Source: Solirubrobacteraceae bacterium (lineage in GTDB: Bacteria; Actinomycetota; Thermoleophilia; Solirubrobacterales; Solirubrobacteraceae). From it: 64,000 nt of DNA. Below the pieces are notes generated by a model. It did not search any database. It saw nothing but the letters and a program-made list of their open reading frames with translations, and was not told the DNA's origin. The translations under genes were made by a program, and so were the position numbers. Shown here one piece after another: positions 1 through 64,000 of the stretch. The stretch spans positions 1 through 64,000 of the forward strand of contig JADGPL010000015.1 in assembly GCA_017882455.1 (NCBI GenBank). Direction: 5' to 3'. How positions within the stretch are numbered: position 1 is the stretch's first letter; each line of letters begins with the position of its first letter.

Positions 1-1476
1 GAACGCCTTGTCGTCCGCCATGTCGAGCGACCGCTCGGTGGCGAGGCGCCACTCGCGGCGGAAGTAGCCCTCCTTGCGCTGCTCGGTGGTCGCATTGGGA
101 GCGCTCCTCGCTCCTGTCACCGGGACGTTCGCGCGCAACGGCGTCGCCGTGGCGGCTGTAGGTGTCGTGAGGAAGGCGGCGACGACGCGCCGATCGAAGT
201 GGCTCCCCGCCGAGCGCACGATCTCAGCGATCGCCAGCTCTACCGGCCACGCGGACTTGTAGGGGCGAGCGTGGGTGAGCGCGTCGAAGACGTCGGCGAC
301 GGCGACGATGCGGCCGACCAAAGGGATGTCGTTGCCGTGGAGACCGGCGGGGTAGCCCGTGCCATCCCAGCGCTCGTGGTGGCTTGCGGCTATGACGGCG
401 GCCATTTGCAGCACGGGCGAGCGGCTGCCGGCAAGTAGGCGCCGGCTGGCCTCGGTGTGGCCATGCATGATCCGACGCTCATTGGGGGTGAGTGGTCCAC
501 GCTTGAGCAGAACGCTGTCGGGGATCGCCAGCTTGCCGATGTCGTGCAGTGGGGCCGCCTCACATATCAGGCCGACCTGCTCTGCGCTGAGCTCGAGCTG
601 GGTTGCGATCTCTGCCGCGAGCGCTCCCACGCGTTCGGTGTGTTGGAAGGTCTCATCGTCGCGGTACTCACCGGCAAGCGCCAGGCGCTGCAAGGTTTCG
701 GCGCGGGCGTCGTCCAGCTCTTGTGTTCGCTCGGCGACCTTCGTTTCGAGGACCTTCGCGTTGTTGGCGAGCTGTTCCTCGGCCTCGACCTGGATGCTGA
801 TGTCGCGTGCCACTGCGTGGATCAGGCCGTCGCGCGCGTGCGCGCTCCACTCCAGCCATCGATAGTTGCCGTCGGCGGTGCGATAGCGATTGCGGAACCT
901 GACCGCGTCGTGTGATCCCTGGATCAGGGAGGCATACTCGGCGAGCGTCGCGTCGTGGTCATCGGGGTGGACGAGCTCGATGAACGGCTGTGAGCACAGT
1001 GTCTCGCGGGTGTAGCCGAGCGCTGCTTCCCACGCCTGGTTGACCCGCGTGAAGTGACCTGTGCTGTCAGCGGTCGCCAGCAGATCGAGTGACGCGTCGA
1101 AGTAGCGCAGAAGCTCTGCTTCCAGCCTACGGCGCTGGTCGACGAAAGCTCCGAGGAACGGTCCGAGCAGGACGAACGCTACGCCACGGCTCGTATAGCC
1201 GAGGATGGTGATGGCCGCGACCTGGTGGCTCAACTGCCAGGCGCCGGTGAGCAGCACTGCGATGAGTGCCCCAGTCAGGCCACCGCGCCGACCGAAGCGG
1301 AGCGCCAGCAGTGCGACGGGCACCAGTTCGTCGGCGTCCACGGCATTCGAGAGGTTGCGGCGCAACGCAAAGCTGCCGGCGAAGATCACGGCTGCCAGCA
1401 CGAGTGTCGCCAGGTCGAGGGCTCTCGGTGTCAAGAACGAGCGACTCACAACCGGCCAGCGAGGGTGCACAGGCAT
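1..1476 (-). CDS. PAS/HD-GYP cyclic-di-GMP phosphodiesterase-like protein, C-terminus cut by window edge
   Basis: The frame is open for 492 codons from ATG 1476 to the window edge, so the C-terminal end lies outside. Hydrophobic segments at about residues 15-115 suggest a membrane anchor. A PAS-type sensory region (about 130-245), a short helical linker and an HD-GYP domain follow. The metal-binding HDIGK motif (about residue 310) and the HHERWDGTGYP motif (about 364) match catalytically competent HD-GYP domains, which hydrolyse cyclic di-GMP. A purine-rich GCGAGGAATAGG precedes the ATG. The gene lies after the suf genes on the same strand, separated by about 100 AT-richer bases, so it probably has its own promoter. 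The activity is family knowledge; the sensed signal is unknown. Confidence 0.85.
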   Translation of the reverse strand, partial: MPVHPRWPVVSRSFLTPRALDLATLVLAAVIFAGSFALRRNLSNAVDADELVPVALLALRFGRRGGLTGALIAVLLTGAWQLSHQVAAITILGYTSRGVAFVLLGPFLGAFVDQRRRLEAELLRYFDASLDLLATADSTGHFTRVNQAWEAALGYTRETLCSQPFIELVHPDDHDATLAEYASLIQGSHDAVRFRNRYRTADGNYRWLEWSAHARDGLIHAVARDISIQVEAEEQLANNAKVLETKVAERTQELDDARAETLQRLALAGEYRDDETFQHTERVGALAAEIATQLELSAEQVGLICEAAPLHDIGKLAIPDSVLLKRGPLTPNERRIMHGHTEASRRLLAGSRSPVLQMAAVIAASHHERWDGTGYPAGLHGNDIPLVGRIVAVADVFDALTHARPYKSAWPVELAIAEIVRSAGSHFDRRVVAAFLTTPTAATATPLRANVPVTGARSAPNATTEQRKEGYFRREWRLATERSLDMADDKAF

Positions 1477-1582
1477 ACCTATTCCTCGCCTCCGCTATTC
1501 GGAGAATCAAACAAATGACAATATGCGGACTAAAGTACGACCGTGAAAACCCCTCTACCGGTGGCGTTCTGGAGCGGTCTGC

Positions 1583-1963
1583 TCAGGCGGGCCAGGCGCG
1601 ATCGCCGGTAACCGCGCCGCGCACGACCTTCAGGTTCAGCAGGGCGCACTTGCGCCGCGTCGCCGAGACGGGGATGCCGAGCAGGTCGATCATCCAGTCG
1701 GCGTCGAGCTCTGCGACGTCTTTCAGGCTCATTCCCTTCAGCTCCTCCGAGGCGATCGAGGCCGCGGCCTGGGAGATCGCGCAACCGTGGCCGTGGAAGC
1801 GGAGATCCTCGATGCGACCGTCACGCACGCGGATGTGCACGCCGAGCTCATCGCCGCAGAGCGGGTTGTGCTCGAGCGCCTCGAGGTCGTGGGGGTCGAG
1901 CTCACCGAAGTTCTTGGGGCGCTTGTAGTGCTCGAGGATGTAGTCGCGGTAGAGGTCGTCCAT
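1583..1963 (-). CDS. sufU: SufU-type iron-sulfur cluster assembly scaffold / sulfur acceptor
   Basis: A 126-residue NifU/IscU-fold protein. The three conserved cysteines are visible in NPLCGDE (about 36), GHGCAIS (about 61) and RRKCALL (about 105). In Gram-positive Suf systems SufU is the zinc-bound sulfurtransferase that accepts persulfide from SufS. It starts three bases after the sufS stop codon, as the last gene of the rrf2-sufC-sufD-sufS-sufU operon. Length and motif spacing are normal for SufU. Confidence 0.93.
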   Translation of the reverse strand: MDDLYRDYILEHYKRPKNFGELDPHDLEALEHNPLCGDELGVHIRVRDGRIEDLRFHGHGCAISQAAASIASEELKGMSLKDVAELDADWMIDLLGIPVSATRRKCALLNLKVVRGAVTGDRAWPA

Positions 1964-1966
1964 GGT

Positions 1967-3205
1967 TCAGAGTCCGAAGACCTCGCGTCCGGCGTTCAGC
2001 GCGCTGACGAGGGCATCGATGTCGGAGGCTTCGTTGTAGACGCCGACCGAGGCGCGTGCCGTGGCGCCGACGCCGAGGCAGCGCATCAAGGGCTGGGCGC
2101 AGTGGTGTCCCGCGCGGATGCAGACCCCGCCGCGATCGGCCAGCTCGGCGACGTCGTGGGGGTGGATGCCCTCGAGCGTGAAGGAGGCCAGGGCGCCGCG
2201 GTGCTCGGCCTCGGGCGGTCCCACCACACGCAGGCCCGGGACCTCGACGAGCCGCTCGAGCATGTAGGCGGTCAGAGCGCGCTCGTGGGCGCGCACGTTC
2301 TCCATGCCGAGGCCCGACAGATACTCGACGGCGACGCCGAGGCCGACGGCCTCGGCGATCGGCGGGGTCCCGGCCTCGAACTTGTAGGGCAGCTCGTTCC
2401 AGCTCGCCGACTGGAAGTCGACCGAGGCGATCATGTCGCCACCCGTCAGGAAGGGCTCCATCTGCTCGAGCAGCTCGCGGCGCCCGTGCAGCACGCCGAC
2501 TCCTGTGGGCCCGAGCGCCTTGTGGCCCGTCCACGCATAGAAGTCCGCCCCGAGGGAGCCCAGATCGACCCCCATCTGCGGCACGGCCTGGGCTCCGTCG
2601 ACGAGCGAGATGGCTCCGGCGGCGCGGATGCGCCGAGTCATCTCCGCCACCGGGTTGATCGTGCCGAGGACGTTTGAGACGTGGGCGAAGGCGACGATGC
2701 GCACGTCGCCGCGAGCCAGCTCGGCGTCGAGTGCCTCCAGCGAGAGCTCACCCCGCTCGTCGACCTCGAGGTAGCGCAGGGTGGCTCCCCGCTCGCGGCA
2801 GAGCACCTGCCAGGGAACGATGTTCGCGTGGTGCTCCATCTGGGTGATCAGCACGGCATCGCCGGCGCCCACGTTGGCGCGGCCCCAGGAGTAGGCGATC
2901 AGGTTGATGGCCTCGGTGACGTTCTTTGTGAAGATCGTCGTCTCCGCTGCAGCGCCCACAAAGGCTGCGACCTTTTGGCGCGCTTCCTCGTAGGCCGCGT
3001 CGGCCTCCTGGGCAAGGGCATAGACGCCACGATGCACGTTCGCGTTATGGCTCTGCAGATGATCTGCGAGCGCGTCGATCACAACCTGGGGCTTCTGCGA
3101 CGTTGCCCCCGAATCGAGGTAGATCAGCTCGCGCCCGTCGAAGCGGCGCGCGAAGATCGGGAAGTCGGCCCTTACCTCAAGCGTTCTCTCAGCGACTGGT
3201 GGCAT
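1967..3205 (-). CDS. sufS: cysteine desulfurase SufS
   Basis: A 412-residue fold-type I PLP enzyme that takes sulfur from cysteine as an enzyme persulfide for cluster assembly. The PLP lysine lies in GHKALGPTGVG (about residue 235) and the catalytic cysteine in RAGHHCAQPLM (near 370), the group II (SufS) arrangement. Its ATG overlaps the end of sufD by 17 bases, so the two are translationally coupled. The partner acceptor SufU follows immediately. Confidence 0.95.
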   Translation of the reverse strand: MPPVAERTLEVRADFPIFARRFDGRELIYLDSGATSQKPQVVIDALADHLQSHNANVHRGVYALAQEADAAYEEARQKVAAFVGAAAETTIFTKNVTEAINLIAYSWGRANVGAGDAVLITQMEHHANIVPWQVLCRERGATLRYLEVDERGELSLEALDAELARGDVRIVAFAHVSNVLGTINPVAEMTRRIRAAGAISLVDGAQAVPQMGVDLGSLGADFYAWTGHKALGPTGVGVLHGRRELLEQMEPFLTGGDMIASVDFQSASWNELPYKFEAGTPPIAEAVGLGVAVEYLSGLGMENVRAHERALTAYMLERLVEVPGLRVVGPPEAEHRGALASFTLEGIHPHDVAELADRGGVCIRAGHHCAQPLMRCLGVGATARASVGVYNEASDIDALVSALNAGREVFGL

Positions 3206-4598
3206 AGGCCTCGATGTCCTCGCGCGCTGCCGCGAGCTTGGCGGCGACCTTGCTGCGGACGACCTCTTCCATCGCCTCGTCTCCGATCTCTGCGACGAGC
3301 GGCTCGAAGAAGCCCTCGACGATCACCCGCACCGCCGCGGGGCGATCGAGGCCACGAGTCTGCATGTAGTAGATCGCGTTCTCGTCGAGCTCTCCGACGG
3401 TGCCCCCGTGCGAGGCTGAGACGTCGTCGGCGGAGACGAGCACCGAGGGGATCGCGTCGATGCGGGCCTTGGGGGAGAGCATCATCGAGTGGAACTGGAG
3501 GTAGGTGTGCGTCTGCTGGGCGCCAGGGTCGATCTGGATCAGCCCCTCGAAGCTCGCGCGGCTCTCGCCGGTGGCGGCTCCACGCCAATGCACATCGCCG
3601 CCTGAGGGGCCGGTCTCGTGGAGGTCGACGGCGAAGACGTCGAGATGCTCGTGCTCCTCGGTGAAGAGCAGCCCGCGGAAGGCCATGTCCCCGCCCTTCT
3701 CCGACACCGCAAGCTCGAGGTGCTGGCGCACCAGGTGCCCGCCCAGGAGGGCCGGAAGCCAGTGGCAGTAGGCGTCGCGACCGACGCCGACGAAGCGGGT
3801 CGAGACGTCGAAGACCTCGCCCGAGCCCCAGTCCTGCAGCTGCGCCAGGCGGCAGCGGGCGCCGTCCTGGAGGTAGAGCTCAAAGGCGCCGGCGTGCAGC
3901 GCCTGGCCCTCGAAGTCCTCGGCCAGGTCGTACTCGTGTACGCGGAACTCGCTGTTGGCGCCGCCGAGCACCAGCGTGCGCCCGAACTGGGCGACCCCGG
4001 GACGCTCGATCGCGTAGACGATCTCGAAGGGCTCTGAGACCGTGACGCCGGCGGGCACATGCAAGAAGGCGCCGGCGCGCCAGAACGCCGCGTTGGCGGC
4101 CTCGAGCTTGTGCCGATCGATCGTCAGGCGCTTGGAGTACCAGGGGCCGACGAGCTCGGGGTGATCACGGAAGGCGTCCTCGAGCGAGCAGAGGATCACG
4201 CCGCGCTCGGCGAGGCCCGGATCGAGCTCGAGGTGCACCGTCTCTCCGGCGCTCTGCACGATGCGCCCGGCCCGCGGACCATCGGGGATCGTGCGGCTCA
4301 CGACCTCGGGCACGCCCTCGGCGCTCGCGGCCGGGTCGAGCGCATCGAGGTCGAGACTCTGAAGGCTCGTCGTCCAGAACCCCGAGCGCCGCCAGATCGG
4401 AAGCTCGGAGGCCTCGTACACATCGAGTGCCGCGGCACGCAGCTGCGCAAGCGTGCGCCCGTCGCCTGCCCCGGCGCCGGCGAGCGCGTGATAGAGGCTC
4501 GCCTCGCGGTGGCGTCCGGCCTTCACCTGGACCGGCGCGGCGCCGTTTGTAGCGCCCGGCAGTGTGTTCGCCGCGTCCTGCTCAGGCACCTTCGTCAC
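3189..4598 (-). CDS. sufD: SufD-type component of the SufBCD scaffold complex
   Basis: About 469 residues from GTG 4598. An ATG at 4643 is also in frame but would overlap sufC by 62 bases, so the inner start is preferred. The protein is a SufB/SufD-family beta-helix. Its C-terminal region carries SADDVSASHGGTVGEL, the SufD-like SHG motif, and lacks the glutamate-containing VEHEATTS motif typical of SufB, so I call it SufD. SufD and SufB form the scaffold with the ATPase SufC. No sufB accompanies it here; it is either encoded elsewhere or replaced by this protein. The gene overlaps both sufC and sufS. Confidence 0.87.
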   Translation of the reverse strand: MTKVPEQDAANTLPGATNGAAPVQVKAGRHREASLYHALAGAGAGDGRTLAQLRAAALDVYEASELPIWRRSGFWTTSLQSLDLDALDPAASAEGVPEVVSRTIPDGPRAGRIVQSAGETVHLELDPGLAERGVILCSLEDAFRDHPELVGPWYSKRLTIDRHKLEAANAAFWRAGAFLHVPAGVTVSEPFEIVYAIERPGVAQFGRTLVLGGANSEFRVHEYDLAEDFEGQALHAGAFELYLQDGARCRLAQLQDWGSGEVFDVSTRFVGVGRDAYCHWLPALLGGHLVRQHLELAVSEKGGDMAFRGLLFTEEHEHLDVFAVDLHETGPSGGDVHWRGAATGESRASFEGLIQIDPGAQQTHTYLQFHSMMLSPKARIDAIPSVLVSADDVSASHGGTVGELDENAIYYMQTRGLDRPAAVRVIVEGFFEPLVAEIGDEAMEEVVRSKVAAKLAAAREDIEAYATSR

Positions 4599-5361
4599 CG
4601 GCTGCGGCGGCGCTCGCGCCAACCTCCTGGCGAATCTGGTCATAGCCCTCGCGCTCGAGGCGCTCGACCAGCTCGACGCCGCCCTCGAGCACGATCCGCC
4701 CCTCCATCAGGATGTGCACGAACTCGGGCTTCACGTAGTGCAGGATGCGCTGGTAGTGGGTGATGATCAGGGCGCCGAGGCCCTGCTCGTCGTGCAGCTT
4801 CTGCACGCCCTCGGCGACGGTACGCAGGGCGTCGATGTCGAGGCCGGAGTCGGTCTCGTCGAGGATCGCGATGTCGGGGGCGAGCATCGCCATCTGCAGG
4901 ATCTCCGCGCGCTTCTTCTCACCGCCGGAGAAGCCATCGTTGAGATGGCGCGAGGTGAAGGCTTTGTCGACGTCGAGCAGCTCGATCGCGTGCTGGAGCT
5001 GGGTGCGGAACTCCTTGACCTGGATCGGCTCATCGCGCTTGGCGTTGATCGCCATGCGCAGGAAGTTCGCGACCGAGACGCCCGGGATCGAGACGGGGTA
5101 CTGGAAGGCCAGGAACAGCCCGGCCTTGGCGCGCTCGTGCGGTTCCTGCTCAGTGATGTCCTCGCCCTTGAAGGTGATCGAGCCCTGGGTGATTTCATAG
5201 GAGGGGTGCCCGAGCAGGGTGTTGGCGAGCGTCGACTTGCCCGAGCCGTTGGGCCCCATCAGGGCATGGATCTCGCCGCGGTTGATCTCGAGGTCGACGC
5301 CGCGCAGGATCTCGCGGTCCTCGGTGCGGACGTGCAGGTCTGTGATCTCTAGGTCGGCCAT
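4582..5361 (-). CDS. sufC: Fe-S cluster assembly ATPase SufC
   Basis: A 259-residue ABC-type ATPase. Walker A is GPNGSGKST (about residue 36), the signature is FSGGEKKRAEI (about 145) and Walker B runs into DETDSGLDIDAL. These are diagnostic of SufC, the soluble ATPase that remodels the SufBD scaffold; there is no transport role. It is the first structural gene after the Rrf2 regulator, with a nine-base gap. Confidence 0.96.
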   Translation of the reverse strand: MADLEITDLHVRTEDREILRGVDLEINRGEIHALMGPNGSGKSTLANTLLGHPSYEITQGSITFKGEDITEQEPHERAKAGLFLAFQYPVSIPGVSVANFLRMAINAKRDEPIQVKEFRTQLQHAIELLDVDKAFTSRHLNDGFSGGEKKRAEILQMAMLAPDIAILDETDSGLDIDALRTVAEGVQKLHDEQGLGALIITHYQRILHYVKPEFVHILMEGRIVLEGGVELVERLEREGYDQIRQEVGASAAAAGDEGA

Positions 5362-5370
5362 ATGCGGTTG

Positions 5371-5856
5371 TCAGGCTCCGGTCGTGAGGGGTTCGATTTG
5401 CAGGGTGGGCAGGACGGCTCCTACGGGCATCGCCGGAGCCAGCAGATCCGCGAGCGTGGTCTCGCGCAGGGTGTTGACGATCGAGAAGCGCACCCGCGTC
5501 CACAGCAGCTTGGTCGGGCAGGCATGCTCGGGACTGGACTCCCGCGAGCACACGATCGAGCCGTCGGCCGCCTCGGAGATGCACTCGATCGGGGCGATTG
5601 AGCCCTCCAGCGCCTCGACGACCTCGGCCATGCTGATCTCGCCCGCCGGGCGCGCCAGCATGTAGCCGCCGCGCGAGCCGCGGCGCGATGTCACGAGGCC
5701 CGCCTTGCGCAGGCGCGCCACGAGGTGCTCGAGGTACGCGAGGGGGAGGCCGTCGTGGGCGGCGATCTCCGCCAGCGGAATCGGCTCCTCGCCAGCTCGC
5801 CGAGCAAGCTCGACCATCACGCGTACGCCGTACTCGGCCTTGGTTGAGAACATCAT
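5371..5856 (-). CDS. Rrf2-family iron-sulfur cluster regulator (IscR/SufR-like)
   Basis: A 161-residue winged-helix regulator of the Rrf2 family (N-terminus FSTKAEYGVRVMVELAR, recognition region SRRGSRGGYMLARP). Three cysteines in ECIS, IVCSRE and EHACPTK (about residues 92-113) have the spacing expected for an Fe-S ligand set, so it probably senses cluster status and controls the suf operon it leads. Two ATGs are adjacent (5856 and 5853). A candidate operator, TTTCCTA-N9-TAGGATA, lies eight bases upstream of the start, which suggests autoregulation. Confidence 0.9.
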   Translation of the reverse strand: MMFSTKAEYGVRVMVELARRAGEEPIPLAEIAAHDGLPLAYLEHLVARLRKAGLVTSRRGSRGGYMLARPAGEISMAEVVEALEGSIAPIECISEAADGSIVCSRESSPEHACPTKLLWTRVRFSIVNTLRETTLADLLAPAMPVGAVLPTLQIEPLTTGA

Positions 5857-5863
5857 CGCAAGA

Positions 5864-5886
5864 TTTCCTACCTGCGAGCTAGGATA
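5864..5886. promoter_or_regulatory. candidate Rrf2 operator upstream of the suf operon
   Basis: An imperfect inverted repeat TTTCCTA-N9-TAGGATA with 6 of 7 arm positions symmetric, squeezed between the stop of the SCO1-like gene and the rrf2 start. Its position would let a dimeric Rrf2 protein block suf transcription or initiation. The site is seen directly; the binding partner is inferred. Confidence 0.5.
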
Positions 5887-6516
5887 TCAGTCGTTCTGCA
5901 GCTTCCCGATGTCGTGGGAGAGGGCTTCCGGTGTCAGCTGTTCGGATTGGAAGAGCACGCGCTCCTGCCCCTGGCGGTCGAGCAGCAGCACCGAGGCGTA
6001 GCGCGCGAAGCGTTCCCGGCCCGCGCTCGCCGGTGTGACCCCGTAGGCGCGCCAGATACGGCGCAGCTGCGAGAGCGACCCCGTCAGGTAGCGCACGCGA
6101 CCGCTCAGCGAGACCGCGGAGAGGAAGCGGCGGACGTTGGCCGGCGTGTCCGCGTGAGGGTCGGCGCTCACGATCAGCACCGGGACGGGCTTGGGGAGTT
6201 CGTCGAGCGCCCCGCGTATCTGCTGGGCGATGACCACGCAAGGGGCCCCGCATCCTGTGTAGAGGAACGTCAGCACCGTCACTCCTCCGCGCGATGCTGC
6301 CAGGGAGACCCGCTGTCCGCCCTGGTCGGTGAGCGCGAAGCCGGGGGCCAGCCTGCCGGTGGGGAGCCCCGCGCCGTCGAAGCCCGTGCCCGCCGAGGCG
6401 GTGAGGGTCTTTGAGGATGAGCCGCCCGGAGCGCCGCCGATCGCGATCGCGAGGATCAGGGCCACCAGGAGCACCGCGGAGAGGGCCGGAAGCACGATCC
6501 GGGGTCGTGGACGCAT
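5887..6516 (-). CDS. SCO1/SenC-like membrane-anchored thioredoxin-fold protein lacking the copper-ligand histidine
   Basis: A 209-residue protein with an N-terminal membrane anchor (about residues 8-28) and a SCO1/SenC-like thioredoxin fold. The family CxxxC motif is present as TGCGAPC (about 90-95), and TPANVRRFL is typical. SCO proteins deliver copper to cytochrome oxidase CuA using two cysteines and a distal histidine (usually DHSA). Here that position reads RYASVLLLD with no histidine, which argues for a thiol-redox rather than a copper-delivery role. The ATG follows a -10-like TAGGGT by seven bases (leaderless). It lies upstream of rrf2 on the same strand, 30 bases away. Confidence 0.75.
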   Translation of the reverse strand: MRPRPRIVLPALSAVLLVALILAIAIGGAPGGSSSKTLTASAGTGFDGAGLPTGRLAPGFALTDQGGQRVSLAASRGGVTVLTFLYTGCGAPCVVIAQQIRGALDELPKPVPVLIVSADPHADTPANVRRFLSAVSLSGRVRYLTGSLSQLRRIWRAYGVTPASAGRERFARYASVLLLDRQGQERVLFQSEQLTPEALSHDIGKLQND

Positions 6517-6523
6517 GCTTGCA

Positions 6524-6529
6524 ACCCTA
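6524..6529 (-). promoter_or_regulatory. -10 element of the SCO1-like gene (leaderless)
   Basis: TAGGGT on the minus strand ends seven bases before ATG 6516, so transcription would begin at or near the start codon. No -35 hexamer is obvious. Confidence 0.4.
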
Positions 6530-6588
6530 GGGTAGGTGGGTGGGGGAGGAGGGTCTGAGGATGACGCTCGAGCCGTCGATTTGCCGGG

Positions 6589-6616
6589 TTGGAAGGGCCG
6601 GTTTTCGAGCTATACT
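6589..6616 (+). promoter_or_regulatory. promoter of the rhodanese-ThiF/cysO genes
   Basis: TTGGAA (6589-6594), a 16-base spacer and TATACT (6611-6616) resemble a housekeeping sigma promoter. The leader of about 35 bases carries TAGGAG (6647-6652) seven bases before ATG 6660, which decides that start over the in-frame ATGs at 6540 and 6561. Confidence 0.6.
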
Positions 6617-6659
6617 TTCTGAAGCCCATGAATCCCGAGCGTGGTTTAGGAGTTTCAAG

Positions 6660-7841
6660 ATGAGTCCGTCAGGTGCGGAGCTTCTCCGCCAAGTCAAGAG
6701 CCAGATCGAAGAGGTAGACCCGTCTGAGGTCAAGGAGCTGATCGACGAGGGCGTGGCCATCGTGGACGTGCGCGAGACCGAGGAGTTCGCCGCCGGGCAC
6801 CTTCCCGGCGCCAAGCACGTGCCCAGGAGCTATCTCGAGTCGCGGATCGAGGGCGTGGTCCCCGACCGCTCGACTCAGATCATTCTGTACTGCGCCTCGG
6901 GCAACCGCTCGGCATATGGCGCGCGCACGTTGACCGAGGAGCTCGGCTACGAGCACGTGCGCTCGATGACCGGCGGGATCACCCTGTGGAAGGACCGCGG
7001 CTATGACGTCGTGGTCCCACGTGCGCTCAGCCCGGAGCAGCGCGAGCGCTACTCACGCCATGTGCTGATCCCCGAGATCGGCACCGAGGGCCAGCAGAAG
7101 CTGCTCGACGCCAAGGTGCTGCTGCTCGGCGCCGGCGGCCTCGGCTCGCCCACCGCCCTCTATCTGGCAGCCGCCGGGGTGGGCACGCTGGGCATCGTCG
7201 ACGACGACGTGGTGGACCTCTCCAACCTCCAGCGTCAGGTGATCCACTCCACCCAGCGGATCGGCATCCCCAAGGTCGACTCCGCCGAGGAGTCCATCCA
7301 CGCGCTCAACCCCGACGTCAACGTCGTCAAGTACCAGACGCGGATCGACGCCTCCAACATCATGGAGATCATCGAGGGCTACGACGTGATCGTCGACGGG
7401 GTCGACAACTTCCCCACCCGCTACCTGCTCAACGACGCCACCGTGCGCCTGAAGATCCCCGTCGTCTCCGCCTCGATCCTCGGCTTCGACGGGCAGTTGT
7501 CGGTGTTCAAGCCCTACGAGGGCCCATGCTACCGCTGCCTCTTCCGCGAGCCGCCGCCGGCCGAGCTGGCGCCGTCCTGCGGCGCCAACGGCGTACTCGG
7601 CGTGCTCCCCGGCACGATGGGGCTGCTGCAGGCCACCGAGGTCGTCAAGCTCGTGCTGAACATCGGCGAGCCCGCGATCGGACGGCTGCTCCTCTACGAC
7701 GCCCTCGGGGCGACGCTGACCGAGGTGAAGGTCCACCGTGACCCCGACTGCCCGATCTGCTCCCGCGATCCCGAGGACATCGGCGACGAGGAGATGGGCG
7801 TGTTCCCCGATTACGAGGCGTTCTGCGCCGCGGCCGGATAG
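6660..7841 (+). CDS. rhodanese-ThiF/MoeB fusion: sulfur-carrier adenylyl- and sulfurtransferase (MoeZ-like)
   Basis: 393 residues. An N-terminal rhodanese domain (about 18-118, active-site loop YCASGNRS) is followed by a ThiF/MoeB/E1-like adenylylation domain (about 128-390) with GAGGLGSP at about 157, CYRC and CPIC zinc-type pairs, and a SCG motif. Such enzymes adenylate the C-terminal glycine of a ubiquitin-like sulfur carrier and convert it to a thiocarboxylate. The domain order is the reverse of MoeZ/Uba4, where rhodanese is C-terminal. The CysO carrier follows after 26 bases, which makes it the likely substrate. Function in cysteine synthesis is inferred from the CysM and Mec genes further on. 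Confidence 0.9.
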   Translation: MSPSGAELLRQVKSQIEEVDPSEVKELIDEGVAIVDVRETEEFAAGHLPGAKHVPRSYLESRIEGVVPDRSTQIILYCASGNRSAYGARTLTEELGYEHVRSMTGGITLWKDRGYDVVVPRALSPEQRERYSRHVLIPEIGTEGQQKLLDAKVLLLGAGGLGSPTALYLAAAGVGTLGIVDDDVVDLSNLQRQVIHSTQRIGIPKVDSAEESIHALNPDVNVVKYQTRIDASNIMEIIEGYDVIVDGVDNFPTRYLLNDATVRLKIPVVSASILGFDGQLSVFKPYEGPCYRCLFREPPPAELAPSCGANGVLGVLPGTMGLLQATEVVKLVLNIGEPAIGRLLLYDALGATLTEVKVHRDPDCPICSRDPEDIGDEEMGVFPDYEAFCAAAG

Positions 7842-7867
7842 GCTCCGGGCGCGAGGGAACCAGAACG

Positions 7868-8146
7868 ATGGCCACGATCAAGATCCCACCGGTGCTGCGC
7901 GCGTCTGTCGGCGGCGAGAAGCTCCTGAGCGCCTCCGGCGGGAACGTCGGCGAGGTGCTGCGTGACCTCGCCACCAACCATCCCGCCACCGAGAGCCAGC
8001 TGTTCTCCTCCGAGGGCGAGCTCAACCGCTACGTGAACGTGTACCTGAACGACGAGGATGTCCGCGTCCTCGACGGGCTCGACACCACGGTCGGCGAGAG
8101 CGACACGCTGGTCATCCTGCCGGCCATGGCCGGCGGGGCTGGTTAG
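7868..8146 (+). CDS. cysO: CysO-like ubiquitin-fold sulfur carrier with two residues after the GG motif
   Basis: A 92-residue MoaD/ThiS/CysO-family beta-grasp protein (NVYLNDEDVR, then VGESDTLVILPAMAGG near the end). The C-terminus reads AGGAG, so two residues follow the functional diglycine. Mycobacterial CysO ends at GG and needs no trimming. This carrier would need removal of Ala-Gly before adenylylation, a job a JAMM protease could do, and one (Mec) is encoded at 11929. It is cotranscribed with its probable activating enzyme. Confidence 0.88.
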   Translation: MATIKIPPVLRASVGGEKLLSASGGNVGEVLRDLATNHPATESQLFSSEGELNRYVNVYLNDEDVRVLDGLDTTVGESDTLVILPAMAGGAG

Positions 8147-8241
8147 CGCTCAGCCCACGCGCAGCGCACAGCAGCTCATCGCCGGGCGGGCCCCCCGACC
8201 TGCGATAGCCGGTGCCGGGCTCTGTGGTCGACGGGCTCCGA

Positions 8242-8247
8242 TATACT
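8242..8247 (+). promoter_or_regulatory. -10 element for the HTH/nucleotidyltransferase pair (leaderless)
   Basis: TATACT ends seven bases before ATG 8255 and no ribosome binding site lies between, so the mRNA is predicted to be leaderless. Confidence 0.5.
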
Positions 8248-8254
8248 TATCTAT

Positions 8255-8587
8255 ATGACGCCAGGAGAGCTCGTCCGTGAGAATCGACAGCTGCTCGGCC
8301 TGAGCCAGCTCTCCCTTGCGCGTCGCGCGGGCACCACGCAGGCCGCTGTCAGCCGGATTGAGCGGGGATTGACGGCGCCCAGCTGGGAGACGTTGCGCGC
8401 GCTCATGCTCGCGATGGGCTATGAGCCGGATCTGCGGGCACGCCGCCTGAATGGTCGATGGGATCCCGTTCACCTGGCAGCTCTTCGTGGCCGCTCGCCG
8501 GAGGAGCGGCTCGAGCTCTCCGTCTCGGCGAACCGCCTGGCGGGGCGCCTGCGTCAGGCCGGCGCCGAGGTGGGCGTTGGCGCCTGA
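8255..8587 (+). CDS. XRE-family helix-turn-helix protein, likely antitoxin
   Basis: 110 residues with a Cro/C1-type HTH over about residues 4-58 (LGLSQLSLARRAGTTQAAVS, then RIERG) and a charged helical tail. It overlaps the downstream nucleotidyltransferase by 11 bases. A small HTH protein coupled to an AbiEii-like nucleotidyltransferase suggests an autoregulated two-gene toxin-antitoxin or abortive-infection module. It could be a simple regulator instead. Confidence 0.8.
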   Translation: MTPGELVRENRQLLGLSQLSLARRAGTTQAAVSRIERGLTAPSWETLRALMLAMGYEPDLRARRLNGRWDPVHLAALRGRSPEERLELSVSANRLAGRLRQAGAEVGVGA

Positions 8588-9071
8588 CACCCCGCTCGAC
8601 GCCGAGCGTATCCTCGAGACGCTCGCGCAGCACGATGTCGACTATGTGATCGTCGGTGGGCTCGCGGTCCAGACCCACGGCCACGTGCGAACCACGGTCG
8701 ACATCGACGTCTTTCCCCGCCCAGAGCCCGCGAACCTCGCTCGGCTGGCGGATGCGTTGAATGCGCTCGACGCCAGGGTTCTCAATCCGGGCAGCGAGGG
8801 TGTGCCGATAGACGCCAGAACCCTGCCACGGGCGACGTTGTGGCAGTTTGCAACGCGCCACGGTGCGGTGGATGTTCTGCTTGACGCGCCGGGCGCCCCA
8901 CGGTACGGAGATCTCCGCAAGCGCGCGCTTGAGGTCTCGCTCGGAGAGCTGAAGCTCGCAATCGCGGGACGCGACGATCTGATCAGCATGAAGCGCGCCA
9001 GCGGTCGTCCGGTTGACCTCGAAGACATCGCGGCTCTGACCGAGCCCGGTGGCTCGGACGCCGAGCGCTGA
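8577..9071 (+). CDS. AbiEii/MNT-like nucleotidyltransferase, possible toxin
   Basis: About 164 residues from TTG 8577; upstream codons in this frame only shadow the HTH gene. The Pol-beta nucleotidyltransferase core is visible as VIVGGLAVQTHGHVR followed by TTVDIDVF, with the GG turn and two metal-binding aspartates, and a further acidic strand in GAVDVLLD. Such proteins act as TA toxins that modify tRNA or other targets, or as orphan nucleotidyltransferases. The 11-base overlap with the HTH gene supports a module. Start codon and exact family are uncertain. Confidence 0.72.
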   Translation: MAPDTPLDAERILETLAQHDVDYVIVGGLAVQTHGHVRTTVDIDVFPRPEPANLARLADALNALDARVLNPGSEGVPIDARTLPRATLWQFATRHGAVDVLLDAPGAPRYGDLRKRALEVSLGELKLAIAGRDDLISMKRASGRPVDLEDIAALTEPGGSDAER

Positions 9072-9075
9072 GGAG

Positions 9076-10716
9076 TCAGGCGGCGGCGCTCTGGGCGGGC
9101 TCGGTGGCCGCGTCCACTCCGGCCGCCGGCACCTGGCTCATCGCGTGCTCGGCCAGAGCCGTGATCGTCAGCGACGGGTTCACGCCCACGTTGGCCGGGA
9201 TCGCCGAGCCGTCGCACACGAGCAGGTTCTCGTAGCCGAACACACGCTGATCGGCGTCCACGACCCCCTGGCTGGGGTCGGGCGCGATCACGGCCCCGCC
9301 GAGGATGTGCGCGGTCGAGGGGATGTTGAACATCGCCTCCGTGAAGGAGCTCTGGGCGATTCCCCCCGTCCGCTTGGCGAACCATTCTGCCGCTTCGTTG
9401 GCGATCGGGATGAACGTCGGGTTGGGGCGCTCGGGGTCCTGTTCGGTCTGCAGCCAGAAGGATCCGAACGGTCCTTTGCGCGGTCGCAGGGCAATCGCGT
9501 TGTCGAGGGTCTGCATCACCAGGATGATGATCGTGCGCCTGGACCAGTGCTTGGCGAAGAGCACCTGGGCGAGGCGCTTGGGGTGGCGCAGGATCTGCGC
9601 GAGCAGCTTCAGCGGCCGCGTCACGCGCGTGCCATCGCCCGTGAGCAGCGTGTAGAGCATCCGCATCGAGTCGCCGTCATCCCCGTAGGTGACGGTCTCG
9701 ATGTGCGTGTTGGGGTCGGGGTAGATCGAGGAGGTGATCGCCACTCGCTTGATCAACTCGTCGTGGTAGTCCTCGGGCACGGTCACCGTCAGGATCGACT
9801 CGGAGTTCGTGCGCACGAGCTCGCCCAGCCGTGTCGAGATGCGCGGAAGCGAGCCCTCCATGCGGCAGCGCTGCAGCAGCTTGTTGGTGCCCAGCGGACC
9901 GGCGGCCACGATCACGCCGCGGGCGCGCTGAACGCGGCGTTCCTTCTTCAGCCAGGCGCCCGAGCGGACGCTTTCGACCTCATAGCCCTCGCTTCCGTCC
10001 GCCGCGCCCAGGGGGCGGATGTCGACGACCGTGCGTTCGGGCATCACCTGTGCACCGCGCTTCTCGGCGAAGTACAGGTAGTTCTTGACGAGCGTGTTCT
10101 TCGCGCCGTGCACGCAGCCGACCATGCAGCGCCCGCACAGGTGACAGCCCGTCCGGTCGGGGCCCTCGCCGCCGAAGAAGGGGTCCGGCACGGTCTTGCC
10201 CTGCTCGCCGAAATAGATGCCGACCGGCGTGTGTTTGTAGGAGTCGCCCACCCCGAGCTCCTCGCCCAGCTCGCGCAGTAGCTGGTCGGCCGGATCGTCG
10301 TGCGGGTTCTGCACCACGCCGAGCATCCTCTGAGCCTCGGCATAGTGGGGAGCCAGGGCGCTCTCCCAATCCTGCATGTCCGCCCACTGGCGGTCCTCGA
10401 AGAATTTCGTCGGCGGGACGTAGAGCGTGCACGCGTAGCCGAGGCTGCCGCCGCCCACACCACAGCCCGAGACAACCGAGACGTCCTTGAAGGTGGTCAG
10501 GCGGAAGATGCCCTTCAGCCCCAGCCGCGGGTTCCAGAAGTAGCGCTTCAGGTCGGCTGTCGATTTCGCGAACTCGTGGTCGGCGAAGCGCCGCCCGCAC
10601 TCGAGCACGCCGACCGAGTAGCCCTTCTCGGACAGGCGCAGAGCAGAGACGCTGCCGCCGAAGCCCGATCCGATGACCAGCCAGTCGAAGTCGAAATCCT
10701 GCTGCGATGTGGCCAT
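9076..10716 (-). CDS. GMC-family FAD oxidoreductase (cholesterol-oxidase-like)
   Basis: 546 residues from ATG 10716; a TTG at 10737 would add seven. The dinucleotide fold VIGSGFGGSVSALRLSE sits at the N-terminus and VNPSLTITALAEHAM, the GMC C-terminal signature, at the end. A cysteine-rich stretch CHLCGRCMVGCVHG (near residue 195) is shared by a GMC subgroup related to cholesterol oxidases. It probably oxidises a sterol-like or other alcohol; the substrate is not readable. It runs against the cysteine genes and interrupts them. Confidence 0.85.
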   Translation of the reverse strand: MATSQQDFDFDWLVIGSGFGGSVSALRLSEKGYSVGVLECGRRFADHEFAKSTADLKRYFWNPRLGLKGIFRLTTFKDVSVVSGCGVGGGSLGYACTLYVPPTKFFEDRQWADMQDWESALAPHYAEAQRMLGVVQNPHDDPADQLLRELGEELGVGDSYKHTPVGIYFGEQGKTVPDPFFGGEGPDRTGCHLCGRCMVGCVHGAKNTLVKNYLYFAEKRGAQVMPERTVVDIRPLGAADGSEGYEVESVRSGAWLKKERRVQRARGVIVAAGPLGTNKLLQRCRMEGSLPRISTRLGELVRTNSESILTVTVPEDYHDELIKRVAITSSIYPDPNTHIETVTYGDDGDSMRMLYTLLTGDGTRVTRPLKLLAQILRHPKRLAQVLFAKHWSRRTIIILVMQTLDNAIALRPRKGPFGSFWLQTEQDPERPNPTFIPIANEAAEWFAKRTGGIAQSSFTEAMFNIPSTAHILGGAVIAPDPSQGVVDADQRVFGYENLLVCDGSAIPANVGVNPSLTITALAEHAMSQVPAAGVDAATEPAQSAAA

Positions 10717-10903
10717 GGCTTTGACAAGCCCCCTCAAGCTCGATTGGAAACGCCGAAGTCGATCTTAGTGGCTGACTGGCCAGGCAGCCAACTCTGTGCG
10801 AGGCGCTCCGTGCGGGTCCAGGCGCCATCGATTGCTCATCTCCGGCTCCATCGGTCGACTGGGAGTCGGTCTCCAGTGACTCGCCACCCCCCAACGACCC
10901 CGC

Positions 10904-10909
10904 TATATT
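10904..10909 (+). promoter_or_regulatory. -10 element of cysM (leaderless)
   Basis: TATATT ends ten bases before ATG 10920, with no Shine-Dalgarno sequence in between, so cysM mRNA is predicted to start at or just before its AUG. Confidence 0.5.
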
Positions 10910-10919
10910 CCGTGAAGTA

Positions 10920-11891
10920 ATGGCGGCGGAGCGGCTCAGAAACCGGCCCTGCGGAGGTCGCTATGGCGACATCGTGCAGTCGATCGGCAACACGCCGCTG
11001 GTCGAGCTGCCGAACCTCTCGCCCAAGCCCGGCGTGCGCATCTGGGCCAAGCTCGAGTCGCGCAACCCCACCGGCTCTGTCAAGGATCGCGTGGCCCGTG
11101 CGTTGATCGAGGACGCGGAGGAGAAAGGCGCGATCGCGCCGGGACAGACCATCCTGGAACCGACCTCCGGCAACACGGGCATCTCGCTGGCGCTGATCTG
11201 CAAACTCAAGGGCTACCGGCTGAAGGTGGTCATGCCCGAGAACGTCACGCCCGAGCGCACCCAGCTGCTGAGCATGTACGGCGCCGAGATCGTCTACTCG
11301 CCCGGCGATCAGGGCTCCAATGGCGCAGTGGCCATGGCGCTCGAGATGGCCTCCGCGGACCCCTCCTGCTACATGCCCTACCAGTACGGAAACCAGGCCA
11401 ACCCCAATGCCCACTACAACGGCACCGCGGTGGAGATCCTGGAAGAGCTCGACGAGGTCGCCGCGTTCGTGGCCGGGCTGGGGACGGGCGGCACGCTGAT
11501 GGGCAACGGTCGAAGGCTGAAGGAGACGTTCGGCGACGCCGTCAAGATCGTCGCCGCCGAGCCCATGCAGGGCGAGCCCGTGCAGGGCCTGCGCTCGCTG
11601 GACGACGGCTTCATCCCGCCGATCATCGACATCTCCCTGCTCGACCGCAAGATCTTCGTGACCAACCACGACGCGATCGTGTGGACGCGCAAGCTGCTCG
11701 ACGAGGAGGGTCTCTTCGCCGGCGTCTCGACCGGCGCGATAGCGAGCATCGCCGTGCGGATCGCCGGCGAGCTGGAGGAGGGCAACGTCGTCTTCGTCGT
11801 CGCCGACGACGGCTGGAAGTACCTGTCGAGCGGCATCTACACGCTGCCGGTCGAGGAGGTCGAGAACCTCGAGTCGACCGTCTGGTGGTGA
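10920..11891 (+). CDS. cysM: O-phosphoserine-type cysteine synthase CysM
   Basis: A 323-residue fold-type II PLP enzyme. The PLP lysine is in NPTGSVKDR (about residue 53), the substrate loop is EPTSGNTG and the phosphate-binding loop is GLGTGGT. An arginine in QGLRSLDDGF matches the position used by mycobacterial CysM to bind O-phosphoserine. CysM takes sulfur from CysO thiocarboxylate to make a CysO-cysteine adduct. Mec, which releases the cysteine, follows 37 bases on, as in the mycobacterial cluster. An ordinary OAS sulfhydrylase is less likely given this context. Confidence 0.9.
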   Translation: MAAERLRNRPCGGRYGDIVQSIGNTPLVELPNLSPKPGVRIWAKLESRNPTGSVKDRVARALIEDAEEKGAIAPGQTILEPTSGNTGISLALICKLKGYRLKVVMPENVTPERTQLLSMYGAEIVYSPGDQGSNGAVAMALEMASADPSCYMPYQYGNQANPNAHYNGTAVEILEELDEVAAFVAGLGTGGTLMGNGRRLKETFGDAVKIVAAEPMQGEPVQGLRSLDDGFIPPIIDISLLDRKIFVTNHDAIVWTRKLLDEEGLFAGVSTGAIASIAVRIAGELEEGNVVFVVADDGWKYLSSGIYTLPVEEVENLESTVWW

Positions 11892-11928
11892 GCGCGTCAG
11901 AGCGCTCGGGCGCCAGCCGCCGCCGCTG

Positions 11929-12342
11929 ATGATCATCGCCGCTGCCCTGCTGGAGGACATCGTCGCCCACGCCCGCGAGGAGTACGACGCCGAGTGCTGC
12001 GGCCTGCTCGCCTACGCATCGCTCGAGCCCGACGGCAGGGGAGACGTGCGCGCCGTTCATCGCGCCACCAACATCTTCGCCAGCCGCAAGCGCTTCGAGA
12101 TCGACGGCAAAGAGGTCCTGACGACGATGGACGAGTTCGAGGGCGAGGGCTGGGAGCTGGGCGCGATCTATCACTCCCACACCCACACCGCCCCATACCC
12201 CTCGCAGACCGACATCAACTTCGCGGCCAACTGGCCCGGCCTGGAGTGGGTGATCGTGGGCCTGGCCGGCGAGGAGCCGGAGATCCGCTGCTACCTGATC
12301 GACGCCGGCGAGGTGCGGGAGGTCGCACTCCAGGTGCGCTGA
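11929..12342 (+). CDS. mec: Mec-type JAMM/MPN+ zinc metallohydrolase
   Basis: 137 residues. The JAMM zinc motif is complete: a glutamate near residue 23, then HSHTHTAPYPSQTD (HxHx7SxxD, about 84-97). In actinobacteria Mec hydrolyses the CysO-cysteine adduct to free cysteine and regenerate CysO. Here the carrier has two residues past GG, so Mec may also trim the precursor, as QbsD does for QbsE. The stop codon overlaps the next ATG by one base. Confidence 0.88.
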   Translation: MIIAAALLEDIVAHAREEYDAECCGLLAYASLEPDGRGDVRAVHRATNIFASRKRFEIDGKEVLTTMDEFEGEGWELGAIYHSHTHTAPYPSQTDINFAANWPGLEWVIVGLAGEEPEIRCYLIDAGEVREVALQVR

Positions 12343-12743
12343 TGACCGGCGAGGCGCTCGTCTGCCCGACCTGCTCGCGCGCGCATCCGCCCAGCGAGCG
12401 CTTCTGTGAGGCCTGCGGCATGCCGCTCGTGCTGGCCTCCGGCGTGCCGCCGCCGGAGGCCAGCGAGCGTCAGCAGACGGCCCGCAAGATCAAGCCCGAG
12501 TACGCCGAGGGGCCGCTCGTGAAGGTCGCACGCGCGGAGAGCCAGCCCGAGGCCGAGTTCATCGCCGGACTGCTGCTGGAGGAGGGCATCCCGAGCATGC
12601 TGCGCCGCGCCGGGGGCTTCGACGTCGCCGAATTCCTCGCGGCCGGGCCGCGCGACGTGCTCGTCCCGGAGTCCGGGGCCGAGGCTGCTCGCGAAGCGCT
12701 CTCCTGGGAGCGGCCCCCGGAAGCTGCGCCGCCCGCCGGGTAG
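12342..12743 (+). CDS. zinc-ribbon protein with DUF2007-like signal-transducing domain
   Basis: 133 residues starting on the A of the mec TGA stop. An N-terminal zinc ribbon (CPTC with FCEACG, about 8-27) is followed by a DUF2007-type region (VKVARAESQPEAEFIAGLLLEE, then GIPSMLRR), a small ferredoxin-like fold found in uncharacterised bacterial proteins. Translational coupling to mec places it in the cysteine operon; its role is unknown. Confidence 0.75.
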   Translation: MTGEALVCPTCSRAHPPSERFCEACGMPLVLASGVPPPEASERQQTARKIKPEYAEGPLVKVARAESQPEAEFIAGLLLEEGIPSMLRRAGGFDVAEFLAAGPRDVLVPESGAEAAREALSWERPPEAAPPAG

Positions 12744-12751
12744 CGGCAGCT

Positions 12752-13387
12752 CTAGACGAGGACCGGCTGGCCGGTGGCTTCGGAGGTGATCGAGCGGATC
12801 TCCTCGGAAGCGCGCTCGAACTCGGCATCCGAGAGCACGGGCGTGCCCTCGAACGGCAGTTCGCGCTGGAGCTCCACCCACGCGTTGGGGCCCATGTACT
12901 CGTCCTTGACCTTCACCGTGACCGGGCGCGGGATGCGGTAGGTGCGCAGGAGCAGGACGTGCAGGGGCTGGCGTCCACGCCAGCCGAGGCGCTTTTCGGC
13001 GTAGTCGGGAGTCCACACGTAGAACGGCGAGAGCGCGTCCACGCAGCGCGGGTCCACGACCGTGAAGTGATCCGTGACTTCGGCCCACGCGCGGATGCGC
13101 ACGCGGTCGGGCTGTTGCAACGGGGCGCCCGAGACGAAGCTGTGCAGCGGGGGCTCGCCGTCGCTCCACACGCCCTCCTCGAGCGCGCGACGCAGCTCGG
13201 GCTGGTGGGACTCGCGAACCAGGTCGCCTGGCTGGTGGTCGAACGTGGGGTACAGGAAGAAGCGCTCGTGGGCGAGCCTGAATGGCTTCTCTCCCTGCGG
13301 CAGAACGCCCTTGCGGAGGGTTAGGAGCTGCTCCCCTTCCGCTAGCGCACGGACGGTGACAGCCCATTCTTTGAAAGCAATTGGCAT
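12752..13387 (-). CDS. DUF1802 family protein
   Basis: 211 residues from ATG 13387; an upstream TTG at 13399 is less likely. MPIAFKEWAV and LLTLRKGVLP at the N-terminus are characteristic of DUF1802, a family of unknown function. The gene runs convergent to the mec operon and is preceded by an AT-rich region with its own promoter and a small leader hairpin. Confidence 0.75.
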   Translation of the reverse strand: MPIAFKEWAVTVRALAEGEQLLTLRKGVLPQGEKPFRLAHERFFLYPTFDHQPGDLVRESHQPELRRALEEGVWSDGEPPLHSFVSGAPLQQPDRVRIRAWAEVTDHFTVVDPRCVDALSPFYVWTPDYAEKRLGWRGRQPLHVLLLRTYRIPRPVTVKVKDEYMGPNAWVELQRELPFEGTPVLSDAEFERASEEIRSITSEATGQPVLV

Positions 13388-13420
13388 AAAAGAAGACAAA
13401 CGGAACGACGAGGGAACGTC

Positions 13421-13436
13421 TTGGCTACACAGCCAA
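13421..13436 (-). repeat. small hairpin in the leader of the DUF1802 gene
   Basis: TTGGCT-ACAC-AGCCAA, a perfect 6-bp stem with a 4-nt loop, lies in the predicted 5' leader about 34 bases before the start codon. A regulatory role is speculative. Confidence 0.35.
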
Positions 13437-13470
13437 CGTCACTGCGAAGAGGAACGCGGCCGACTCCTTA

Positions 13471-13499
13471 AAGATACGAAACCTGAGCGAAAATCCCAA
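13471..13499 (-). promoter_or_regulatory. promoter of the DUF1802 gene
   Basis: On the minus strand TTGGGA (13499-13494), a 17-base spacer and TATCTT (13476-13471). This predicts a leader of about 75 nt. The surrounding 13388-13616 gap holds no gene; a run of seven T at 13518-13524 is unexplained. Confidence 0.5.
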
Positions 13500-13616
13500 A
13501 TCGCCTGCAAATGAGGGGTTTTTTTGCGAGCATCCACGGTGACAAACGTGTTACGAGGCGTGTTTCCAGCGCTCTCGGTGCAGCTCAGCAGCGCTTGGGA
13601 CGCCGGCTCTGAGCGG

Positions 13617-14525
13617 CTACAGGCGTCGCCCGGCGAGGCCCTCGGCGGCCTCGATGATCGCCGCGTAGTCCTCCTCGCCATGGCCTCGGCCCATCGTTGC
13701 TGTCAGGAGATCGCGCGCGTGGGCGGCCGAGGCGAACGGAACGCCGGCTGTCTGAGCCTCCTCGAGGCACAACCGCACGTCCTTGAGCATGTGCGCGGTC
13801 TTGAACAGCGTCGAGTAGTCGTGCTCGCGCATCGCCTTCGACTTCAGAGTCAGCTGAGTCGAGGCGCCGGAGCCGCCCGAGACGATCTCCACGAGGGCGT
13901 CGAGGTCGATCCCCGTAGCCCGCGCCAAGAGCAGCGCCTCCGCCACCGCCGCCGCGTTGGCCGCGCCCAGGGCATTGTTGATCAGCTTGAGCGTCTCGCC
14001 CTTCCCCAGTTCTCCCACGTAGCGGATCAGCTCGCCCATCGTCTCCAGCAGCGGCAGGACGCGCTCGAAGTCGCTCCGCTCGCCACCGACCATGATCGTC
14101 AGGGAGCCGTCCTCGGCTCGCGGGGAGGAGCCGGTCACGGGGGCGTCGAGCATGCTCACGCCGCGCTCGCCCAGCGCCGCGCCAATCCGCCGCGTGTCTG
14201 GCGGCGCGATCGTGGACATGTCGACGCACAGAAGGCCCGGCCGGGCGGACTCGACCACGCCGCCCTCGCCGATGAGCACCGAGGCCACCTGGGCTCCGTC
14301 GACGACCATGCTCACCACGATGTCGCTCGCCTGCGCCACCGCGGCCGGTGTGGGCTCCGCCGTGGCGCCGTGCTCGGCCGCCCAGCGCTCGGCCTTGCCG
14401 GGCGTGTGGGTCCATACGCTCAGCGCGTAGCCGGCGCGGGCGACGTTGGCGGCCATGCGCGAGCCCATGATGCCGAGGCCGAGGAAGCCGATACGTTCGA
14501 GCTTCGGGTGCTCACCGGGGGGCAT
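13617..14525 (-). CDS. NAD-binding beta-hydroxyacid dehydrogenase (HIBADH/tartronate-semialdehyde-reductase family)
   Basis: 302 residues from ATG 14525, chosen because AGGAGG lies eight bases upstream; a GTG at 14543 is in frame. A Rossmann motif GFLGLGIMGSRMA opens the protein, the substrate motif is DAPVTGSSPRAEDGSL and the catalytic lysine is in GKGETLKLINN. This family reduces or oxidises small beta-hydroxyacids. It overlaps the end of the hydantoinase B gene by 14 bases, so it probably works on a product of that operon; the substrate is not known. Confidence 0.88.
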   Translation of the reverse strand: MPPGEHPKLERIGFLGLGIMGSRMAANVARAGYALSVWTHTPGKAERWAAEHGATAEPTPAAVAQASDIVVSMVVDGAQVASVLIGEGGVVESARPGLLCVDMSTIAPPDTRRIGAALGERGVSMLDAPVTGSSPRAEDGSLTIMVGGERSDFERVLPLLETMGELIRYVGELGKGETLKLINNALGAANAAAVAEALLLARATGIDLDALVEIVSGGSGASTQLTLKSKAMREHDYSTLFKTAHMLKDVRLCLEEAQTAGVPFASAAHARDLLTATMGRGHGEEDYAAIIEAAEGLAGRRL

Positions 14526-15999
14526 GCCCAAATCCTCCTCCACCCGGCGTTTCGATGCGTAGTCGCTGGCCGGCGAGCAGGCGACCCGTGAGCTTGCCGG
14601 GCACGAGCTGCCCGTCGATGAGGTCGCGCCCCGCAGCGCCGTCCGCGCCTCCGGCGGCGCCGCGCGGGCGGTGGCGGCGGCGCTCGGCGATCAGCGAGAA
14701 GGTCATCTCCGACAGCGCTTCGAGCTCGCGCACCACGCCATCGCCGCCGCGGTGGCGTCCCTCGCCACCCGAGCCCCGGCGCAGCGCGTACTCGACCACT
14801 CGCAGCGGGAATTCGCGCTCGAGCGCCTCGATCGGGGTGTTGAGCGTGTTGCTCATCGCCACGTGCACCCCGCTCGGACCGTCGGCGTCGGCGCACGCCC
14901 CCTGGCCACCTCCGAGCGTCTCGTAATAGGAGAAGTCCGCGTTCCCGAGCGTCAGGTTGTTCATGGTGCCCTGACCCTGAGCGTACCCGAAGGCGCTCAG
15001 CACGAGGTCGGCCACCCGCGAGGAGGTCTCCACGTTGCCGGCCGCCACCGCCGCGCCGGGCAGCGCGTTGAGGATGCTCCCGGACGGCGCGCGCACCTCG
15101 ATCGGACGGTAGGCGCCGGCCGTCGGCGGGATGTCGGGATCCGTGAGCACCCGCACGGCGAACAGGCAGGCCGACCGGGTGACCGCCAGCGGGCAGTTGA
15201 GGTTGCCCTCGTGCTGGGCCGCGCTTCCGCTGAAGTCGAGGATCAGCCGCTCCCCGACCACCTCCGCGCGCACGCGCAGGACTAGATCGCCGGCCGGCGC
15301 CTCGAGCACGTCCTCGCAGTGGCGCTCTCCGTCCGCCAGCGCAGCCAGGCACGCACGCGTGCGCCGCTCGGAGTAGTCGAGCACCGCGTCGGTGGCCTCG
15401 CGCAGGCGAGCCGCCCCCAGCCGCTCGGCCAGCGCAGCCAGGCGCAGCGCGCCGGTTCGGTTGGCGGCGAGCTGGGCGCGCAGGTCGGCGCGCCGCTCCT
15501 CCGGCTGGCGCATCCGCCCGGCCAGCTCCTCGATCGTGGCCTCGTCCAGCGGACGCGGCGAGATCACCACGCCCTCCTCCTCGAGGCTGTGGCTGTCGGC
15601 CGGCATCGAGCCCGGCAGCCTGGCGCCCACGTCTGCGTGGTGCGCGCGGCTGGCCGCGAAGCCGATCAGCTGACGAGCGGACGCGAACACCGGGCTGATC
15701 ACGGTGATGTCGGGAAGATGGGTCCCGCCGGCGAAGGGATCGTTGAGGATCCACGAGGCGCCCGCGCTGTGATCCTCGTCGAGCACCGCTGCCACCGCGG
15801 CCGGCATCGCCCCGAGGTGCACCGGTATGTGCTCGGCCTGCATGATCATCTGCCCGTCTGAGTCGAACAGCGCGGTGGAGGCGTCGCGGCGCTCCTTGAT
15901 GTTCGACGAGTGCGCCGAGCGGATCAGCACGACGCCCATCTCCTGGCAGGCCGAGCGCAGCGCGCCCGTGAGCACCTGGAGCTCGATCGCGTCGAGCAT
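14512..15999 (-). CDS. hyuB: hydantoinase B/oxoprolinase family protein (HyuB)
   Basis: 495 residues of the HyuB/oxoprolinase-B family. It includes IKERRDASTALFDSDGQM near the N-terminus, the DPFAGGTHLPDIT block and a glycine-rich LGGGQGA. With HyuA it forms ATP-dependent N-methylhydantoinase, 5-oxoprolinase or acetone carboxylase-like enzymes. It starts four bases after the hyuA stop, so the two form a heteromeric enzyme. Substrate assignment is not possible from sequence alone. Confidence 0.92.
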   Translation of the reverse strand: MLDAIELQVLTGALRSACQEMGVVLIRSAHSSNIKERRDASTALFDSDGQMIMQAEHIPVHLGAMPAAVAAVLDEDHSAGASWILNDPFAGGTHLPDITVISPVFASARQLIGFAASRAHHADVGARLPGSMPADSHSLEEEGVVISPRPLDEATIEELAGRMRQPEERRADLRAQLAANRTGALRLAALAERLGAARLREATDAVLDYSERRTRACLAALADGERHCEDVLEAPAGDLVLRVRAEVVGERLILDFSGSAAQHEGNLNCPLAVTRSACLFAVRVLTDPDIPPTAGAYRPIEVRAPSGSILNALPGAAVAAGNVETSSRVADLVLSAFGYAQGQGTMNNLTLGNADFSYYETLGGGQGACADADGPSGVHVAMSNTLNTPIEALEREFPLRVVEYALRRGSGGEGRHRGGDGVVRELEALSEMTFSLIAERRRHRPRGAAGGADGAAGRDLIDGQLVPGKLTGRLLAGQRLRIETPGGGGFGHAPR

Positions 16000-16003
16000 C
16001 GCT

Positions 16004-18019
16004 CTAGGCCGCCTTCCAGTCGCGCAGGTGGACGGTGCCGTGGGCGTCCACCTCTCCCGACCAGCCCGGCGGGATCAGCAGGGTGGCGTCGGGCAGCGCA
16101 CACAGCGCCGGGCCCGCCAGCTGCGTCCCCGGCGCCGGCTCGCCGCGCAGGACCGCGGCTGGCACGGGCTCGCCGGCGAACACGACCGGGCGCGTCTCGG
16201 TCGCCGCCACGGTTGCGGACGCGGCTCGCGGGCGTAGCGCGGGCGCTTCACCCCAGGCGGACACCCGCATGTTCACCAGCTCCACCTGTGCCGTCTCGTC
16301 GCGATAGCCATAGCGCTGCTCGTGGGCGCGCGCGAAGGCGCTCCGCAGCTGCTCGGGATCCAGCCACGCTGCCGGCCCGGATGGATCGAGTGACTCCTCG
16401 ACGGGCAGCTCGAAGGCCTGGCCGCCGTAGCGGAGCTCGTGGCGGACCCGCACGAGCGCAGGTGAGCCCGGAAGCGCCTCGAGCGCCTCGGAGATCAGCG
16501 CGGCGCGCTCGTCTCGCAAGCGCTCGGCCGACAGCGCCTCGCCAGCGAGGATCACCGTCCGCGCGACATCGCGGCGCGGGGCGGCGGCGGCCAGCCCGAG
16601 CGCGCACAGCACCCCCGACGCGCGGGGGCACAGCACGCGCGAGATGCCCAGCTCGCGGGCCAGCGCCGCCGCGTGCAGCGGCCCGGCCCCGCCGAAGGGC
16701 ATCAGGGCGAACCCGCGCGGGTCGATCCCGCGCTCGACCGTCATCAGCCGCAGAGCGCCCAGCATCTCGGCCTCGGCCACCCGCACGATCCCCTCGGCGC
16801 AGGCCATCAGGTCGAGGTCGAGCTCCCGGGCGAGGCGTGAGACCGCCTGCTCGGCGGCCGGCCGGTCGAGCTTCAGCCCACCGGCCAGCGGAGAGTCCTC
16901 GAGCAGCCGCCCCAGGATCAGGTTGGCGTCGGTCACGGTCGGCGCGACGCCGCCATGGCCGTAGCAGGCGGGTCCCGGGGCGGCTCCCGCCGAGGCCGGT
17001 CCGACACGCAGGGCGCCCCCGGCGTCGCGCCAGGCGATCGAACCTCCGCCCGCGCCCACCGTGTGGATGTCGAGCGCCGGCAGCGACAGCGGGCGCCCCG
17101 CGATCACGCGCTCGGCGGTCTCGGGCACGTGCAGGTCGTCGATCAGGCACACATCGCAGGAGGTTCCGCCCATGTCGAAGCAGAGCACCTGCGGCTCCTG
17201 CGCCAGCTCGGCCAGCAGCAGCGCTCCGCCGACGCCGCCCGCCGGACCGGAGAGCACCGTCAACGCCGCGTGCGCCCCGGCCTGCGCGGCGTCGGTGAGC
17301 CCGCCCGAGGACTGCATGACCTGCGGCTCGGCCAGCCCGATCGCCGCGGTCTGGCGGCCGAGGTCCCCCAGGTAGTCGGCGAGCAGCGGCGAGAGGGCCG
17401 CGTCGAGCACCGTCGTGGCCGTGCGCTCGTACTCGCGGAACGTTCCCACGAGCTCGCTGGAGAGCGAGACGTGAACACCCGGGAGCAGCTCGGCGAGGAT
17501 CTCGCCCAGGAGCCGCTCGTGGCTCGGGTCGGCGTAGGAGTGCAGCAGCGAGACGGCCACGGCCTGCGGCTCGGCGCGGGCGATCTCTCCCACCAGCGCG
17601 CGTGCCGCGGCGGGGTCGAGCGCCTGCAGGGGCCCGTCGGGACCGATCCGCTCCTGCGCCGCGAAGCGCAGCTCGGCGGGGACCAGCGGCTCGGGCGCCG
17701 CGGCGCACAGCCGGTACAGGCGCGCGCGAGCCTGGCGGGCGAGCTCGAGCACGTCGGTGAAGCCCGCCGTGGCGATCAGAGCGGTGCGGGCGGTGCGACC
17801 CTCGAGCAGGGCGTTCGTGGCCACCGTCATCCCGTGGGAGAAGCGCGTTACGTCCTGTGGGCGGGCGCCGGCACGGGCGAGGACCAGTCGCACGGCGGCG
17901 AGCACGCCCTCGGACTCGCGGGACGGCGTCGAGGGGACCTTGCCCGTGTGCACGGCGCCATCCTCGCCCACGAGCACGGCGTCCGTGAACGTCCCGCCGA
18001 CATCCACGCCGAGGAGCAT
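16004..18019 (-). CDS. hyuA: hydantoinase A/oxoprolinase family protein (HyuA)
   Basis: 671 residues. The N-terminus LLGVDVGGTFTDAVLV is the ASKHA-type phosphate-binding motif of hydantoinase A; SGPAGGV and CFDMGGTSCDVCLI are the second nucleotide-binding blocks. It is the ATPase partner of HyuB. It leads a three-gene operon (hyuA-hyuB-dehydrogenase) that probably opens a cyclic amide or imide and then oxidises or reduces the product. Confidence 0.93.
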   Translation of the reverse strand: MLLGVDVGGTFTDAVLVGEDGAVHTGKVPSTPSRESEGVLAAVRLVLARAGARPQDVTRFSHGMTVATNALLEGRTARTALIATAGFTDVLELARQARARLYRLCAAAPEPLVPAELRFAAQERIGPDGPLQALDPAAARALVGEIARAEPQAVAVSLLHSYADPSHERLLGEILAELLPGVHVSLSSELVGTFREYERTATTVLDAALSPLLADYLGDLGRQTAAIGLAEPQVMQSSGGLTDAAQAGAHAALTVLSGPAGGVGGALLLAELAQEPQVLCFDMGGTSCDVCLIDDLHVPETAERVIAGRPLSLPALDIHTVGAGGGSIAWRDAGGALRVGPASAGAAPGPACYGHGGVAPTVTDANLILGRLLEDSPLAGGLKLDRPAAEQAVSRLARELDLDLMACAEGIVRVAEAEMLGALRLMTVERGIDPRGFALMPFGGAGPLHAAALARELGISRVLCPRASGVLCALGLAAAAPRRDVARTVILAGEALSAERLRDERAALISEALEALPGSPALVRVRHELRYGGQAFELPVEESLDPSGPAAWLDPEQLRSAFARAHEQRYGYRDETAQVELVNMRVSAWGEAPALRPRAASATVAATETRPVVFAGEPVPAAVLRGEPAPGTQLAGPALCALPDATLLIPPGWSGEVDAHGTVHLRDWKAA

Positions 18020-18083
18020 CGGCTCAGACTACGGCAGGCTCACCGCCCTCGTCTCCCGAGAACCGCTGTAGATAGCCGGTCGA

Positions 18084-18518
18084 TCAGGCCGCTACGAGCT
18101 CTCGATCCTCGGTGTCCGCGAGATGCTGGTGGGAGGGGCAGTAGCCGTTGTGGGGCAGCGGGGTCCGCTGGCATGCCGAGCCCTTGCGAGTCGTCGCGCG
18201 GCACTGCGGCGGGGCGCCGCTCACCGAGGTGTAGCCCTCGTGGGGGTTTGCGATCAGGAACTGCTGCGCGTAGGTCACGTAGGTCGTGACGACATTGTGC
18301 ACGTGGCCCTGCGCCCACATCGGGAAGTAGCTGCGGATGTCGCAGAACAGCGTGCGCGCAGGCCGCGCGAAGTAGTGGCGGTCGGTGGCCAGGCGCGTGA
18401 TCACGTCCTCGCACGCGCGCAGAACCGCGGTCTGGTTGCTGGTGGCCGGAGCTCCCCTCGGCGGCTCCAGGATCTCGGGAGCGAGCTCCCGATAGATAGC
18501 CCGACTGAACTGGTACAT
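18084..18518 (-). CDS. uncharacterised protein with a C-terminal zinc-knuckle-like motif
   Basis: 144 residues from ATG 18518, chosen because GTGAGGAG lies seven bases upstream. The N-terminal two thirds have no motif I recognise. The C-terminus carries CRATTRKGSACQR followed by LPHNGYCPSHQH, a compact C-x8-C-x11-C-x2-H pattern that could bind zinc and resembles short motifs appended to phage and actinobacterial proteins. It lies alone between hyuA and nadB; the 200 bases upstream hold no other gene. Confidence 0.6.
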   Translation of the reverse strand: MYQFSRAIYRELAPEILEPPRGAPATSNQTAVLRACEDVITRLATDRHYFARPARTLFCDIRSYFPMWAQGHVHNVVTTYVTYAQQFLIANPHEGYTSVSGAPPQCRATTRKGSACQRTPLPHNGYCPSHQHLADTEDRELVAA

Positions 18519-18722
18519 GGTGATGCTCCTCACCCTCTGTTGCTGGATCTGTGGTTTGGGAGCACACCCGCCATCCTCAGAGACTCCGACACCCCAAAGA
18601 CCTTGCATCACCCACAACACAAGCACGACCACAAAAGATCGAGATAAAGATCACGAGCCGGTTTTCTTATGAACTCCATGCCCCGCGCCGATCGTTCGCA
18701 GGCGCGATCGGCTGGACGGCGC

Positions 18723-20204
18723 TCAGCTCCAGGTCTGCCAGGAGATCGATTCCGCGTCCTCGACGATCACGTGGCGATGGTCGAGCGAGGGGTCACGGTC
18801 TGGATGTTCTATGCGCAGGTGCGCGCCGCGGCTCTCGGTGCGCTCGAGCGCGCAGCGTGCGATCAGACGCGCCAGCAGGTGGGGGGCTTTGAGCAGCCTG
18901 CTCAGCCCCTCGCGCGAACGCACGATCCCCGCGTCCCGCCACAGCGCCTCTCGGGTGGCCGCGTCGGCACGCGCCGGGGCGGGCAGCTCGCTCAGGGCCT
19001 CGATCTCGCCCGGGGTTGGCGGCGCCGTCCGTATCCGAGGGCGCGAGAGCGCGTCTGTCACCGACCTGCGGGCGAAGACGAAGCACTCGCTGAGCGAGTT
19101 GGAGGCAAGTCGATTGGCACCATGCAACCCCGTGCACGAGGCCTCCCCGACCGCGTAGAGACCTTGGACGGTTGAGCGCGCATCGAGGTCGGTGACGATC
19201 CCGCCCATCATGTAATGGGCCGCCGGCGCCACCGGGATCAGCTCGCGCGCCGGATCGAGGCCGGCGTCGCGCAACGCCGCCACGACGTTTGGGAAATGGG
19301 CCGGGTCGATCGCGCGCATGTCCAGGCCGACCGAGCGCGCGCCGGTCTCCTGCAGACGCGCCTGGATCGCCCGCGAGACCTCGTCGCGTGGGGCGAGCTC
19401 GTCGACGAACCGCTCCCCTGTGGCGTCGTGCAGGGTTGCGCCCTCGCCCCGGATCGCCTCGGTCACCAGGAAGCCCTCGCGCCCGCGGACGCCGATCACG
19501 GCCGTGGGATGGAACTGCAGCAGCTCGAGGTCGGCGAGCGCCGCCCCGGCCGCGTGGGCGAGCAGCATGCCGAGCCCCTGGGAGCCGGGCGGGTTGGTGG
19601 TTCGCGCCCACAGCGCCGCCGCCCCGCCCGTCGCGATCACGACGGCGCGCGCCCCGATCACGCGCCCGTCGTCGCAGATGAGCCCGCGACAGCGATCCTC
19701 AGAGCGCCACAGCGCCTGCGCGCGGGCGCCCTCGAGCACGCTGATGAGGGGCTCTTCGGCCACGAGCGCAGACAGCTGGCGCACCACGCGCCGACCCGTC
19801 GCGCTGCCCCCCGCATGCACCACGCGCCTGACCGAATGCCCACCCTCGAGGCCGAGCGCGAGCTGTCCGAAGCGATCGGCATCGAAGCGCACTCCGAGCG
19901 CCTGGAGGTCGCGAACGCAGTCCGGCGCCTCCCGCACGAGGATCTCGGCGGCCGAGCGCCTGACCAGGGCTCGTCCGGCGGTCTCGGTGTCGCGAAGGTG
20001 GAGCTCGAAGCTGTCATCGGCGGCCAGCGCCGCGGCGAGTCCGCCCTGCGCCCAGTAGCTGGCGGTCTGAGCCAGGGGTGTGGCCGATATCAGCACGACC
20101 CTGGCCCGCTCGCGTGCAGCGCACAGCGCCGCATACAGCCCGGCCGCCCCCGCGCCCACCACTGCGACGTCGGCCCCATGTGTCCTCGACGAGGGGAGAG
20201 GCAT
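18723..20204 (-). CDS. nadB: L-aspartate oxidase NadB
   Basis: 493 residues from ATG 20204, where the FAD-binding VAVVGAGAAGLYAAL begins. SYWAQGGLAAAL, HSVRRVVHAGG, HPTA, RGEGATL, HYMMGGI and GLHGANRLASNSLSE are the succinate-dehydrogenase/aspartate-oxidase blocks; length and gaps fit NadB. It makes iminoaspartate for NAD synthesis. nadA and nadC are not adjacent, which is unusual because the three often cluster. Confidence 0.92.
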   Translation of the reverse strand: MPLPSSRTHGADVAVVGAGAAGLYAALCAARERARVVLISATPLAQTASYWAQGGLAAALAADDSFELHLRDTETAGRALVRRSAAEILVREAPDCVRDLQALGVRFDADRFGQLALGLEGGHSVRRVVHAGGSATGRRVVRQLSALVAEEPLISVLEGARAQALWRSEDRCRGLICDDGRVIGARAVVIATGGAAALWARTTNPPGSQGLGMLLAHAAGAALADLELLQFHPTAVIGVRGREGFLVTEAIRGEGATLHDATGERFVDELAPRDEVSRAIQARLQETGARSVGLDMRAIDPAHFPNVVAALRDAGLDPARELIPVAPAAHYMMGGIVTDLDARSTVQGLYAVGEASCTGLHGANRLASNSLSECFVFARRSVTDALSRPRIRTAPPTPGEIEALSELPAPARADAATREALWRDAGIVRSREGLSRLLKAPHLLARLIARCALERTESRGAHLRIEHPDRDPSLDHRHVIVEDAESISWQTWS

Positions 20205-20236
20205 CGGGGGAACCGTATCTGGCGCGGGGATCGAGG

Positions 20237-20782
20237 CTACTTCTTCGGTAGCAGGCCAGCTTTGCGCAGGAGTTCGAGCGCTTTGGCGTTGGCCCGTTTG
20301 GAGCCGGTCCCGGCGGTGGCGGGCGTGGTCGTCGTCGATGCCCCTGGAGCGCCGACGCCCCCCGCGGCGCCTGTGCCCGTGCTCGTCCCCGGCGTGGTGG
20401 CCGCTCCGGGCGTGCTCTGCGAGGGGAGCGTCGGGGTGATGCTCGTGGCCGCCGGCGCGACCGTGGCCGCGGCGGTCGTGATGGTCTTCGTGCTGACCGG
20501 CGGCGCGGGTCCCGTGTCGCCCGCCAACTTGACCAGGGCGGCAGCGAGAACGCCCAGCGAGAGCACGACCACGACCACGGCGGTCACCAGCGGCGCCCTC
20601 CAGTTGGGAGACGCGGCGAGGCGGGTGCGGGCGGCCGCGCCGCAGCTGAGGCACCACTCCTGCTCGGGATGGAGCGGGCTGCCGCACAACGGGCAGGCCT
20701 CGCCGCCCGGGTTGCTCGCGGGCGGCGGCGGAACAGTGCTCTCGCCGGTCGTGCCCGCGGGCGAGGACGTCGCCGCGCTCAC
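20237..20782 (-). CDS. zinc-ribbon, single-pass membrane protein with Thr/Ala-rich tail
   Basis: 181 residues. A zinc ribbon CPLCGSPL...CLSCG (about 30-47) is followed by one transmembrane helix (about 64-86), a low-complexity Thr/Ala/Pro/Gly stretch and a basic C-terminus LRKAGLLPKK. It overlaps the upstream zinc-ribbon gene by four bases (ATGA). The layout resembles actinobacterial membrane-linked sensors of unknown function. Confidence 0.68.
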   Translation of the reverse strand: MSAATSSPAGTTGESTVPPPPASNPGGEACPLCGSPLHPEQEWCLSCGAAARTRLAASPNWRAPLVTAVVVVVLSLGVLAAALVKLAGDTGPAPPVSTKTITTAAATVAPAATSITPTLPSQSTPGAATTPGTSTGTGAAGGVGAPGASTTTTPATAGTGSKRANAKALELLRKAGLLPKK

Positions 20783-21480
20783 GAGCCGGGCGCTCCCGGG
20801 CGGATGATCTCGGTGGCTTCATCGCTGTCCGCCGGCGGTGTCGGCGAGCGCCCCGCCGAGGGCGGCGACGTCGGCTGGTGAGCCGGCACGGGCGTGTGGG
20901 CGTCCTCGACCGGGGGCGGCGCTACGGGGGGCGGAGCGGCTGCCGCGGCCGTCGGCTCTGCGGGTGGGCCCGGGGCAGCGGGCTCGGGGATCGGCGCCGC
21001 GGGCGCGGCCGGCGCGGGCACGGCAGTCGCGCCGGCGACCGGCAGGTCGACGTGGCGGCTCATCGAGAGCCCGCAGTTGGGGCAGAAGCGGTCTTCGCTG
21101 CTGTGAATTGCCGCGCAGCGGGGACAGGCGGTGATGCCGGCCTCGCGCAGGACGGTCACGGGCTCGCGCTCTCCGAGCGCCGCCTCGATGCTGCGCAGCT
21201 CGGTGTCGATGTGACCGAGCGTCGTCAGCTTGGCGAGCACGAGCGCGTCGTTTCGCTGCCCGAAGCGATGCAGGTTGAAGACCAGCCCGCCGAGGTCGCG
21301 ATAGGCGAGCTCGCGTGCCTTGCGCAGGAACCGGGCCCTGCGACGGGCACGCCCGCGCGAGCCGAAGCCGGCCTCGCCGATCTGCGATCGCTCGCCAGGG
21401 CCCGCCAGGTATGCGGCCTGGCTTTCGTCCTGCGCCTGCGCGGAGGCGTCCGTTGGAGTCGTGCCAGATATCTGATTCAC
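20779..21480 (-). CDS. zinc-ribbon protein with Pro/Ala-rich C-terminus
   Basis: 233 residues from GTG 21480. An alpha-helical N-terminal region (about 35-115) precedes a zinc ribbon CPRCAAIHSSEDRFCPNCG and a long Pro/Ala-rich tail. No enzyme motif is visible. It is coupled to the second zinc-ribbon gene, so the two may act together. TAGCAT nine bases before the GTG could serve as a leaderless -10. Confidence 0.65.
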   Translation of the reverse strand: MNQISGTTPTDASAQAQDESQAAYLAGPGERSQIGEAGFGSRGRARRRARFLRKARELAYRDLGGLVFNLHRFGQRNDALVLAKLTTLGHIDTELRSIEAALGEREPVTVLREAGITACPRCAAIHSSEDRFCPNCGLSMSRHVDLPVAGATAVPAPAAPAAPIPEPAAPGPPAEPTAAAAAPPPVAPPPVEDAHTPVPAHQPTSPPSAGRSPTPPADSDEATEIIRPGAPGS

Positions 21481-21492
21481 GCTGGATCCATG

Positions 21493-22473
21493 CTATCCGG
21501 ACCGTTGCCCGGACTGCTCCAGCGTCAGTGACCAGGCGTCCCGGACGCGCTCGGCCATCGCCTCGGCGGAGAAGCGCATGGCGCTCGCGCGTCCGGTCAC
21601 GCGCGGATCGCGGGCGGCGAGGTGCGGCTCGAGCGCGGCGCGCCAGCCCGCGATCTCGAACGGCGCGCACAGCGTGCCGGGCACATCCGCGAGGGCCTCG
21701 CGATGGATTCCCACCGGCGTGGCCAGCACCGGCACGTCGCAGGCGAGCGCCTCGAGCACGGCCAGGCCGAAGCCCTCGCGCTCGGAGGGCACCAGCACGG
21801 CGTTCGCGGCGTTGATCCACAGCGGCACGCGGGCCGGCTGGACGCCCCCGAGCGCGAGCAGCTCGACGCCCGCATCGCGCGCGAGCGCCGCGGCGCGCTC
21901 GTAGCCCTTCTCCGGGCGGGCGGGGTCGGCCGCGAACAGCAGGTAGGGCCGGTCGGGGTCGAGTCCCAGCTCGCGGCGGGCCTGTGCGCGCGGCATCATG
22001 CCGAAGCGCGCGAGATCCACCCCGCAGGGAAGCACGCGGGCGCGCCGGCGCGCCGCGGCGCCCGGGAGCTCGGATACGAGCGAGGCGGAGACGGCGCCCA
22101 GCAGGTCGATCGCCGGCAGCAACGCGGCCGTCGCCAGGCGGGTGCGCGGATGGCTCAGATCGGTTCCGTGCACGGTCAGCCCGCGCACGCGCGCAGCGAC
22201 GCCCAGCGTCGCCCAGGCGGTCAGGCCGAAGTGGGCGTGCACGACGTCCAGCGGCGGCGAGGAGGGACGGCGAGAGAACGTGGACGGGCCGCCGTAGCGG
22301 CGGCGGAGCTCGAGCGCGGCGCCCGCGAGCGCGCGCGGGCCGGGCGGAAACTCGAACAGCTCCACCTCCACGTCCTCGAGACCGCGCAGCGCCGAGACCT
22401 GATCGCGGACGAAGCTCCCGCGCTCGGGGTGGGGGGCGTCGGGAAGCATGTTGGAGACCACCAGCGCGCGCAA
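21493..22473 (-). CDS. GT4-type glycosyltransferase
   Basis: 326 residues from TTG 22473. The GT-B fold is indicated by SNMLPDAPHPERGSFVRDQV and HAHFGLTA in the N-domain, and by PSEREGFGLAVLEALACDVPV, the GT4 EX7E-like donor-binding motif, in the C-domain. It probably transfers a nucleotide-activated sugar at the membrane or cell envelope; donor and acceptor are unknown. No other envelope genes lie beside it. The next gene is divergent. Confidence 0.85.
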   Translation of the reverse strand: MRALVVSNMLPDAPHPERGSFVRDQVSALRGLEDVEVELFEFPPGPRALAGAALELRRRYGGPSTFSRRPSSPPLDVVHAHFGLTAWATLGVAARVRGLTVHGTDLSHPRTRLATAALLPAIDLLGAVSASLVSELPGAAARRRARVLPCGVDLARFGMMPRAQARRELGLDPDRPYLLFAADPARPEKGYERAAALARDAGVELLALGGVQPARVPLWINAANAVLVPSEREGFGLAVLEALACDVPVLATPVGIHREALADVPGTLCAPFEIAGWRAALEPHLAARDPRVTGRASAMRFSAEAMAERVRDAWSLTLEQSGQRSG

Positions 22474-22508
22474 GGTCCCCGACGGTAGCGCTCTGGAATG
22501 ATGGTCGC

Positions 22509-23252
22509 ATGAGCTCCACCCCCACGCGCAGCTACGGGCGCGGCCCGGATCAGATGCGCCCGACGGAGATCGAGCCCGGCTTCATGCGCACGGCCACCGG
22601 CTCGGCGCTGATCTCGGTCGGCGAGACCCGCGTCATCTGCACGGCCTCCGCGCAGGAGAGCGTTCCGCGCTGGATGGCCGGCAAGGGACGCGGCTGGGTG
22701 ACGGCCGAGTACGGGATGCTCCCCGCCTCCACCGGCGAGCGCAAGCAGCGCGACGCCACCCGCGGGCGCCAGGACGGAAGGACGGTCGAGATCCAGCGAC
22801 TGATCGGTCGTTCGCTGCGCGGGGTGGTCGACTTCGAGGTGCTCGGCGAACGCACGATCTACCTCGACTGCGACGTGCTGCAGGCCGACGGCGGGACGCG
22901 CTGCGCCTCGATCACCGGCGCCTATGTGGCGCTGGCGCTCGCCTGCGACTCGCTTCGGTCCTCGGGGCTGCTCGAGCGCTCGCCGCTGAGCGGATCGGTG
23001 GCCGCTGTCTCCTGCGGCATGATCGAGGGCGTGGCCATGCTCGACCTCGACTACCCCGAGGACTCCACGGCCGAGGTCGACGCCAACGTGGTCATGACGG
23101 GCGAGGGCGGCCTCGTGGAGGTCCAGGCGACGGCCGAGCGCACGCCGCTCTCCCGAGCCCACCTGGACGAGCTGCTCGCCCTGGCCGGGGCCGGCATCGA
23201 GCAGCTTCGCTCGCTGCAGGAACGGACCATCGCCGAGGCTGGGCGCGGTTGA
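22509..23252 (+). CDS. rph: ribonuclease PH
   Basis: 247 residues from ATG 22509. It has the RNase PH/PNPase fold with RGRGPDQMR-like YGRGPDQMRP at the start, AEYGMLPAST, RDATRGRQDGRT, EIQRLIGRSLR and DCDVLQADGGTR, the phosphate-dependent exoribonuclease blocks. It trims tRNA 3' ends. Its stop overlaps the rdgB start, the common actinobacterial rph-rdgB pair. Confidence 0.95.
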   Translation: MSSTPTRSYGRGPDQMRPTEIEPGFMRTATGSALISVGETRVICTASAQESVPRWMAGKGRGWVTAEYGMLPASTGERKQRDATRGRQDGRTVEIQRLIGRSLRGVVDFEVLGERTIYLDCDVLQADGGTRCASITGAYVALALACDSLRSSGLLERSPLSGSVAAVSCGMIEGVAMLDLDYPEDSTAEVDANVVMTGEGGLVEVQATAERTPLSRAHLDELLALAGAGIEQLRSLQERTIAEAGRG

Positions 23253-23887
23253 GGCTGCTGCTGGCCACGCACAACGAGCACAAGCGGCGGGAGTTCGAGC
23301 GGCTGCTCGGCGCCGCGGCGGCCGGGGACTGGGGGGTGGACGTGCTGGGCGACGACGTCGGGCTTCCGCCGGAGAACGGACAGACGTTCGCCGAGAACGC
23401 GCTCGGCAAGGCCAGGGCGGCCGCTCGAAGCACCGGCAGGGTGAGCATCGCCGACGATTCCGGGATCGCGGCCGCGGCGTTGGGGGGCGCGCCGGGAGTT
23501 CGCTCGGCGCGCTACGCCGGCGAGCATGCAAGCGACGGCGAGAACCTCGCCAAGCTGCTGCGCGAGGCGCCCGCCGGAAGCCCCTTGGAGTACGTCTGCG
23601 CGCTCGCCTACGTCGACCCCGCGCGCGGGGTGGAGCAGCTGTTCGAGGGTCGCTGCGCCGGACGTCTGGCGCGTGAGCCCCGGGGTGAGCGCGGCTTCGG
23701 CTACGACCCCGCGTTCCTCCCCGACGACGGTCCTGCAGGCATGACGATGGCGGAGCTCTCGGACGGGCAGAAGGACGCCATCAGCCACCGGGGGCGGGCG
23801 GTGCGGTCGCTGCTCGCCTGGCTGCAGGCGGGCGAGGCGCAGCGTCTCCCCCGCGCAGCGGGATGCCGCGGGTCTACTCGCCGCTAG
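23249..23887 (+). CDS. rdgB: non-canonical purine NTP pyrophosphatase (RdgB/HAM1)
   Basis: 212 residues from TTG 23249, which overlaps the rph TGA. LLLATHNEHKRREFERLL, FAENALGKARAA, IADDSGI and FGYDPAF are the HAM1 signature blocks, and the C-terminal SHRGRAVRSLL contains the substrate-binding SHR. It removes ITP, dITP and XTP from nucleotide pools. Confidence 0.94.
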   Translation: MRLLLATHNEHKRREFERLLGAAAAGDWGVDVLGDDVGLPPENGQTFAENALGKARAAARSTGRVSIADDSGIAAAALGGAPGVRSARYAGEHASDGENLAKLLREAPAGSPLEYVCALAYVDPARGVEQLFEGRCAGRLAREPRGERGFGYDPAFLPDDGPAGMTMAELSDGQKDAISHRGRAVRSLLAWLQAGEAQRLPRAAGCRGSTRR

Positions 23888-24024
23888 AACAGGTTGATGG
23901 CGGCCGAGGCGGCCACGGCCACCCCCAGGCCGGCGTAGCCGGTGTAGCCTGAGATGAGCAGCAGCACGGCGGTCAGGAGCGCCACGAGCACGGTCACGAT
24001 CCACGCGATGCGGGTGATGGCCAT
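23884..24024 (-). CDS. 46-residue putative membrane peptide
   Basis: MAITRIAWIVTVLVALLTAV... contains two hydrophobic segments (about 5-24 and 27-43) and ends INLF. It lies opposite rdgB with a four-base tail overlap and upstream of the HU gene on the other strand. A weak AATGAAG precedes the ATG. No family is recognised; it is kept because the hydrophobicity is coherent and the gap is otherwise empty. Confidence 0.45.
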   Translation of the reverse strand: MAITRIAWIVTVLVALLTAVLLLISGYTGYAGLGVAVAASAAINLF

Positions 24025-24102
24025 CGCTTCATTGTGGCGGATGCGCCCGTCCGCACGCGGTGTTAGCTTCGGCGCAACGGTTTCACGAACGAGGAGGGCG
24101 AA

Positions 24103-24381
24103 GTGACGAAGTCCGAGCTGGTTGACCAGGTGGCAGATCGCGCCGACCTGACCAAGCAGGATGCCGCACGGGCGGTGGACGCGGTGCTCGCCACTGTCGA
24201 GGACGCGCTGCGCCGAGGCAGCGAGGTGACGGTGTCCGGATTCGGCAAGTTCCACGTGAGCGAGCGCGGCGCGCGCGCTGGGGTGAACCCCCGTACGGGC
24301 GAGCGCATCCAGATCGCCGCCTCGCGCGTGCCCCGGTTCACGGCCGGCAGTGGCCTGAAGAGCGCGGTGAAGGGCCGCTGA
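24103..24381 (+). CDS. HU-family nucleoid DNA-binding protein
   Basis: 92 residues from GTG 24103 with GAGGAGGGCGAA directly upstream. MTKSELVDQVADRADLTKQDA, SGFGKFHVSERGAR and GVNPRTGERIQIAASRVPRF are the HU/IHF dimerisation and minor-groove arm motifs. It lacks the Lys/Ala-rich tail of mycobacterial HupB. It likely compacts DNA as a homodimer. Confidence 0.95.
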   Translation: MTKSELVDQVADRADLTKQDAARAVDAVLATVEDALRRGSEVTVSGFGKFHVSERGARAGVNPRTGERIQIAASRVPRFTAGSGLKSAVKGR

Positions 24382-24443
24382 CGGCTGCGCGGCCCTTCGG
24401 CGACACCCTGGCCGCGCGCGTCGCGGAGCGCGAGTCGCAACTC

Positions 24444-25316
24444 GTGCTCGGGCTCGACCCCGACCCGGCCGACCTGTGGACCGGCGCTGAGGAGATCCCG
24501 GACGGGCTCACGCCGCGGGAGGCCGCCGGCCGCGCCGTGCTCGCACACTGTCGCTCGCTGATCGACGCCACGGCCCACGCGTGCGTGGCGATCAAGCCCC
24601 AGCTCGCGCGCTTCGAGGTGCTCGGGGCGGCGGGATGGGCCACCCTCGCGGAGGTGATCGCGCACGCGCAGCAGGCGGGCCTGCTGGTGATCGCGGACGG
24701 CAAGCGCGGTGACATCGACGTGACAGCGGGCGCCTATGCGGGCGCGCTGTTCGCCGGGATCGACACGCCGTACGGGCACGTGCAGGGACTGGGCGCGGAC
24801 ATGGTCACGGTCAACCCGCTGATGGGGGCCGATGCGATCGAGCCGTTCGTGCGCGCCGCCCGCCAGACGGGGGCCGGGGTGCTGGTGCTCGTGCGCACCT
24901 CGAACCCCGGAGCTTCCGACTTCGAGGATCTCGAGCTCGTCGGCTCCGGGACGCTGTGGGAGCGGATCGCAGAGATGGTGGACGAGCTAGGGCGCGCGAA
25001 CGTGGGGGAGCAGGGCCTGAGCGACGTGGGGGCGGTCGTCGGAGCCACCGTGCCCGCGCACCTCGCTCGGGCCCGGGAGCTGATGAGCTCGGCCACCTTC
25101 CTGCTGCCCGGGGTGGGCGCCCAGGGCGGGCGGATCGAGGATCTCGCTCCCGCCTTCGAGCCCGGTCGTGCCGGCGGCCTGGTCACGGCGTCGCGCAGCA
25201 TCGCCGCCGCCCATCGCACGGCCGGCGGCGAGCCTGCGGCGGCGGCGCGGGCGGAGGCCGAGCGCCTGCGCGAGGCCGCCTGGACGCTCTCCGATCGGAT
25301 CGTCAGAGCCGGGTAG
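24444..25316 (+). CDS. pyrF: orotidine 5'-phosphate decarboxylase (type 2 PyrF)
   Basis: 290 residues from GTG 24444. LGLDPDPADLW, AIKPQLARFEV, VIADGKRGDIDVTA (the Asp-x-Lys-x-x-Asp-type active site) and LLPGVGAQGG are type 2 OMP decarboxylase blocks. It performs the last step of UMP synthesis. The same frame stays open upstream and encodes the expected family N-terminus (RPFGDTLAARVAERESQ) back to CTG 24378, which abuts the HU stop. No ATG, GTG or TTG covers that part, so a CTG start is possible. Confidence 0.92.
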   Translation: MLGLDPDPADLWTGAEEIPDGLTPREAAGRAVLAHCRSLIDATAHACVAIKPQLARFEVLGAAGWATLAEVIAHAQQAGLLVIADGKRGDIDVTAGAYAGALFAGIDTPYGHVQGLGADMVTVNPLMGADAIEPFVRAARQTGAGVLVLVRTSNPGASDFEDLELVGSGTLWERIAEMVDELGRANVGEQGLSDVGAVVGATVPAHLARARELMSSATFLLPGVGAQGGRIEDLAPAFEPGRAGGLVTASRSIAAAHRTAGGEPAAAARAEAERLREAAWTLSDRIVRAG

Positions 25317-25319
25317 CGC

Positions 25320-25348
25320 CTCCGGGCCCCGGGGCCACGGGGCCGGAG
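25320..25348 (+). terminator. terminator-like hairpin after pyrF
   Basis: CTCCGG(g)CCCC pairs with GGGGCCGGAG around an 8-nt loop, a ten-pair stem with one bulge, starting four bases after the pyrF stop. Only a short TT follows, so it may not be a classical intrinsic terminator. Confidence 0.45.
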
Positions 25349-25451
25349 TTGGATGTGATGCGCGGCGGAGGGGTTCCGCTAGCCTGTGTGTCGTGCACGC
25401 CAGGGCACCGTTAGCCGTTCGGGCGCGCCGGAAGATGGGTACAGAGCCACG

Positions 25452-26411
25452 ATGATCATCACGGTCACGCTCAACGCGGCGATCGACAAGTCGCTCGCCG
25501 TTCCGAACTTCAGGCTCGGGCGGCGTCACCGCACCGTCGACCAGCGGACCATGGCCGGCGGCAAGGGCGTCAACATCGCGCGCACCCTCAAGGCCCTCGG
25601 CCAGCCCGTGATCGCCACCGGGTTCGCGGGCGGGGCCACGGGCACCCACATCGTCGAGCAGCTCACCGAGGAGTCGATCCTCAACGACTTCGTCCGCATT
25701 CGCGAGGAGTCGCGCACGAACACCTCCGTGCTCGACCCGACCACCGGCGAACAGACCGAGATCAACGAACGCGGGCCAGCCGTGTCCGCGCGCGAGGTCG
25801 AGCTGTTCCGCGACAAGCTCCTATACCTCGCCCGCGGAGCCGCGATCGTGGTCTTCGCCGGCTCCCTTCCCCGCGGCGTGGACGCTGACATCTACGCCTC
25901 GCTCGTCCGCGACCTCGAGCGACTCGACGTGATCACGGTCATCGACACCGACGGAGAGCCCCTGCGCCAGGCCGTCCGCGCGGAGCCGGACGTCGTCTCA
26001 CCCAACGTGCTCGAGGCCGAGGAGCTCGTGGGCCACGAGTTCGCCAACGAGGAGGAGCGCTCGCTGGCCGTCGGCGAGATCGTGGCGCTCGGCCCCAAGG
26101 AAGCGATCATGACGCTGCCCGACGGATGCTATGCGCAGGTGTTCGTGGACGGCCAGCGGCGGCTCAAGCGCGCGCGGGTCGATCCGCGCGAGCCGATCGC
26201 CAAGCGCGGCTCGGGCGACGCCTTCCTCGCCGGGTATCTCGCCGCTCGATACGAAGGTCGCGCGCCCGACCAGTGCCTGCGCTTCGGCGTGGCCTGCGGC
26301 GCCGAGTCCACCGCCCGCTTCGGCGCCGGCCTGATCGACCCGCGCGAGGCGCGACGACTGATGGGCGACGTCGAGCTGTCCGTCGTGGACCTACCGGCCG
26401 AGGTCTCCTGA
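25452..26411 (+). CDS. PfkB-family sugar-phosphate kinase (1-phosphofructokinase-like)
   Basis: 319 residues from ATG 25452. TVTLNAAIDKS, AGGKGVNIARTL, FAGSLPRGV and the catalytic RGSGDAFLAGYL define the hexose-kinase subgroup of PfkB (FruK/LacC/PfkB). In most members the last motif is GAGD; here it is GSGD. It phosphorylates a phosphosugar such as fructose 1- or 6-phosphate. No PTS gene is near, so a PfkB-type 6-phosphofructokinase or tagatose kinase is equally possible. Confidence 0.86.
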   Translation: MIITVTLNAAIDKSLAVPNFRLGRRHRTVDQRTMAGGKGVNIARTLKALGQPVIATGFAGGATGTHIVEQLTEESILNDFVRIREESRTNTSVLDPTTGEQTEINERGPAVSAREVELFRDKLLYLARGAAIVVFAGSLPRGVDADIYASLVRDLERLDVITVIDTDGEPLRQAVRAEPDVVSPNVLEAEELVGHEFANEEERSLAVGEIVALGPKEAIMTLPDGCYAQVFVDGQRRLKRARVDPREPIAKRGSGDAFLAGYLAARYEGRAPDQCLRFGVACGAESTARFGAGLIDPREARRLMGDVELSVVDLPAEVS

Positions 26412-26422
26412 GCCACATCTCC

Positions 26423-26440
26423 GGGCCGGAGGGTCGGCCC
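26423..26440. terminator. hairpin between convergent genes
   Basis: GGGCCG-GAGGGT-CGGCCC, a perfect 6-bp GC stem between the kinase stop (26411) and the permease stop (26448). It could terminate transcription in both directions. Confidence 0.4.
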
Positions 26441-26447
26441 TGCGCTG

Positions 26448-27323
26448 CTAGCCCCCGGCCACGTCTCGGCGCAGGAAGACCAGATAGCCGCCCAGCAGCG
26501 CCGGGACGGCGTAGAGGGCGCAGACCCAGGCGGAGTGGGCGATCGGGGCCCAGTCGGTGGGAGTGCGCAGCAGGCCGTGCCAGTTCTCGAACTGTTCGTT
26601 GAGCAGATACGGGTGGATGCCCGCGAGGCCGGGGATCTGCCCGATTATCAGCAGCATGATCACGAATCCCACCGTGCCGACCACCGCGGCCGCGCTGTTG
26701 CGGGTGGCGGTCGAGAGCAGCACCCCGATGCTCGTCACGGTCAGCAGCGGGATCAGATAGCAGGCGTTGGCGGCAAACACGAGCAGCAGCCCTTCCGGCG
26801 CCGAGACAACCGTGCCCGAGAAGGTCCGGATGCTGTTGAAGCCCCACGAGGCAACCCCCGCGACGGTGGCGACGGCCGCCGACAGGAACACGGCGGCCAC
26901 CGCATAGGTCATCGCGGCGAGCGCCTTGGCCGCGAACACCTGCCCGCGGTCGACCGAGCGCGTGAGGATCGTCTTCAGCGTGCCGTTGCCGTCCTCGTTG
27001 GCCACGATGTCGCCGGCCACCAGCGAAGCGACCAGCGGCAGCATGAAGACCGACAGGAACAGCAGCATCAGGACCGGGGTGGCGAGACCGGACTGCGTGA
27101 TCTGCGCCGCGAAGATGTTGTCGCGGTGTCCGCCGCGCTGGTGGATGTTTTCGACCACCACGAAGATCACCGGCATGATCGAGGCGAGCACGAAGCCCAG
27201 GTAGGTGCGCTTCTGCGCCGCGAGCTTGCGCAGCTCCCAGCGCCACACCGTCAGCGTCGAGGGGCGCCGCGGGTGCGCCCTGGCCTGGACACCCGCCGGA
27301 GGGGAGGCAGCGACGGCGCTCAT
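26448..27323 (-). CDS. ABC transporter permease (ABC-2 type)
   Basis: 291 residues from ATG 27323, overlapping the ATPase stop by four bases. Six hydrophobic segments are visible (about 41-59, 80-105, 125-160, 172-195, 205-228 and 260-285), with the cytosolic loop GDIVANEDGNGTLKTILTRS that is typical of ABC-2 exporters. It pairs with the ATPase encoded just upstream. Cargo is unknown. Confidence 0.87.
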   Translation of the reverse strand: MSAVAASPPAGVQARAHPRRPSTLTVWRWELRKLAAQKRTYLGFVLASIMPVIFVVVENIHQRGGHRDNIFAAQITQSGLATPVLMLLFLSVFMLPLVASLVAGDIVANEDGNGTLKTILTRSVDRGQVFAAKALAAMTYAVAAVFLSAAVATVAGVASWGFNSIRTFSGTVVSAPEGLLLVFAANACYLIPLLTVTSIGVLLSTATRNSAAAVVGTVGFVIMLLIIGQIPGLAGIHPYLLNEQFENWHGLLRTPTDWAPIAHSAWVCALYAVPALLGGYLVFLRRDVAGG

Positions 27324-28348
27324 CCGATCTCGACCGTCCTCTGGGTAGCGGCTGCGACCGCCGGAGGGCTCGCGGGTGCACCCGCCGTGGTAGGCGCGCC
27401 CTCGTCTGGCCCGGCGGAGGGGGGCGTCCCCGCGTGGTCGTTCTCTGTGAGCCTGAAGAAGAGATCCTCGAGCGTCGCCAGCTCGGGCGTGAGGGCGAGA
27501 ATCCCGATGCCCGCGCCGGCGAGGGCGAGCGTCAGCGGGCCGACGTCGCTCTCCTGTGCCTGGAAGCCGAGTCCGTGGGCGCCCGTGATCGCATGCTCGA
27601 TGCCCGCCTGGGCGCGCACGATCGCGAGCGCGCGCTCGTCGTCGGTGGTGCGCAGCCTGTAGCCCGCGCCACCCTGGCGGCGAAGCTCGCTGAGCGCGCC
27701 CTCGTAGACCACGCGGCCGGAGTCCACGATCGCGACCCGGTCGCACAGGTCCTGCACCTCCGGCAGCTGGTGGCTCGAGAGCAGCACCGTGATGCCCTCG
27801 CCGGCGAGGCGGCGGATCAGCAGCCGCATGTCGCGCATTCCCGCCGGATCCAGGCCGGTGGCGGGCTCGTCGAGGATCAGCAGCCGTGGACGGCGCAGCA
27901 GCGCCGCCGCGATGCCCAGGCGCTGGCGCATTCCGTGCGAATAGCCGCCCACGCGGTGCTTTGCGCGCGGGGCCAGCTCCACGATCTCGAGCACCTCCTC
28001 GATGCGCGAGGAGGCGCCGTCCCCGTCCAGCGCCGCCAGCAGGTCGAGGTTCTTGCGGGCGCTCATGTAGGGGTAGAAGCGGGGCGCCTCCACGAAACCG
28101 GCCACGCCCTCGAGGGCACGGGCACCCTCGCGCATCGGATCCCGGCCGAACAGCTCGATGACGCCCTCGCTCGGCGTGATCAGCCCAAGGGCCATGCGCA
28201 GCGTGGTCGTCTTTCCGGCGCCGTTGGGCCCGAGGAAGCCGTATACGTCCCCGGCGCGGACGTTCAGGTCGATGTGGTCGACCGCGAGTACCTCCTCGTA
28301 GCGCTTGACCAGCCCGCGAGCCTTGACCGGCGGCGCCTCCTCGACCAC
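27320..28348 (-). CDS. ABC transporter ATP-binding protein
   Basis: 342 residues from GTG 28348. Walker A GPNGAGKTTTLRMALG, signature YSHGMRQRLGIA, Walker B LLILDEPATGLDP and the switch histidine SSHQL place it with ABC-2 drug/lipid exporter ATPases. The C-terminal 100 residues are the usual regulatory extension, then a Pro/Ala-rich tail. It sits between the LolA-like gene (1-base gap) and its permease. Confidence 0.92.
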   Translation of the reverse strand: MVEEAPPVKARGLVKRYEEVLAVDHIDLNVRAGDVYGFLGPNGAGKTTTLRMALGLITPSEGVIELFGRDPMREGARALEGVAGFVEAPRFYPYMSARKNLDLLAALDGDGASSRIEEVLEIVELAPRAKHRVGGYSHGMRQRLGIAAALLRRPRLLILDEPATGLDPAGMRDMRLLIRRLAGEGITVLLSSHQLPEVQDLCDRVAIVDSGRVVYEGALSELRRQGGAGYRLRTTDDERALAIVRAQAGIEHAITGAHGLGFQAQESDVGPLTLALAGAGIGILALTPELATLEDLFFRLTENDHAGTPPSAGPDEGAPTTAGAPASPPAVAAATQRTVEIG

Positions 28349-28349
28349 G

Positions 28350-29459
28350 CTAGAGGCCTCGGGCGAGCGCCTCGATCGCGCTCGGCGAGACCGAGCCAGC
28401 CAAGAGGTAGCGCACGCCCGAGCGCTCGAACGTGAGCAGCGTCCCGAGCTCCGTGCGCAGCTCGCTTGCGCTGGCTCCGTTGATGCTCACCTTGGGCAGG
28501 CCTTCGAGTGCTTCGCCGGTCCTGCTGCCCGCCTTGGTCTTGCCTTCGAGCACAGCGATCGAGGACAGGCCGTGACCGTGCGCGGTCAGCTTGGGCTTTT
28601 CCTCTGTGGCGCCCGCCTGCTTGTGCGTGCTGCTTTGTGCGCTCTGGGAGGGGAGGGTCAGTTCTTCGACCTTGGCGCCCGCGGGCGGTGTCAGCTGGAA
28701 CACGGAGTCGGGCACCGCTCCAAAGGAGACTTCCGTGGCGGCCAGTTCGATCACGGGAGTGGAGGTGGTCGAGGAGTAGATGGCTGCGCGCAGCGGGGCG
28801 CCGTTTGCGGCGTCGAAGGAGAGCTCGGCGCCACCGAGCAGGCTGCCGCCTTCGTTGGGCGAGACACGCACCGTGTATGCGGCCTGGCCTGCAACGTCCT
28901 CCGGTGTCGCGCCCGAGAGAGTCGCGTGTTTCTCGATGTGGGAGATCGCTTCTTCGATCTTCGCGAGGCTCGGCGCCTGGTGGCTGTCAGGCTTCGGTGT
29001 CGTCGTGCTCGTCCCCGCCGCGGGCGGGGTGTAGCGGTAGACCGTGTTGGAGGCCGCGTCGTAGATCGTGACCGTGTGCCCGTCGTAGATCACCTGCGTG
29101 TCGCCTTTTTCGGCCTGCAGCTCAAGGCGGGCGCGCCCGTCCTTGGCGATCCACAGCCTCCCGGTGGCACCGGTCACCAGCGGGCTCGACGTCAGGCCGC
29201 CGCCATGTTCGGAGCCGCTCGCCAGGTTGGCCCCTTCGAGCAGGTGGTTGGTCAGCTTGATGTTCGCGCTGACCCCTTGGACCGGTTCTGCGCCCGCTCC
29301 GCTGAGCGCGTCCTGCACCGCCTGGGCCAGGGGCTTGGCCGGAGGCTTGGGCCCGGAGCCGAGGGCCAGGGCGAGCGCCGTTGCGGACACGCCGATCACG
29401 ACCACCAGGCCGGACACGAGCAGAAGGCGGGCGAGCGAGATGCGGCGAAGGATGTTCAC
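28350..29459 (-). CDS. LolA-like outer-membrane lipoprotein-sorting family protein
   Basis: About 369 residues from GTG 29459; an in-frame ATG at 29492 would add 11. An N-terminal transmembrane signal (about 9-34) is followed by a beta-rich region like DUF2092/LolA proteins (ARLELQAEKGDTQVIYDGHTV, then VYRYTPP) and a C-terminal domain resembling DUF4367 (LTFERSGVRYLLAG). These are cell-surface proteins in actinobacteria, commonly linked to ABC exporters or anti-sigma systems. It is cotranscribed with the exporter. TACTGT at 29498-29503 would be its -10. Confidence 0.72.
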   Translation of the reverse strand: MNILRRISLARLLLVSGLVVVIGVSATALALALGSGPKPPAKPLAQAVQDALSGAGAEPVQGVSANIKLTNHLLEGANLASGSEHGGGLTSSPLVTGATGRLWIAKDGRARLELQAEKGDTQVIYDGHTVTIYDAASNTVYRYTPPAAGTSTTTPKPDSHQAPSLAKIEEAISHIEKHATLSGATPEDVAGQAAYTVRVSPNEGGSLLGGAELSFDAANGAPLRAAIYSSTTSTPVIELAATEVSFGAVPDSVFQLTPPAGAKVEELTLPSQSAQSSTHKQAGATEEKPKLTAHGHGLSSIAVLEGKTKAGSRTGEALEGLPKVSINGASASELRTELGTLLTFERSGVRYLLAGSVSPSAIEALARGL

Positions 29460-29618
29460 GGCGCTTGCACTTCCTTGCGATTGCCTACCCATCCACAGTA
29501 GCGCGGTGCCTATTGCCCCGCTAAATCTGTGAGAGCTCTCATGGCCCCCGTCGGATGGCCCCGTCGGCGCTCCGACGCTCGGGGCGCGGTCGATGGACCG
29601 TTCTGTTGCCCTACCCGA

Positions 29619-29624
29619 TATCTT
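29619..29624 (+). promoter_or_regulatory. -10 element of the cytochrome c gene (leaderless)
   Basis: TATCTT ends nine bases before ATG 29634 with no ribosome binding site between. Confidence 0.4.
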
Positions 29625-29633
29625 CTCGCGCGC

Positions 29634-30143
29634 ATGCTCATCGCGTTCCTGATCTTCTGGATCCTTCTCGGCCTCGGGGTCTTCTTCGTGGCGATGCGCG
29701 GCGGTGCCCGCGGCGCGCGTGAGTCTCTGCACACCGAATCCAGGACCGGCAACCGTCTGATCACGCTCGGGGTCGTGGTCCTGTTCGCCTTCGGGCTGGC
29801 CGTCCCCGCGATCGTGCTCGCGTTCAACGGCGAGCACAAGGCCGGCGTGGCCGTCGGCGGGGTGAAGCTCAACAGCGAACAGCAGAAGGGCCGCGAACTG
29901 TTCGCCAAGTCGTGCGCCGTCTGCCACACGCTGGCCGCCACCAGGTCCGTCGGGCGCGTCGGCCCCAACCTGGACGTCCGCGTCGGTGTGGACATCGCGA
30001 CCCCATCCGGACGCAAGGCCCTCGTGGAAAGCGCGATCGCCGAAGGACGGGCGCGTGGCCTCGGACAGATGCCCGCCCTGCTCTACCAGGGCAAGGAAGC
30101 GCAGGACGTGGCCAGCTTCGTGGCCGCCGTAGCGGGTCACTAG
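29634..30143 (+). CDS. membrane-anchored monohaem cytochrome c
   Basis: 169 residues. Two hydrophobic helices (about 2-21 and 41-63) anchor a C-terminal class I cytochrome c domain with the haem-attachment motif CAVCH (about 95-99) and the axial methionine in GQMPAL (about 145). It probably carries electrons on the outer face of the membrane. No oxidase genes are adjacent. It is divergent from the LolA-like gene. Confidence 0.88.
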   Translation: MLIAFLIFWILLGLGVFFVAMRGGARGARESLHTESRTGNRLITLGVVVLFAFGLAVPAIVLAFNGEHKAGVAVGGVKLNSEQQKGRELFAKSCAVCHTLAATRSVGRVGPNLDVRVGVDIATPSGRKALVESAIAEGRARGLGQMPALLYQGKEAQDVASFVAAVAGH

Positions 30144-30193
30144 ACCGCGCCGGTTTGGCCATTCGTCGATACCGGACCGCGCGGCCCATCGGT

Positions 30194-30199
30194 TAAGGT
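30194..30199 (+). promoter_or_regulatory. -10 element of glnA (leaderless)
   Basis: TAAGGT (TANNNT) ends eight bases before ATG 30208. Confidence 0.4.
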
Positions 30200-30207
30200 C
30201 CGCCTGG

Positions 30208-31545
30208 ATGTCAGACCAGCCGAAGACCGCGGAGGACGTCAAGGCCCTCGTACAGGAGCGCGACATCCGCTTCATCCGCTTCTGGTTCACCGACATCCTG
30301 GGACAGTTGAAGTCCTTCTCGATCAACGCCGCCGAGCTCGACGACGCGTTCGAGGCCGGGATGGGCTTCGATGGGTCCTCGATCACGGGCTTCAACGCGA
30401 TCGAGGAGTCGGACATGATCGCGATGCCCGATCCCAGCACCTTCTCGGTGCTGCCGTGGCGACCGGAGGAGCAGGGCGTGGGGCGGATGTTCTGCGACGT
30501 GGTCACGCCCGAGCGCACCCCCTATGAGGGCGATCCGCGCCACGTGCTGCGCTGCGCCATCCAGCGCGCGCAGGCGATGGGCTTCGACACGTTCAACGTC
30601 GGCCCCGAGCTCGAGTACTTCCTGTTCAAGGACTCGCGCTCCACGGAGGTGCTCGACGAAGGCGGCTACTTCGACCTCACCACTCTCGACGCCGGCTCGG
30701 ACGTCCGTCGCGAGACGGTGCTCGCGATGGAGCAGCTGGGGATCCACGTGGAGTACACCCACCACGAGGTGGGCCCCTCCCAGCACGAGATCGACATGCG
30801 CTACGCCGACGCGCTGAAGATGGCCGACGACTGCATGACCTACCGGATCACGGTCAAGGAGTACGCGATGAAGTACGGCTGGCACGCGACCTTCATGCCC
30901 AAGCCGCTGTTCGGCGAGAACGGGTCGGGCATGCACACGCACCAGTCGCTCTTCAGCGCTGGCAAGAACGCCTTCTACGACCCCGACGACCAGTACTTCC
31001 TCTCGGACGTCGGCAAGGCGTTCATCGCCGGCCAGCTCAAGCACGCGCGCGAGATCTGCTCGATCTTCGCCCAGTGGGTCAACTCCTACAAGCGCCTGGT
31101 CCCCGGCTTCGAGGCGCCCACCTACGTGGCCTGGTCCCGCCGCAACCGCTCAGCGCTCGTGCGCGTGCCGATGTACCACCCCGGCAGAGAGCAGGCCACA
31201 CGCATGGAGCTGCGCTGCCCGGATCCGGCCTGCAACCCCTACCTGACCTTCGCGGCCCTGCTGCAGGCGGGGCTGGAGGGCATCGAGAAGGGCTACGAGC
31301 TGCCCGAGCCGATGGAGAAGAACCTCTACCACCTCTCCGGCGAGGAGCGCCGGCGGCTGGGCGTCGAGCAGCTGCCGGAGAGCCTCGGCGAAGCGATCGA
31401 GATCACGGCAGAGTCAGAGCTCGTGCTGCGGACGCTCGGCGAGCACATGTTCAACCGCTACGTCGAGATCAAGCGCCAGGAGTGGGACGACTACCGCGTG
31501 CAGGTCACCCAGTGGGAGCTCGACCGCTACCTGTCGATCCTGTAG
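30208..31545 (+). CDS. glnA: type I glutamine synthetase
   Basis: 445 residues, the length of the GSI-alpha class. MGFDGSSITGFNAIEESDM holds the latch/Asp50 region, GPELEYFLF the metal ligands, HHEVGPSQHEID the ammonia-site area and NRSALVRVP the arginines for glutamate; KPLFGENGSGMHTHQSL is the ATP-binding signature. A tyrosine sits in KNLYHLS near the adenylylation position, but GSI-alpha enzymes are usually regulated by feedback. It converts glutamate and ammonia to glutamine. Confidence 0.95.
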   Translation: MSDQPKTAEDVKALVQERDIRFIRFWFTDILGQLKSFSINAAELDDAFEAGMGFDGSSITGFNAIEESDMIAMPDPSTFSVLPWRPEEQGVGRMFCDVVTPERTPYEGDPRHVLRCAIQRAQAMGFDTFNVGPELEYFLFKDSRSTEVLDEGGYFDLTTLDAGSDVRRETVLAMEQLGIHVEYTHHEVGPSQHEIDMRYADALKMADDCMTYRITVKEYAMKYGWHATFMPKPLFGENGSGMHTHQSLFSAGKNAFYDPDDQYFLSDVGKAFIAGQLKHAREICSIFAQWVNSYKRLVPGFEAPTYVAWSRRNRSALVRVPMYHPGREQATRMELRCPDPACNPYLTFAALLQAGLEGIEKGYELPEPMEKNLYHLSGEERRRLGVEQLPESLGEAIEITAESELVLRTLGEHMFNRYVEIKRQEWDDYRVQVTQWELDRYLSIL

Positions 31546-31584
31546 GCGTGGGCAGGCCGGGCCGATTGCCTCCCCGGCGAGGCG

Positions 31585-31893
31585 TCAGCTCTGGGGCGTG
31601 AGGTCCTCGACGATCTCGAAGAAGCCGTCGGTACCGACGGACTCGACGTAGGGGGCGATCGCCGCCTGCTGGTCCTCGTAGCCGACGAGCGCGGCGCTTG
31701 CCCGCAGCTCATCGAGGGTTCCCTCGAAGATGCCGAAGCAGATGACCTCGTCCGGGTCATCCGTGCCGCGGAGCATGTTGAAGCGCCGCCAGCCTGCGGG
31801 CATCTGTCCGGCGCGCACAGGGCGCATGAATGCCTCCCTGAACTGATCGAAGGTGCCTGCTCGCAGCTTGCGAACTGTGAGTGCGCAGATCAA
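31585..31893 (-). CDS. small ferredoxin-like-fold protein (ABM/Dabb-like), function unknown
   Basis: 102 residues from TTG 31893, supported by GAGGAGG five bases upstream. Repeated beta-alpha-beta pattern (ICALTVRKLRAGTFDQFREAF, VICFGIFEGTLDELRA) suggests a dimeric alpha-beta barrel, the fold of antibiotic-biosynthesis monooxygenases and Dabb proteins. No catalytic residues can be assigned. It is convergent with glnA. Confidence 0.65.
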   Translation of the reverse strand: MICALTVRKLRAGTFDQFREAFMRPVRAGQMPAGWRRFNMLRGTDDPDEVICFGIFEGTLDELRASAALVGYEDQQAAIAPYVESVGTDGFFEIVEDLTPQS

Positions 31894-31949
31894 GAGAGCC
31901 TCCTCGTCGTTTGGATGGGGCGCCCGCCCCGGGCGGCCTCGGTGCGATC

Positions 31950-33772
<1,823 letters not shown>

Positions 33773-33776
<4 letters not shown>

Positions 33777-35734
33777 CGCAGGCGAGCGAGCCCGGGCAGC
33801 GGGAACGAGCTCGGCGCCGGCCATTCGCCTTCGCCCCGGCTCTGCGCCGCACGTGCGGTCGTGGCGGTGAGGTGCACGGAGAAGGCATGGCCGCCGAGCA
33901 CCCCGCTGAAGTGATGGGCGCTGCTGACGCGCAGCTGGCCCGCGGCCGCAGCCGATCCCGAGACGGTGATGGTGGCCGTGGACCCCTTCGACCTGAGCAG
34001 CAGGCTGGTCGAGATCGTGCCGCTGATCTGCACCCCTGGGATGTAGGAGTAGCGGCTGAGGACGGCCGTGGTCTTGGTGATCCTCACGTCACCTCCGCGC
34101 AGGCCGCCGAAGTGGGCACCGACGGGCACCCCCCCGACGTTGATGCCGATCAGGACGATCGCGTGCTCGAGATCGCGGATCGAGTCGACGGCCGCCGTGA
34201 GCGTTCGCCCCGGGGCGCCCGCTACGCCAGGGGTCGAGGGCACATTGGCGAGCGAACGCGGAGCCGACGGCGTGGGCGCGAAGTCGTTTGCGCTCGAACG
34301 GCACGAGCCGACGGGGGTGGCGGCGAAGAACGCCACGAGCGCCACGTGCGAGCATTCGCTGAGGTCGCTGCCGATGACCGAGTGCCCCGTGTAGGGAACC
34401 ACCAGCAGCTGGGCATCGGGGATCAGCTTGGCGACCGTGCGGGCGTTTTCGGTCGGGGTCCGCAGGTCCTGTCCGCCCGAGAGGATCAGCGTGGGGACGT
34501 CGGGCAGCGGCGCTTCGGCGGGCGGCGCGGGAGCGGCGTCCGGCCAGGATATGCACGCGGGGATGCTTTCGTAGAGCAGCCCGGAGGCGGGGGAGAACGG
34601 ATAGAACGACGATGCGGGAACGGCGCTCAACGCGGCTTCCACTTCGTTCTCACGGGTGCTCACGGGCGCTGTGCGCCCCCACGGGAACGGCGTCTCCTCG
34701 CAGGAGGTGGCGAAGTACAGGGCTTCATCGACCGTGTTGCTTTCTTCGTTGGGGCGCGTCGACGGCGCGCTGGCCCCCAGAGCCTCGATGCGCAGTAGGG
34801 GCGACGGGTCGCCGGCGAGCGCCGCATGCACGGCTGCGGGCATCTCGGCGCGCAGCGCCGGGTCCAGATCGCCCGCCAGCAGCAGCTTGTAGAGCACTGG
34901 TGAGGTGAGTGAGAGCTTGACCGGCTTGCCCTGCGGGTCGTACACGACCCCCGTCAGGCGCCTGACATCCAGGCGATTCACCAGCCGCGCGACGTCGGCG
35001 ACCGGCGAGGTGGTCACGCCGTTGCACGCTCCGTGGCTGCACAGTTCGAGCAGAGCCGGCGTCATAGCCTTGAAGGTGCTCACCCGGAAGGCTTCCGGTC
35101 CGGCGGGGGTCTCGGTCGAGTCGAGTACGAGCGCCTCCACGTTCTGGGGGTAGCGCTCGGCGTACTCGAGCGCGACCTTGGTGCCGTAGGAGGTTCCGTA
35201 GAGCACGAGCTTTTCGTATCCGCCGGCCTGCCGCAGCGCCTCGATGTCGGCGACCGATTCACTGGTCGTGTAGCTGCCGCGCGCCGGCCCCAGTTCACCT
35301 GCGCATCGTTCCATCGCTTCGCCGAGGCTGAGGCGCGAGTTGCTCGTGAGCGCGTCGCATCTGAGCGCCCCCGACGCGCCCGTGCCGCGCTGGTCGAACA
35401 CGAGCAGATCGCGCGTGCTCAGGGCTGGTGCGATCGCCTGTGCGATGAATTCGGCCAGCGGGGTCGCCGCCTGCCCCGGGCCGCCAGCCAGCGCCACCAC
35501 CGCGTCCCGGCTGGGGGTGCTCCCCGCCAGGCGGCGCTCGACGCTGAGCGAGATCGTTCCGGGAAGCCTTTCCGTTCGGTCAAGCGGAACGGCGAGGGTC
35601 GTGCACGAGAACACGGTGCCTTTGGCGCATGGCCCGAAGGGAAGGCTGGATGCCGTCGAGGCGGCCGGCCAGCTCAGGAGTGCCAGCACCGGTAGCAGAG
35701 CCACCAGCACGGAAGTGGGAGCTCTCCTGCGCAT
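33773..35734 (-). CDS. secreted TAP-like alpha/beta hydrolase with extra C-terminal domain
   Basis: 653 residues from ATG 35734. A signal peptide (about 1-29) is followed by an alpha/beta-hydrolase domain of the tripeptidyl-aminopeptidase/proline-iminopeptidase type: GGPGQAA oxyanion loop, nucleophile [10 protein letters not shown], catalytic acid GGQDLRTP and histidine GHSVIGSD. This domain ends near residue 450; about 180 residues follow with a beta-rich, Gly/Ser/Thr-rich sequence not part of the usual enzyme. It likely cleaves peptides outside the membrane. Confidence 0.86.
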
Positions 35735-35781
35735 CCCCTCCGACAATAGCTGCCGCCGCCCTGGGATTCGCCACCGGGCGC

Positions 35782-35787
35782 TAGGGT
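35782..35787 (+). promoter_or_regulatory. -10 element of the RidA gene (leaderless)
   Basis: TAGGGT ends eight bases before ATG 35796; the same hexamer serves the SCO1-like gene at 6524-6529. Confidence 0.4.
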
Positions 35788-35795
35788 TGCACGCG

Positions 35796-36182
35796 ATGGC
35801 CCAGGAGCGCGAGATCATCGATGCCACGGGCGCGCCGCCGGCGATCGGGCCCTACAGTCACGCGGTGCGGGTCGGAGGACTGCTGTTCTGCTCGGGACAG
35901 ATCCCGCTCGATCCGGCAACCGGCGAGCTCGTGGGCGAGACCGCGGCTGAGCAGGCGGGCCGCTGCCTGGAGAACCTGCAGGCGGTCTGCGCCGCAGCTG
36001 CGACCTCGCTCGAGCGTGCTGTGCGGCTGACGATCTACATGACCGATCTCGGCGAGTTCGCCACGGTCAACGAGGTGTACGGATCCTTCTTCGGCGAGCA
36101 GCCGCCGGCCAGGGTCACGGTCGGCGTGGCCCAGCTGCCGAAGGGCGCCTACGTCGAGATCGACGCCGTCGTGGCGCTGTAG
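35796..36182 (+). CDS. ridA: RidA/YjgF-family enamine/imine deaminase
   Basis: 128 residues. GPYSHAVRVGGLLFCSGQIPLDP, the VRLTIYMTDLGEFATVNEVY block and PPARVTVGVAQLPKGAYVEIDAVV are RidA signatures, including the arginine and glutamate of the active site. It hydrolyses reactive enamines from PLP enzymes. Its 3' end overlaps the convergent marR gene by 34 bases. Confidence 0.93.
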   Translation: MAQEREIIDATGAPPAIGPYSHAVRVGGLLFCSGQIPLDPATGELVGETAAEQAGRCLENLQAVCAAAATSLERAVRLTIYMTDLGEFATVNEVYGSFFGEQPPARVTVGVAQLPKGAYVEIDAVVAL

Positions 36183-36628
36183 TCCTCGCCTTTGGTGGGC
36201 TCGACGCCGTAGAGCGCGCGTGACAGCAGCCGCCACAGGGTGGCCCGCTCCTCGGGGTCGAGCGGCGCGAGCACCTCGTCCTCGATGCTCTCCTGTTCGT
36301 GCTCGGCCCTCGCCAGGGCGCGGCGACCCTGATCTGTGATGTCGACCAGATGACGTCTGCGGTCCTGGGGATCGCGCCGGCGCGCCACGTGTCCGAGAGC
36401 CTCGAGCTCGTTGAGCAGGAGCACCACGTTGTTGGCGTCCATGCACAGCGCGTCTGCGAGCTCCTGCTGGGGCGCGCCGTCGTGGTCGCGCAGGTAGCTG
36501 AGCGCCATCAGCAGGCGCATGTGCATTCCCAGCAGCTCCTCGTTGCTGCGCCGGTAGACCTGCTTTGCCAGGCGCGTGAGCAGCACCATCGATCCGGGTG
36601 GACAGGAGACACAGTTCTCATCGCTCAT
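36149..36628 (-). CDS. MarR-family transcriptional regulator
   Basis: 159 residues from ATG 36628. The winged helix is clear: QQELADALCMDANNVVLLLNEL as HTH and HVARRRDPQDRRRHLVDIT as wing. A CVSC pair near residue 6 could sense oxidants. It is divergent from an MFS efflux gene across 111 bases that contain a perfect -10 for marR and a candidate operator, the usual MarR-efflux arrangement. Confidence 0.9.
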   Translation of the reverse strand: MSDENCVSCPPGSMVLLTRLAKQVYRRSNEELLGMHMRLLMALSYLRDHDGAPQQELADALCMDANNVVLLLNELEALGHVARRRDPQDRRRHLVDITDQGRRALARAEHEQESIEDEVLAPLDPEERATLWRLLSRALYGVEPTKGEDYSATTASIST

Positions 36629-36637
36629 AGCCGTCGG

Positions 36638-36643
36638 ATTATA
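36638..36643 (-). promoter_or_regulatory. -10 element of the MarR gene
   Basis: A perfect TATAAT on the minus strand, nine bases before ATG 36628, implying a leaderless or very short-leader mRNA. Confidence 0.55.
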
Positions 36644-36664
36644 CCACGGCGTAGCAACCATCAT

Positions 36665-36681
36665 GTATAGATAGATAATAC
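36665..36681. promoter_or_regulatory. candidate MarR operator in the divergent promoter region
   Basis: GTATAGATAGATAATAC, a 17-bp imperfect inverted repeat with GTAT/ATAC ends, abuts the -35 hexamer of the MFS promoter and lies upstream of the marR -10. Its size and place fit a MarR dimer site; binding is inferred. Confidence 0.4.
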
Positions 36682-36709
36682 TTGAAACAGGGATGATCCT
36701 TGCTATGGT
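36682..36709 (+). promoter_or_regulatory. promoter of the MFS efflux gene
   Basis: TTGAAA (36682-36687), a 16-base spacer, TATGGT (36704-36709). AAGGAG stands six bases before ATG 36740. Confidence 0.55.
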
Positions 36710-36739
36710 GTTCCTTTCGCGCAACTCGGAAGGAGCACC

Positions 36740-38281
36740 ATGAGCGTCACAAGAGCCATTCCCAGACCACAGATCAACGCCGCCACAGGCGACTCGGAGC
36801 GCAAACGCGACCGCCGGCGGTGGTTGGCCTTGGCGGTGCTGTGCCTCGGTCAGCTGATGATGGTTCTCGACTCGACCATCGTCAACGTGGCGCTGCCCTC
36901 GATCCAACACGACCTGAGCTTCAGCCAGGGCAACCTCACGTGGGTGATGAACGGCTACCTGATCACCTTCGGAGGCTTTCTGCTGCTCGCGGGCAGGCTC
37001 GGCGATCTCGTGGGGCGCAAGAAAGTGTTCCTGACGGGCCTGGTCATGTTCACGGCCGCATCGGTCCTGTGCGGAGTGGCCTCCAGCCAGGCGATGCTGA
37101 TCGGCGCGCGCCTGCTGCAGGGAGTGGGCGGGGCGGTCGCCTCGAGCGTGATCCTGGCGATCATCGTCACCGAGTTCACGAGCGCGGCCGACCGCGCCAG
37201 GGCGATGGGCGTCTATGCATTCGTCTCCGCCGGCGGCGGCTCGATCGGGCTGCTCGCGGGTGGCGCGCTCACGCAGTCGCTGGACTGGCACTGGATCTTC
37301 TTCGTCAACGTGCCGATCGGGGTCCTCGCCCTGCTGCTCGGCTCACGCCTGATCGAGGAGAACGAGGGCATCGGGCTGGCGGGAGGGGTCGACGTCCTCG
37401 GCTCGATCCTGATCACGGTGGCGACCATGATCGGCGCCTTCGCGATCGTCAAGTCCAGTGAATTCGGCCTGCTCTCGGCTCGCACGCTCGGCGCCGCAGG
37501 CACCTCGCTGGCGCTGCTCGGGGCGTTCCTGGCGCTCGAGAACCGCTTGGCCAATCCGATCATGCCGCTGCGGATCCTGCGGCTGCGGATGTTGATGGGC
37601 TCGAGCCTCGTGCGCGGGCTGCTGATCACCGGGATGTTCTCGGCGTTCTTCCTCGGCTCGCTCTACCTCGAGCGGGTGCTTGGCTACAACGCGATCGACA
37701 CCGGCCTCGCGTTCATGCCGCTGACGATCTCGATCGGCGTGATGTCGGCGGGCGTCTCTGCGCGAGTCGCGCAGCGCTTCGGTCCGCTCAACCTGCTCGC
37801 GGTCGGCCTGCTCGGCATCGTGGCGGGCCTGTTGCTGCTCACCGCCCAGGGGCTGCACCCGGCCTACTTCCCGGGGCTGTTCTTCGCCTTCCTGCTGCTC
37901 GGCTTGGGGGCCGGCGCCTCCTTCCTGCCCCTGCTGACGATCGGGATGTCGGACGCTCCCGCGCGCGACGCGGGCCTGGCCTCGGGCATCATCAACGTCT
38001 CGGTGCAGCTGTTCGGTGCGATCGGCCTGGCCTCGCTGGGCACGATCGCCACCGACCACGCCAGGGCGTTGAGCGCCAGCGGGCACACGCTGTCGCAGGC
38101 CCTGACCGGCGGCTACCACCTCGCCTACCTCGTCGCGGCCGTGTGCGTGGCCGTCGGGATCGTGGCCGCGTTCGTCGTGCTGCGCCCGCCGTCGGCCTCG
38201 GTCGGCCAGCTGATCGAGGAGGAGGAGCGGCGTCTCGCCGAAGGCGTCGGCTCCGCCCAGCCGGTGGCGCAGGCCGCCTGA
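36740..38281 (+). CDS. DHA2-type MFS multidrug exporter (EmrB/QacA-like)
   Basis: 513 residues with about 14 hydrophobic segments. Family motifs are LDSTIVNVALPSIQHDL (motif D1), GRLGDLVGRKKVF (motif A) and GGGSIGLLAGG (motif C region). These proton-coupled antiporters export hydrophobic drugs. The divergent MarR protein probably represses it. A long hairpin follows the stop. Confidence 0.92.
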   Translation: MSVTRAIPRPQINAATGDSERKRDRRRWLALAVLCLGQLMMVLDSTIVNVALPSIQHDLSFSQGNLTWVMNGYLITFGGFLLLAGRLGDLVGRKKVFLTGLVMFTAASVLCGVASSQAMLIGARLLQGVGGAVASSVILAIIVTEFTSAADRARAMGVYAFVSAGGGSIGLLAGGALTQSLDWHWIFFVNVPIGVLALLLGSRLIEENEGIGLAGGVDVLGSILITVATMIGAFAIVKSSEFGLLSARTLGAAGTSLALLGAFLALENRLANPIMPLRILRLRMLMGSSLVRGLLITGMFSAFFLGSLYLERVLGYNAIDTGLAFMPLTISIGVMSAGVSARVAQRFGPLNLLAVGLLGIVAGLLLLTAQGLHPAYFPGLFFAFLLLGLGAGASFLPLLTIGMSDAPARDAGLASGIINVSVQLFGAIGLASLGTIATDHARALSASGHTLSQALTGGYHLAYLVAAVCVAVGIVAAFVVLRPPSASVGQLIEEEERRLAEGVGSAQPVAQAA

Positions 38282-38294
38282 GACGGGCTCTGGA

Positions 38295-38330
38295 GACCCG
38301 CCGCGCGCGCAGCCTGGCGCGTGGCGGGTC
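38295..38330. terminator. long GC-rich hairpin, likely bidirectional terminator
   Basis: GACCCGCC + GCGCGC pairs with GCGCGT + GGCGGGTC: 14 pairs (one G-U) around an 8-nt loop, between the MFS stop and the convergent acyl-CoA synthetase stop. No T-run is present. Confidence 0.55.
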
Positions 38331-39804
38331 AGCCCGCGCGCAGCTCTGCCCGCTTGATCTTCCCCGAGGGCGTCTTCGGCAGCTCCTCGGCGAAGTCCAC
38401 GATGCGGGGGTACTTGTAGGGGGCCGTCTGGCTCTTGACGTGCTCCTGGAGCTCGCGCACGAGCTCCGGCGAGGCGGTGGCGAGGCCCTCGCGCAACACG
38501 ACCACGGCGCGCACGACCGCGCCGCGCTCCTCATCCGGCGCGGCCACCGCCGCCGCTTCGGCGACGGCCGGGTGGGCGACGAGCGCCGACTCGACCTCGA
38601 AGGGGCCGATGCGGTAGCCGGCCGAGACGATCACGTCGTCTTCGCGGCCCTCGAAGTAGAGCCAGCCCTCACCGTCTTCGCTGACCCGATCCCCGGTCCT
38701 CCACGGCCCCCCCGCGCGGCGGTCCTCGGCGCTCCAGGCGCCGCTCGCGTCGCGGTGCACCTGCTCGCCGAGATAGCCGAGGAAGAAAGTGGGGACGCTC
38801 GCGGGATCGACGGTCAGCTCGCCATCGACGACCGACAGCCGCATCCCAGGGAGCGCCCTGCCCATCGAGCCTGGCCTGGCGGGGACGTCGTGGGGTATGC
38901 CGGTCAGCTGGCCGGTCTCGGTCTGGCCGTAGCCGTCGCGAATCTGCAGGCCCGTCGCCTGCTCCCAGGCGCGCAGGACCTCTGGGTTGAGCGCCTCGCC
39001 CGCCGCGACCGCGCCGCGCAGATGAGCCAGCGGGCGCAGCGCCACGCGCTTGGCGATCACGCGGTACTCGGTGGGGGCCATGCACAGCACGTCCACGTGC
39101 TCGCGCTCCATCAGCTCCAAGCGCTCGCGCGGGTCGAAGCGCGCGTCGTGCAAGAGCGCCGCGGCGCCCGACAGCCAGGGCGCGATGAACACGTTGCGGG
39201 CGGACTTCGACCAGCCGCTGGCGGCGGTGCACCACACGAGATCTCCCCGGCGGGCCCCGAGCCAGTAGCCGGCCTGGACGCGCTGACCGTCGAGGTAGCG
39301 CTGGGCGTGGACGACCGCCTTGGGCTCACCCGCGGTGCCACTGGTGAACGTGATCAGGCACGGGTCCTGCTCGCCCAGCTCGACGGCCGGTGCGGGTGCG
39401 GAGGCGAACAGCGCCTCGTCGTGGATGTAGATGACGGGCTGGGTCGGCGCGGCCGCCTCCAGCTCGAGGCGATTGCGCTCGTCGGCCACGATCAGAGCGG
39501 GTCCGGCCACGGTGAGGCGCAGGCGCAGGTCCTTGGCGCGGAGCTGCTCGGTGCACGGCAGCACCACTGCGCCGATGCGAAAGCAGGCCAGCATCGTGAG
39601 CACCCACTCGGGGCGGTTGCCGATCAGCGTCATCACCACATCGCCCCGGCCGATCCCGTGCTCCCGCAGCGCCCCCGCCATCCGCGCGGAGCGATCGGCC
39701 ACCACGGCGAAGCTCCACTCGCGCCTCGCGCCCTCACGCGAGAGCTCCAGCAGGGCGAGGTCTCCCGCCGGCGCCTGATCGACCACGTCGCGGGCGAAGT
39801 TCAC
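38329..39804 (-). CDS. acyl-CoA synthetase / AMP-forming ligase
   Basis: 491 residues from GTG 39804, preferred because AGGGAG lies nine bases upstream; GTG 39825 is in frame. The ANL-superfamily blocks are TFTSGTAGEPKAVVH (phosphate loop), DGYGQTETGQL, YFEGREDDVIVSAGYRIGP and KTPSGKIKRAEL with the catalytic lysine. It activates an acid as acyl-AMP, then acyl-CoA; the sequence is nearer to acetyl/medium-chain than to long-chain enzymes. It is divergent from the acyl-CoA dehydrogenase, so it may feed the adjacent acyl-CoA metabolism. Confidence 0.88.
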   Translation of the reverse strand: MNFARDVVDQAPAGDLALLELSREGARREWSFAVVADRSARMAGALREHGIGRGDVVMTLIGNRPEWVLTMLACFRIGAVVLPCTEQLRAKDLRLRLTVAGPALIVADERNRLELEAAAPTQPVIYIHDEALFASAPAPAVELGEQDPCLITFTSGTAGEPKAVVHAQRYLDGQRVQAGYWLGARRGDLVWCTAASGWSKSARNVFIAPWLSGAAALLHDARFDPRERLELMEREHVDVLCMAPTEYRVIAKRVALRPLAHLRGAVAAGEALNPEVLRAWEQATGLQIRDGYGQTETGQLTGIPHDVPARPGSMGRALPGMRLSVVDGELTVDPASVPTFFLGYLGEQVHRDASGAWSAEDRRAGGPWRTGDRVSEDGEGWLYFEGREDDVIVSAGYRIGPFEVESALVAHPAVAEAAAVAAPDEERGAVVRAVVVLREGLATASPELVRELQEHVKSQTAPYKYPRIVDFAEELPKTPSGKIKRAELRAG

Positions 39805-39854
39805 GCCGGTATTCTCCCTGAACACGCTTAATTCGACCTTGGAGCCTTGATCAG

Positions 39855-41069
39855 ATGGCCGTAGCTGCCACCCCGTACACCGAGAAGACCGATGAGCAGA
39901 AGGCGATCACCGAGATGGTGCACCAGTTCGTCGACGAGCAGATCCTGCCCAACGCCGAGCACTACGACCACGAGGACGAGTTCCCCGGGCCGATCGTCGA
40001 GCAGATGAAGGAGCTGGGGCTGTTCGGGGTCACGATCCCGGAGGAGTACGGCGGGATGGGTCTCGACCTCACGACCTACGCGATGATCGTGGAGGAGCTC
40101 TCACGCGGGTGGATCTCGATCTCGGGCGTCATCAACACGCACTTCATCGGCTCCTACCTGCTGATGAAGTTCGGCAACGAGGAGCAGAAGCAGAAGTACC
40201 TGCCGCGGATGTCAACGGGCGAGATCCGTGCGGCCTTCTCCCTCTCTGAGCCCGAGCTCGGCTCGGACGTGCAGGCGATCAAAACGGCGGCCAAGAAGAC
40301 GCATGACGGCGCCTACGAGATCAACGGCCAGAAGATGTGGGTCACCAACGGCCTGCGCTCGGACCTCGTGTTCGTGCTCGTCAAGACAGACCCGAACGCC
40401 GAGAAGGCCTACAAGGGCATGACCTGCTTCATCGCCGAGAAGGAGGGCGGCGTCGGCGAGAACACCGGCGCCTATGCCGGCCTCACGGTGCCGCCGCAGC
40501 TGCGCAAGATGGGTTACAAGGGCGTCGAGTCCACCGAGCTCGTCTTCGATGGCTACCGCTGTCCGGCCGAGAACATCCTCGGCGGCGAGGACGCCGGGCT
40601 GAACAAGGGCTTCCCTCAGATGATGGACGCGCTCGAGGTCGGCCGCGTCAACGTGGCCGCGCGCGGCGTGGGCATCGCCCAGCGGGCGCTCGAGCTCGGC
40701 CTGCGCTACTCGCAGGAGCGCAAGACCTTCGGCAAGCCGATCGCCGAGCACCAGGCGATCCAGTTCAAGCTCGCCGACATGGCCACGCAGGTGGACGCGG
40801 CGCGCCTCTTGACGCTGCGCGCCGCACGCCTGAAGGACGCCGGCGAGCGCTCGGACCTGGAGGCGGGGATGGCCAAGCTGTTCGCCTCCGAGGCCGGCCG
40901 TTTCTGCGTCGAAGAATCGTTCCGCATACACGGCGGCTACGGCTATTCGAAGGAGTATGAGATCGAGCGCCTCTACCGCGACGCGCCGCTGCTGCTGATC
41001 GGCGAGGGCACCTCGGAGATCCAGCGCATGGTGATCGGCCGCAAGCTCCTGCAGCGTCATAAGATCTGA
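39855..41069 (+). CDS. acyl-CoA dehydrogenase, candidate (2S)-methylsuccinyl-CoA dehydrogenase
   Basis: 404 residues with the whole acyl-CoA dehydrogenase fold: FSLSEPELGSDVQ (FAD/substrate loop), MWVTNG, RKTFGKPIAEHQAIQFKLADM, RIHGGYGYSKEY and the catalytic glutamate in LLLIGEGTSEIQR. A family-level call is secure. The methylsuccinyl-CoA role is inferred from the ethylmalonyl-CoA genes in this region; proteobacterial Mcd enzymes are longer (about 550 residues), so a short-chain or isovaleryl-type dehydrogenase remains possible. GGAG stands ten bases before the ATG. Confidence 0.9.
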   Translation: MAVAATPYTEKTDEQKAITEMVHQFVDEQILPNAEHYDHEDEFPGPIVEQMKELGLFGVTIPEEYGGMGLDLTTYAMIVEELSRGWISISGVINTHFIGSYLLMKFGNEEQKQKYLPRMSTGEIRAAFSLSEPELGSDVQAIKTAAKKTHDGAYEINGQKMWVTNGLRSDLVFVLVKTDPNAEKAYKGMTCFIAEKEGGVGENTGAYAGLTVPPQLRKMGYKGVESTELVFDGYRCPAENILGGEDAGLNKGFPQMMDALEVGRVNVAARGVGIAQRALELGLRYSQERKTFGKPIAEHQAIQFKLADMATQVDAARLLTLRAARLKDAGERSDLEAGMAKLFASEAGRFCVEESFRIHGGYGYSKEYEIERLYRDAPLLLIGEGTSEIQRMVIGRKLLQRHKI

Positions 41070-41118
41070 CAAGACAGCTACGGGCCGTTACGCGCCCCGG
41101 AAGGGAAGAACCTGCCAT

Positions 41119-41493
41119 ATGGCCGATGACGCCAAGGCTCTGATCGAGCTTGCAACCCGCCGCTTCATCGGCGAAGTGCCTGCGCTCGAGCCGATCAAGC
41201 TGGTGGTCGGCGTCGAGCTCAAGGGCAGGGGGGACGTCCAGCACTTTCGCCTCGAGATGCCCGGCCTGAAGGTCACGAAGGGCCCGGCGGCCGACGCCCG
41301 CGTGCGCGTGGACATGCGCCGCGAGTTCTTCAACGTGATGGCGCGCGAAGCCAAGGTCGCCGACTGGGTCGAGGCTTTCACCTACGGCCAGGCCAAGGCC
41401 TCGGGGCCCGAGCAGTTCATCCGCCTGATCGTCAACGTGGTCGAGCGCCAGCAGGAGCGCGAACGCACGCGCAAGACGCACCGGCCGGCCTGA
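41119..41493 (+). CDS. SCP2-like sterol-carrier domain protein
   Basis: 124 residues resembling the SCP2 lipid-binding fold (VVGVELKGRGDVQHFRLEM, ARVRVDMRREFFNVMAR, FTYGQAKASGPEQF). Single-domain SCP2 proteins bind acyl-CoA or sterols. It follows the acyl-CoA dehydrogenase after 49 bases on the same strand, so it could be an accessory to acyl-CoA use. Confidence 0.7.
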   Translation: MADDAKALIELATRRFIGEVPALEPIKLVVGVELKGRGDVQHFRLEMPGLKVTKGPAADARVRVDMRREFFNVMAREAKVADWVEAFTYGQAKASGPEQFIRLIVNVVERQQERERTRKTHRPA

Positions 41494-41561
41494 GGGCTTC
41501 CTCGGTTCCCGCGCCCCGTCGGTCTCCTGCAGAGCAGGGCTGCTCAGGGGCGCAGGGCAGC

Positions 41562-41651
41562 TCAGTGGTAGGAGGTGAGCTGCTGTGCCAGGAACGCGAG
41601 CGATCCCAGCAGGAAGACGCACATGACGATCAGGGAGAAGTTTTCGTTCAC
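41562..41651 (-). CDS. 29-residue single-helix membrane peptide
   Basis: From GTG 41651: VNENFSLIVMCVFLLGSL..., ending TSYH, one transmembrane helix (about 6-23). GGAGG lies 11 bases upstream and TATCCT at 41681-41676 could be its -10. The hairpin at 41750-41772 separates it from the ferredoxin gene, so it would be its own unit. Its reality is uncertain. Confidence 0.4.
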   Translation of the reverse strand: MNENFSLIVMCVFLLGSLAFLAQQLTSYH

Positions 41652-41749
41652 GCTCTGTCTGGCCTCCGGGCTACAGGATAGGGAACACGGCGGGCAGGTG
41701 GGAGAGCTCCCGGGCCGCGGGATGCAAACGATGCCGGGCCGGGGCCGAC

Positions 41750-41772
41750 GGGGGCGCCAAGGGGGCGCCCCC
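41750..41772 (-). terminator. terminator-like hairpin after the sucCD-ferredoxin operon
   Basis: GGGGGCGCC-N5-GGCGCCCCC, a perfect nine-pair GC stem, 13 bases downstream of the ferredoxin stop on the minus strand. No U-run follows. Confidence 0.5.
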
Positions 41773-41785
41773 ACGGCGGTGAGCT

Positions 41786-42043
41786 CTAGGCGAGGACCGC
41801 GTCGCCGTCGTAGAGCTTGACGATCTTCACCGCCCCATCCGCGCCGGCGGCGGCAGCTGCGTCGAGGCACAGGCGGCAGAGGACGCACTCGTCGAGGTTC
41901 TTCTCGACTATCTCCAGGCTGCCGTCGGCGCTCTGCGCGAAGATGTCCACCGGACACGCCTCGGTCAGCTTGCGGGCGAGCTCGGTGTCGGCTGCCACCT
42001 GATCGTCGACCTCGACGGCGATGAAGATACCGTCCTTCCTCAT
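41786..42043 (-). CDS. small ferredoxin-like protein coupled to sucD
   Basis: 85 residues. ACPVDIFAQ and ECVLCRLCLDAA supply a CxxCxxC plus a remote Cys-Pro, enough for one [4Fe-4S] cluster in the order opposite to classical ferredoxins. Its ATG overlaps the sucD TGA, giving the operon sucC-sucD-ferredoxin. A ferredoxin coupled to succinyl-CoA synthetase suggests a link to a 2-oxoglutarate:ferredoxin oxidoreductase, which would need its electron carrier, but that enzyme is not in the window. Confidence 0.75.
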   Translation of the reverse strand: MRKDGIFIAVEVDDQVAADTELARKLTEACPVDIFAQSADGSLEIVEKNLDECVLCRLCLDAAAAAGADGAVKIVKLYDGDAVLA

Positions 42044-42966
42044 GCCGGGCTCCGCTCGGCGAGCTTGGCCTTGACGAGGTCGGGGATCTCGTCGATCCGC
42101 TGCACGACAGGGATGCCGGCCGCCTCCAGCCGCGCGATCTTCTCCGTCGCGCTGTCCTCCTTGCCCTCGACGATCGTGCCGGCGTGCCCGAAGGACATGC
42201 CCTGCATCTCCTCGTCGTCCATGAACTTGCCGGCCATGAAGGCGATGATCGGCAGGCGCGAGTCGTGCTCCTTGACCCACTGAGCCAGTTGGGCCTCCAT
42301 GCGGCCGCCGGGCTCGGTGTAGATCACGATCGCCTGGGTCTGCTCGTCGGCCTCGAAGTACGGCATCAGCTCGGCATAGGTGGAGCCGATGATCGCATCG
42401 CCGCCGATCGAGACCGCCGTGGAGACCCCGAGTCCGGCAGCCGTCAGCGTGGAGGAGATCTCCGTGGTCATGCCGCCGGAGCGGCTCATCACACCGACTG
42501 CGCCGGGCTGGTAGGCCACAGCGGCGTTGCGGGCCGGGCCGCCGATGCCGCCCATCTTGGCGACGCCGGGAACGATCACGCCAAGGCAGTTGGGACCGAT
42601 GATCCGGGCGCCCTTGGCGTCGGCGAGCTCGACCATCATCGCGACGTCGCGGCGCGGGATCCGCTCGGTGACGATCACGATCGTCTTGATGCCTGCATGC
42701 AGCGCCTCGAAGACGGCGTCGCGCGTGCCTGCCGGGGGGACGGTGACGACCGAGCCGTCGGGGATGACGCCACCGTTGTGCTCGACGACCTGCTCGACGG
42801 TGTCGAAGACGGGAACGCCGTGGACCTCACGGCCCTTGCGGCCGGGGGTCACGCCGCCGACGATCTTCGAGCCGTAGTCGAGGCACTCGCGCGTGAGGTT
42901 GACGGCCTCGCGCCCGGTGATGCCCTGGATGATGAAGGTCGTGTCCTGGTTGATCAGGATGGACAT
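42040..42966 (-). CDS. sucD: succinyl-CoA synthetase alpha subunit
   Basis: 308 residues from ATG 42966, two bases after the sucC stop. The CoA-binding GITGREAVNLT, VTPGRKGREVHGVPVFDTV and the phosphohistidine GHAGTIVEGKED (about residue 245) are canonical. With SucC it interconverts succinyl-CoA and succinate with ATP or GTP formation. Confidence 0.96.
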   Translation of the reverse strand: MSILINQDTTFIIQGITGREAVNLTRECLDYGSKIVGGVTPGRKGREVHGVPVFDTVEQVVEHNGGVIPDGSVVTVPPAGTRDAVFEALHAGIKTIVIVTERIPRRDVAMMVELADAKGARIIGPNCLGVIVPGVAKMGGIGGPARNAAVAYQPGAVGVMSRSGGMTTEISSTLTAAGLGVSTAVSIGGDAIIGSTYAELMPYFEADEQTQAIVIYTEPGGRMEAQLAQWVKEHDSRLPIIAFMAGKFMDDEEMQGMSFGHAGTIVEGKEDSATEKIARLEAAGIPVVQRIDEIPDLVKAKLAERSPA

Positions 42967-42968
42967 GA

Positions 42969-44183
42969 CTAGGAGGCTCCTTCGATCTTGGCGACCGCTC
43001 GACCGGCGGCCTCCCACAGCGACACCGACCGATCGCAGTACTCGATCCCGTACTTGTCGAGGATCTTGAAGCCCTCCTCCTCCCAGGCGCCCGGGATGCG
43101 GAAGATCGCGATCGTCTCGCCGGGGTCCCTGCCGAGCTCCAGACAGGCCTTGATCACGCCACGCGCGACGATGTCCACGCGTGTGTTCGAGACGATCGAC
43201 ATCATCACGGCGATCTTCTCGACGCCGTCTTTCTGGAGGACCTGCTTGGCCAGGCCGCAGGCCTTGGCGACCGACGGGTTGCCGCCGATCTCGGAGTAGT
43301 TGGCGGGCTTGCCGCCCTGTTGGCGCACGGCGTCCGTCAGTGTCAGCGAGCCGCCCCCAGCACCGATGACGAGGCCGATGTTGCCGTTGAAGCCGGTGTC
43401 CTTGCCCTGGATGACGCCACGGTGGTCGGCGGCGTCGATCGCCTTGACGGCCTCTTCGAAGGCGGTCGGCGTGTGGTCCTCGCGAGTGCCCTCCTCCGCG
43501 CCGATGCCCAGCGCCTCGATCAGGTTCTTCTGGCGCGGCATGCCCTCGTTCTCCATCTCCATGTGCGCATCGAGTGCGACGAACGAGCCGTCCTTCAGCT
43601 CGGCCAGTGGATTGATCTCGGCGAGCGTCATGTCGTTGTCGAGGAACAACTGGGCGAGGCGGGCAAGCACCGGGGTGGCGCGCTGCAGGGCCCTCCCGGT
43701 GACGCCGGCCGCGGCGATGACCTGCTTGGCCTGGAAGTCTGAGAAGGGCTCGATCGTGGAGAAGTGTCCGCGACCGACGTGGTCGGGGTGCTCCTCGGCG
43801 ACCTGCTCGATGTCGATGCCGCCCATGTCGCTGAAGAGCATCAGCGGTCTCTTCGCGGTCCCGTCCCAGACGACGCCCGCGTAGTACTCCTGCTCGACCT
43901 CCGCCTTGGGGTCGACGAGCACTCCGCGCGGCATGTGGCCGTTGATCTCCAGCGCCAGGATGTCGCGGGCGTGGGCCTCGGCCTCCTCGGGGGTGTCCGC
44001 GAACTTGACGCCGCCGGCCTTCATCCGCCCGCCGGTGAGGACCTGGGACTTGATCACCGTCGGGCCGCCGATCCGCTCCGCGATCGTCCTCGCCTCGGCG
44101 GCATCGGTCGTGAAGCCGTAGTCCGTCACGGGGATGCCGGCGCGCTTTACGACCTCGCGGGCCTCGTACTCGAAGAATCTCAT
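42969..44183 (-). CDS. sucC: succinyl-CoA synthetase beta subunit
   Basis: 404 residues. It begins MRFFEYEAREVVKRAGIPV (ATP-grasp lid), with SDMGGIDIEQVAEE, AEINPLAEL and the grasp-region GNIGLVIGAGGGSLTL. TATAGG lies 13 bases upstream of ATG 44183, giving a very short leader. It heads the sucC-sucD-ferredoxin operon. Length is slightly above the usual 390. Confidence 0.95.
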   Translation of the reverse strand: MRFFEYEAREVVKRAGIPVTDYGFTTDAAEARTIAERIGGPTVIKSQVLTGGRMKAGGVKFADTPEEAEAHARDILALEINGHMPRGVLVDPKAEVEQEYYAGVVWDGTAKRPLMLFSDMGGIDIEQVAEEHPDHVGRGHFSTIEPFSDFQAKQVIAAAGVTGRALQRATPVLARLAQLFLDNDMTLAEINPLAELKDGSFVALDAHMEMENEGMPRQKNLIEALGIGAEEGTREDHTPTAFEEAVKAIDAADHRGVIQGKDTGFNGNIGLVIGAGGGSLTLTDAVRQQGGKPANYSEIGGNPSVAKACGLAKQVLQKDGVEKIAVMMSIVSNTRVDIVARGVIKACLELGRDPGETIAIFRIPGAWEEEGFKILDKYGIEYCDRSVSLWEAAGRAVAKIEGAS

Positions 44184-44252
44184 TGCGGCGCGGAAGCCTA
44201 TACGCAGGCGCGCGACGGATGCCGCGTGCTCCCCGCTACCGTCCGGGGGGTG

Positions 44253-45263
44253 ATGAGTGGACCACGCTGCTCGATCCAGCTGTCAGGTCGCGCTCGCGCT
44301 GCGCTGCGCAGGAAGGCCATCGCGGCGGTGCTCCTGCTCGGGGCGCTGCCGGCGCTCGCGGCGCCAGGTTCGGCGCTCGCGGTGGCGAACCCGGCGGACA
44401 CGCTGACCTACATGCCCACCGAAATGGTCCATTCGAGCTGGACGCAGGCGCAGGTGGAAGGCTTCATCGCCGGGCTCGGGGAATACGACATCGGCCAGGC
44501 GCTGCTGCAGATGCCGAGGTTCAAGGCGAAGGGGACGCTGTCGCTACCGCCGGTCGAGAGCCAGATGCTCGGCGTGTGGGCTGGCGCGGCGGCCTCCTAC
44601 GACGCGGCCCACGGGACCGCCGTGACGGTCACCGCCGTCTTCAACGGCCAGCCGAAGGGGAAGCGGTTGAACCTCGAGCTGCCGCAGACCAGGGCCAACG
44701 TGCTCGCCGCGGTCGAATCGGTGCTCGCGACAGGGGTCTCCGGGGTGCAGCTGGACATCGAGCCCTACCCGACCGGGCACGGCTTCCTCGTGCTGCTCGA
44801 AGCGCTCGACGGGGCCTTCGCGCGGCTGGGCTTCCACGGGCGCCTGTCGGTCGTGGCGCCCGCCGAGACATCGACCTGGTCGCCCTCCTACCTGCGACGC
44901 GTCTCCGAACTTGTCGACCAGGTCGATCCGACCTTCTACGACAGCGAAATCGAGAGCATCCCCGCCTACGAGGAATGGGTCGTGCAGGGCCTGGCCTACT
45001 ACAGCGCCAACGTCTCGGCGCACGCCGCGATCGTCCCCGTGATCCCCTCCTACGCGCCCGATCCGTGGCACGACCCAAAGGTCGAGGACATCGCCAACGC
45101 CACGAGCGCCCTGGAATCGGCCCTGGCGAGCGGCAGTCGCATCGAGGGCGCGGGGATCTGGTGGTGGTACGCCTTCTACGAGGAACGCAGCCGCCACCTG
45201 AAGACGGGACCCGACCGCGCCGCCTGGCTGGCGCGCACGGTCGAGCTTCCCTTCTCGCCCTGA
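44253..45263 (+). CDS. secreted GH18-like TIM-barrel protein with degenerate catalytic motif
   Basis: 336 residues with a signal peptide (about 15-45, ending GSALA). The barrel strand GVSGVQLDIEPYPTG corresponds to the GH18 DGxDxDxE motif, but only the last Asp and Glu are kept; the first two Asp positions read Ser and Gln. WWWYAFYEE near the end resembles the last-strand Trp of chitinase-like folds. It may bind or weakly cleave a glycan. GTG 44250 is an alternative start. It lies between sucC and the convergent lyase gene. Confidence 0.65.
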   Translation: MSGPRCSIQLSGRARAALRRKAIAAVLLLGALPALAAPGSALAVANPADTLTYMPTEMVHSSWTQAQVEGFIAGLGEYDIGQALLQMPRFKAKGTLSLPPVESQMLGVWAGAAASYDAAHGTAVTVTAVFNGQPKGKRLNLELPQTRANVLAAVESVLATGVSGVQLDIEPYPTGHGFLVLLEALDGAFARLGFHGRLSVVAPAETSTWSPSYLRRVSELVDQVDPTFYDSEIESIPAYEEWVVQGLAYYSANVSAHAAIVPVIPSYAPDPWHDPKVEDIANATSALESALASGSRIEGAGIWWWYAFYEERSRHLKTGPDRAAWLARTVELPFSP

Positions 45264-45270
45264 GCCCCCG

Positions 45271-46320
45271 TCAGAAGCCGTAGGCCTCGGCCAGCTCGGG
45301 GTCCTTCTTGGCGAGCATCTCGGCGAGGTTGACCATCACCTTGCACTGCTTCCAGGTGGCGTCGTCCTGCATCTTGCCGTCGAGCATGTGCACCCCGCGC
45401 CCGTCGGGGATGGCCTCGATCACGCGTTTGGCGAACGCGACCTCGGACGGTTCGGGCGAGAACACCTTCTTGGCGATCGCGATCTGGACGGGGTGCAGCG
45501 ACCAGGCGCCGACGCAGCCGAGCAGGAAGGCCGCACGGAACTGGGCCTCGCAGCCCTCCACGTCCTTGATGTCGCCGTAGGGGCCGTAGAAGGGCAGGGC
45601 GCCGACGGAGGTGCACGCGTCGACCATGCGCGCGATCGAGTAGTGCCACGGGTCCTGCTGGTAGCTGGGGCGCGGCGCGTCCGGGTTCTCGGGATCGGGG
45701 TCGGCGATCGTGCGATAGCCGGGGTGCCCGCCTCCGACCCGCGTGGTCTTCATGCGGCGTGAGGCCGCGAGGTCGGCGGGTCCGAAGCTCATCCCCTGGA
45801 TGCGGGGGCTGGCGCAGGCGATGTCCTCGAGGTTGGCCACGCCCTGGGCGGTCTCGAGCAGCGCGTGGATTAGGATCGGCCGCTCCAGCCCCGCCTTGGC
45901 CTCGAGCTGGGCGAGCAGACGGTCGACGTAGTGGATGTCCCAGGGACCCTCCACCTTGGGGATCATGACCACCTCGAGCTTGTCCCCGATCTCGCCCACC
46001 AGTTCGGTCAGGTCGTCGAGCACCCACGGCGAGGCGAGCTCGTTGACCCGTGTCCACAGCGCGGTGTCGCCGAGCTCCATCTCGCGTCCCACCTTGATCA
46101 GGCCCGCGCGGGCGGCGAGCTTGCGGTCCACCGGCACCGCGTCCTCGAGGTTGCCCAGCAGGATGTCAACCGTCGGTGCGATGTCGGGGACCTTGGCGAC
46201 CATCTTCTCGTTCGAGAAGTCCAGGAAGTGGATCATCCGGGAAGGCTTGAAGGGGATCTCCCGCACCGGCTCGGGCGCGTCGATGGCAAGGGGCTTGAAG
46301 AAGTCGCGGGGGTTGCGCAA
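45271..46320 (-). CDS. CitE/HpcH-family CoA-ester lyase, candidate malyl-CoA/beta-methylmalyl-CoA lyase
   Basis: 349 residues from TTG 46320, supported by AGGAG five bases upstream. The HpcH/HpaI/CitE barrel shows [15 protein letters not shown] (metal/substrate Glu-Asp), [23 protein letters not shown] and SFGPADLA, closer to malyl-CoA lyases than to CitE. In the ethylmalonyl-CoA pathway this enzyme splits beta-methylmalyl-CoA to glyoxylate and propionyl-CoA and can form malyl-CoA. The neighbouring hydratase, mutase and Ccr support this role. A free-standing CitE-like function is the alternative. Confidence 0.85.
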
Positions 46321-46379
46321 GGGCTCTCCTGGGTCAGCTGGGGGACAGCGGCATTCCTGTTTGCTGCTAGGAAGTATTG

Positions 46380-47252
46380 ATGATGCGCCTTCATGTGTCC
46401 TGGTTGGTGGCGTTGGCAGCCTGTGCGTCGCTGCTGCTGGGCGCCGCTTCGACAAGTGGCGCACGGGCCACGACGAGCAGCTCGACAGCGAACTGGCGCA
46501 CCCTGACGCTGAGCGTCTCGCCGGCGCCGAGCGACGTTGCGCTCGTCGAGGTCGGGTTCCGCGGGACCGCGGGGCGTCAGCGGATATCCAAGGCTGACCT
46601 CACGTTCGCCGTGGGCTCTCCGCTGGGCGACGATTACCTCGCCGTCGTCGGCGTCGGCTCCGCGCCGTCGCGCTCTCCTCGTGCGCTCGTGCTGGTCGTC
46701 AATCGACCCTCTGCGCTGCTCGACCCGGCGAGCGTGCTGGTGCGGCTGAGGAGCACGCGTGCGCTCGGGTCGGCGGTGGCGCGCAGGCTCCTCGACCCCT
46801 TCACGCGCCCGCGCCCGGGCCAGACCCCCGCCCTTTGCAACATCCCGCTCCACGGTGCGAAAGGGTTGCCCGCCTCGATGCTGGTGCCGGTTCGCTCCCG
46901 CGGCGCGGCGCTCACCGGCTTCAGCATGGCCTCAGCGGTGGCGCAGGCCTACGACGTGGCCTGTGGTCTGCCGTATCAGCCGGCATTCGCACACGCGATC
47001 GGACAGGCGGGAGCCGGCGCGTGCACGCCGGTCCGGGCGCTCTGTTGCCCTCCCAACGCGATCTGTGCGAGGCCTCCCGGCGCGCCGACGCCCGCTCCGC
47101 CGGCCCCGGCTCCGGCTCCGCCGGGACCTGCGCCGCCTGCCTGCACACCCTGCAAGCCGCCCCCAGGACAGGCCTGCCCGCTGGCGGCGCCGAGCGTCTG
47201 CATCGCCCCAGCGGCGGACGGCACGAGGCGCCTCACGACAGGCTCCGACTAG
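46380..47252 (+). CDS. secreted Cys/Pro-rich protein, unknown function
   Basis: 290 residues; start ATG 46380 or 46383. A signal peptide (about 6-29) precedes a beta-rich region, then a C-terminal third rich in Pro, Ala and Cys ([14 protein letters not shown] between cysteine pairs). No domain is recognised. It is divergent from the lyase gene across 59 bases. The tail suggests an exported, disulfide-bonded cell-surface protein. Confidence 0.6.
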
Positions 47253-47387
47253 AGTTCCTCTCCGCGTGCCGCGGCTGGAGCACTCCGCCCGCGCACGAGC
47301 CCGGCGCCGATTGGGCGCCGGCCGGCCGTGGTCGATCGAGGCTGCGGCTCCATCCGATCAGCTGCCACAGGAGACCTTCCAGACCCC

Positions 47388-47927
47388 ATGAGCGAGACCG
47401 ATTTCGTCGAGACCGACCAGGCCGCCCGCGAGGCGAGCGGCGCCCATCCCTATGGCCGCTACCTGGAGGAGTTCGAGGTCGGCGCCGTCTACAAGCACTG
47501 GCCCGCCAAGACGGTCACCGAGTCCGATGACCACCTGTTCTGCCTGATCACGATGAACCACCACCCGCTGCACCTGAACGACGTCTATGCGGCCAAATCC
47601 CAGCAGGGGCGCAACGTGGTGGTCGGTCCGCTCGTCTACTCGCTGGCGCTGGGCATGTCGGTGAGCGACGTCAGCGGCAAGGCGATCGCCAACCTGGCGA
47701 CAGAAGAGCTCAAGCACCCCGCGCCGGTGTTTCACGGCGACACGCTGTTCTGCGAGTCGGAGGTGCTCGAGAAGAAGGAGTCGAAGTCCAAGCCGGATCG
47801 CGGCACGGTCAAGGTCCACACCCGAGTGCTGAACCAGGACGGCGTGCTGGTGGCGGAGTTCAAGCGCCTGGTGCTCGTTCCCCGCAAGCACCCCGGCGAG
47901 GGCTCGGCCGAGGGTAACGTCGAGTAG
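47388..47927 (+). CDS. MaoC-like hydratase, candidate mesaconyl-CoA hydratase
   Basis: 179 residues with the hotdog MaoC layout: [36 protein letters not shown] (hydratase motif with Asp and His) and [16 protein letters not shown]. Pathway context points to the beta-methylmalyl-CoA/mesaconyl-CoA step. Proteobacterial Mch is about 340 residues (two hotdogs); a single-hotdog form is what I see here. The exact substrate needs testing. Confidence 0.82.
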
Positions 47928-48099
47928 ATCGAGTAGATCCGTAGAGATCGGCAATGTCGAAGCGAGAGACGTACGGTACGCTTTCCCGACCGTCCGCAGA
48001 GGGCGTTTTTCTGTTTCCCGGGGCCCAGAGCCTTGCCCCGGCAGCAGCGCCGCATGGCGCGCGCCGATCTTGCCGCCAACCGAGGAGCCGCCTGAGACG

Positions 48100-49914
48100 A
48101 TGAACACAACCGTTCCCGCCCCCACCAAGAACGAGCGTCTGCTGGCCTGGGTGAAGGAGGTCGAGACGCTCACCGAACCGGACCAGGTCTACTGGTGCGA
48201 TGGCTCAGCCGAGGAGTACGACCGACTCTGCCAGGACCTCGTCGACGCGGGCACGTTCGAGCGGCTGTCCGACGCCAAGCGCCCCAACTCCTATCTGGCG
48301 CTCTCCGATCCCGGAGACGTGGCGCGCGTAGAGGACCGCACGTTCATCTGCTCGGCCACCGAGGCAGAGGCCGGACCGACCAACAACTGGCGCGATCCCG
48401 CCGAGATGCGCGAAGCCCTGAACGAGCTGTTCGCAGGGGCGATGCGGGGACGGACGATGTACGTGGTGCCGTTCTCGATGGGACCGCTCGGCTCCGACAA
48501 GAGCCACGTCGGCGTGCAGCTGACCGACTCGACCTATGTCGCCGTGAGCATGCGGATCATGACGCGCATGGGCCAGGGCGCCCTCGACGCGCTCGGCGAC
48601 GGCCAGTTCGTGCCCTGCCTGCACTCTGTCGGCATGCCCCTTGATTCGGACCCCACCCACCCGGTCGAGGACGTGCCGTGGCCCTGCAACGCCGAGAACA
48701 AGTACATCGTGCACTTCCCGGACACCCGCGAGATCTGGTCCTACGGCTCCGGCTACGGCGGCAACGCGCTGCTCGGCAAGAAGTGCTTCGCGCTGCGCAT
48801 CGCCTCGGTGATGGCCCGTGACGAGGGTTGGATGGCCGAGCACATGCTGATCCTCAAGCTGACCTCTCCCGAGGGCGAGGTCAAGTACATAGCCGGAGCG
48901 TTCCCGAGCGCCTGCGGCAAGACGAACCTCGCAATGCTGATCCCCACGCTCGAGGGCTGGACCGTGGAGACCATCGGCGACGACATCGCGTGGATGAAGT
49001 TCGGCGAGGACGGCCGCCTCTACGCGATCAACCCCGAGGCGGGCTTCTTCGGCGTGGCGCCGGGCACGGGCGAGGAGACCAACCCCAACGCCGTGCGCAC
49101 GATCGAGCGCAACACGATCTTCACCAACTGCGCCAGGACCGACGACGGCGACATCTGGTGGGAGGGCCTCACGAAGGAGGTCCCCGGGCATCTGATCGAT
49201 TGGCACGGCAACGACTGGACGCCTGATTCTGGGACGCCGGCGGCGCACCCCAACGCGCGCTTCACCACCCCGGCGGCGCAGGACCCGGCGATCGCGCCCG
49301 AGTGGGAGGACCCGGCGGGCGTGCCGATCGACGCGATGCTGTTCGGCGGTCGCCGCTCGACCGTGGTGCCGCTCGTGACCGAGGCGCTGGACTGGGAGCA
49401 CGGCGTGTTCCTCGGCTCGGTTATGAGCTCGGAGAAGACCGCCGCGGCGGCCGGCACCGTGGGCGAACTGCGCTTCGACCCCTTTGCCATGCTGCCCTTC
49501 TGCGGCTACAACATGGCCGACTACTTCGCCCACTGGCTGGAGATCGGACGCCGGGGCGGGGCGAAGCTCCCGAAGATCTTCTACGTCAACTGGTTCCGCA
49601 AGGACCAGCAGGGCCGCTTCCTGTGGCCGGGCTACGGCGAGAACTCGCGCGTGCTCTCCTGGGTGTTCGCCCGCTGCGCTGGACACGGCGCCGGTCGAGA
49701 GACCCCGATCGGCGTGATCCCTCCGGTCGGCCCCGAGGGCATCGACACCCGCGGCCTGGACGTCTCAGACGAGGACATGGCCGAGCTGCTGCGTGTCGAG
49801 ACCGAGGAGTGGAAGGCGCAGCTGCCCCAGTTCCACGAGCACTTCGCCAAGTTCGACAACCTCCCCGACGAGCTCCACGCCCAGCTGAAGGCGCTCGAGC
49901 GGCGCCTCAGCTAG
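48100..49914 (+). CDS. pckG: GTP-dependent phosphoenolpyruvate carboxykinase
   Basis: 604 residues, the size and type of [21 protein letters not shown] is the P-loop with the hyperreactive cysteine, RYPEXR-type [10 protein letters not shown] and MRIMTRMG are substrate loops, and NWFRKD the nucleotide-binding block. It converts oxaloacetate to PEP. Its place among the acetyl-CoA assimilation genes suggests a gluconeogenic outlet for C4 acids. Upstream 47928-48099 holds repeated CGAGTAGAT and no other gene. Confidence 0.95.
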
Positions 49915-50480
49915 TCGTGGCCGTGGGTCTCGCCGGCTGCAGCCGGCGGGCGTGACTCCTCGGCGAGCGAGGTGATCGTGAGCGAGCCGCGAGCGGAGGA
50001 CTCGAGCACGTCGGTGGCCTCCTCGAGCGAGCGGGCGTAGAGCTCGACGAGCAGGTGCACGATGATGCGGGCGTCGTCTTCGTGCTTGTGGAAGCGAACG
50101 TGGGTGAAGAACTCGCGGACGCCGTGGTCGCCGAAGGCGGCGTAGGAGAGCGCGTCACCCGCCTCCGGCCCGGAGCAGCTCTCGACGTCTTCGGAGTCCA
50201 CCGTGACGGTGCACGAGGCGACCCAGGGGGTGCCGGCGATCATCCGTTCCCAACGGTCCTCGATCGGCTCGACGCGCCCGTTGTTGAAGCCGAGATGCGG
50301 CTGGTCGTGCATGCAGTCCAGGCACTGCACGACCGCCTCCTGGAGCTCGTCGACCACTTCGGCGCGCTCGCCGGTGTCGGGGTCGATCTTGTGGATGCCC
50401 TCGTAGTGGACCTGCACCTCCAGGTCCTGCGACCAGCAGCGGTAGCAGCGTAGCCAGCTGCGTGCGCTCGTCTCGGCCAT
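49911..50480 (-). CDS. uncharacterised zinc-binding protein (CYRC...CLDC)
   Basis: 189 residues from ATG 50480, supported by GGAGGG four bases upstream. Cys pairs RCYRCWSQ (about 12) and VQCLDCMHD (about 53) look like one zinc ribbon; the remainder is a compact alpha/beta region with a His-rich end (ETHGHD). No enzyme motif is recognised. It overlaps the end of pckG by four bases. A palindrome CGCCGGC-TGCA-GCCGGCG at 49931-49948 lies in its 3' end and may also terminate pckG. Confidence 0.65.
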
Positions 50481-50661
50481 CGAGCCCTCCATGCAGCTCA
50501 TTGTAGGCGTCCTCGCCGGCCGTTCCCGGCGTGCCGCCGCACACATGTCCATCTGCGCCCCCCGGCGCTGCACATCCGCCCCTGAACGATGTAGCTTGAG
50601 TCTCCTCATCTGGCTTCGCCTGTGCTCGGCGCGGAGCTCACAATCGGCTACGGGGGTAGAC

Positions 50662-51939
50662 ATGCGGCGTTTCATGGTCCTGATCGTCTCGGTGGCGGCG
50701 CTGGGCGCCGCATCGCTGGCTCCGTCCATCGCGGATGGCGCCTTCCCCCAATGCCCGGCCGTGGATCACGACACGAGCTGCCAGTTCCTGATCACCGTCA
50801 CAGACAAAGGGGTGCAGGTCGCGCAGGACCCCTCGCAAGGCCCATATGACGGCGAAGACGACGCGCTGATCGGCATACAGAACAGCTCCTCGAGGGCGAT
50901 CTCCTCGATTCCGCTGTCGGCCGAAAACGGTCTCTTCGGCTTCGAGCAGGACGGCATCTGCAGTCCGGGCTCAGCTCCGGTCGCACCGGGTTGTGTGGTG
51001 CTGACCAAGAACAGCTCGGGGAACCCGACCGAACATCCAGGCGCCGCGTGTCCGCCCGAAGCCGAAGCGTGCGGCTACCCGCCGCCGGCGGGCGAGCCTG
51101 CCGGCGTGGCCTTCACGAGCGCCATCAATGGCTACGGCGCCGGCGGCCAGGCGGTGACCGGCTACGAGGGCCCGACATCGTGGTTCAGCGGCATTGCGCC
51201 CACGAACAACAGCGGCGTGCTCAACTTCTCGCCGGCGCTGGCGCCCGGCGCCTCGAGCTACTTCTCGCTCGAGTCCCCGCCGACCGGCAAGACGATCACG
51301 GTTGGCACGCCCACGACCCTGGCGACGACCCTCTCGGCGGCAGGGCAGACAGGCGCGTCGGTCACGGCCGCACAGGGCACTCCGGTTATCGACACGGCCA
51401 CGGTCGGAGGCGTGGGAGCGCCGACGGCCTCGGGAGAAGTCAGCTACGCGGTCTACAAGGACGCAAAATGCACCTCCCTCGCAGCCCAGGCGGGTTCTGC
51501 CGCGGTGACCAACGGCGTCGCCGGGCCCTCGACGCCGCAGACCAGGTTGGCGCCCGGCACCTACTACTGGCAGGCCAGCTACTCGGGCGATGTCAACAAC
51601 CAAGGGTCGGTCAGCCCCTGTGGGAGCGAGACGCTGATCGTGGCCCACAAGGCGAGCCTCGGCCTACCCTCCAGCAAGCTGTGCCTGAGCAAACGGGCCT
51701 TCATCGTCCATCCGCGGGCACCGCACCGAGTCAAGCTCGTCCACGTCGAGGTGCTGATCAACGGCAAGCTGGTCTCCTCCGGCCCGCTCAACCACCACCA
51801 CACGTTCGTCAGCCTGCGCGGCCTGCCGAAGGGGACGTTCAAGGTGTCGCTGATCACCAAGTCCTCGACGGGGACGCTCTATGACGACACGCGCACCTTC
51901 CACACCTGCGTGGCGGGGCACCACAAGAAAAAGAAATGA
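50662..51939 (+). CDS. secreted beta-rich (Ig-like) protein with basic tail
   Basis: 425 residues with a signal peptide (about 1-27). The C-terminal half resembles bacterial Ig-like repeats (GEVSYAVYKDAKCTS with TYYWQASYSGDVNNQGSVSP) of the kind found in adhesin-like proteins. The protein ends KKKK. Cysteines suggest disulfides. It is probably exported and surface-bound or free; its ligand is unknown. Confidence 0.65.
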   Translation: MRRFMVLIVSVAALGAASLAPSIADGAFPQCPAVDHDTSCQFLITVTDKGVQVAQDPSQGPYDGEDDALIGIQNSSSRAISSIPLSAENGLFGFEQDGICSPGSAPVAPGCVVLTKNSSGNPTEHPGAACPPEAEACGYPPPAGEPAGVAFTSAINGYGAGGQAVTGYEGPTSWFSGIAPTNNSGVLNFSPALAPGASSYFSLESPPTGKTITVGTPTTLATTLSAAGQTGASVTAAQGTPVIDTATVGGVGAPTASGEVSYAVYKDAKCTSLAAQAGSAAVTNGVAGPSTPQTRLAPGTYYWQASYSGDVNNQGSVSPCGSETLIVAHKASLGLPSSKLCLSKRAFIVHPRAPHRVKLVHVEVLINGKLVSSGPLNHHHTFVSLRGLPKGTFKVSLITKSSTGTLYDDTRTFHTCVAGHHKKKK

Positions 51940-51993
51940 TCCTGCTTGGCCGGCGCTGCTCTCGAGGGGGGCGGCGCCGCGCTGCGGCGGCGA

Positions 51994-53802
51994 TCAGCCG
52001 AACGTGAAGGCATAGCCGCTGATGCCCGGGGAGAAGCGCAGCGAAAGCCGATGGCGCTCGCCCCGGGCGAGCGAGACGAGCGAGTACAGGCGCTGGCGTC
52101 GCACGGTGAGCACACCGCCGTGGACGTCCGCGCCGGCGTCGCGGGCGGAGATGGGCCGCCCGTCAAGCAGCACCTGCACGGGCAGCGGGCGTTCGCCGGG
52201 AGAGCTCAGCACGAGATAGACGTCCTTGGCCTGGAACTCGACGTCGATGCCGGGCGGGTGGGCACTCGATTGCGCCAGCGCGGGCTGTTCGGAGATGTTC
52301 CAGGTGCCGCTGAAGGCGAAGTCGTTGACCGCCAGGCGTCCGTTGGGCGGCGGGCCGTAGTCATGCGATCCGGCCTTGGGCCCGTCGATCCAGCCCTGCG
52401 CGCGGGCGGTCCCGAGATAGGTCTCGGGGGTGGCTTGCGGCGAGGGCACGATCACGCCCTGCGGGTGCCCCTTGCCGCCCACGGGGGCGCCCGCTTCGGC
52501 GAGCAGCGCGCGAATGGCCGTTTCAGTCTTGTCGTAGTCGCCCTCGCCGAATGCCGCGTAGCGGACCTGGCCGCTGGCGTCGATCAGGTAGTCGGCGGGC
52601 CAGTACTCGTTGCCGTAGGCGTTCCACGTACCCATCCTGTTGTCCTGTACGACCGGATAGCGCAGCCCGAACTGCTGGATCGCGTTGGCGACGTTGGAGG
52701 CGTCGTGCTCGAAGGCGAACTCCGGCGTCTCGACGCCGACGATCGTGAGGCCGTCGCGCCTGTAGGCCGTATCCCAGGCCTTCAGGTAGGGGAGGGTGCG
52801 AATGCAGTTGATGCACGTATAGGTCCAGAAGTCGACCAGCACCACGTGCCCGCGCAGCGAGCGCAGCGACAGCGGGCGGTTTGAGTGCCCGCCCACCCCC
52901 GTGTTGAACCACCGCTGCGTTTCGGTGAATTCGGGCGCCGGGCCGAGCCTCGGCAGGGCGCTCGCGTCGGCGAGCAGGGTCGCCTGGCTGGCGTTGGCCG
53001 AGGCGGTGTGGACCGCGCTCGCCGAGCCGCCGCAGGCGGAGGAGCCGTTGGCGGGCGCGAACCTGGCATGGCGACCGGTGATCTGGCTGAGGCGTTCGGT
53101 CACGGTCTTGGAGCACTCGAGCGACGCGGTGAGGTTGACGTCGGGGATGTGCTGGGCGACGAACTGGTCGAAGTTGACGTCGAGGTTGGCCAGGATCGCG
53201 ACCGCCGTGAGGATCATGATCGCGCCGAGCGCGCGCTGCAGGGTCGGACCGCGTCCGGCCCTGCGCACGCGGTCGAAGAGCCTGCGCCCGCCGAGGGTGA
53301 GCGCGAGCAGCACGATCGCCGAGCCCGCCGCATACGCGAGGGCGATCGTGATCGTGCGCCCCGAAGCGGCGCTGACCGAGATCACGGCCGCCAGGATCGG
53401 GCTGGCACACGGCGTGTAGACGAAGCCGAGGGCGCCGCCGACGAGCAGGCCGGAGGCAAAGCCATCTCCCGTTGAGCGCGGGCCGAATCGAGCCAGGCGC
53501 GACAGCGGCGCCTCCAGGCGCGCGGCCAGCCCGGGGAGCAGCAGGGCGACGCCGAACGCGAGCAGGACCACGATCGCCACGTCGCGCAGCGGATCGCTCC
53601 CCAGCCCGACCCCGTCGACCACGTTGGCGATCCCCACGATCGTGACGGTGAAGGTGACCGACAGTCCGAGCACGATGCCCAGCGGGCGGCGCCTGCCGCC
53701 CACGCCCCCAGCCGAGAGCAGCGCCGGGAGTACGGGCAGGACGCACGGCGAAAGCGCCGTGCCCGCCCCGGCAAGGATGGCGAAGCTGAGGAGGACGATC
53801 AT
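51994..53802 (-). CDS. DipZ-like fusion: CcdA/DsbD-type membrane domain plus TlpA-like thioredoxin and C-terminal domain
   Basis: 602 residues. The N-terminal DsbD/CcdA region (about 1-240, six or more helices) has SPCVLPVLPALLSAGG and VYTPCASPILAAVIS, the cysteine pair that carries electrons through the membrane. A TlpA-type domain follows with TCINCIRTLPYL (CINC active site), and the last 130 residues form a beta-rich domain like the CBM-like end of mycobacterial DipZ. It passes cytoplasmic reductant to extracytoplasmic thiols, perhaps for cytochrome c maturation. Confidence 0.88.
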   Translation of the reverse strand: MIVLLSFAILAGAGTALSPCVLPVLPALLSAGGVGGRRRPLGIVLGLSVTFTVTIVGIANVVDGVGLGSDPLRDVAIVVLLAFGVALLLPGLAARLEAPLSRLARFGPRSTGDGFASGLLVGGALGFVYTPCASPILAAVISVSAASGRTITIALAYAAGSAIVLLALTLGGRRLFDRVRRAGRGPTLQRALGAIMILTAVAILANLDVNFDQFVAQHIPDVNLTASLECSKTVTERLSQITGRHARFAPANGSSACGGSASAVHTASANASQATLLADASALPRLGPAPEFTETQRWFNTGVGGHSNRPLSLRSLRGHVVLVDFWTYTCINCIRTLPYLKAWDTAYRRDGLTIVGVETPEFAFEHDASNVANAIQQFGLRYPVVQDNRMGTWNAYGNEYWPADYLIDASGQVRYAAFGEGDYDKTETAIRALLAEAGAPVGGKGHPQGVIVPSPQATPETYLGTARAQGWIDGPKAGSHDYGPPPNGRLAVNDFAFSGTWNISEQPALAQSSAHPPGIDVEFQAKDVYLVLSSPGERPLPVQVLLDGRPISARDAGADVHGGVLTVRRQRLYSLVSLARGERHRLSLRFSPGISGYAFTFG

Positions 53803-53849
53803 CTGCCTACAGCTTCAGTCTGCCGGGAAGCAGGCCCGTTACACGCCGC

Positions 53850-53999
53850 TCAACGCTTGAGCAGCACGTAGACGGCGCTGAGCGCGAAGGCCATCTGCCC
53901 GAAGGCGAGAGCCGTGCCGAGGTTGGCGGCGCCGAGGGCGCCCGCGAGCGCGCTGGCGAGCACGAAGGCGCCGAACATGATCAGCAGGTCGCGGGCCAC
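53850..53999 (-). CDS. 49-residue putative membrane peptide downstream of meaB
   Basis: From GTG 53999, VARDLLIMFGAFVLASALAG... to VYVLLKR, with two hydrophobic helices (about 4-22 and 28-46). Only two bases separate its start from the meaB stop, so translation is probably coupled. No family is recognised. Confidence 0.5.
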   Translation of the reverse strand: MARDLLIMFGAFVLASALAGALGAANLGTALAFGQMAFALSAVYVLLKR

Positions 54000-54001
54000 C
54001 C

Positions 54002-54952
54002 CTAGCCCATCTTCCGCTCGAGAGCGCTCACGAGCGCCGGGACCTCGAGCCCCGGGTCCTGGGAGGCGAGCAGCGCCTCGGCCGCCGCGCGCCCGCCGAG
54101 AGCGCGTACGCCTCGCTCGCCGTGCTCGACCGTGAACTCCCTGAGCGCTCCCGCGCGGCGCGCGTGCAGCCGCCGCTCGCCGGGGTCGAGGCCCGCGCGG
54201 TGCTCCTCGATCGCTGCGACGAGGTCCTCGATGCCGCTGGTCGGCGCGATCGAGGAGACCCCCACGACGCGCGTGCGCGAGCCGAGCGAGCGCAGCGCGG
54301 CGCTCAAGTCGCGCCGCGTGCCCGTGGCGATCTGGCCGAGGTCGGACTTGGTCACGACGAGCACGTCAGGGATCTCCATGATGCCCGACTTCAGGAACTG
54401 GAGCACGTCGCCGCCGCCCGGCTGGACGACCACGGCGACGGCGTCTGCGACGTCGGCGATCTCGGTCTCTGCCTGTCCCACGCCCACGGTCTCGATCACC
54501 ACGATGTCGAAGGCGGCCGCGAGCGCGTGCGCGGCCGCCCTGGTCGCCCATGCGATGCCTCCGAGGCGCTCGCCGGCGGCGGTCGAGCGGATCAGCACGC
54601 CGCGGTCGGCCGGGTCGAAGTCGATGCGCGCCCGATCGCCGAGCAGCGAGCCGCCAGAGTGGCGCGAGCTGGGGTCCACGGCGAGCATCGCCACCGTGCG
54701 CCCCTGCGCGCGCCACGCCTGCAGAAGCGCCGAGAGCAGCGTCGACTTGCCTGCGCCGGGGGGGCCTGTGACCCCGATCACATGACCGGGAGCCTCCCCG
54801 CCGAGGGCGGCTGGGGAGACCTCGGCGAGCAGGGCGGCCGCCTGCTCGCGGTCGGCGGTCGTGGTGCTCTCGAGCAGGTTCAGCGCGCTCGGAGCGGCCG
54901 TCAGGTCTCGCTCGCGCAGGCGCGCCCCGATGGCGGCCCCGTCTGCGCTCAC
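54002..54952 (-). CDS. meaB: MeaB-type G3E GTPase, chaperone of the B12 mutase
   Basis: 316 residues. P-loop GPPGAGKSTLLSALLQAWRA, VDPSSRHSGGSLLGDRAR (Mg/switch), ETVGVGQAETEIA and KSD-type VTKSDLGQ are MeaB/ArgK hallmarks. MeaB gates cofactor loading and protects acyl-CoA mutases. Its GTG overlaps the mutase TGA, direct evidence of partnership with the mutase. Confidence 0.94.
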   Translation of the reverse strand: MSADGAAIGARLRERDLTAAPSALNLLESTTTADREQAAALLAEVSPAALGGEAPGHVIGVTGPPGAGKSTLLSALLQAWRAQGRTVAMLAVDPSSRHSGGSLLGDRARIDFDPADRGVLIRSTAAGERLGGIAWATRAAAHALAAAFDIVVIETVGVGQAETEIADVADAVAVVVQPGGGDVLQFLKSGIMEIPDVLVVTKSDLGQIATGTRRDLSAALRSLGSRTRVVGVSSIAPTSGIEDLVAAIEEHRAGLDPGERRLHARRAGALREFTVEHGERGVRALGGRAAAEALLASQDPGLEVPALVSALERKMG

Positions 54953-57000
54953 GCGGAGCCGTTGACGGAGGGGCCGCCCGCGGTGAGCAGGGACCGCTCG
55001 GCGCCGGCTCCGACGAGCGCCACGATGTCGCGCATGATCCGGGTGATGTCGAAGTCCTTGGGGGTGTAGACGGCCGCGACGCCGGCCCGTTCCAGGCCGG
55101 CGACGTCCTGCTCGGGGATGATCCCGCCGACCACCACCGGGGCCTCCACGCCGGCATCCCGAAGCGCGTCCATGACCGCCGGGATCAGGTCGCGGTGGGA
55201 TCCCGAGAGGATCGACAGGCCGATCACGTGCACCCCCTCCTGCAGCGCCGAGGCCGCGATTTGGGCGGGGGTCAGGCGGATGCCTTCATAGACCACGTCC
55301 ATGCCTGCGTCGCGGGCCCGCACGGCGATCTGCTCGGCGCCGTTGGAGTGGCCGTCCAGGCCGGGCTTGCCGACGAGGATCTTGGGGCGGCGCCCGAGCT
55401 TCTCCTGCAGGCGTGCGACCTCCGCGCGCAGCTCGCCCAGGTCGGAGTCGGCTCCCCCCGGCCCGGGCGCGGCGGCGGCCTCGCCGACGCCGGTGGGGGC
55501 GCGGTAGCTGCCGAACACCTCGCGCAGCGTGCGCGACCACTCGCCGGTAGTCGCGCCGGCGCGGGCCGCGTCGATCGTGGCCGTCATCAGGTTCTCGCTC
55601 GCGCTCTCATCGCCCGCGACCTGCGCCAGACGGGCCAGCGCCTCCTCGACGGCCGCCTGGTCGCGCTCGGCGCGCCAGCTTCGCAGCGCCTCGATCTGCT
55701 CGGCTTCGAGGGCGGGGTCGACGACGAGGATGCCGCCCTCGGCGTCGGCCGTCAGCGGCGACTCCTCCGACTCGGTGAACCTGTTCTGCCCCACCACGAT
55801 CTGCTCGCCGGCCTCGATCCTGCGGATCCGCTCGCGGTGGGAGTCGACGAGCGCGCCCTTCATGTAGGGGACCGCTTCGACGGCGCCGCCGTGCTCTGCG
55901 ACCACCGCCATCTCCGCGCGCGCCCCCTCGAGCAGCTCCTCGACGAGGCCCTCCATCACCCTGGAGCCCTCGAAGATGTCGGGGTACTCGAGGATGTCGG
56001 TCTCGTAGGCCAGGATCTGCTGGATGCGCAGCGACCACTGCTGATCCCACGGGCGCGGCAGACCGAGGGCCTCGTTCCAGGCGGGCAGCTGGATCGCGCG
56101 GGCGCGGGCGTCGCGCCCGAGCGTCACGGCGAGCGCCTCGAGCACGATCCGCTGGACGTTGTTCTCGGGCTGCGCCTCTGTCAGGCCGAGCGAGTTGACC
56201 TGGACGCCGTAGCGGAAGCGCAGGTGGCGGGGATCGGAGACGCCGTAGCGCTCGCGGCCGAGCTCCTCCCACAGGATCGACATGGCGCGCAGCTTGGCGT
56301 GCTCCTCGACGAAGCGCACACCGGCGTTGACGAAGAAGGAGATGCGCCCGAAGACCTGTTCCATGACGTCCGGGCCGACGCGCTCGCGGGCCGCGTCGAG
56401 CACGGCGATCGCGTTGCTCATCGCGTAGGCGATCTCCTGGACGGGCGTGGCCCCTGCCTCCTGCAGGTGGTAGGAGCAGATGTTGATCGGGTTCCACTTG
56501 GGCACGTGCTCGACCGTGTAGGCGATCATGTCGGCGATCAGGCGCATCGAGGGGGCGGGGGGGAAGGCGTAGGTGCCGCGCGCGAGGAACTCCTTGATGA
56601 TGTCGTTCTGGGTGGTGCCCTGGAGCTGCTCCTGGGGGGTGGGTGGGTTCTGATTTTCGGCGGCCACGATGTAGAGCGCCAGCAGCCATGCCGCGGTGGC
56701 GTTGATCGTCATCGAGGTGTTCATCTCCCCGAGCGGTATGCCGTCCATCAGGGCCGCCATGTCGCCACGGTGGGAGATCGGGACGCCGACCTTGCCGACC
56801 TCGCCCCTGGCGAGCTCGTCGTCGGGGTCATACCCGGTCTGCGTGGGAAGGTCGAAGGCGACCGACAGCCCCGTCTGGCCCTTCTGCAGGTTGCGTCTGT
56901 ACAGCTCGTTGGACGCCTTGGCCGTGGAGTGACCGGCGTAGGTGCGCATCATCCAGGGCCGGTCGGGCTCGGGCAGGCGCGGGGTGTGATCGCCGCTCAT
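54949..57000 (-). CDS. ecm: ethylmalonyl-CoA mutase (MeaA-like), B12-dependent
   Basis: 683 residues from ATG 57000; an upstream ATG at 57009 lies inside the -10. It is a full-length acyl-CoA mutase barrel plus C-terminal B12 domain (KPGLDGHSNGAEQ, the DxHxxG motif, about 535). The N-terminal RTYAGHSTAKASNELYR and the block RYGVQVNSLGLTEAQPEN are those of MeaA/Ecm rather than methylmalonyl-CoA mutase, where I recall RQYAGFSTAEESN. It turns ethylmalonyl-CoA into methylsuccinyl-CoA. meaB follows with a four-base overlap. Confidence 0.92.
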   Translation of the reverse strand: MSGDHTPRLPEPDRPWMMRTYAGHSTAKASNELYRRNLQKGQTGLSVAFDLPTQTGYDPDDELARGEVGKVGVPISHRGDMAALMDGIPLGEMNTSMTINATAAWLLALYIVAAENQNPPTPQEQLQGTTQNDIIKEFLARGTYAFPPAPSMRLIADMIAYTVEHVPKWNPINICSYHLQEAGATPVQEIAYAMSNAIAVLDAARERVGPDVMEQVFGRISFFVNAGVRFVEEHAKLRAMSILWEELGRERYGVSDPRHLRFRYGVQVNSLGLTEAQPENNVQRIVLEALAVTLGRDARARAIQLPAWNEALGLPRPWDQQWSLRIQQILAYETDILEYPDIFEGSRVMEGLVEELLEGARAEMAVVAEHGGAVEAVPYMKGALVDSHRERIRRIEAGEQIVVGQNRFTESEESPLTADAEGGILVVDPALEAEQIEALRSWRAERDQAAVEEALARLAQVAGDESASENLMTATIDAARAGATTGEWSRTLREVFGSYRAPTGVGEAAAAPGPGGADSDLGELRAEVARLQEKLGRRPKILVGKPGLDGHSNGAEQIAVRARDAGMDVVYEGIRLTPAQIAASALQEGVHVIGLSILSGSHRDLIPAVMDALRDAGVEAPVVVGGIIPEQDVAGLERAGVAAVYTPKDFDITRIMRDIVALVGAGAERSLLTAGGPSVNGSA

Positions 57001-57007
57001 GCTCGCC

Positions 57008-57037
57008 ATTGTACGGTCGCGCCGAGAGCTTTATCCT
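57008..57037. promoter_or_regulatory. divergent leaderless promoters of ecm and clpS
   Basis: TACAAT on the minus strand (57013-57008) ends seven bases before ecm ATG 57000. TATCCT on the plus strand (57032-57037) ends seven bases before clpS ATG 57045. Both predict transcripts that start at the AUG. Confidence 0.5.
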
Positions 57038-57044
57038 GCCGGCA

Positions 57045-57332
57045 ATGCATCAAACGATCGAGATTCCCCGCGCGGGAGGCCCGGGAAGCGGCCTCGGCGG
57101 CTCGTGGCGTGTGATCGTCTGCAACGACGACCACAACACCTTCGACCACGTCGCGCGCACGCTCGCGCGCTTCATTCCCGGCGTCACGCTCAAGCGCGGC
57201 ATGGAGATCGCCAACGTGATCCACAGCTCCGGGAGGGCAGTCGTCTACAGCGGGCATCAGGAGCCGGCCGAGCATTACTGGGAGCAGCTGAAGTCCGCGG
57301 GGCTCACGATGGCCCCCCTCGAGCAGGGCTGA
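57045..57332 (+). CDS. clpS: ATP-dependent protease adaptor ClpS
   Basis: 95 residues. WRVIVCNDDHNTFDHVARTLARFIPGV contains the NDDxxTxxHV-type N-degron pocket; GRAVVYSGHQEPAEHYWEQL is the ClpA/ClpC-contact region. It delivers N-end-rule substrates to Clp. The N-terminal tail is short and flexible, as usual. Confidence 0.92.
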   Translation: MHQTIEIPRAGGPGSGLGGSWRVIVCNDDHNTFDHVARTLARFIPGVTLKRGMEIANVIHSSGRAVVYSGHQEPAEHYWEQLKSAGLTMAPLEQG

Positions 57333-57380
57333 GAGACGCGTGGACACGGCGGCTGCCGGCGTCCTCGGTCGCGGCTTGAG

Positions 57381-57821
57381 CTAGGCGCTCTCGCCGGGCG
57401 CGGTCGCGCCGGTGGGCGTCAGGATGATCACGGGGATGACGCGCTCGGTCTTCTGCTCGTACTCGGCGAACTGCGGCACGCGCTCGGCCTGCGTGCGGTA
57501 GAGGCGCTCGCGCTCCTCGCCGCTCGCCTCACTGGCGAGGACCTCGATGGTCCCGCTCCCTACCTCGATCTTGACGTTCGGCTGGGCCTTGAGGTTGTGA
57601 TACCAGTCTGGGTTGGTCGGCGCCCCGGCCTTCGAGGCGAACACCACGAAGCGCCCGTCGTCGTCCTGGTAGGCGAGTGGGTTGACACGGCTCTCGCCCG
57701 ATCTTGCGCCGATGTGGTGCAGCAGCAGCAAGGGCATGCCCTCGAACATGCCGCCGACCCGGCCTGCGTTGGCGCGGAACTCCTCGATGATCTGGGCGTT
57801 GAAGTCCGCGGGCGAGGGCAC
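57381..57821 (-). CDS. DDN-family (DUF385) deazaflavin F420-dependent nitroreductase-like protein
   Basis: 146 residues from GTG 57821. The pattern PLLLLHHIGARSGESRVNPLAYQDDDGRFVVFASKAGAPTNP with WYHNLKAQPN is diagnostic of the F420H2-binding split-barrel family that includes Ddn. It likely reduces quinones or other substrates with F420H2. It is the third gene of the ccr operon (five bases after the previous stop). Confidence 0.88.
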   Translation of the reverse strand: MPSPADFNAQIIEEFRANAGRVGGMFEGMPLLLLHHIGARSGESRVNPLAYQDDDGRFVVFASKAGAPTNPDWYHNLKAQPNVKIEVGSGTIEVLASEASGEERERLYRTQAERVPQFAEYEQKTERVIPVIILTPTGATAPGESA

Positions 57822-57826
57822 CGTGC

Positions 57827-58183
57827 TCAGGCGCTCTCGCCGGCCGCGACGCCGTTGCCATGCCCGTTGGCCACCGGCTCGGGGGTCACGGCGCCGTGGG
57901 CCGTCAGGTCCCACCAGCCGTAGAGCACGGGCACCTGGTACCAGCTGGAGTGGCTCGCGCGGAAGTAGGTCATCTCCTGGCTCTCCCAGTAGCGTTCCCA
58001 GTCGAGGTACTCCTCGAAGGCGGCCAGCTGCTGGAACCTGTAGCGGTCGTCGCGCGCTCGGTAGACGTCGTAGGAGCTCGCGCCGTAGCGCAGCGCCACG
58101 GCGGCCACCTCGCCGAGCTCCCGCTCGAAGTCCTCGGCACGAAAGCCGGTGGCGTACCAGGGGACGATCACGGTTCCGGCCAT
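57827..58183 (-). CDS. uncharacterised protein coupled to ccr
   Basis: 118 residues whose ATG overlaps the ccr stop (ATGA). GTVIVPWYATGFRAEDFERELGEVAAVALRYGA with RYRFQQLAAFEEYLDWERYWES suggests a dimeric alpha-beta-barrel (ABM/EthD-like) fold; the last 15 residues are a Gly/Asn-rich tail. No function is assigned; its obligate coupling to ccr hints at a role in the pathway or in protecting against a by-product. Confidence 0.7.
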   Translation of the reverse strand: MAGTVIVPWYATGFRAEDFERELGEVAAVALRYGASSYDVYRARDDRYRFQQLAAFEEYLDWERYWESQEMTYFRASHSSWYQVPVLYGWWDLTAHGAVTPEPVANGHGNGVAAGESA

Positions 58184-59439
58184 CAGGCGCCAACCTCGGC
58201 GTGGATCGCGCCGGGGCCCTCCGCGGTCTTGCCCTGACCCTCGGAGTCGGCGCCCACGAGGATCGAGATCTTGCCCAGGTGCTTGTTTTCGAGCATCAGC
58301 TGATGGGCCTCGGCGACGCCGTCGAAGCCGAGCGTGCGCCACAGCACCGGACGGATCTGCCCGCTCTCGATCAGCTCGTTGGCCTTCGTGCACTCATACG
58401 CGTTGGCGAAGTGCGAGCCGAGGATCTCCTTCTGGCGCATCCACAGGTAGGCCACGTTGAAGTCGAGGTCGAGTCCGGTGGTGCCGGCGCAGATGACGAC
58501 TTTGCCGAACGACTTGACCGTGAACACCGAGGTCGGAAACGTCGCTTTGCCGACGTGCTCGAAGACGATGTCCGGCGCGTCGCCGAGGAGCTCTTTGACG
58601 CGCTTGGCGAACTGCCGCGTCACGCCGAAGCGCTCCTTCTCCTCATCGGGGGTCTCCTTGCCGGTGCGCATCATGCCCGCGAACTCGCCGCGGTCGATGT
58701 AGTCCACGGCCCCCAGGCGCTTGACCAGCTCGCCCTTCTCGGGCGAGGAGACCACACCCACGCTGTGGGCTCCGGCAGCGGCACAGATCTGGGTGGCGAA
58801 CACGCCGAGCCCGCCGGCGGCGCCCCAGATCAGGACCTTCTGCCCTGCCTGGAGCTTGCAGCGGGTGATCAGCATGCGGTAGGCGGTGAAGTAGACGAGA
58901 CCGTAGGAGGCGGCCTCCTCCCACGTCAGCGCATGCGGCTTTGGCAGCAGCTGCTGGGCCTGCACCTTGGTGAACTGGGCGAAGGAGCCCCACGTGGTCT
59001 CATAGCCCCAGATCTTCTGGGAGGGCGCGGCCATCGGGTCGAGGCCGTGGACCTCGGGATCCTCGTAGGAAGCCTGGTTGCAGTGCACCACGACCTCGTC
59101 GCCCGGCTTCCAGCGCGTCACGCCCGGGCCGACCTTCCAGACAATGCCCGAGGCATCGGAGCCGCCGATGTGGTGGCCGAACTCGGGATGGTCGCCGTAG
59201 CGCATCACCGACACCGGCTTGCCCAGGGCGGCCCACACGTTGTTGTAGTTCACGCCCGCTGCCATCACCCGCACGATCACCTCGAAGGCGCCCGGCTCGG
59301 GCACCTCGATCTCCTCGAGCTGGAAGGCGTCCTTCGGTTCGCCGTAGCGCTCCTCGCGGATCACCCAGGCGGCCATCGTCCTGGGCAGCTCGCCGGGCTC
59401 GACGTCGACCGCTGAGACTTGTTGGAGATCGATTGCCAC
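58183..59439 (-). CDS. ccr: crotonyl-CoA carboxylase/reductase
   Basis: 418 residues from GTG 59439; the open frame reaches TTG 59484, but that lies at a TAGAAT (-10-like). MDR-fold with HHIGGSDASGIVWKVGPGV and WKPGDEVVVHC (zinc-free MDR), nucleotide motif WGAAGGLGVFATQI and FEHVGKATFPTS. Residues I associate with CO2 binding are kept: Asn in GVNYNNVW, Glu in KIWGYETTWG and His in GSHFANAYE; the aromatic before the Glu is Tyr, as in proteobacterial enzymes. It reduces and carboxylates crotonyl-CoA to ethylmalonyl-CoA. Confidence 0.93.
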   Translation of the reverse strand: MAIDLQQVSAVDVEPGELPRTMAAWVIREERYGEPKDAFQLEEIEVPEPGAFEVIVRVMAAGVNYNNVWAALGKPVSVMRYGDHPEFGHHIGGSDASGIVWKVGPGVTRWKPGDEVVVHCNQASYEDPEVHGLDPMAAPSQKIWGYETTWGSFAQFTKVQAQQLLPKPHALTWEEAASYGLVYFTAYRMLITRCKLQAGQKVLIWGAAGGLGVFATQICAAAGAHSVGVVSSPEKGELVKRLGAVDYIDRGEFAGMMRTGKETPDEEKERFGVTRQFAKRVKELLGDAPDIVFEHVGKATFPTSVFTVKSFGKVVICAGTTGLDLDFNVAYLWMRQKEILGSHFANAYECTKANELIESGQIRPVLWRTLGFDGVAEAHQLMLENKHLGKISILVGADSEGQGKTAEGPGAIHAEVGA

Positions 59440-59515
59440 GTGCTCTGGAACCTCGTCTGTCGGGATCAGGAAAGGGAGTCCCAATTCTACCCGGGGGTGG
59501 CGCGCGCGTGCTGGC

Positions 59516-59935
59516 TCACGGGATCCCGCGATGCTCGCGGCGCCACACGAGCCGCAGCCCCGACCAGTCCTCGTCGAGAGCCGCGACCTTCACGTCCACC
59601 AGCCCGAGCGGCAGCGCCACGTCGCGAATGTCCTGCTCGCGGATATCGCTGGTGTGTCCGCCTGCCCGGCGAGGCCAGGCGACCCAGATCGCGCCCGCGG
59701 GGAAGATCCGCGGGGCGAGCGCCTGGACGCCCTCGGCCATCCCCGCCCCATCACGGAAGAAAGCCACGATGATGTCGGCCGTCTCTGCAGCATGGGGACC
59801 GCGCTGGCTCCCGCTCCTGACCCCCCGTGGGAGATCGGGGACGCTCCATCCGTCAGGCGGGTCGACGAGCAGCAGCCGCGCTTCCTCGCGCAAGCCGAGC
59901 TTCTTCCACAGAGGTGTCTTCGAGTAGCCGGCCAT
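59516..59935 (-). CDS. DUF3052 family protein
   Basis: 139 residues starting MAGYSKTPLWKKLGLREEARLL. This is the DUF3052 pattern; WVAWPRRAGGHTSDI is the conserved core. The family is uncharacterised, although some members lie near stress or cell-envelope genes. It lies on its own between ccr and the remnant at 60005. Confidence 0.78.
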   Translation of the reverse strand: MAGYSKTPLWKKLGLREEARLLLVDPPDGWSVPDLPRGVRSGSQRGPHAAETADIIVAFFRDGAGMAEGVQALAPRIFPAGAIWVAWPRRAGGHTSDIREQDIRDVALPLGLVDVKVAALDEDWSGLRLVWRREHRGIP

Positions 59936-59969
59936 CTCGGTTTCAGGGCGATGCTTGGGTGAGCGCCTA

Positions 59970-59985
59970 GGGACGGTTCGGTCCC
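59970..59985. repeat. small inverted repeat upstream of the RSH-like remnant
   Basis: GGGAC-GGTTCG-GTCCC between the DUF3052 start and the remnant. It may be a decayed terminator or regulatory hairpin. Confidence 0.3.
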
Positions 59986-60004
59986 ATGCTGCCAACATAG
60001 TCCG

Positions 60005-60489
60005 GTGCCCGCACCCTCACAGGCCCGACCCCAAGGACCGTCCAAGGAAGCTGTCAATCGGAGTGGTCGCCTAATCGCCGATCTGCTCGTGGACCGGCGT
60101 CTTCCAGAGCGCGAGCGGGCGGGCATCTTTGAGGCTACGCCGGCGGGGGAGATCAACCAGGAGTTTGAGATGATCGACTGGTGGAGAGGGCTGCATGCCA
60201 GGCCCTTGACTTCCGTAAGCGCCAACTTGCGTCACTACACGACATCCCTGCCCGTGAGGCGAACGTCGATGATCGCTTTGGCGAGGACTACGACGCGGCT
60301 TTGGCCGCCTATGCGGCAGCCGAGGAGACGTATAGAGGTCGCGACGACATAGAGGTCGTGCTCTTGGGCGCTGATTCGATCGAGACGATCAAGAAGACCC
60401 ACTCGAGCTATTTCAGTACGCGCGAGGAGGGCTTCGAGCGTTTCTTCTCTGTGAGCGATTTGCTCGCTGCGACCCACCGCAGTAGCTAG
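60005..60489 (+). pseudogene. internally deleted, frameshifted RelA/SpoT-domain (COG2357-like) remnant
   Basis: Two segments in different frames resemble the ends of one family. Segment one (60005 to about 60235) reads PSKEAVNRSGRLIADL ... MIDWWRGLHARPLTSVSANLR, like the start of small RelA/SpoT-domain proteins (SKxxVNRAG, WRxxHxxPLNxxxxxLR). Segment two (about 60268-60489) reads YDAALAAYAAAEETYRG and VEVVLLGADS-type IEVVLLGADSIETIKKTHSSYF, like their C-terminus (AYxxAE, VVLVSADSIEALR). The roughly 200 catalytic residues between them are absent and the frame changes at the junction (about 60225-60275). A residual 102-codon frame (60181-60489) may still be translated. Family assignment is from memory of motifs. 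Confidence 0.6.
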
Positions 60490-60508
60490 GCCTCCTCAGC
60501 GTCCGCGC

Positions 60509-61492
60509 TCAGCCGGCCGCGAACGGCAGCTGGAGGACCTCGGCGCTCGCGCCGTCCTCGCCGACCTCGAGCACGCTCCCGGGCTCGGCCTCGCGACGCA
60601 CGAGGGCCAACGCGATCGGGCCGAAGGCGGGGGAGATGGCGCTGCTCCCGATCCGGCCGACCTCGCGCTCGCCGAGCCGCAGCGTCTCGCCCGTCGCAGC
60701 CGGACCCGACAGGCGCAGCCCGCGCAGATGGCGGTTGGGCTTGCCCTTGTAGAAGAGGCGCGCGACGGTCTCCTGTCCGACGTAGCAGCCCTTGGTGAAG
60801 CTGACTGCGCGCTCGTTGAGGCCGGCCTCCTGGGGGATGACGCTGTCGTCGAGCTCGAATCCGTAGCGCGGGCGCCCGCGTTCGAGGCGCAGGCACTCGG
60901 CTGCCTCCTCGCTCACGTCCGCCGCCCCGCGCTCGCGCAGGGCGGCGGCGAGCTGCTCGGTGTCGGCGGCTTCGCAGATCAGGTCGACTCCGACATCTGT
61001 GCGGACGGCGCGCGCAGCGATCCCGTCGATCGCGGTCTCGGTGTGGGCGTGCTCGCTCGCGGGCAGCTCCTCGACGCCGGCGACGGCGGCGGCGTCGGGC
61101 CCGATCAGCGACAGCAGCCCGCACTCGAGCGTGCGCTTGTGCAGCTCGACGTCGTAGCCGACCTTGAAGCGGCGGATCATGTCGAACAGCGCCTGCAGGG
61201 TCGAGCGCTCGGTGTCGAGCAGCAGCTCGGTGGGGGCTCCCTGTGCCTCGGAGCCGACGGCGAGGATGCGCAGGTCGCCGAGCATCTTGCCCTTGTGGGT
61301 CAGGAACGCCGCATAGCGGCCTTCCCCGGGCTGGAGCGTGGCCAGCTCGTTGGTGACCTGGCCGTTGAGGAACTCGACGGCGCCGGCGCCTGTGAGGGCG
61401 AGCTTCCCCCGCTCGGAGCGATCCAGCAGCCCGCAGCCCCTGCTCAGCGCGTCGTGCTCGGCCTGGAGCGTGTGGGTGTCGGTGCTGGCCAC
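60509..61492 (-). CDS. ygfZ: YgfZ/GcvT-like folate-binding protein
   Basis: 327 residues from GTG 61492. GAGAVEFLNGQVTNELATL, LTHKGKMLGDLRI and FTKGCYVGQETVARL are YgfZ signatures, including the KGCYxGQE motif. YgfZ helps iron-sulfur cluster assembly or repair in a folate-dependent way; the reaction is still debated. It is not next to the suf operon. A -10-like TATTCT (61505-61500) ends seven bases upstream. Confidence 0.9.
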   Translation of the reverse strand: MASTDTHTLQAEHDALSRGCGLLDRSERGKLALTGAGAVEFLNGQVTNELATLQPGEGRYAAFLTHKGKMLGDLRILAVGSEAQGAPTELLLDTERSTLQALFDMIRRFKVGYDVELHKRTLECGLLSLIGPDAAAVAGVEELPASEHAHTETAIDGIAARAVRTDVGVDLICEAADTEQLAAALRERGAADVSEEAAECLRLERGRPRYGFELDDSVIPQEAGLNERAVSFTKGCYVGQETVARLFYKGKPNRHLRGLRLSGPAATGETLRLGEREVGRIGSSAISPAFGPIALALVRREAEPGSVLEVGEDGASAEVLQLPFAAG

Positions 61493-61499
61493 TGTTTCG

Positions 61500-61518
61500 A
61501 GAATAGCCACGCTAGGCT
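61500..61518. promoter_or_regulatory. divergent leaderless promoters of ygfZ and the 61526 gene
   Basis: TATTCT on the minus strand (61505-61500) ends seven bases before GTG 61492; TAGGCT on the plus strand (61513-61518) ends seven bases before ATG 61526. Neither gene has a ribosome binding site. Confidence 0.45.
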
Positions 61519-61525
61519 TCGGTCC

Positions 61526-61888
61526 ATGGGCCTCGCCGACACGTTTGAGCGGATCGTGGATTCGCTGCCCGAGGACTGGACCGATCTGGAGCTCGACCTG
61601 AGGATCGCCGACGAGTCGCGCTACGTGGAGACGGCGCTGTACCTGGCCACATGCAACGCGCGTCCCTACTCCCACCACGACTGGCACTGGCGGCTGCTGG
61701 TGGCCCACAACTTCGGCCATGCGGCAGCTCCCCAAGCGGTTCACGCCGCCCTGCGCCTGCTGGACGAAGCCGGCGTCGAGGGGGAGATGGCGCTGCGCGA
61801 GACCCGCAGCGGTCGCGTGGAGGTCACCCAGATGTGGGGGCGCCCGCAGTCCGTGCGCGAGGAGCTTCGCCGCCTGCGGGCCCAGTAG
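61526..61888 (+). CDS. uncharacterised protein cotranscribed with a receiver-like protein
   Basis: 120 residues, soluble, with acidic N-terminus (DTFERIVDSLPEDWTDLELDL) and a C-terminal two-strand region. No family motif is recognised. The next gene starts on the codon after its stop, so the two are coupled. It is divergent from ygfZ. Confidence 0.65.
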   Translation: MGLADTFERIVDSLPEDWTDLELDLRIADESRYVETALYLATCNARPYSHHDWHWRLLVAHNFGHAAAPQAVHAALRLLDEAGVEGEMALRETRSGRVEVTQMWGRPQSVREELRRLRAQ

Positions 61889-62257
61889 ATGGCGCGGGTG
61901 CTGGTGCTCACCGCCGACCTGTTGTTCGGCTCGAGGGTCCAGGGCGACTTGGCGGCGGCGGGCAACGAGGTGGAGCTGCTCGGCGACGGCGATCGGCTGA
62001 GCGCGCGCCTGGCGGATGCGGACGCGCCGCGGGCGGAGGTGCTGGTAGCGGACCTCACCGATGAGCGTCTCGACGCTGCGGCGATCGTCGCCGCGCTCGC
62101 CGCGGCCGGTGAGCTGGAGCACGTGCGCACGCTGGCCTTCTACTCCCATGTCGACGTGGCCGCCCGCGAACGGGGCGAGGCGGCGGGCTTCGAGCTGATC
62201 GTGCCCCGCTCGCGCATGGCGCGGGAGGGCGCTGAGCTGGTAGCGCGGCTGGCCTGA
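61889..62257 (+). CDS. response-regulator-receiver-like protein
   Basis: 122 residues of CheY-like alternating strands: VLVLTADLLFGSRV (strand 1), VLVADLTDERLDA (strand 3, with a possible phosphoacceptor Asp) and TLAFYSHVDV (strand 4). The canonical Lys after strand 5 is missing; PRSRMAREG is in its place, so phosphorylation is doubtful. It resembles atypical receivers used as signalling adaptors. Confidence 0.6.
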   Translation: MARVLVLTADLLFGSRVQGDLAAAGNEVELLGDGDRLSARLADADAPRAEVLVADLTDERLDAAAIVAALAAAGELEHVRTLAFYSHVDVAARERGEAAGFELIVPRSRMAREGAELVARLA

Positions 62258-62258
62258 G

Positions 62259-62777
62259 TCAGGCCGAGGCGGAGGCCGCGCCAGGCCGGCGCTCGACGGC
62301 CTGTCTGCACAGCAGCGGATGGTCTGCGCTGGCGCCCGGGCCGGGTTGGGCGCGCACGTCCCGGACCGACAGCGGCGCGCCGCAGCGCTCGCAAATGCGG
62401 TGCTCGTCGACGGCCCCGCCGCAGTCGCGGTGTTCGAGCAGCACCGGCGGCCCGGCGGGCGGCTGGGCGTGCTTGTCGCCCCACTTCATCAGGGCCACCA
62501 CTGTGGGCCACAGGTCGAGCCCCTTCTCGGTCAGGCGGTATTCGTAGCGCTGGGGACGCTCGTGGTAGAGCCGGCGCTCGAGCACGCCGTGATCGAGCAG
62601 CCGGATGAGGCGCGTCTGCAGGACGTTTCGGGCGATTCCCAGGTCCTCCTGGATCTCGTCGAAGCGGCGCAGCCCGAGGAAGACGTCGCGCACGATCAGC
62701 AGCGACCAGCGCTCGCCCACCACCTCGAGGGCGCCGGCGATGGAGCAGGTTTGGCTTGTGTACTGGTTTCCGAGCAT
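62259..62777 (-). CDS. HxlR-family winged-helix regulator with a C-terminal zinc-type motif
   Basis: 172 residues from ATG 62777. HxlR domain: SQTCSIAGALEVVGERWSLLI, FDEIQEDLGIARNVLQTRL and HERPQRYEYRLTEKGLDL. A short extension adds EHRDCGGAVDEHRICERCGAP, which could bind a metal. Its 5' end abuts a truncated thioesterase on the other strand, suggesting that a rearrangement put the two side by side. Confidence 0.86.
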   Translation of the reverse strand: MLGNQYTSQTCSIAGALEVVGERWSLLIVRDVFLGLRRFDEIQEDLGIARNVLQTRLIRLLDHGVLERRLYHERPQRYEYRLTEKGLDLWPTVVALMKWGDKHAQPPAGPPVLLEHRDCGGAVDEHRICERCGAPLSVRDVRAQPGPGASADHPLLCRQAVERRPGAASASA

Positions 62778-62792
62778 GACCTGAACGAATGC

Positions 62793-63050
62793 GGCATCGC
62801 GGCGACGCTGCTGGACTCCTGCATGGGCTGCGCGGTGCACACCACGCTCGAGGCCGGCGTGGCCTACACCACGGCCGATCTGCAGGCCCGCTACATCCGC
62901 GCGATGGGCGCCACCACCGGCAGGGTGCTGGCGGAGGGCCGGGTCGTGCACGGGGGCCGGCGCACGGCCACGGCCGAGGGACGTCTGTTCGTGGAGTCGG
63001 ACGAGACGCTGATCGCGCACGGCAGTACGGGCTGCATCATCTTTCGCTGA
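62793..63050 (+). pseudogene. 5'-truncated PaaI-type hotdog thioesterase
   Basis: Frame reads GIAATLLDSCMGCAVHTTLEAG, then VAYTTADLQARYIRAMGATTGRV and LIAHGSTGCIIFR, the C-terminal two thirds of a PaaI/YbgC-like acyl-CoA thioesterase. In the family this block is preceded by a roughly 50-residue N-terminal segment ending in the HGG motif; here it is missing, and the sequence upstream belongs to the divergent HxlR gene. The first ATG inside is 62823 (75 codons), so any product lacks the start of the fold. Confidence 0.62.
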
Positions 63051-63148
63051 GCGGGCGACCAGCGAGGAGGGGCGATGAGGCACCATGCCAGCGAAAGCGC
63101 TGTCCCGCGTGCGCACACGCGCGCGCGCGGGTCGCCCCTTTGAGTTGA

Positions 63149-63736
63149 TCAGCTCGGCATGGTGGCCGCGCCCCCGCCGAGCTCGGCGCGGCTCGCCTCG
63201 AGTGGATCGAGTGGCACGAGCGCGGCGTTGGGCAGGCGCTCGAAGCGCACGGCTCCGCGAACGGCGAAGGCGGCGCGGATGGCCATCCCGTGGCAGACGA
63301 CGAGCGCGGGCAGCTCGTGGCGTTCGATCTCCTCCAGGGCCGCGCCCACCCGCACCTCCTGCTGGGCGAAGGACTCGCCGCCGGGGAAGGCGAAGCCTGG
63401 CTGCGCGGCGGCGAAGGCGTCGAACAGCCCGGGGGCTTCGCCGCGCACGTCGGCGAACGTGCGATCGGTCCAGTCGCCCGCGTCGGTCTCCATCAGCCGC
63501 GCATCCTCGACTGGCTGCAGGCCGATCCTGCGCGCGACGACGTCGGCCGTTTCCCGGGCCCTCAGCAGGGGGCTGCACCACAGCGCGCGGAAGTCGTAGC
63601 CTGCGGCCCGCTCGGCGAGCTCGCCCGCCTGGGCTCGGCCGGTGTCATTCAGGGGTATCTGCTGCTGACCCTGGAAGCGGCCCTCGTGGTTGTAGGCGGT
63701 CTCGCCGTGGCGCGCGAGGTACACGCCGCACCCCAT
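63149..63736 (-). CDS. histidine phosphatase (phosphoglycerate-mutase superfamily)
   Basis: 195 residues from ATG 63736. VYLARHGETAYNHEGRFQGQ (RHG motif), WCSPLLRARETADVV and VVCHGMAIRAAF give the two catalytic histidines. It dephosphorylates small phosphoesters; bona fide glycolytic mutase is not indicated. It is 29 bases downstream of katG on the same strand. Confidence 0.87.
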   Translation of the reverse strand: MGCGVYLARHGETAYNHEGRFQGQQQIPLNDTGRAQAGELAERAAGYDFRALWCSPLLRARETADVVARRIGLQPVEDARLMETDAGDWTDRTFADVRGEAPGLFDAFAAAQPGFAFPGGESFAQQEVRVGAALEEIERHELPALVVCHGMAIRAAFAVRGAVRFERLPNAALVPLDPLEASRAELGGGAATMPS

Positions 63737-63765
63737 GGCGGGGCGCAGGTTGGCGGTGTGCTCGG

Positions 63766-64000
<235 letters not shown>

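What the first reader, a model, noticed from the sequence alone, without database searches (positions are those of the whole stretch)
5864..5886. A symmetric site sits directly before the suf regulator
TTTCCTA-N9-TAGGATA (6 of 7 arm positions symmetric) fills the 30-base gap upstream of an Rrf2 protein that has three cysteines. This looks like an autoregulatory operator for a cluster-sensing repressor of a suf operon, with arms that do not match the IscR sites I know.
Basis: partly seen in the sequence, partly recalled or inferred. Interest (0 to 1): 0.5.

Follow-up and report, generated by a model that had tools for sequence, protein, structure and literature searches.

The report
Suf operon operator for Rrf2 repressor
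A short mirror-image DNA site in front of the genes that build iron-sulfur clusters is kept across a whole order of soil bacteria and also sits before a second, separate gene of the same pathway, so it very probably is where their own regulator protein binds to switch the pathway down.

Summary
The site is real and exactly where described. It fills the 30-base gap between a SCO1-like gene and rrf2, first gene of rrf2-sufC-sufD-like-sufS-sufU, in a Solirubrobacterales genome. Relatives settle its status. A matrix built from 90 rrf2 upstream regions finds the site in all 90, and in 38 of 38 held-out ones. Arms hold 1.4 bits per column, flanks 0.04. A few genomes have it 16-67 nt from the start codon, so it is no ribosome-binding artefact. 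The same matrix finds it before the separately encoded sufB in 33 of 35 genomes of the near group, the window's own included. One correction: the register is that of IscR type 1 operators (YYGACT-N5-AGTCRR). This genome has CCTAGC/CCTACC arms; relatives show CCGACC, CCGACT and, before some sufB genes, perfect GACT-N5-AGTC. One arm or the other carries a TANNNT -10-like hexamer in 89 of 90 sites, so repression by covering the promoter is likely. The regulator keeps three cysteines and Glu8, but has Lys/Arg where IscR has its ligand histidine. Binding, cluster and repression remain inferred. New member of a known kind.

The parts
5862..5886 (-). operator: 25-base dyad site TATCCTAGCTCGCAGGTAGGAAATC (centre near 5875)
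   Evidence: sequence; matrix score 34.5 with the order matrix (41.9 with the genus matrix), only site in the window
5881..5886 (-). putative -10 hexamer TATCCT (TANNNT) inside the left arm; TG at 5888-5889 gives an extended -10 (TGATATCCT), supplied by the TGA stop of the upstream gene
   Evidence: sequence; TANNNT in an arm in 89 of 90 sites; TG before the left hexamer in 17 of 25 left-only sites; inference from the mycobacterial -10 (PMC3898074)
5371..5856 (-). rrf2: Rrf2-family regulator, 161 aa, C92, C103, C113, E8, K116
4582..5361 (-). sufC, ATPase of Fe-S assembly
   Evidence: TIGR01978 350.7 bits, over cut-off
3189..4643 (-). sufD-like (SUFBD core); start codon uncertain
   Evidence: TIGR01981 190.3 bits, under its 222 cut-off; PF01458 over cut-off
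1967..3205 (-). sufS, cysteine desulfurase
   Evidence: TIGR01979 over cut-off
1583..1963 (-). sufU-like scaffold/sulfur transfer protein
   Evidence: TIGR01994 90.2 bits, cut-off 92.5; PF01592 over cut-off
5887..6516 (-). SCO1/SenC-like gene whose stop codon abuts the site; upstream neighbour, not shown to belong to the operon
   Evidence: PF02630

Best explanation
The dyad is the operator of the Rrf2 protein whose gene starts 5 bases downstream of the 25-mer. A dimer of the regulator, most likely the cluster-loaded form, binds the two CCTA(C/G)C-type half-sites, 13 bases apart from CC to GG. It thereby covers the -10 region and start point of the rrf2-sufCDSU promoter and, through a second and weaker asymmetric copy, of the separate sufB promoter. 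When clusters run short the regulator is not loaded, the site is released, and both suf units rise. Shown here: the site, its conservation, its promoter-like position, its recurrence before sufB, and the invariant cysteines. Inferred: binding by this protein, the cluster as signal, repression as the sign.
For: Matrix from 90 relatives: 90 of 90 hit, weakest 12.6 against a maximum of 10.2 in 1,800 shuffles, leave-one-out same place 90 of 90 and above the maximum in 89 of 90. Held-out rrf2 loci: 31 of 31 named records and 7 of 7 further genomes. Arms 1.40 bits per column, spacer 0.29, upstream flank 0.04. Six of 90 sites lie 16-67 nt from the start codon, so the site is not tied to translation. 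sufB upstream: 33 of 35 near-type genomes above the maximum (10.3) of 1,400 shuffles; far-type 4 of 48, all 4 among the 8 without an adjacent upstream open frame and none among the 40 with one. Own genome: C47:41991-42015, score 14.5, directly after TACAAT. Genus pattern search: apart from one duplicate contig, the only place with 0-1 mismatch that is not before rrf2 is before sufB. Type 1 IscR register is the sole optimum, -7.8 against -22.9 for the next offset. E8, C92, C103, C113, Y41 and E43 are invariant in 90 of 90.
Against: No binding or expression data. The matrix was seeded by hand from the eye consensus. The sufB copies in the genus are asymmetric (one good half-site, the other GCACAGGAT), and 2 of 35 near-type sufB regions lack a scoring site (L147; L169 shows CCGACT-N5-AGTCAG only by eye). 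Two more Rrf2 proteins over the Pfam cut-off exist in the genome, and one, without cysteines, has a related palindrome upstream, so which Rrf2 binds which site is not proven. The histidine ligand of IscR is replaced by Lys/Arg in 90 of 90.
Confidence: 0.87

Rival explanations
1. The conserved bases are only core promoter plus ribosome-binding site (TANNNT and GGTAGG) and the dyad is a by-product.
For: One arm or the other carries TANNNT in 89 of 90 sites; in most genomes the right arm is 6-11 nt from the start codon.
Against: The arm without TANNNT stays conserved (CC at 88 and 85 of 90, GG at 90 and 89 of 90). Sites displaced 16-67 nt from the start keep both arms (the right arm is degenerate in L037). 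At sufB the -10-like TACAAT lies at the edge of the site and the arms are still there.
Confidence: 0.05
2. Another regulator, for instance the cysteine-free Rrf2 paralogue (CymR-like, beside ABC transporter genes), binds here and ties suf to sulfur supply.
For: That paralogue has a related palindrome CCGACC-N5-GATCGG upstream.
Against: The site tracks the three-cysteine rrf2 across the order, and the two palindromes differ at the discriminating bases (TA against GA).
Confidence: 0.08
3. The regulator is an activator, or works from the apo form as E. coli IscR does at suf.
For: The CC-N13-GG frame also fits the E. coli type 2 site, which apo-IscR binds; the type 2 score is positive at the centre (2.5), though 0.0 and -0.6 one base to either side.
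Against: The sites overlap the predicted -10/start region, not the region upstream of -35; the type 2 core CCxYA is fully met in 0 of 180 arms.
Confidence: 0.1

Closest known systems
IscR of Escherichia coli and Pseudomonas (type 1 sites, autorepression of isc)
   Same: Rrf2 protein, first gene of an Fe-S assembly operon; three cysteines, the first at position 92; E43 and Y41 kept; operator register YY-N13-RR overlapping the promoter (consensus read in passages of PMC3899308).
   Different: Sits on suf, not isc; no His107 equivalent (Lys/Arg); wider cysteine spacing (92/103/113); arms CCTA instead of YYGA in this genus; misses the IscR equivalog cut-off (98.4 of 207.55 bits).
RisR of Myxococcus xanthus (holo-repressor of isc and suf; sections 6 and 8 and passages of PMC9973013 read)
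   Same: Single Rrf2 regulator repressing suf from a GAC-N7-GTC palindrome that overlaps the -10; three cysteines.
   Different: RisR lacks the Ser40/Glu43/Gln44 recognition residues of IscR, whereas Glu43 is invariant here; only suf was examined here; no tree was built, so group membership is open.
IscR of Thermincola potens (PDB 4cic; organism name recalled)
   Same: Closest solved sequence to the family profile (E 2.8e-34); Gram-positive Rrf2 linked to Fe-S assembly (passages of PMC9338935).
   Different: The deposited 4cic sequence aligns without the cysteines of the loop; different operon and phylum; its operators could not be read (paper not held).
SufR of cyanobacteria and mycobacteria (ArsR-type)
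   Same: Fe-S cluster-binding regulator recruited to suf, also in an actinobacterium (passage of PMC9973013).
   Different: Different DNA-binding family; no TIGR02702 match in this genome.

Membership tests
Rrf2 family | Pfam PF02082 / TIGR00738 over curated cut-off | tested here: met
   124.7 bits (cut-off 30) and 126.2 bits (cut-off 73.3)
IscR (equivalog) | TIGR02010 cut-off 207.55 bits | tested here: not met
   98.4 bits
IscR (equivalog) | (Cys)3(His)1 cluster ligands | tested here: not met
   Three Cys in 90 of 90, but the position three after the last Cys is Lys/Arg in 90 of 90
IscR (equivalog) | type 1 operator ATASYYGACTRWWWYAGTCRRSTAT before its own operon | tested here: inconclusive
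   Register is the sole optimum, but the full six-base core is met in 9 of 180 arms and five of six in 38; absolute score negative
IscR (equivalog) | gene heads an isc operon | tested here: not met
   Followed by sufC, sufD-like, sufS, sufU
CymR | NF047409 cut-off 195 bits | tested here: not met
   114 bits
RisR-type suf/isc repressor | palindrome over the -10 of the suf promoter | tested here: inconclusive
   TANNNT inside an arm in 89 of 90 sites, but the -10 is a prediction
RisR-type suf/isc repressor | cluster-loaded form represses | not testable with these tools
   needs purified protein and expression data
SufR (ArsR-type) | TIGR02702 match | tested here: not met
   No match in the genome

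The most novel reading that the evidence does not exclude
Operator and promoter are one object: each arm of the dyad can serve as the -10, and over evolution the promoter has moved from one arm to the other under the same repressor. Left-arm users would make mRNA with a leader of about 17 nt and an SD-like GGTAGG; right-arm users, with 6-11 nt from -10 to start codon, would make leaderless mRNA. Repressor footprint and autoregulation stay unchanged while the translation mode of the regulator switches.
Probability: 0.35. Interest if true: 0.55.

Novelty: new member of a known kind. Interest (0 to 1): 0.42.

Why it matters
It gives a concrete, testable operator and a two-unit regulon (rrf2-sufCDSU and sufB) for Fe-S homeostasis in Solirubrobacterales, an order known mostly from metagenomes, for which I found no published Rrf2 work. 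The graded series of arms from CCTA to CCGACT in orthologues with invariant Glu43 offers a natural set for asking how Rrf2 proteins read their half-sites. The alternation of the -10 between arms, if real, would show how a promoter can move without losing its repressor.

Tried and rejected
Shine-Dalgarno artefact: rejected, because six of 90 sites lie 16-67 nt upstream. Common motif in unrelated gaps: rejected; the loosest pattern (3 mismatches) gives 11 matches in the genome against 16 for the control, so only near-perfect matches mean anything. Looser genus scan: besides rrf2 and sufB sites it returns scattered hits at about the control rate; a recurring ATTCCGAGT...GTCGGAAT palindrome stands near a small protein without evident link to Fe-S, and one hit lies before an ABC substrate-binding protein. 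Recognition-helix residues against operator bases: trends that may simply follow the phylogeny, so no claim. ArsR-type SufR as the regulator: none found. Literature search for GTAGGA with IscR was useless, since 'iscr' matched inside 'discrimination'. No fold prediction was run: family membership is clear from profiles. The TANNNT test (Fisher p 3.5e-13) is not corrected for phylogeny and is given as a description.

Full report
Observation. The dyad is at 5864-5886 as written and fills the 30 bases between the stop of a SCO1-like gene and the ATG of rrf2. Downstream on the same strand come sufC, a SufD-like protein, sufS and a SufU-like protein. There is no second match in the window with up to 3 mismatches and none in the 3.3-Mb genome with 0-1 mismatch to the stricter dyad.

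Organism. The nearest named records carrying the gene are Solirubrobacterales / Solirubrobacteraceae metagenome-assembled genomes; one deviating record title (Chlamydiae, L256) stands among them and is probably a mislabelled bin. A phylum-wide search with 246 genomes finds the family at E below 1e-60 only in the 7 genomes of the window's own order that it drew (own genome included); 22 others reach 1e-31 to 1e-38 with more distant Rrf2 proteins.

Conservation. rrf2 or a paralogue was found in 101 of 101 relatives. I took the 200 bases before rrf2 in 90 genomes and built a 25-column matrix from a seed set by eye. All 90 have the site; the weakest scores 12.6, the median 30.1, and the best of 1,800 dinucleotide shuffles 10.2; leaving each genome out finds the same place in 90 of 90 and exceeds the shuffles in 89 of 90. 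Held-out tests: 31 of 31 non-duplicate named loci and 7 of 7 further genomes. Mean information is 1.40 bits per column in the arms, 0.29 in the spacer, 0.04 in the upstream flank.

Second target. A 24-genome pattern search in the genus returned, with 0-1 mismatch, the rrf2 site (twice in one genome, on what looks like a duplicate contig) and one more place, in G013: it lies 26 bases before sufB. SufB, encoded apart from the window operon, was then located in 90 of 101 relatives. The matrix, trained on rrf2 sites only, exceeds the maximum of 1,400 shuffles (10.3) before sufB in 33 of 35 genomes of the near group (SufB about 78% identical or more); L147 and L169 fail. In the far group (about 50-55% identical SufB) it does so in 4 of 48. 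Of these 48, 40 have a same-strand open frame ending within 40 nt of sufB, as in an operon, and none of the 40 has a site; the 4 sites fall among the 8 others. Long open frames are common by chance at this G+C, so that split is a rough one. In the window's own genome the sufB copy is at C47:41991-42015, score 14.5, directly after TACAAT. The genus copies are asymmetric: one full half-site, the other GCACAGGAT.

What the arms are. Reading inwards, the left arm is CC, T or G (49 and 41 of 90), A, C or G, C or T; the right arm is nearly always CCTA with C or G. The printed IscR type 1 consensus, ATASYYGACTRWWWYAGTCRRSTAT (PMC3899308, passages read), fits best exactly at the dyad centre (-7.8; next best offset -22.9), although the absolute score is poor. 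The type 2 consensus (PMC4055776, passages read) also fits best at the centre, less sharply (2.5; 0.0 and -0.6 one base away), but its core is fully met in 0 of 180 arms. Before sufB in G025 and G051 (L187, L202) the core is GACT-N5-AGTC, the textbook type 1 core. So the window's arms are best seen as a drifted form of a known operator type, not an unrelated one. More distant actinobacterial Rrf2 genes also have matrix hits, for instance L327 (30.8, beside sufC) and L340 (21.4).

Promoter. In mycobacteria a TANNNT -10 lies 7-12 bases before most primary starts, and TGN before it makes an extended -10 (PMC3898074, passages read). Of 90 sites, 25 have TANNNT in the left arm only, 54 in the right only, 10 in both, 1 in neither; the held-out named sites have at least one in 31 of 31. 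Left-arm-only users, this genome included, carry TG before it in 17 of 25. Right-only users have 6-11 nt from hexamer to start codon in 54 of 54, which would give leaderless or nearly leaderless mRNA. That these hexamers are promoters is inference; the Fisher test (3.5e-13) is not corrected for kinship. A bound dimer would cover -10 and start point, as RisR does at its targets (PMC9973013, sections 6 and 8 read).

Regulator. E8, Y41, E43, C92, C103 and C113 are invariant in 90 of 90; position 116, three after the last cysteine, where IscR has its ligand histidine, is Lys or Arg in 90 of 90. A carboxylate at position 8 is a ligand in NsrR (Asp8, abstract of PMC5411485 in the listing) and, as I recall, Glu8 in RsrR, so three Cys plus Glu8 is the likeliest ligand set here. 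The protein misses the cut-offs of the IscR, CymR, RirA and NsrR models and is best described as a Rrf2 suf regulator of its own clade. The genome holds two other Rrf2 proteins over the Pfam cut-off; one, without cysteines, lies among ABC transporter genes and has its own related palindrome. No ArsR-type SufR was found.

Verdict. A biological feature of a familiar sort, well supported: autoregulatory operator of a clade-specific Rrf2 regulator, with sufB as second target. No published account for this group turned up (no paper with Thermoleophilia and Rrf2; two reviews; five papers, none on this by title).

Noticed in passing
window 6660-8146 and 10920-12342: Next to suf lie a rhodanese-ThiF (MoeZ/MoeB-like) protein, a ThiS-like sulfur carrier, a PALP-family cysteine-synthase-like enzyme and a JAB-domain protein: together they resemble the actinobacterial CysO-CysM-Mec route to cysteine (recalled), so sulfur supply and Fe-S assembly are neighbours.
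   Followed up: partly
L137 4103-4561 (G000:C21): A Rrf2 paralogue without any cysteine among ABC transporter genes, with palindrome ATCCCGACCGCTCAGATCGGATTTA roughly 100-150 nt upstream; probably a CymR-like sulfur regulator with its own operator.
   Followed up: partly
L359 2001-2023, L360 2001-2023, L363 1350-1372, G014:C207:10018-10040: Near-perfect palindrome ATTCCGAGT...GTCGGAAT in several genomes of the genus, near a gene for a small protein with YHWAIVxGSGESLAQSGSFGSYEEA; regulator unknown.
   Followed up: no
L327 (G142), beside sufC: Outside the order, a Rrf2 gene only 42% identical also sits by sufC and has a strong site (AATCCGACCAGTGAGGTAGGATTTT), with His instead of Glu at position 8.
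   Followed up: no
L256 (CAJCHW010000191.1): A record titled Chlamydiae bacterium carries the Solirubrobacterales rrf2 (65% identical); probably a mislabelled bin.
   Followed up: no

What the first reader, a model, noticed from the sequence alone, without database searches (positions are those of the whole stretch)
7868..8146. CysO carrier with Ala-Gly beyond the diglycine
The carrier ends in AGGAG. Activation at GG requires removal of two residues. The JAMM hydrolase Mec, known for releasing cysteine from CysO, is the obvious candidate, which would give it a second role in carrier maturation like QbsD on QbsE.
Basis: partly seen in the sequence, partly recalled or inferred. Interest (0 to 1): 0.62.

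Follow-up and report, generated by a model that had tools for sequence, protein, structure and literature searches.

The report
Cysteine sulfur carrier with removable tail
A small protein that carries sulfur for making cysteine is encoded with two extra residues that hide its working end; the same kind of throw-away tail is common across actinobacteria, and the partner enzyme Mec, already known to cut at exactly this spot, very probably trims it, as relatives of Mec do in known systems.

Summary
Window 7868-8146 (+) encodes a 92-aa CysO ending ILPAMAGG-AG, with an E1 (rhodanese-MoeB) upstream, CysM at 10920 and an intact JAMM enzyme (Mec) at 11929.

It is not an oddity. In 193 non-redundant CysO genes from Actinomycetota the GG is invariant, and 157 carry 1-53 extra, poorly conserved residues. 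ThiS in the same family ends exactly at GG in 30 of 30 sampled genomes. A thrC-linked paralog ends at GG in 31 of 39; this genome's own copy does too.

Tails bear the footprint of a scissile bond: proline is never the first residue (0/157, against 14% of codons just downstream and about 12% at the third and fourth positions). Six CysO genes encode GG-Cys exactly, the same sequence as the CysO-cysteine adduct that Mec is known to hydrolyse.

Mec is the only Prok-JAB protein found in this genome and in 122 of 138 family genomes with one. PtmS2 looks like CysO. Direct biochemistry on this pair is missing.

The parts
7868..8137 (+). CysO carrier domain, residues 1-90, ending in the diglycine (Gly89-Gly90) that is adenylated and thiocarboxylated
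   Evidence: translation; Pfam ThiS 48.3 bits; aligns to M. tuberculosis CysO 3dwg_C to its last residue
8138..8143 (+). C-terminal cap Ala91-Gly92, predicted to be removed; scissile bond Gly90-Ala91
   Evidence: variable and dispensable in relatives
6660..7841 (+). E1-like activating enzyme: N-terminal rhodanese plus MoeB/ThiF domain (the CysO-activating MoeZ equivalent)
   Evidence: Pfam ThiF 275 bits and Rhodanese 75 bits; NF006444 564.7 bits, cut-off 449
10920..11891 (+). cysteine synthase of the CysK/CysM family (putative CysM, acceptor of the CysO thiocarboxylate)
   Evidence: PALP 243 bits; TIGR01136 cysKM 337.6 bits, just under the cut-off of 344.15
11929..12342 (+). Mec, JAMM metallo-hydrolase; catalytic residues Glu22, His82, His84, Ser92, Asp95 (codons at 11992, 12172, 12178, 12202, 12211)
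   Evidence: Prok-JAB 72.6 bits; these residues invariant in 27 homologs; predicted fold (pLDDT 97) matches P. furiosus JAMM1 Z 21.1 and its SAMP2 complex Z 20.9
8255..8587 (+). HTH protein inserted between cysO and cysM (not part of the mechanism)
   Evidence: HTH_3 48.5 bits
8580..9071 (+). nucleotidyltransferase DUF6036, likely paired with the HTH gene (not part of the mechanism)
   Evidence: DUF6036 36.7 bits, cut-off 23.6

Best explanation
The gene encodes an inactive CysO precursor. The JAMM hydrolase Mec cuts after Gly90, removing Ala-Gly and exposing the diglycine carboxylate. The rhodanese-MoeB protein then adenylates and thiocarboxylates it, CysM attaches it to an amino-acrylate from O-phosphoserine to give CysO-GG-Cys, and Mec cuts the same Gly-X bond again to release cysteine and recycle the carrier. 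Maturation and product release would be one chemical reaction on two substrates. Because Mec tolerates almost any residue except proline after GG, the stop codon has drifted freely, which is why the tail is short, variable and often absent. Shown here: the sequences, the distribution, the missing P1' proline, the intact JAMM. From the literature: Mec hydrolyses CysO-Cys; JAMMs free capped or fused carriers. Inferred: that Mec itself trims this CysO.
For: (1) Conserved core, free tail: across 193 CysO genes the GG is invariant (AGG, SGG once), while 157 tails span 1-53 aa with at least 125 changes of the tail string on the tree. (2) Same-family controls: ThiS exact GG 30/30; thrC-linked paralog capped 8/39 against CysO 157/193, Fisher p 5e-13, not corrected for kinship. 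(3) Scissile-bond footprint: proline at P1' 0/157, P2' 4/105, P3' 5/41, P4' 4/33; 136/957 codons after the stop are Pro, p 5e-10. Allowing for kinship (at least 72 changes of P1' state), the chance of no Pro is about 1e-5 at 14% and 0.002 at the 8% seen at P2' onward. (4) MoaD-MoaE fusions in the family show the same P1' set (A15 S7 E5 G1, no Pro among 28). (5) Six CysO genes encode GG-Cys and stop. (6) Mec: 71/71 near-complete family genomes; sole Prok-JAB in this genome and in 122 of 138 (counted by hand); co-occurs with CysO over the phylum (both 160, only one 10+10, neither 116; counted by hand); catalytic residues invariant. (7) Published: Mec hydrolyses CysO-Cys (PMC3227635); deleting the JAMM gene ptmS1 stops use of capped carriers in Streptomyces (PMC6006322); HvJAMM1 cuts a SAMP1-MoaE fusion exactly after the last Gly (PMC4443979).
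Against: No assay of this Mec on this precursor. A tail-bearing CysO occurs in one 97%-complete genome (G432) where no Prok-JAB was found, so another protease, or a missing contig, is possible there. Two further CysO-bearing genomes (G361, G433) gave no JAB and two only weak ones. The proline test assumes tails are otherwise near random; a single stop-codon mutation cannot give Pro (nor Ala, yet Ala is the commonest), which could explain part of the deficit, and at the P2' proline rate (3.8%) the kinship-corrected chance is only 0.06. Tail presence does not track Mec presence, since Mec is nearly constant.
Confidence: 0.82

Rival explanations
1. A different protease or a general carboxypeptidase trims the tail; Mec acts only on CysO-Cys.
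For: One tail-bearing genome (G432) shows no Prok-JAB. Most tails are 1-2 residues, within reach of an exopeptidase.
Against: Tails reach 53 residues and contain internal prolines, unlike good exopeptidase substrates, and an exopeptidase would need a reason to stop at GG. No other peptidase was seen between the E1 gene and Mec. In Streptomyces, removal of the JAMM gene alone blocks use of capped carriers (PMC6006322).
Confidence: 0.12
2. The tail is not removed and the protein works with it, or works without a thiocarboxylate.
For: The tail is present in the gene; no mass spectrum is available.
Against: Adenylation and thiocarboxylation occur at the terminal Gly carboxylate (PMC3227635). The GG is invariant although buried behind the tail, and proline is excluded just after it, which a retained tail would not need.
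Confidence: 0.03
3. Mec trims the tail, but the cap is more than drift: it is a regulatory or safety feature that keeps new CysO inactive until it meets Mec, so that carrier supply is tied to Mec level.
For: Caps are kept in 157 of 193 CysO genes although a one-codon change would remove them.
Against: Cap sequence and length are hardly conserved and caps come and go (at least 21 changes of presence on the tree), as expected of drift. Mycobacterial CysO has none.
Confidence: 0.12

Closest known systems
CysO-Mec-CysM pathway of Mycobacterium tuberculosis
   Same: Same set: carrier, E1 with rhodanese, cysteine synthase, JAMM hydrolase; CysO 80 bits to 3dwg_C
   Different: M. tuberculosis CysO ends exactly at GG; here there is a two-residue cap. 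The rhodanese domain is N-terminal in the E1 here, C-terminal in MoeZR (PMC3227635). The genes are spread over 5.7 kb with unrelated genes between.
PtmS1 (JAMM) with capped carriers PtmS2 (GG-MV) and PtmS3 (GG-C), Streptomyces platensis (PMC6006322)
   Same: Carrier with a short cap after GG, clustered with a JAMM; JAMM gene needed in vivo. PtmS2 has 90 residues to GG and cap MV; a genome here (L315) has a CysO of 90 residues plus MV next to CysM and Mec, so PtmS2 is probably CysO and PtmS1 probably Mec (inference)
QbsE-QbsD (thioquinolobactin, Pseudomonas)
   Same: Sulfur carrier with residues after GG, removed by a JAMM protease (cited in PMC6006322; details from my own knowledge)
   Different: Siderophore pathway; dedicated protease with, as far as I know, no product-release role
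HvJAMM1 with SAMP1-MoaE and DRJAMM with MoaD-MoaE (PMC4443979, PMC8832034)
   Same: JAMM cuts a linear fusion after the carrier's last Gly and so activates it
   Different: The removed part is a folded partner protein, not a short tail
HcyS-HcyD (Wolinella succinogenes, from memory)
   Same: Carrier with a residue after GG removed by a metalloprotease
   Different: Homocysteine rather than cysteine pathway; not checked here, paper not held

Membership tests
CysO sulfur carrier | beta-grasp ThiS/MoaD-type protein similar to CysO | tested here: met
   Pfam ThiS 48.3 bits; 3dwg_C E 8.8e-22
CysO sulfur carrier | diglycine available at the C terminus of the mature protein | tested here: inconclusive
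   GG present but followed by AG in the gene; maturation not observable here
CysO sulfur carrier | genes for E1/rhodanese, CysM and Mec nearby | tested here: met
   in 80 relatives
CysO sulfur carrier | thiocarboxylated by its E1 and used by CysM with O-phosphoserine | not testable with these tools
   needs biochemistry
Mec / JAMM hydrolase | JAMM motif E, HxH, x7, S, x2, D | tested here: met
   Glu22, His82, His84, Ser92, Asp95 invariant in 27; HxHx7SxxD in 202 of 202 complete homologs
Mec / JAMM hydrolase | JAMM fold | tested here: met
   pLDDT 97; PfJAMM1 Z 21.1, rmsd 1.5 over 126 residues
Mec / JAMM hydrolase | hydrolyses CysO-Cys and CysO precursor after GG | not testable with these tools
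   needs enzyme assay
JAMM-processed capped carriers (QbsE/QbsD, PtmS2/PtmS1 type) | carrier with extra residues after GG plus a co-encoded JAMM | tested here: met
   phylum-wide
JAMM-processed capped carriers (QbsE/QbsD, PtmS2/PtmS1 type) | the JAMM removes the cap | not testable with these tools
   indirect support only: absence of P1' proline

The most novel reading that the evidence does not exclude
In these actinobacteria one Mec enzyme is a general maturation and release hydrolase for the ubiquitin-like sulfur carriers other than ThiS: it uncaps CysO, releases cysteine from CysO-Cys, splits MoaD-MoaE fusions and uncaps the occasional thrC-linked carrier. Its only strict rule is no proline after GG. 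Some species even encode CysO as GG-Cys, so the first product of translation equals the pathway's last intermediate and every new carrier molecule would yield one free cysteine.
Probability: 0.5. Interest if true: 0.55.

Novelty: new member of a known kind. Interest (0 to 1): 0.42.

Why it matters
CysO and Mec are known mainly from M. tuberculosis, whose CysO ends exactly at GG, so Mec is described only as the enzyme that releases cysteine. The survey shows that the mycobacterial form is the minority: most actinobacterial CysO genes sampled need a trimming step first. That would make Mec essential at two points of one pathway, warns against expressing full-length CysO in vitro and finding it dead, and gives a specificity rule (no proline after GG) that a simple assay can test. 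It also suggests that the Streptomyces proteins PtmS1 and PtmS2 are the ordinary cysteine-pathway Mec and CysO.

Tried and rejected
Frameshift or sequencing artefact: rejected, since relatives with different codons share or replace the tail. Tail as a conserved functional peptide: rejected, no conservation. Tail presence versus Mec presence as a test inside the family: uninformative, Mec is nearly universal. MoaD as an uncapped control: unsuitable, 28 of 30 sampled family MoaD genes are MoaD-MoaE fusions, one runs off its contig and one ends at GG; it became supporting evidence instead. First-pass exact-GG counts in the phylum mixed CysO with the thrC-linked paralog; genes were reclassified by neighbourhood, and the two types part on one branch of the tree. 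Godert 2007 (QbsD/QbsE) is not held. Rfam and tRNA scans of the window gave nothing.

Full report
WHAT IS THERE. The ORF 7868-8146 (+) gives a 92-residue protein ending ILPAMAGGAG. It is a ThiS-family protein and its best solved relative is M. tuberculosis CysO, aligned up to that protein's last glycine. Upstream lies a rhodanese-MoeB fusion (6660-7841), downstream a cysteine synthase (10920-11891) and a Prok-JAB protein, Mec (11929-12342), all on the same strand. An HTH/DUF6036 gene pair and a cholesterol-oxidase-like gene on the other strand stand between cysO and cysM.

HOW COMMON IS THE TAIL. I collected CysO genes from 80 named contigs of Solirubrobacterales and relatives and from whole genomes of the family and the phylum (with regions). 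After removing duplicates, and classifying by neighbouring genes, 193 CysO genes remain: 157 with 1-53 residues after GG and 36 ending exactly at GG. The GG is invariant (preceded by Ala, once by Ser); the tails are A, R, AR, SR, C, MA, GR, AG and dozens of others. On a tree of the cores the presence of a tail changes at least 21 times and the tail string at least 125 times. The closest relatives of the window end in SR (95% identical) and AG with other codons (91%).

CONTROLS. In the same family, ThiS, whose pathway has no JAMM partner, ends exactly at GG in 30 of 30 sampled genomes. A second CysO-like carrier, encoded beside threonine synthase, ends at GG in 31 of 39 cases, this genome's copy included; it forms a group apart from CysO. 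So the tail belongs mainly to the carrier that has its own JAMM enzyme.

A FOOTPRINT OF CLEAVAGE. If the bond after GG must be cut, the next residue should obey the enzyme. It does: none of 157 tails begins with proline, although 136 of 957 sense codons directly after the stop encode proline and proline makes up 4 of 105, 5 of 41 and 4 of 33 residues at the second, third and fourth positions. Ala, Arg, Ser, Cys, Gly and Met dominate; Asp, Asn, Lys and aromatics are absent. Corrected for kinship by counting at least 72 changes of state, the chance of no proline is about 1e-5 at 14% and 0.002 at 8%, but 0.06 at the 3.8% seen in the second position. One reservation is that Pro cannot arise from a stop codon in one step; but neither can Ala, the commonest. 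The MoaD-MoaE fusions of the family, in which a JAMM cut would be needed between carrier and enzyme, have the same kind of first residue after GG (A, S, E, G; no Pro in 28).

THE ENZYME. Mec has the JAMM residues Glu22, His82, His84, Ser92 and Asp95, invariant in 27 homologs, and its predicted structure (pLDDT 97) matches Pyrococcus JAMM1, free and bound to the ubiquitin-like SAMP2 (Z 21.1 and 20.9). It is the only Prok-JAB protein over the cut-off in this genome and in 122 of the 138 family genomes with a match (counted by hand). All 71 near-complete family genomes have it. Over 296 phylum genomes CysO and Mec are found together in 160, one without the other in 10 and 10, neither in 116 (counted by hand); five of the ten CysO-only genomes do have a JAB over the cut-off on a more sensitive search.

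CHEMISTRY. M. tuberculosis Mec hydrolyses the CysO-cysteine adduct (PMC3227635). After the shift to an amide (from my own knowledge) that adduct is CysO-Gly-Gly-Cys, in sequence a CysO with a one-residue tail. Six CysO genes here encode exactly that, one in the complete genome of Conexibacter sp. S30A1 (L034). For those species the known Mec reaction is the maturation reaction. Removing Ala-Gly differs only in the leaving residues.

LITERATURE. Iyer et al. 2006 (PMC1779556) noted JAB enzymes beside cysteine synthase and ThiS/MoaD genes and foresaw JAB cleavage that frees carrier C termini in fusions. Dong et al. 2018 (PMC6006322) described capped carriers PtmS2 (GG-MV) and PtmS3 (GG-C) and showed that deleting the JAMM gene ptmS1 abolishes thioplatensimycin and thioplatencin; deleting ptmS2 alone did not, which they put down to redundancy. 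PtmS2 has the length and cap of the Streptomyces-type CysO found here next to CysM and Mec. HvJAMM1 and DRJAMM cut carrier-MoaE fusions at the last glycine (PMC4443979, PMC8832034). What this work adds is the extent across the phylum, the same-family controls, the P1' rule and the encoded GG-Cys forms.

LIMITS. Nothing here shows Mec acting on this protein. One tail-bearing genome (G432, 97% complete) lacks any detected JAB. Many genomes are metagenome bins. Genes were classified by neighbourhood, and a few without informative neighbours were left out.

Noticed in passing
L386-L415 (Solirubrobacteraceae MoaD loci): 28 of 30 sampled MoaD genes of the family are MoaD-MoaE fusions, the type that needs a JAMM cut to become active; the residue after GG is A, S, E or G, never Pro. 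The window's own genome shows no moaD match.
   Followed up: partly
G000 C2:76331-76603 (-), L006 4829-5104: A second CysO-like carrier ends exactly at AGG directly behind threonine synthase; the pairing is conserved in the family and elsewhere in the phylum, function unknown to me.
   Followed up: partly
window 6660-7841: The E1 has its rhodanese domain at the N terminus (PRK08762 type), the reverse of mycobacterial MoeZR.
   Followed up: no
window 8255-9071: HTH plus DUF6036 nucleotidyltransferase pair, possibly a toxin-antitoxin-like cassette, sits between cysO and cysM; the cysO-cysM gap varies widely between relatives.
   Followed up: no
window 9076-10737 (-): Cholesterol-oxidase-like GMC oxidoreductase (636 bits to NF058674, below its cut-off of 850) between cysO and cysM.
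   Followed up: no
window 1967-5856 (-): Genes that look like sufS, sufD, sufC and an Rrf2-type regulator (read from the translations, not searched) lie just upstream, so sulfur mobilisation and the CysO genes are neighbours.
   Followed up: no
L308, L340: Two CysO tails of about 41 residues contain repeated short segments (SEHAPRHLSAGGA; SGGLMPSPPAARG), as if the tail grew by tandem duplication.
   Followed up: no
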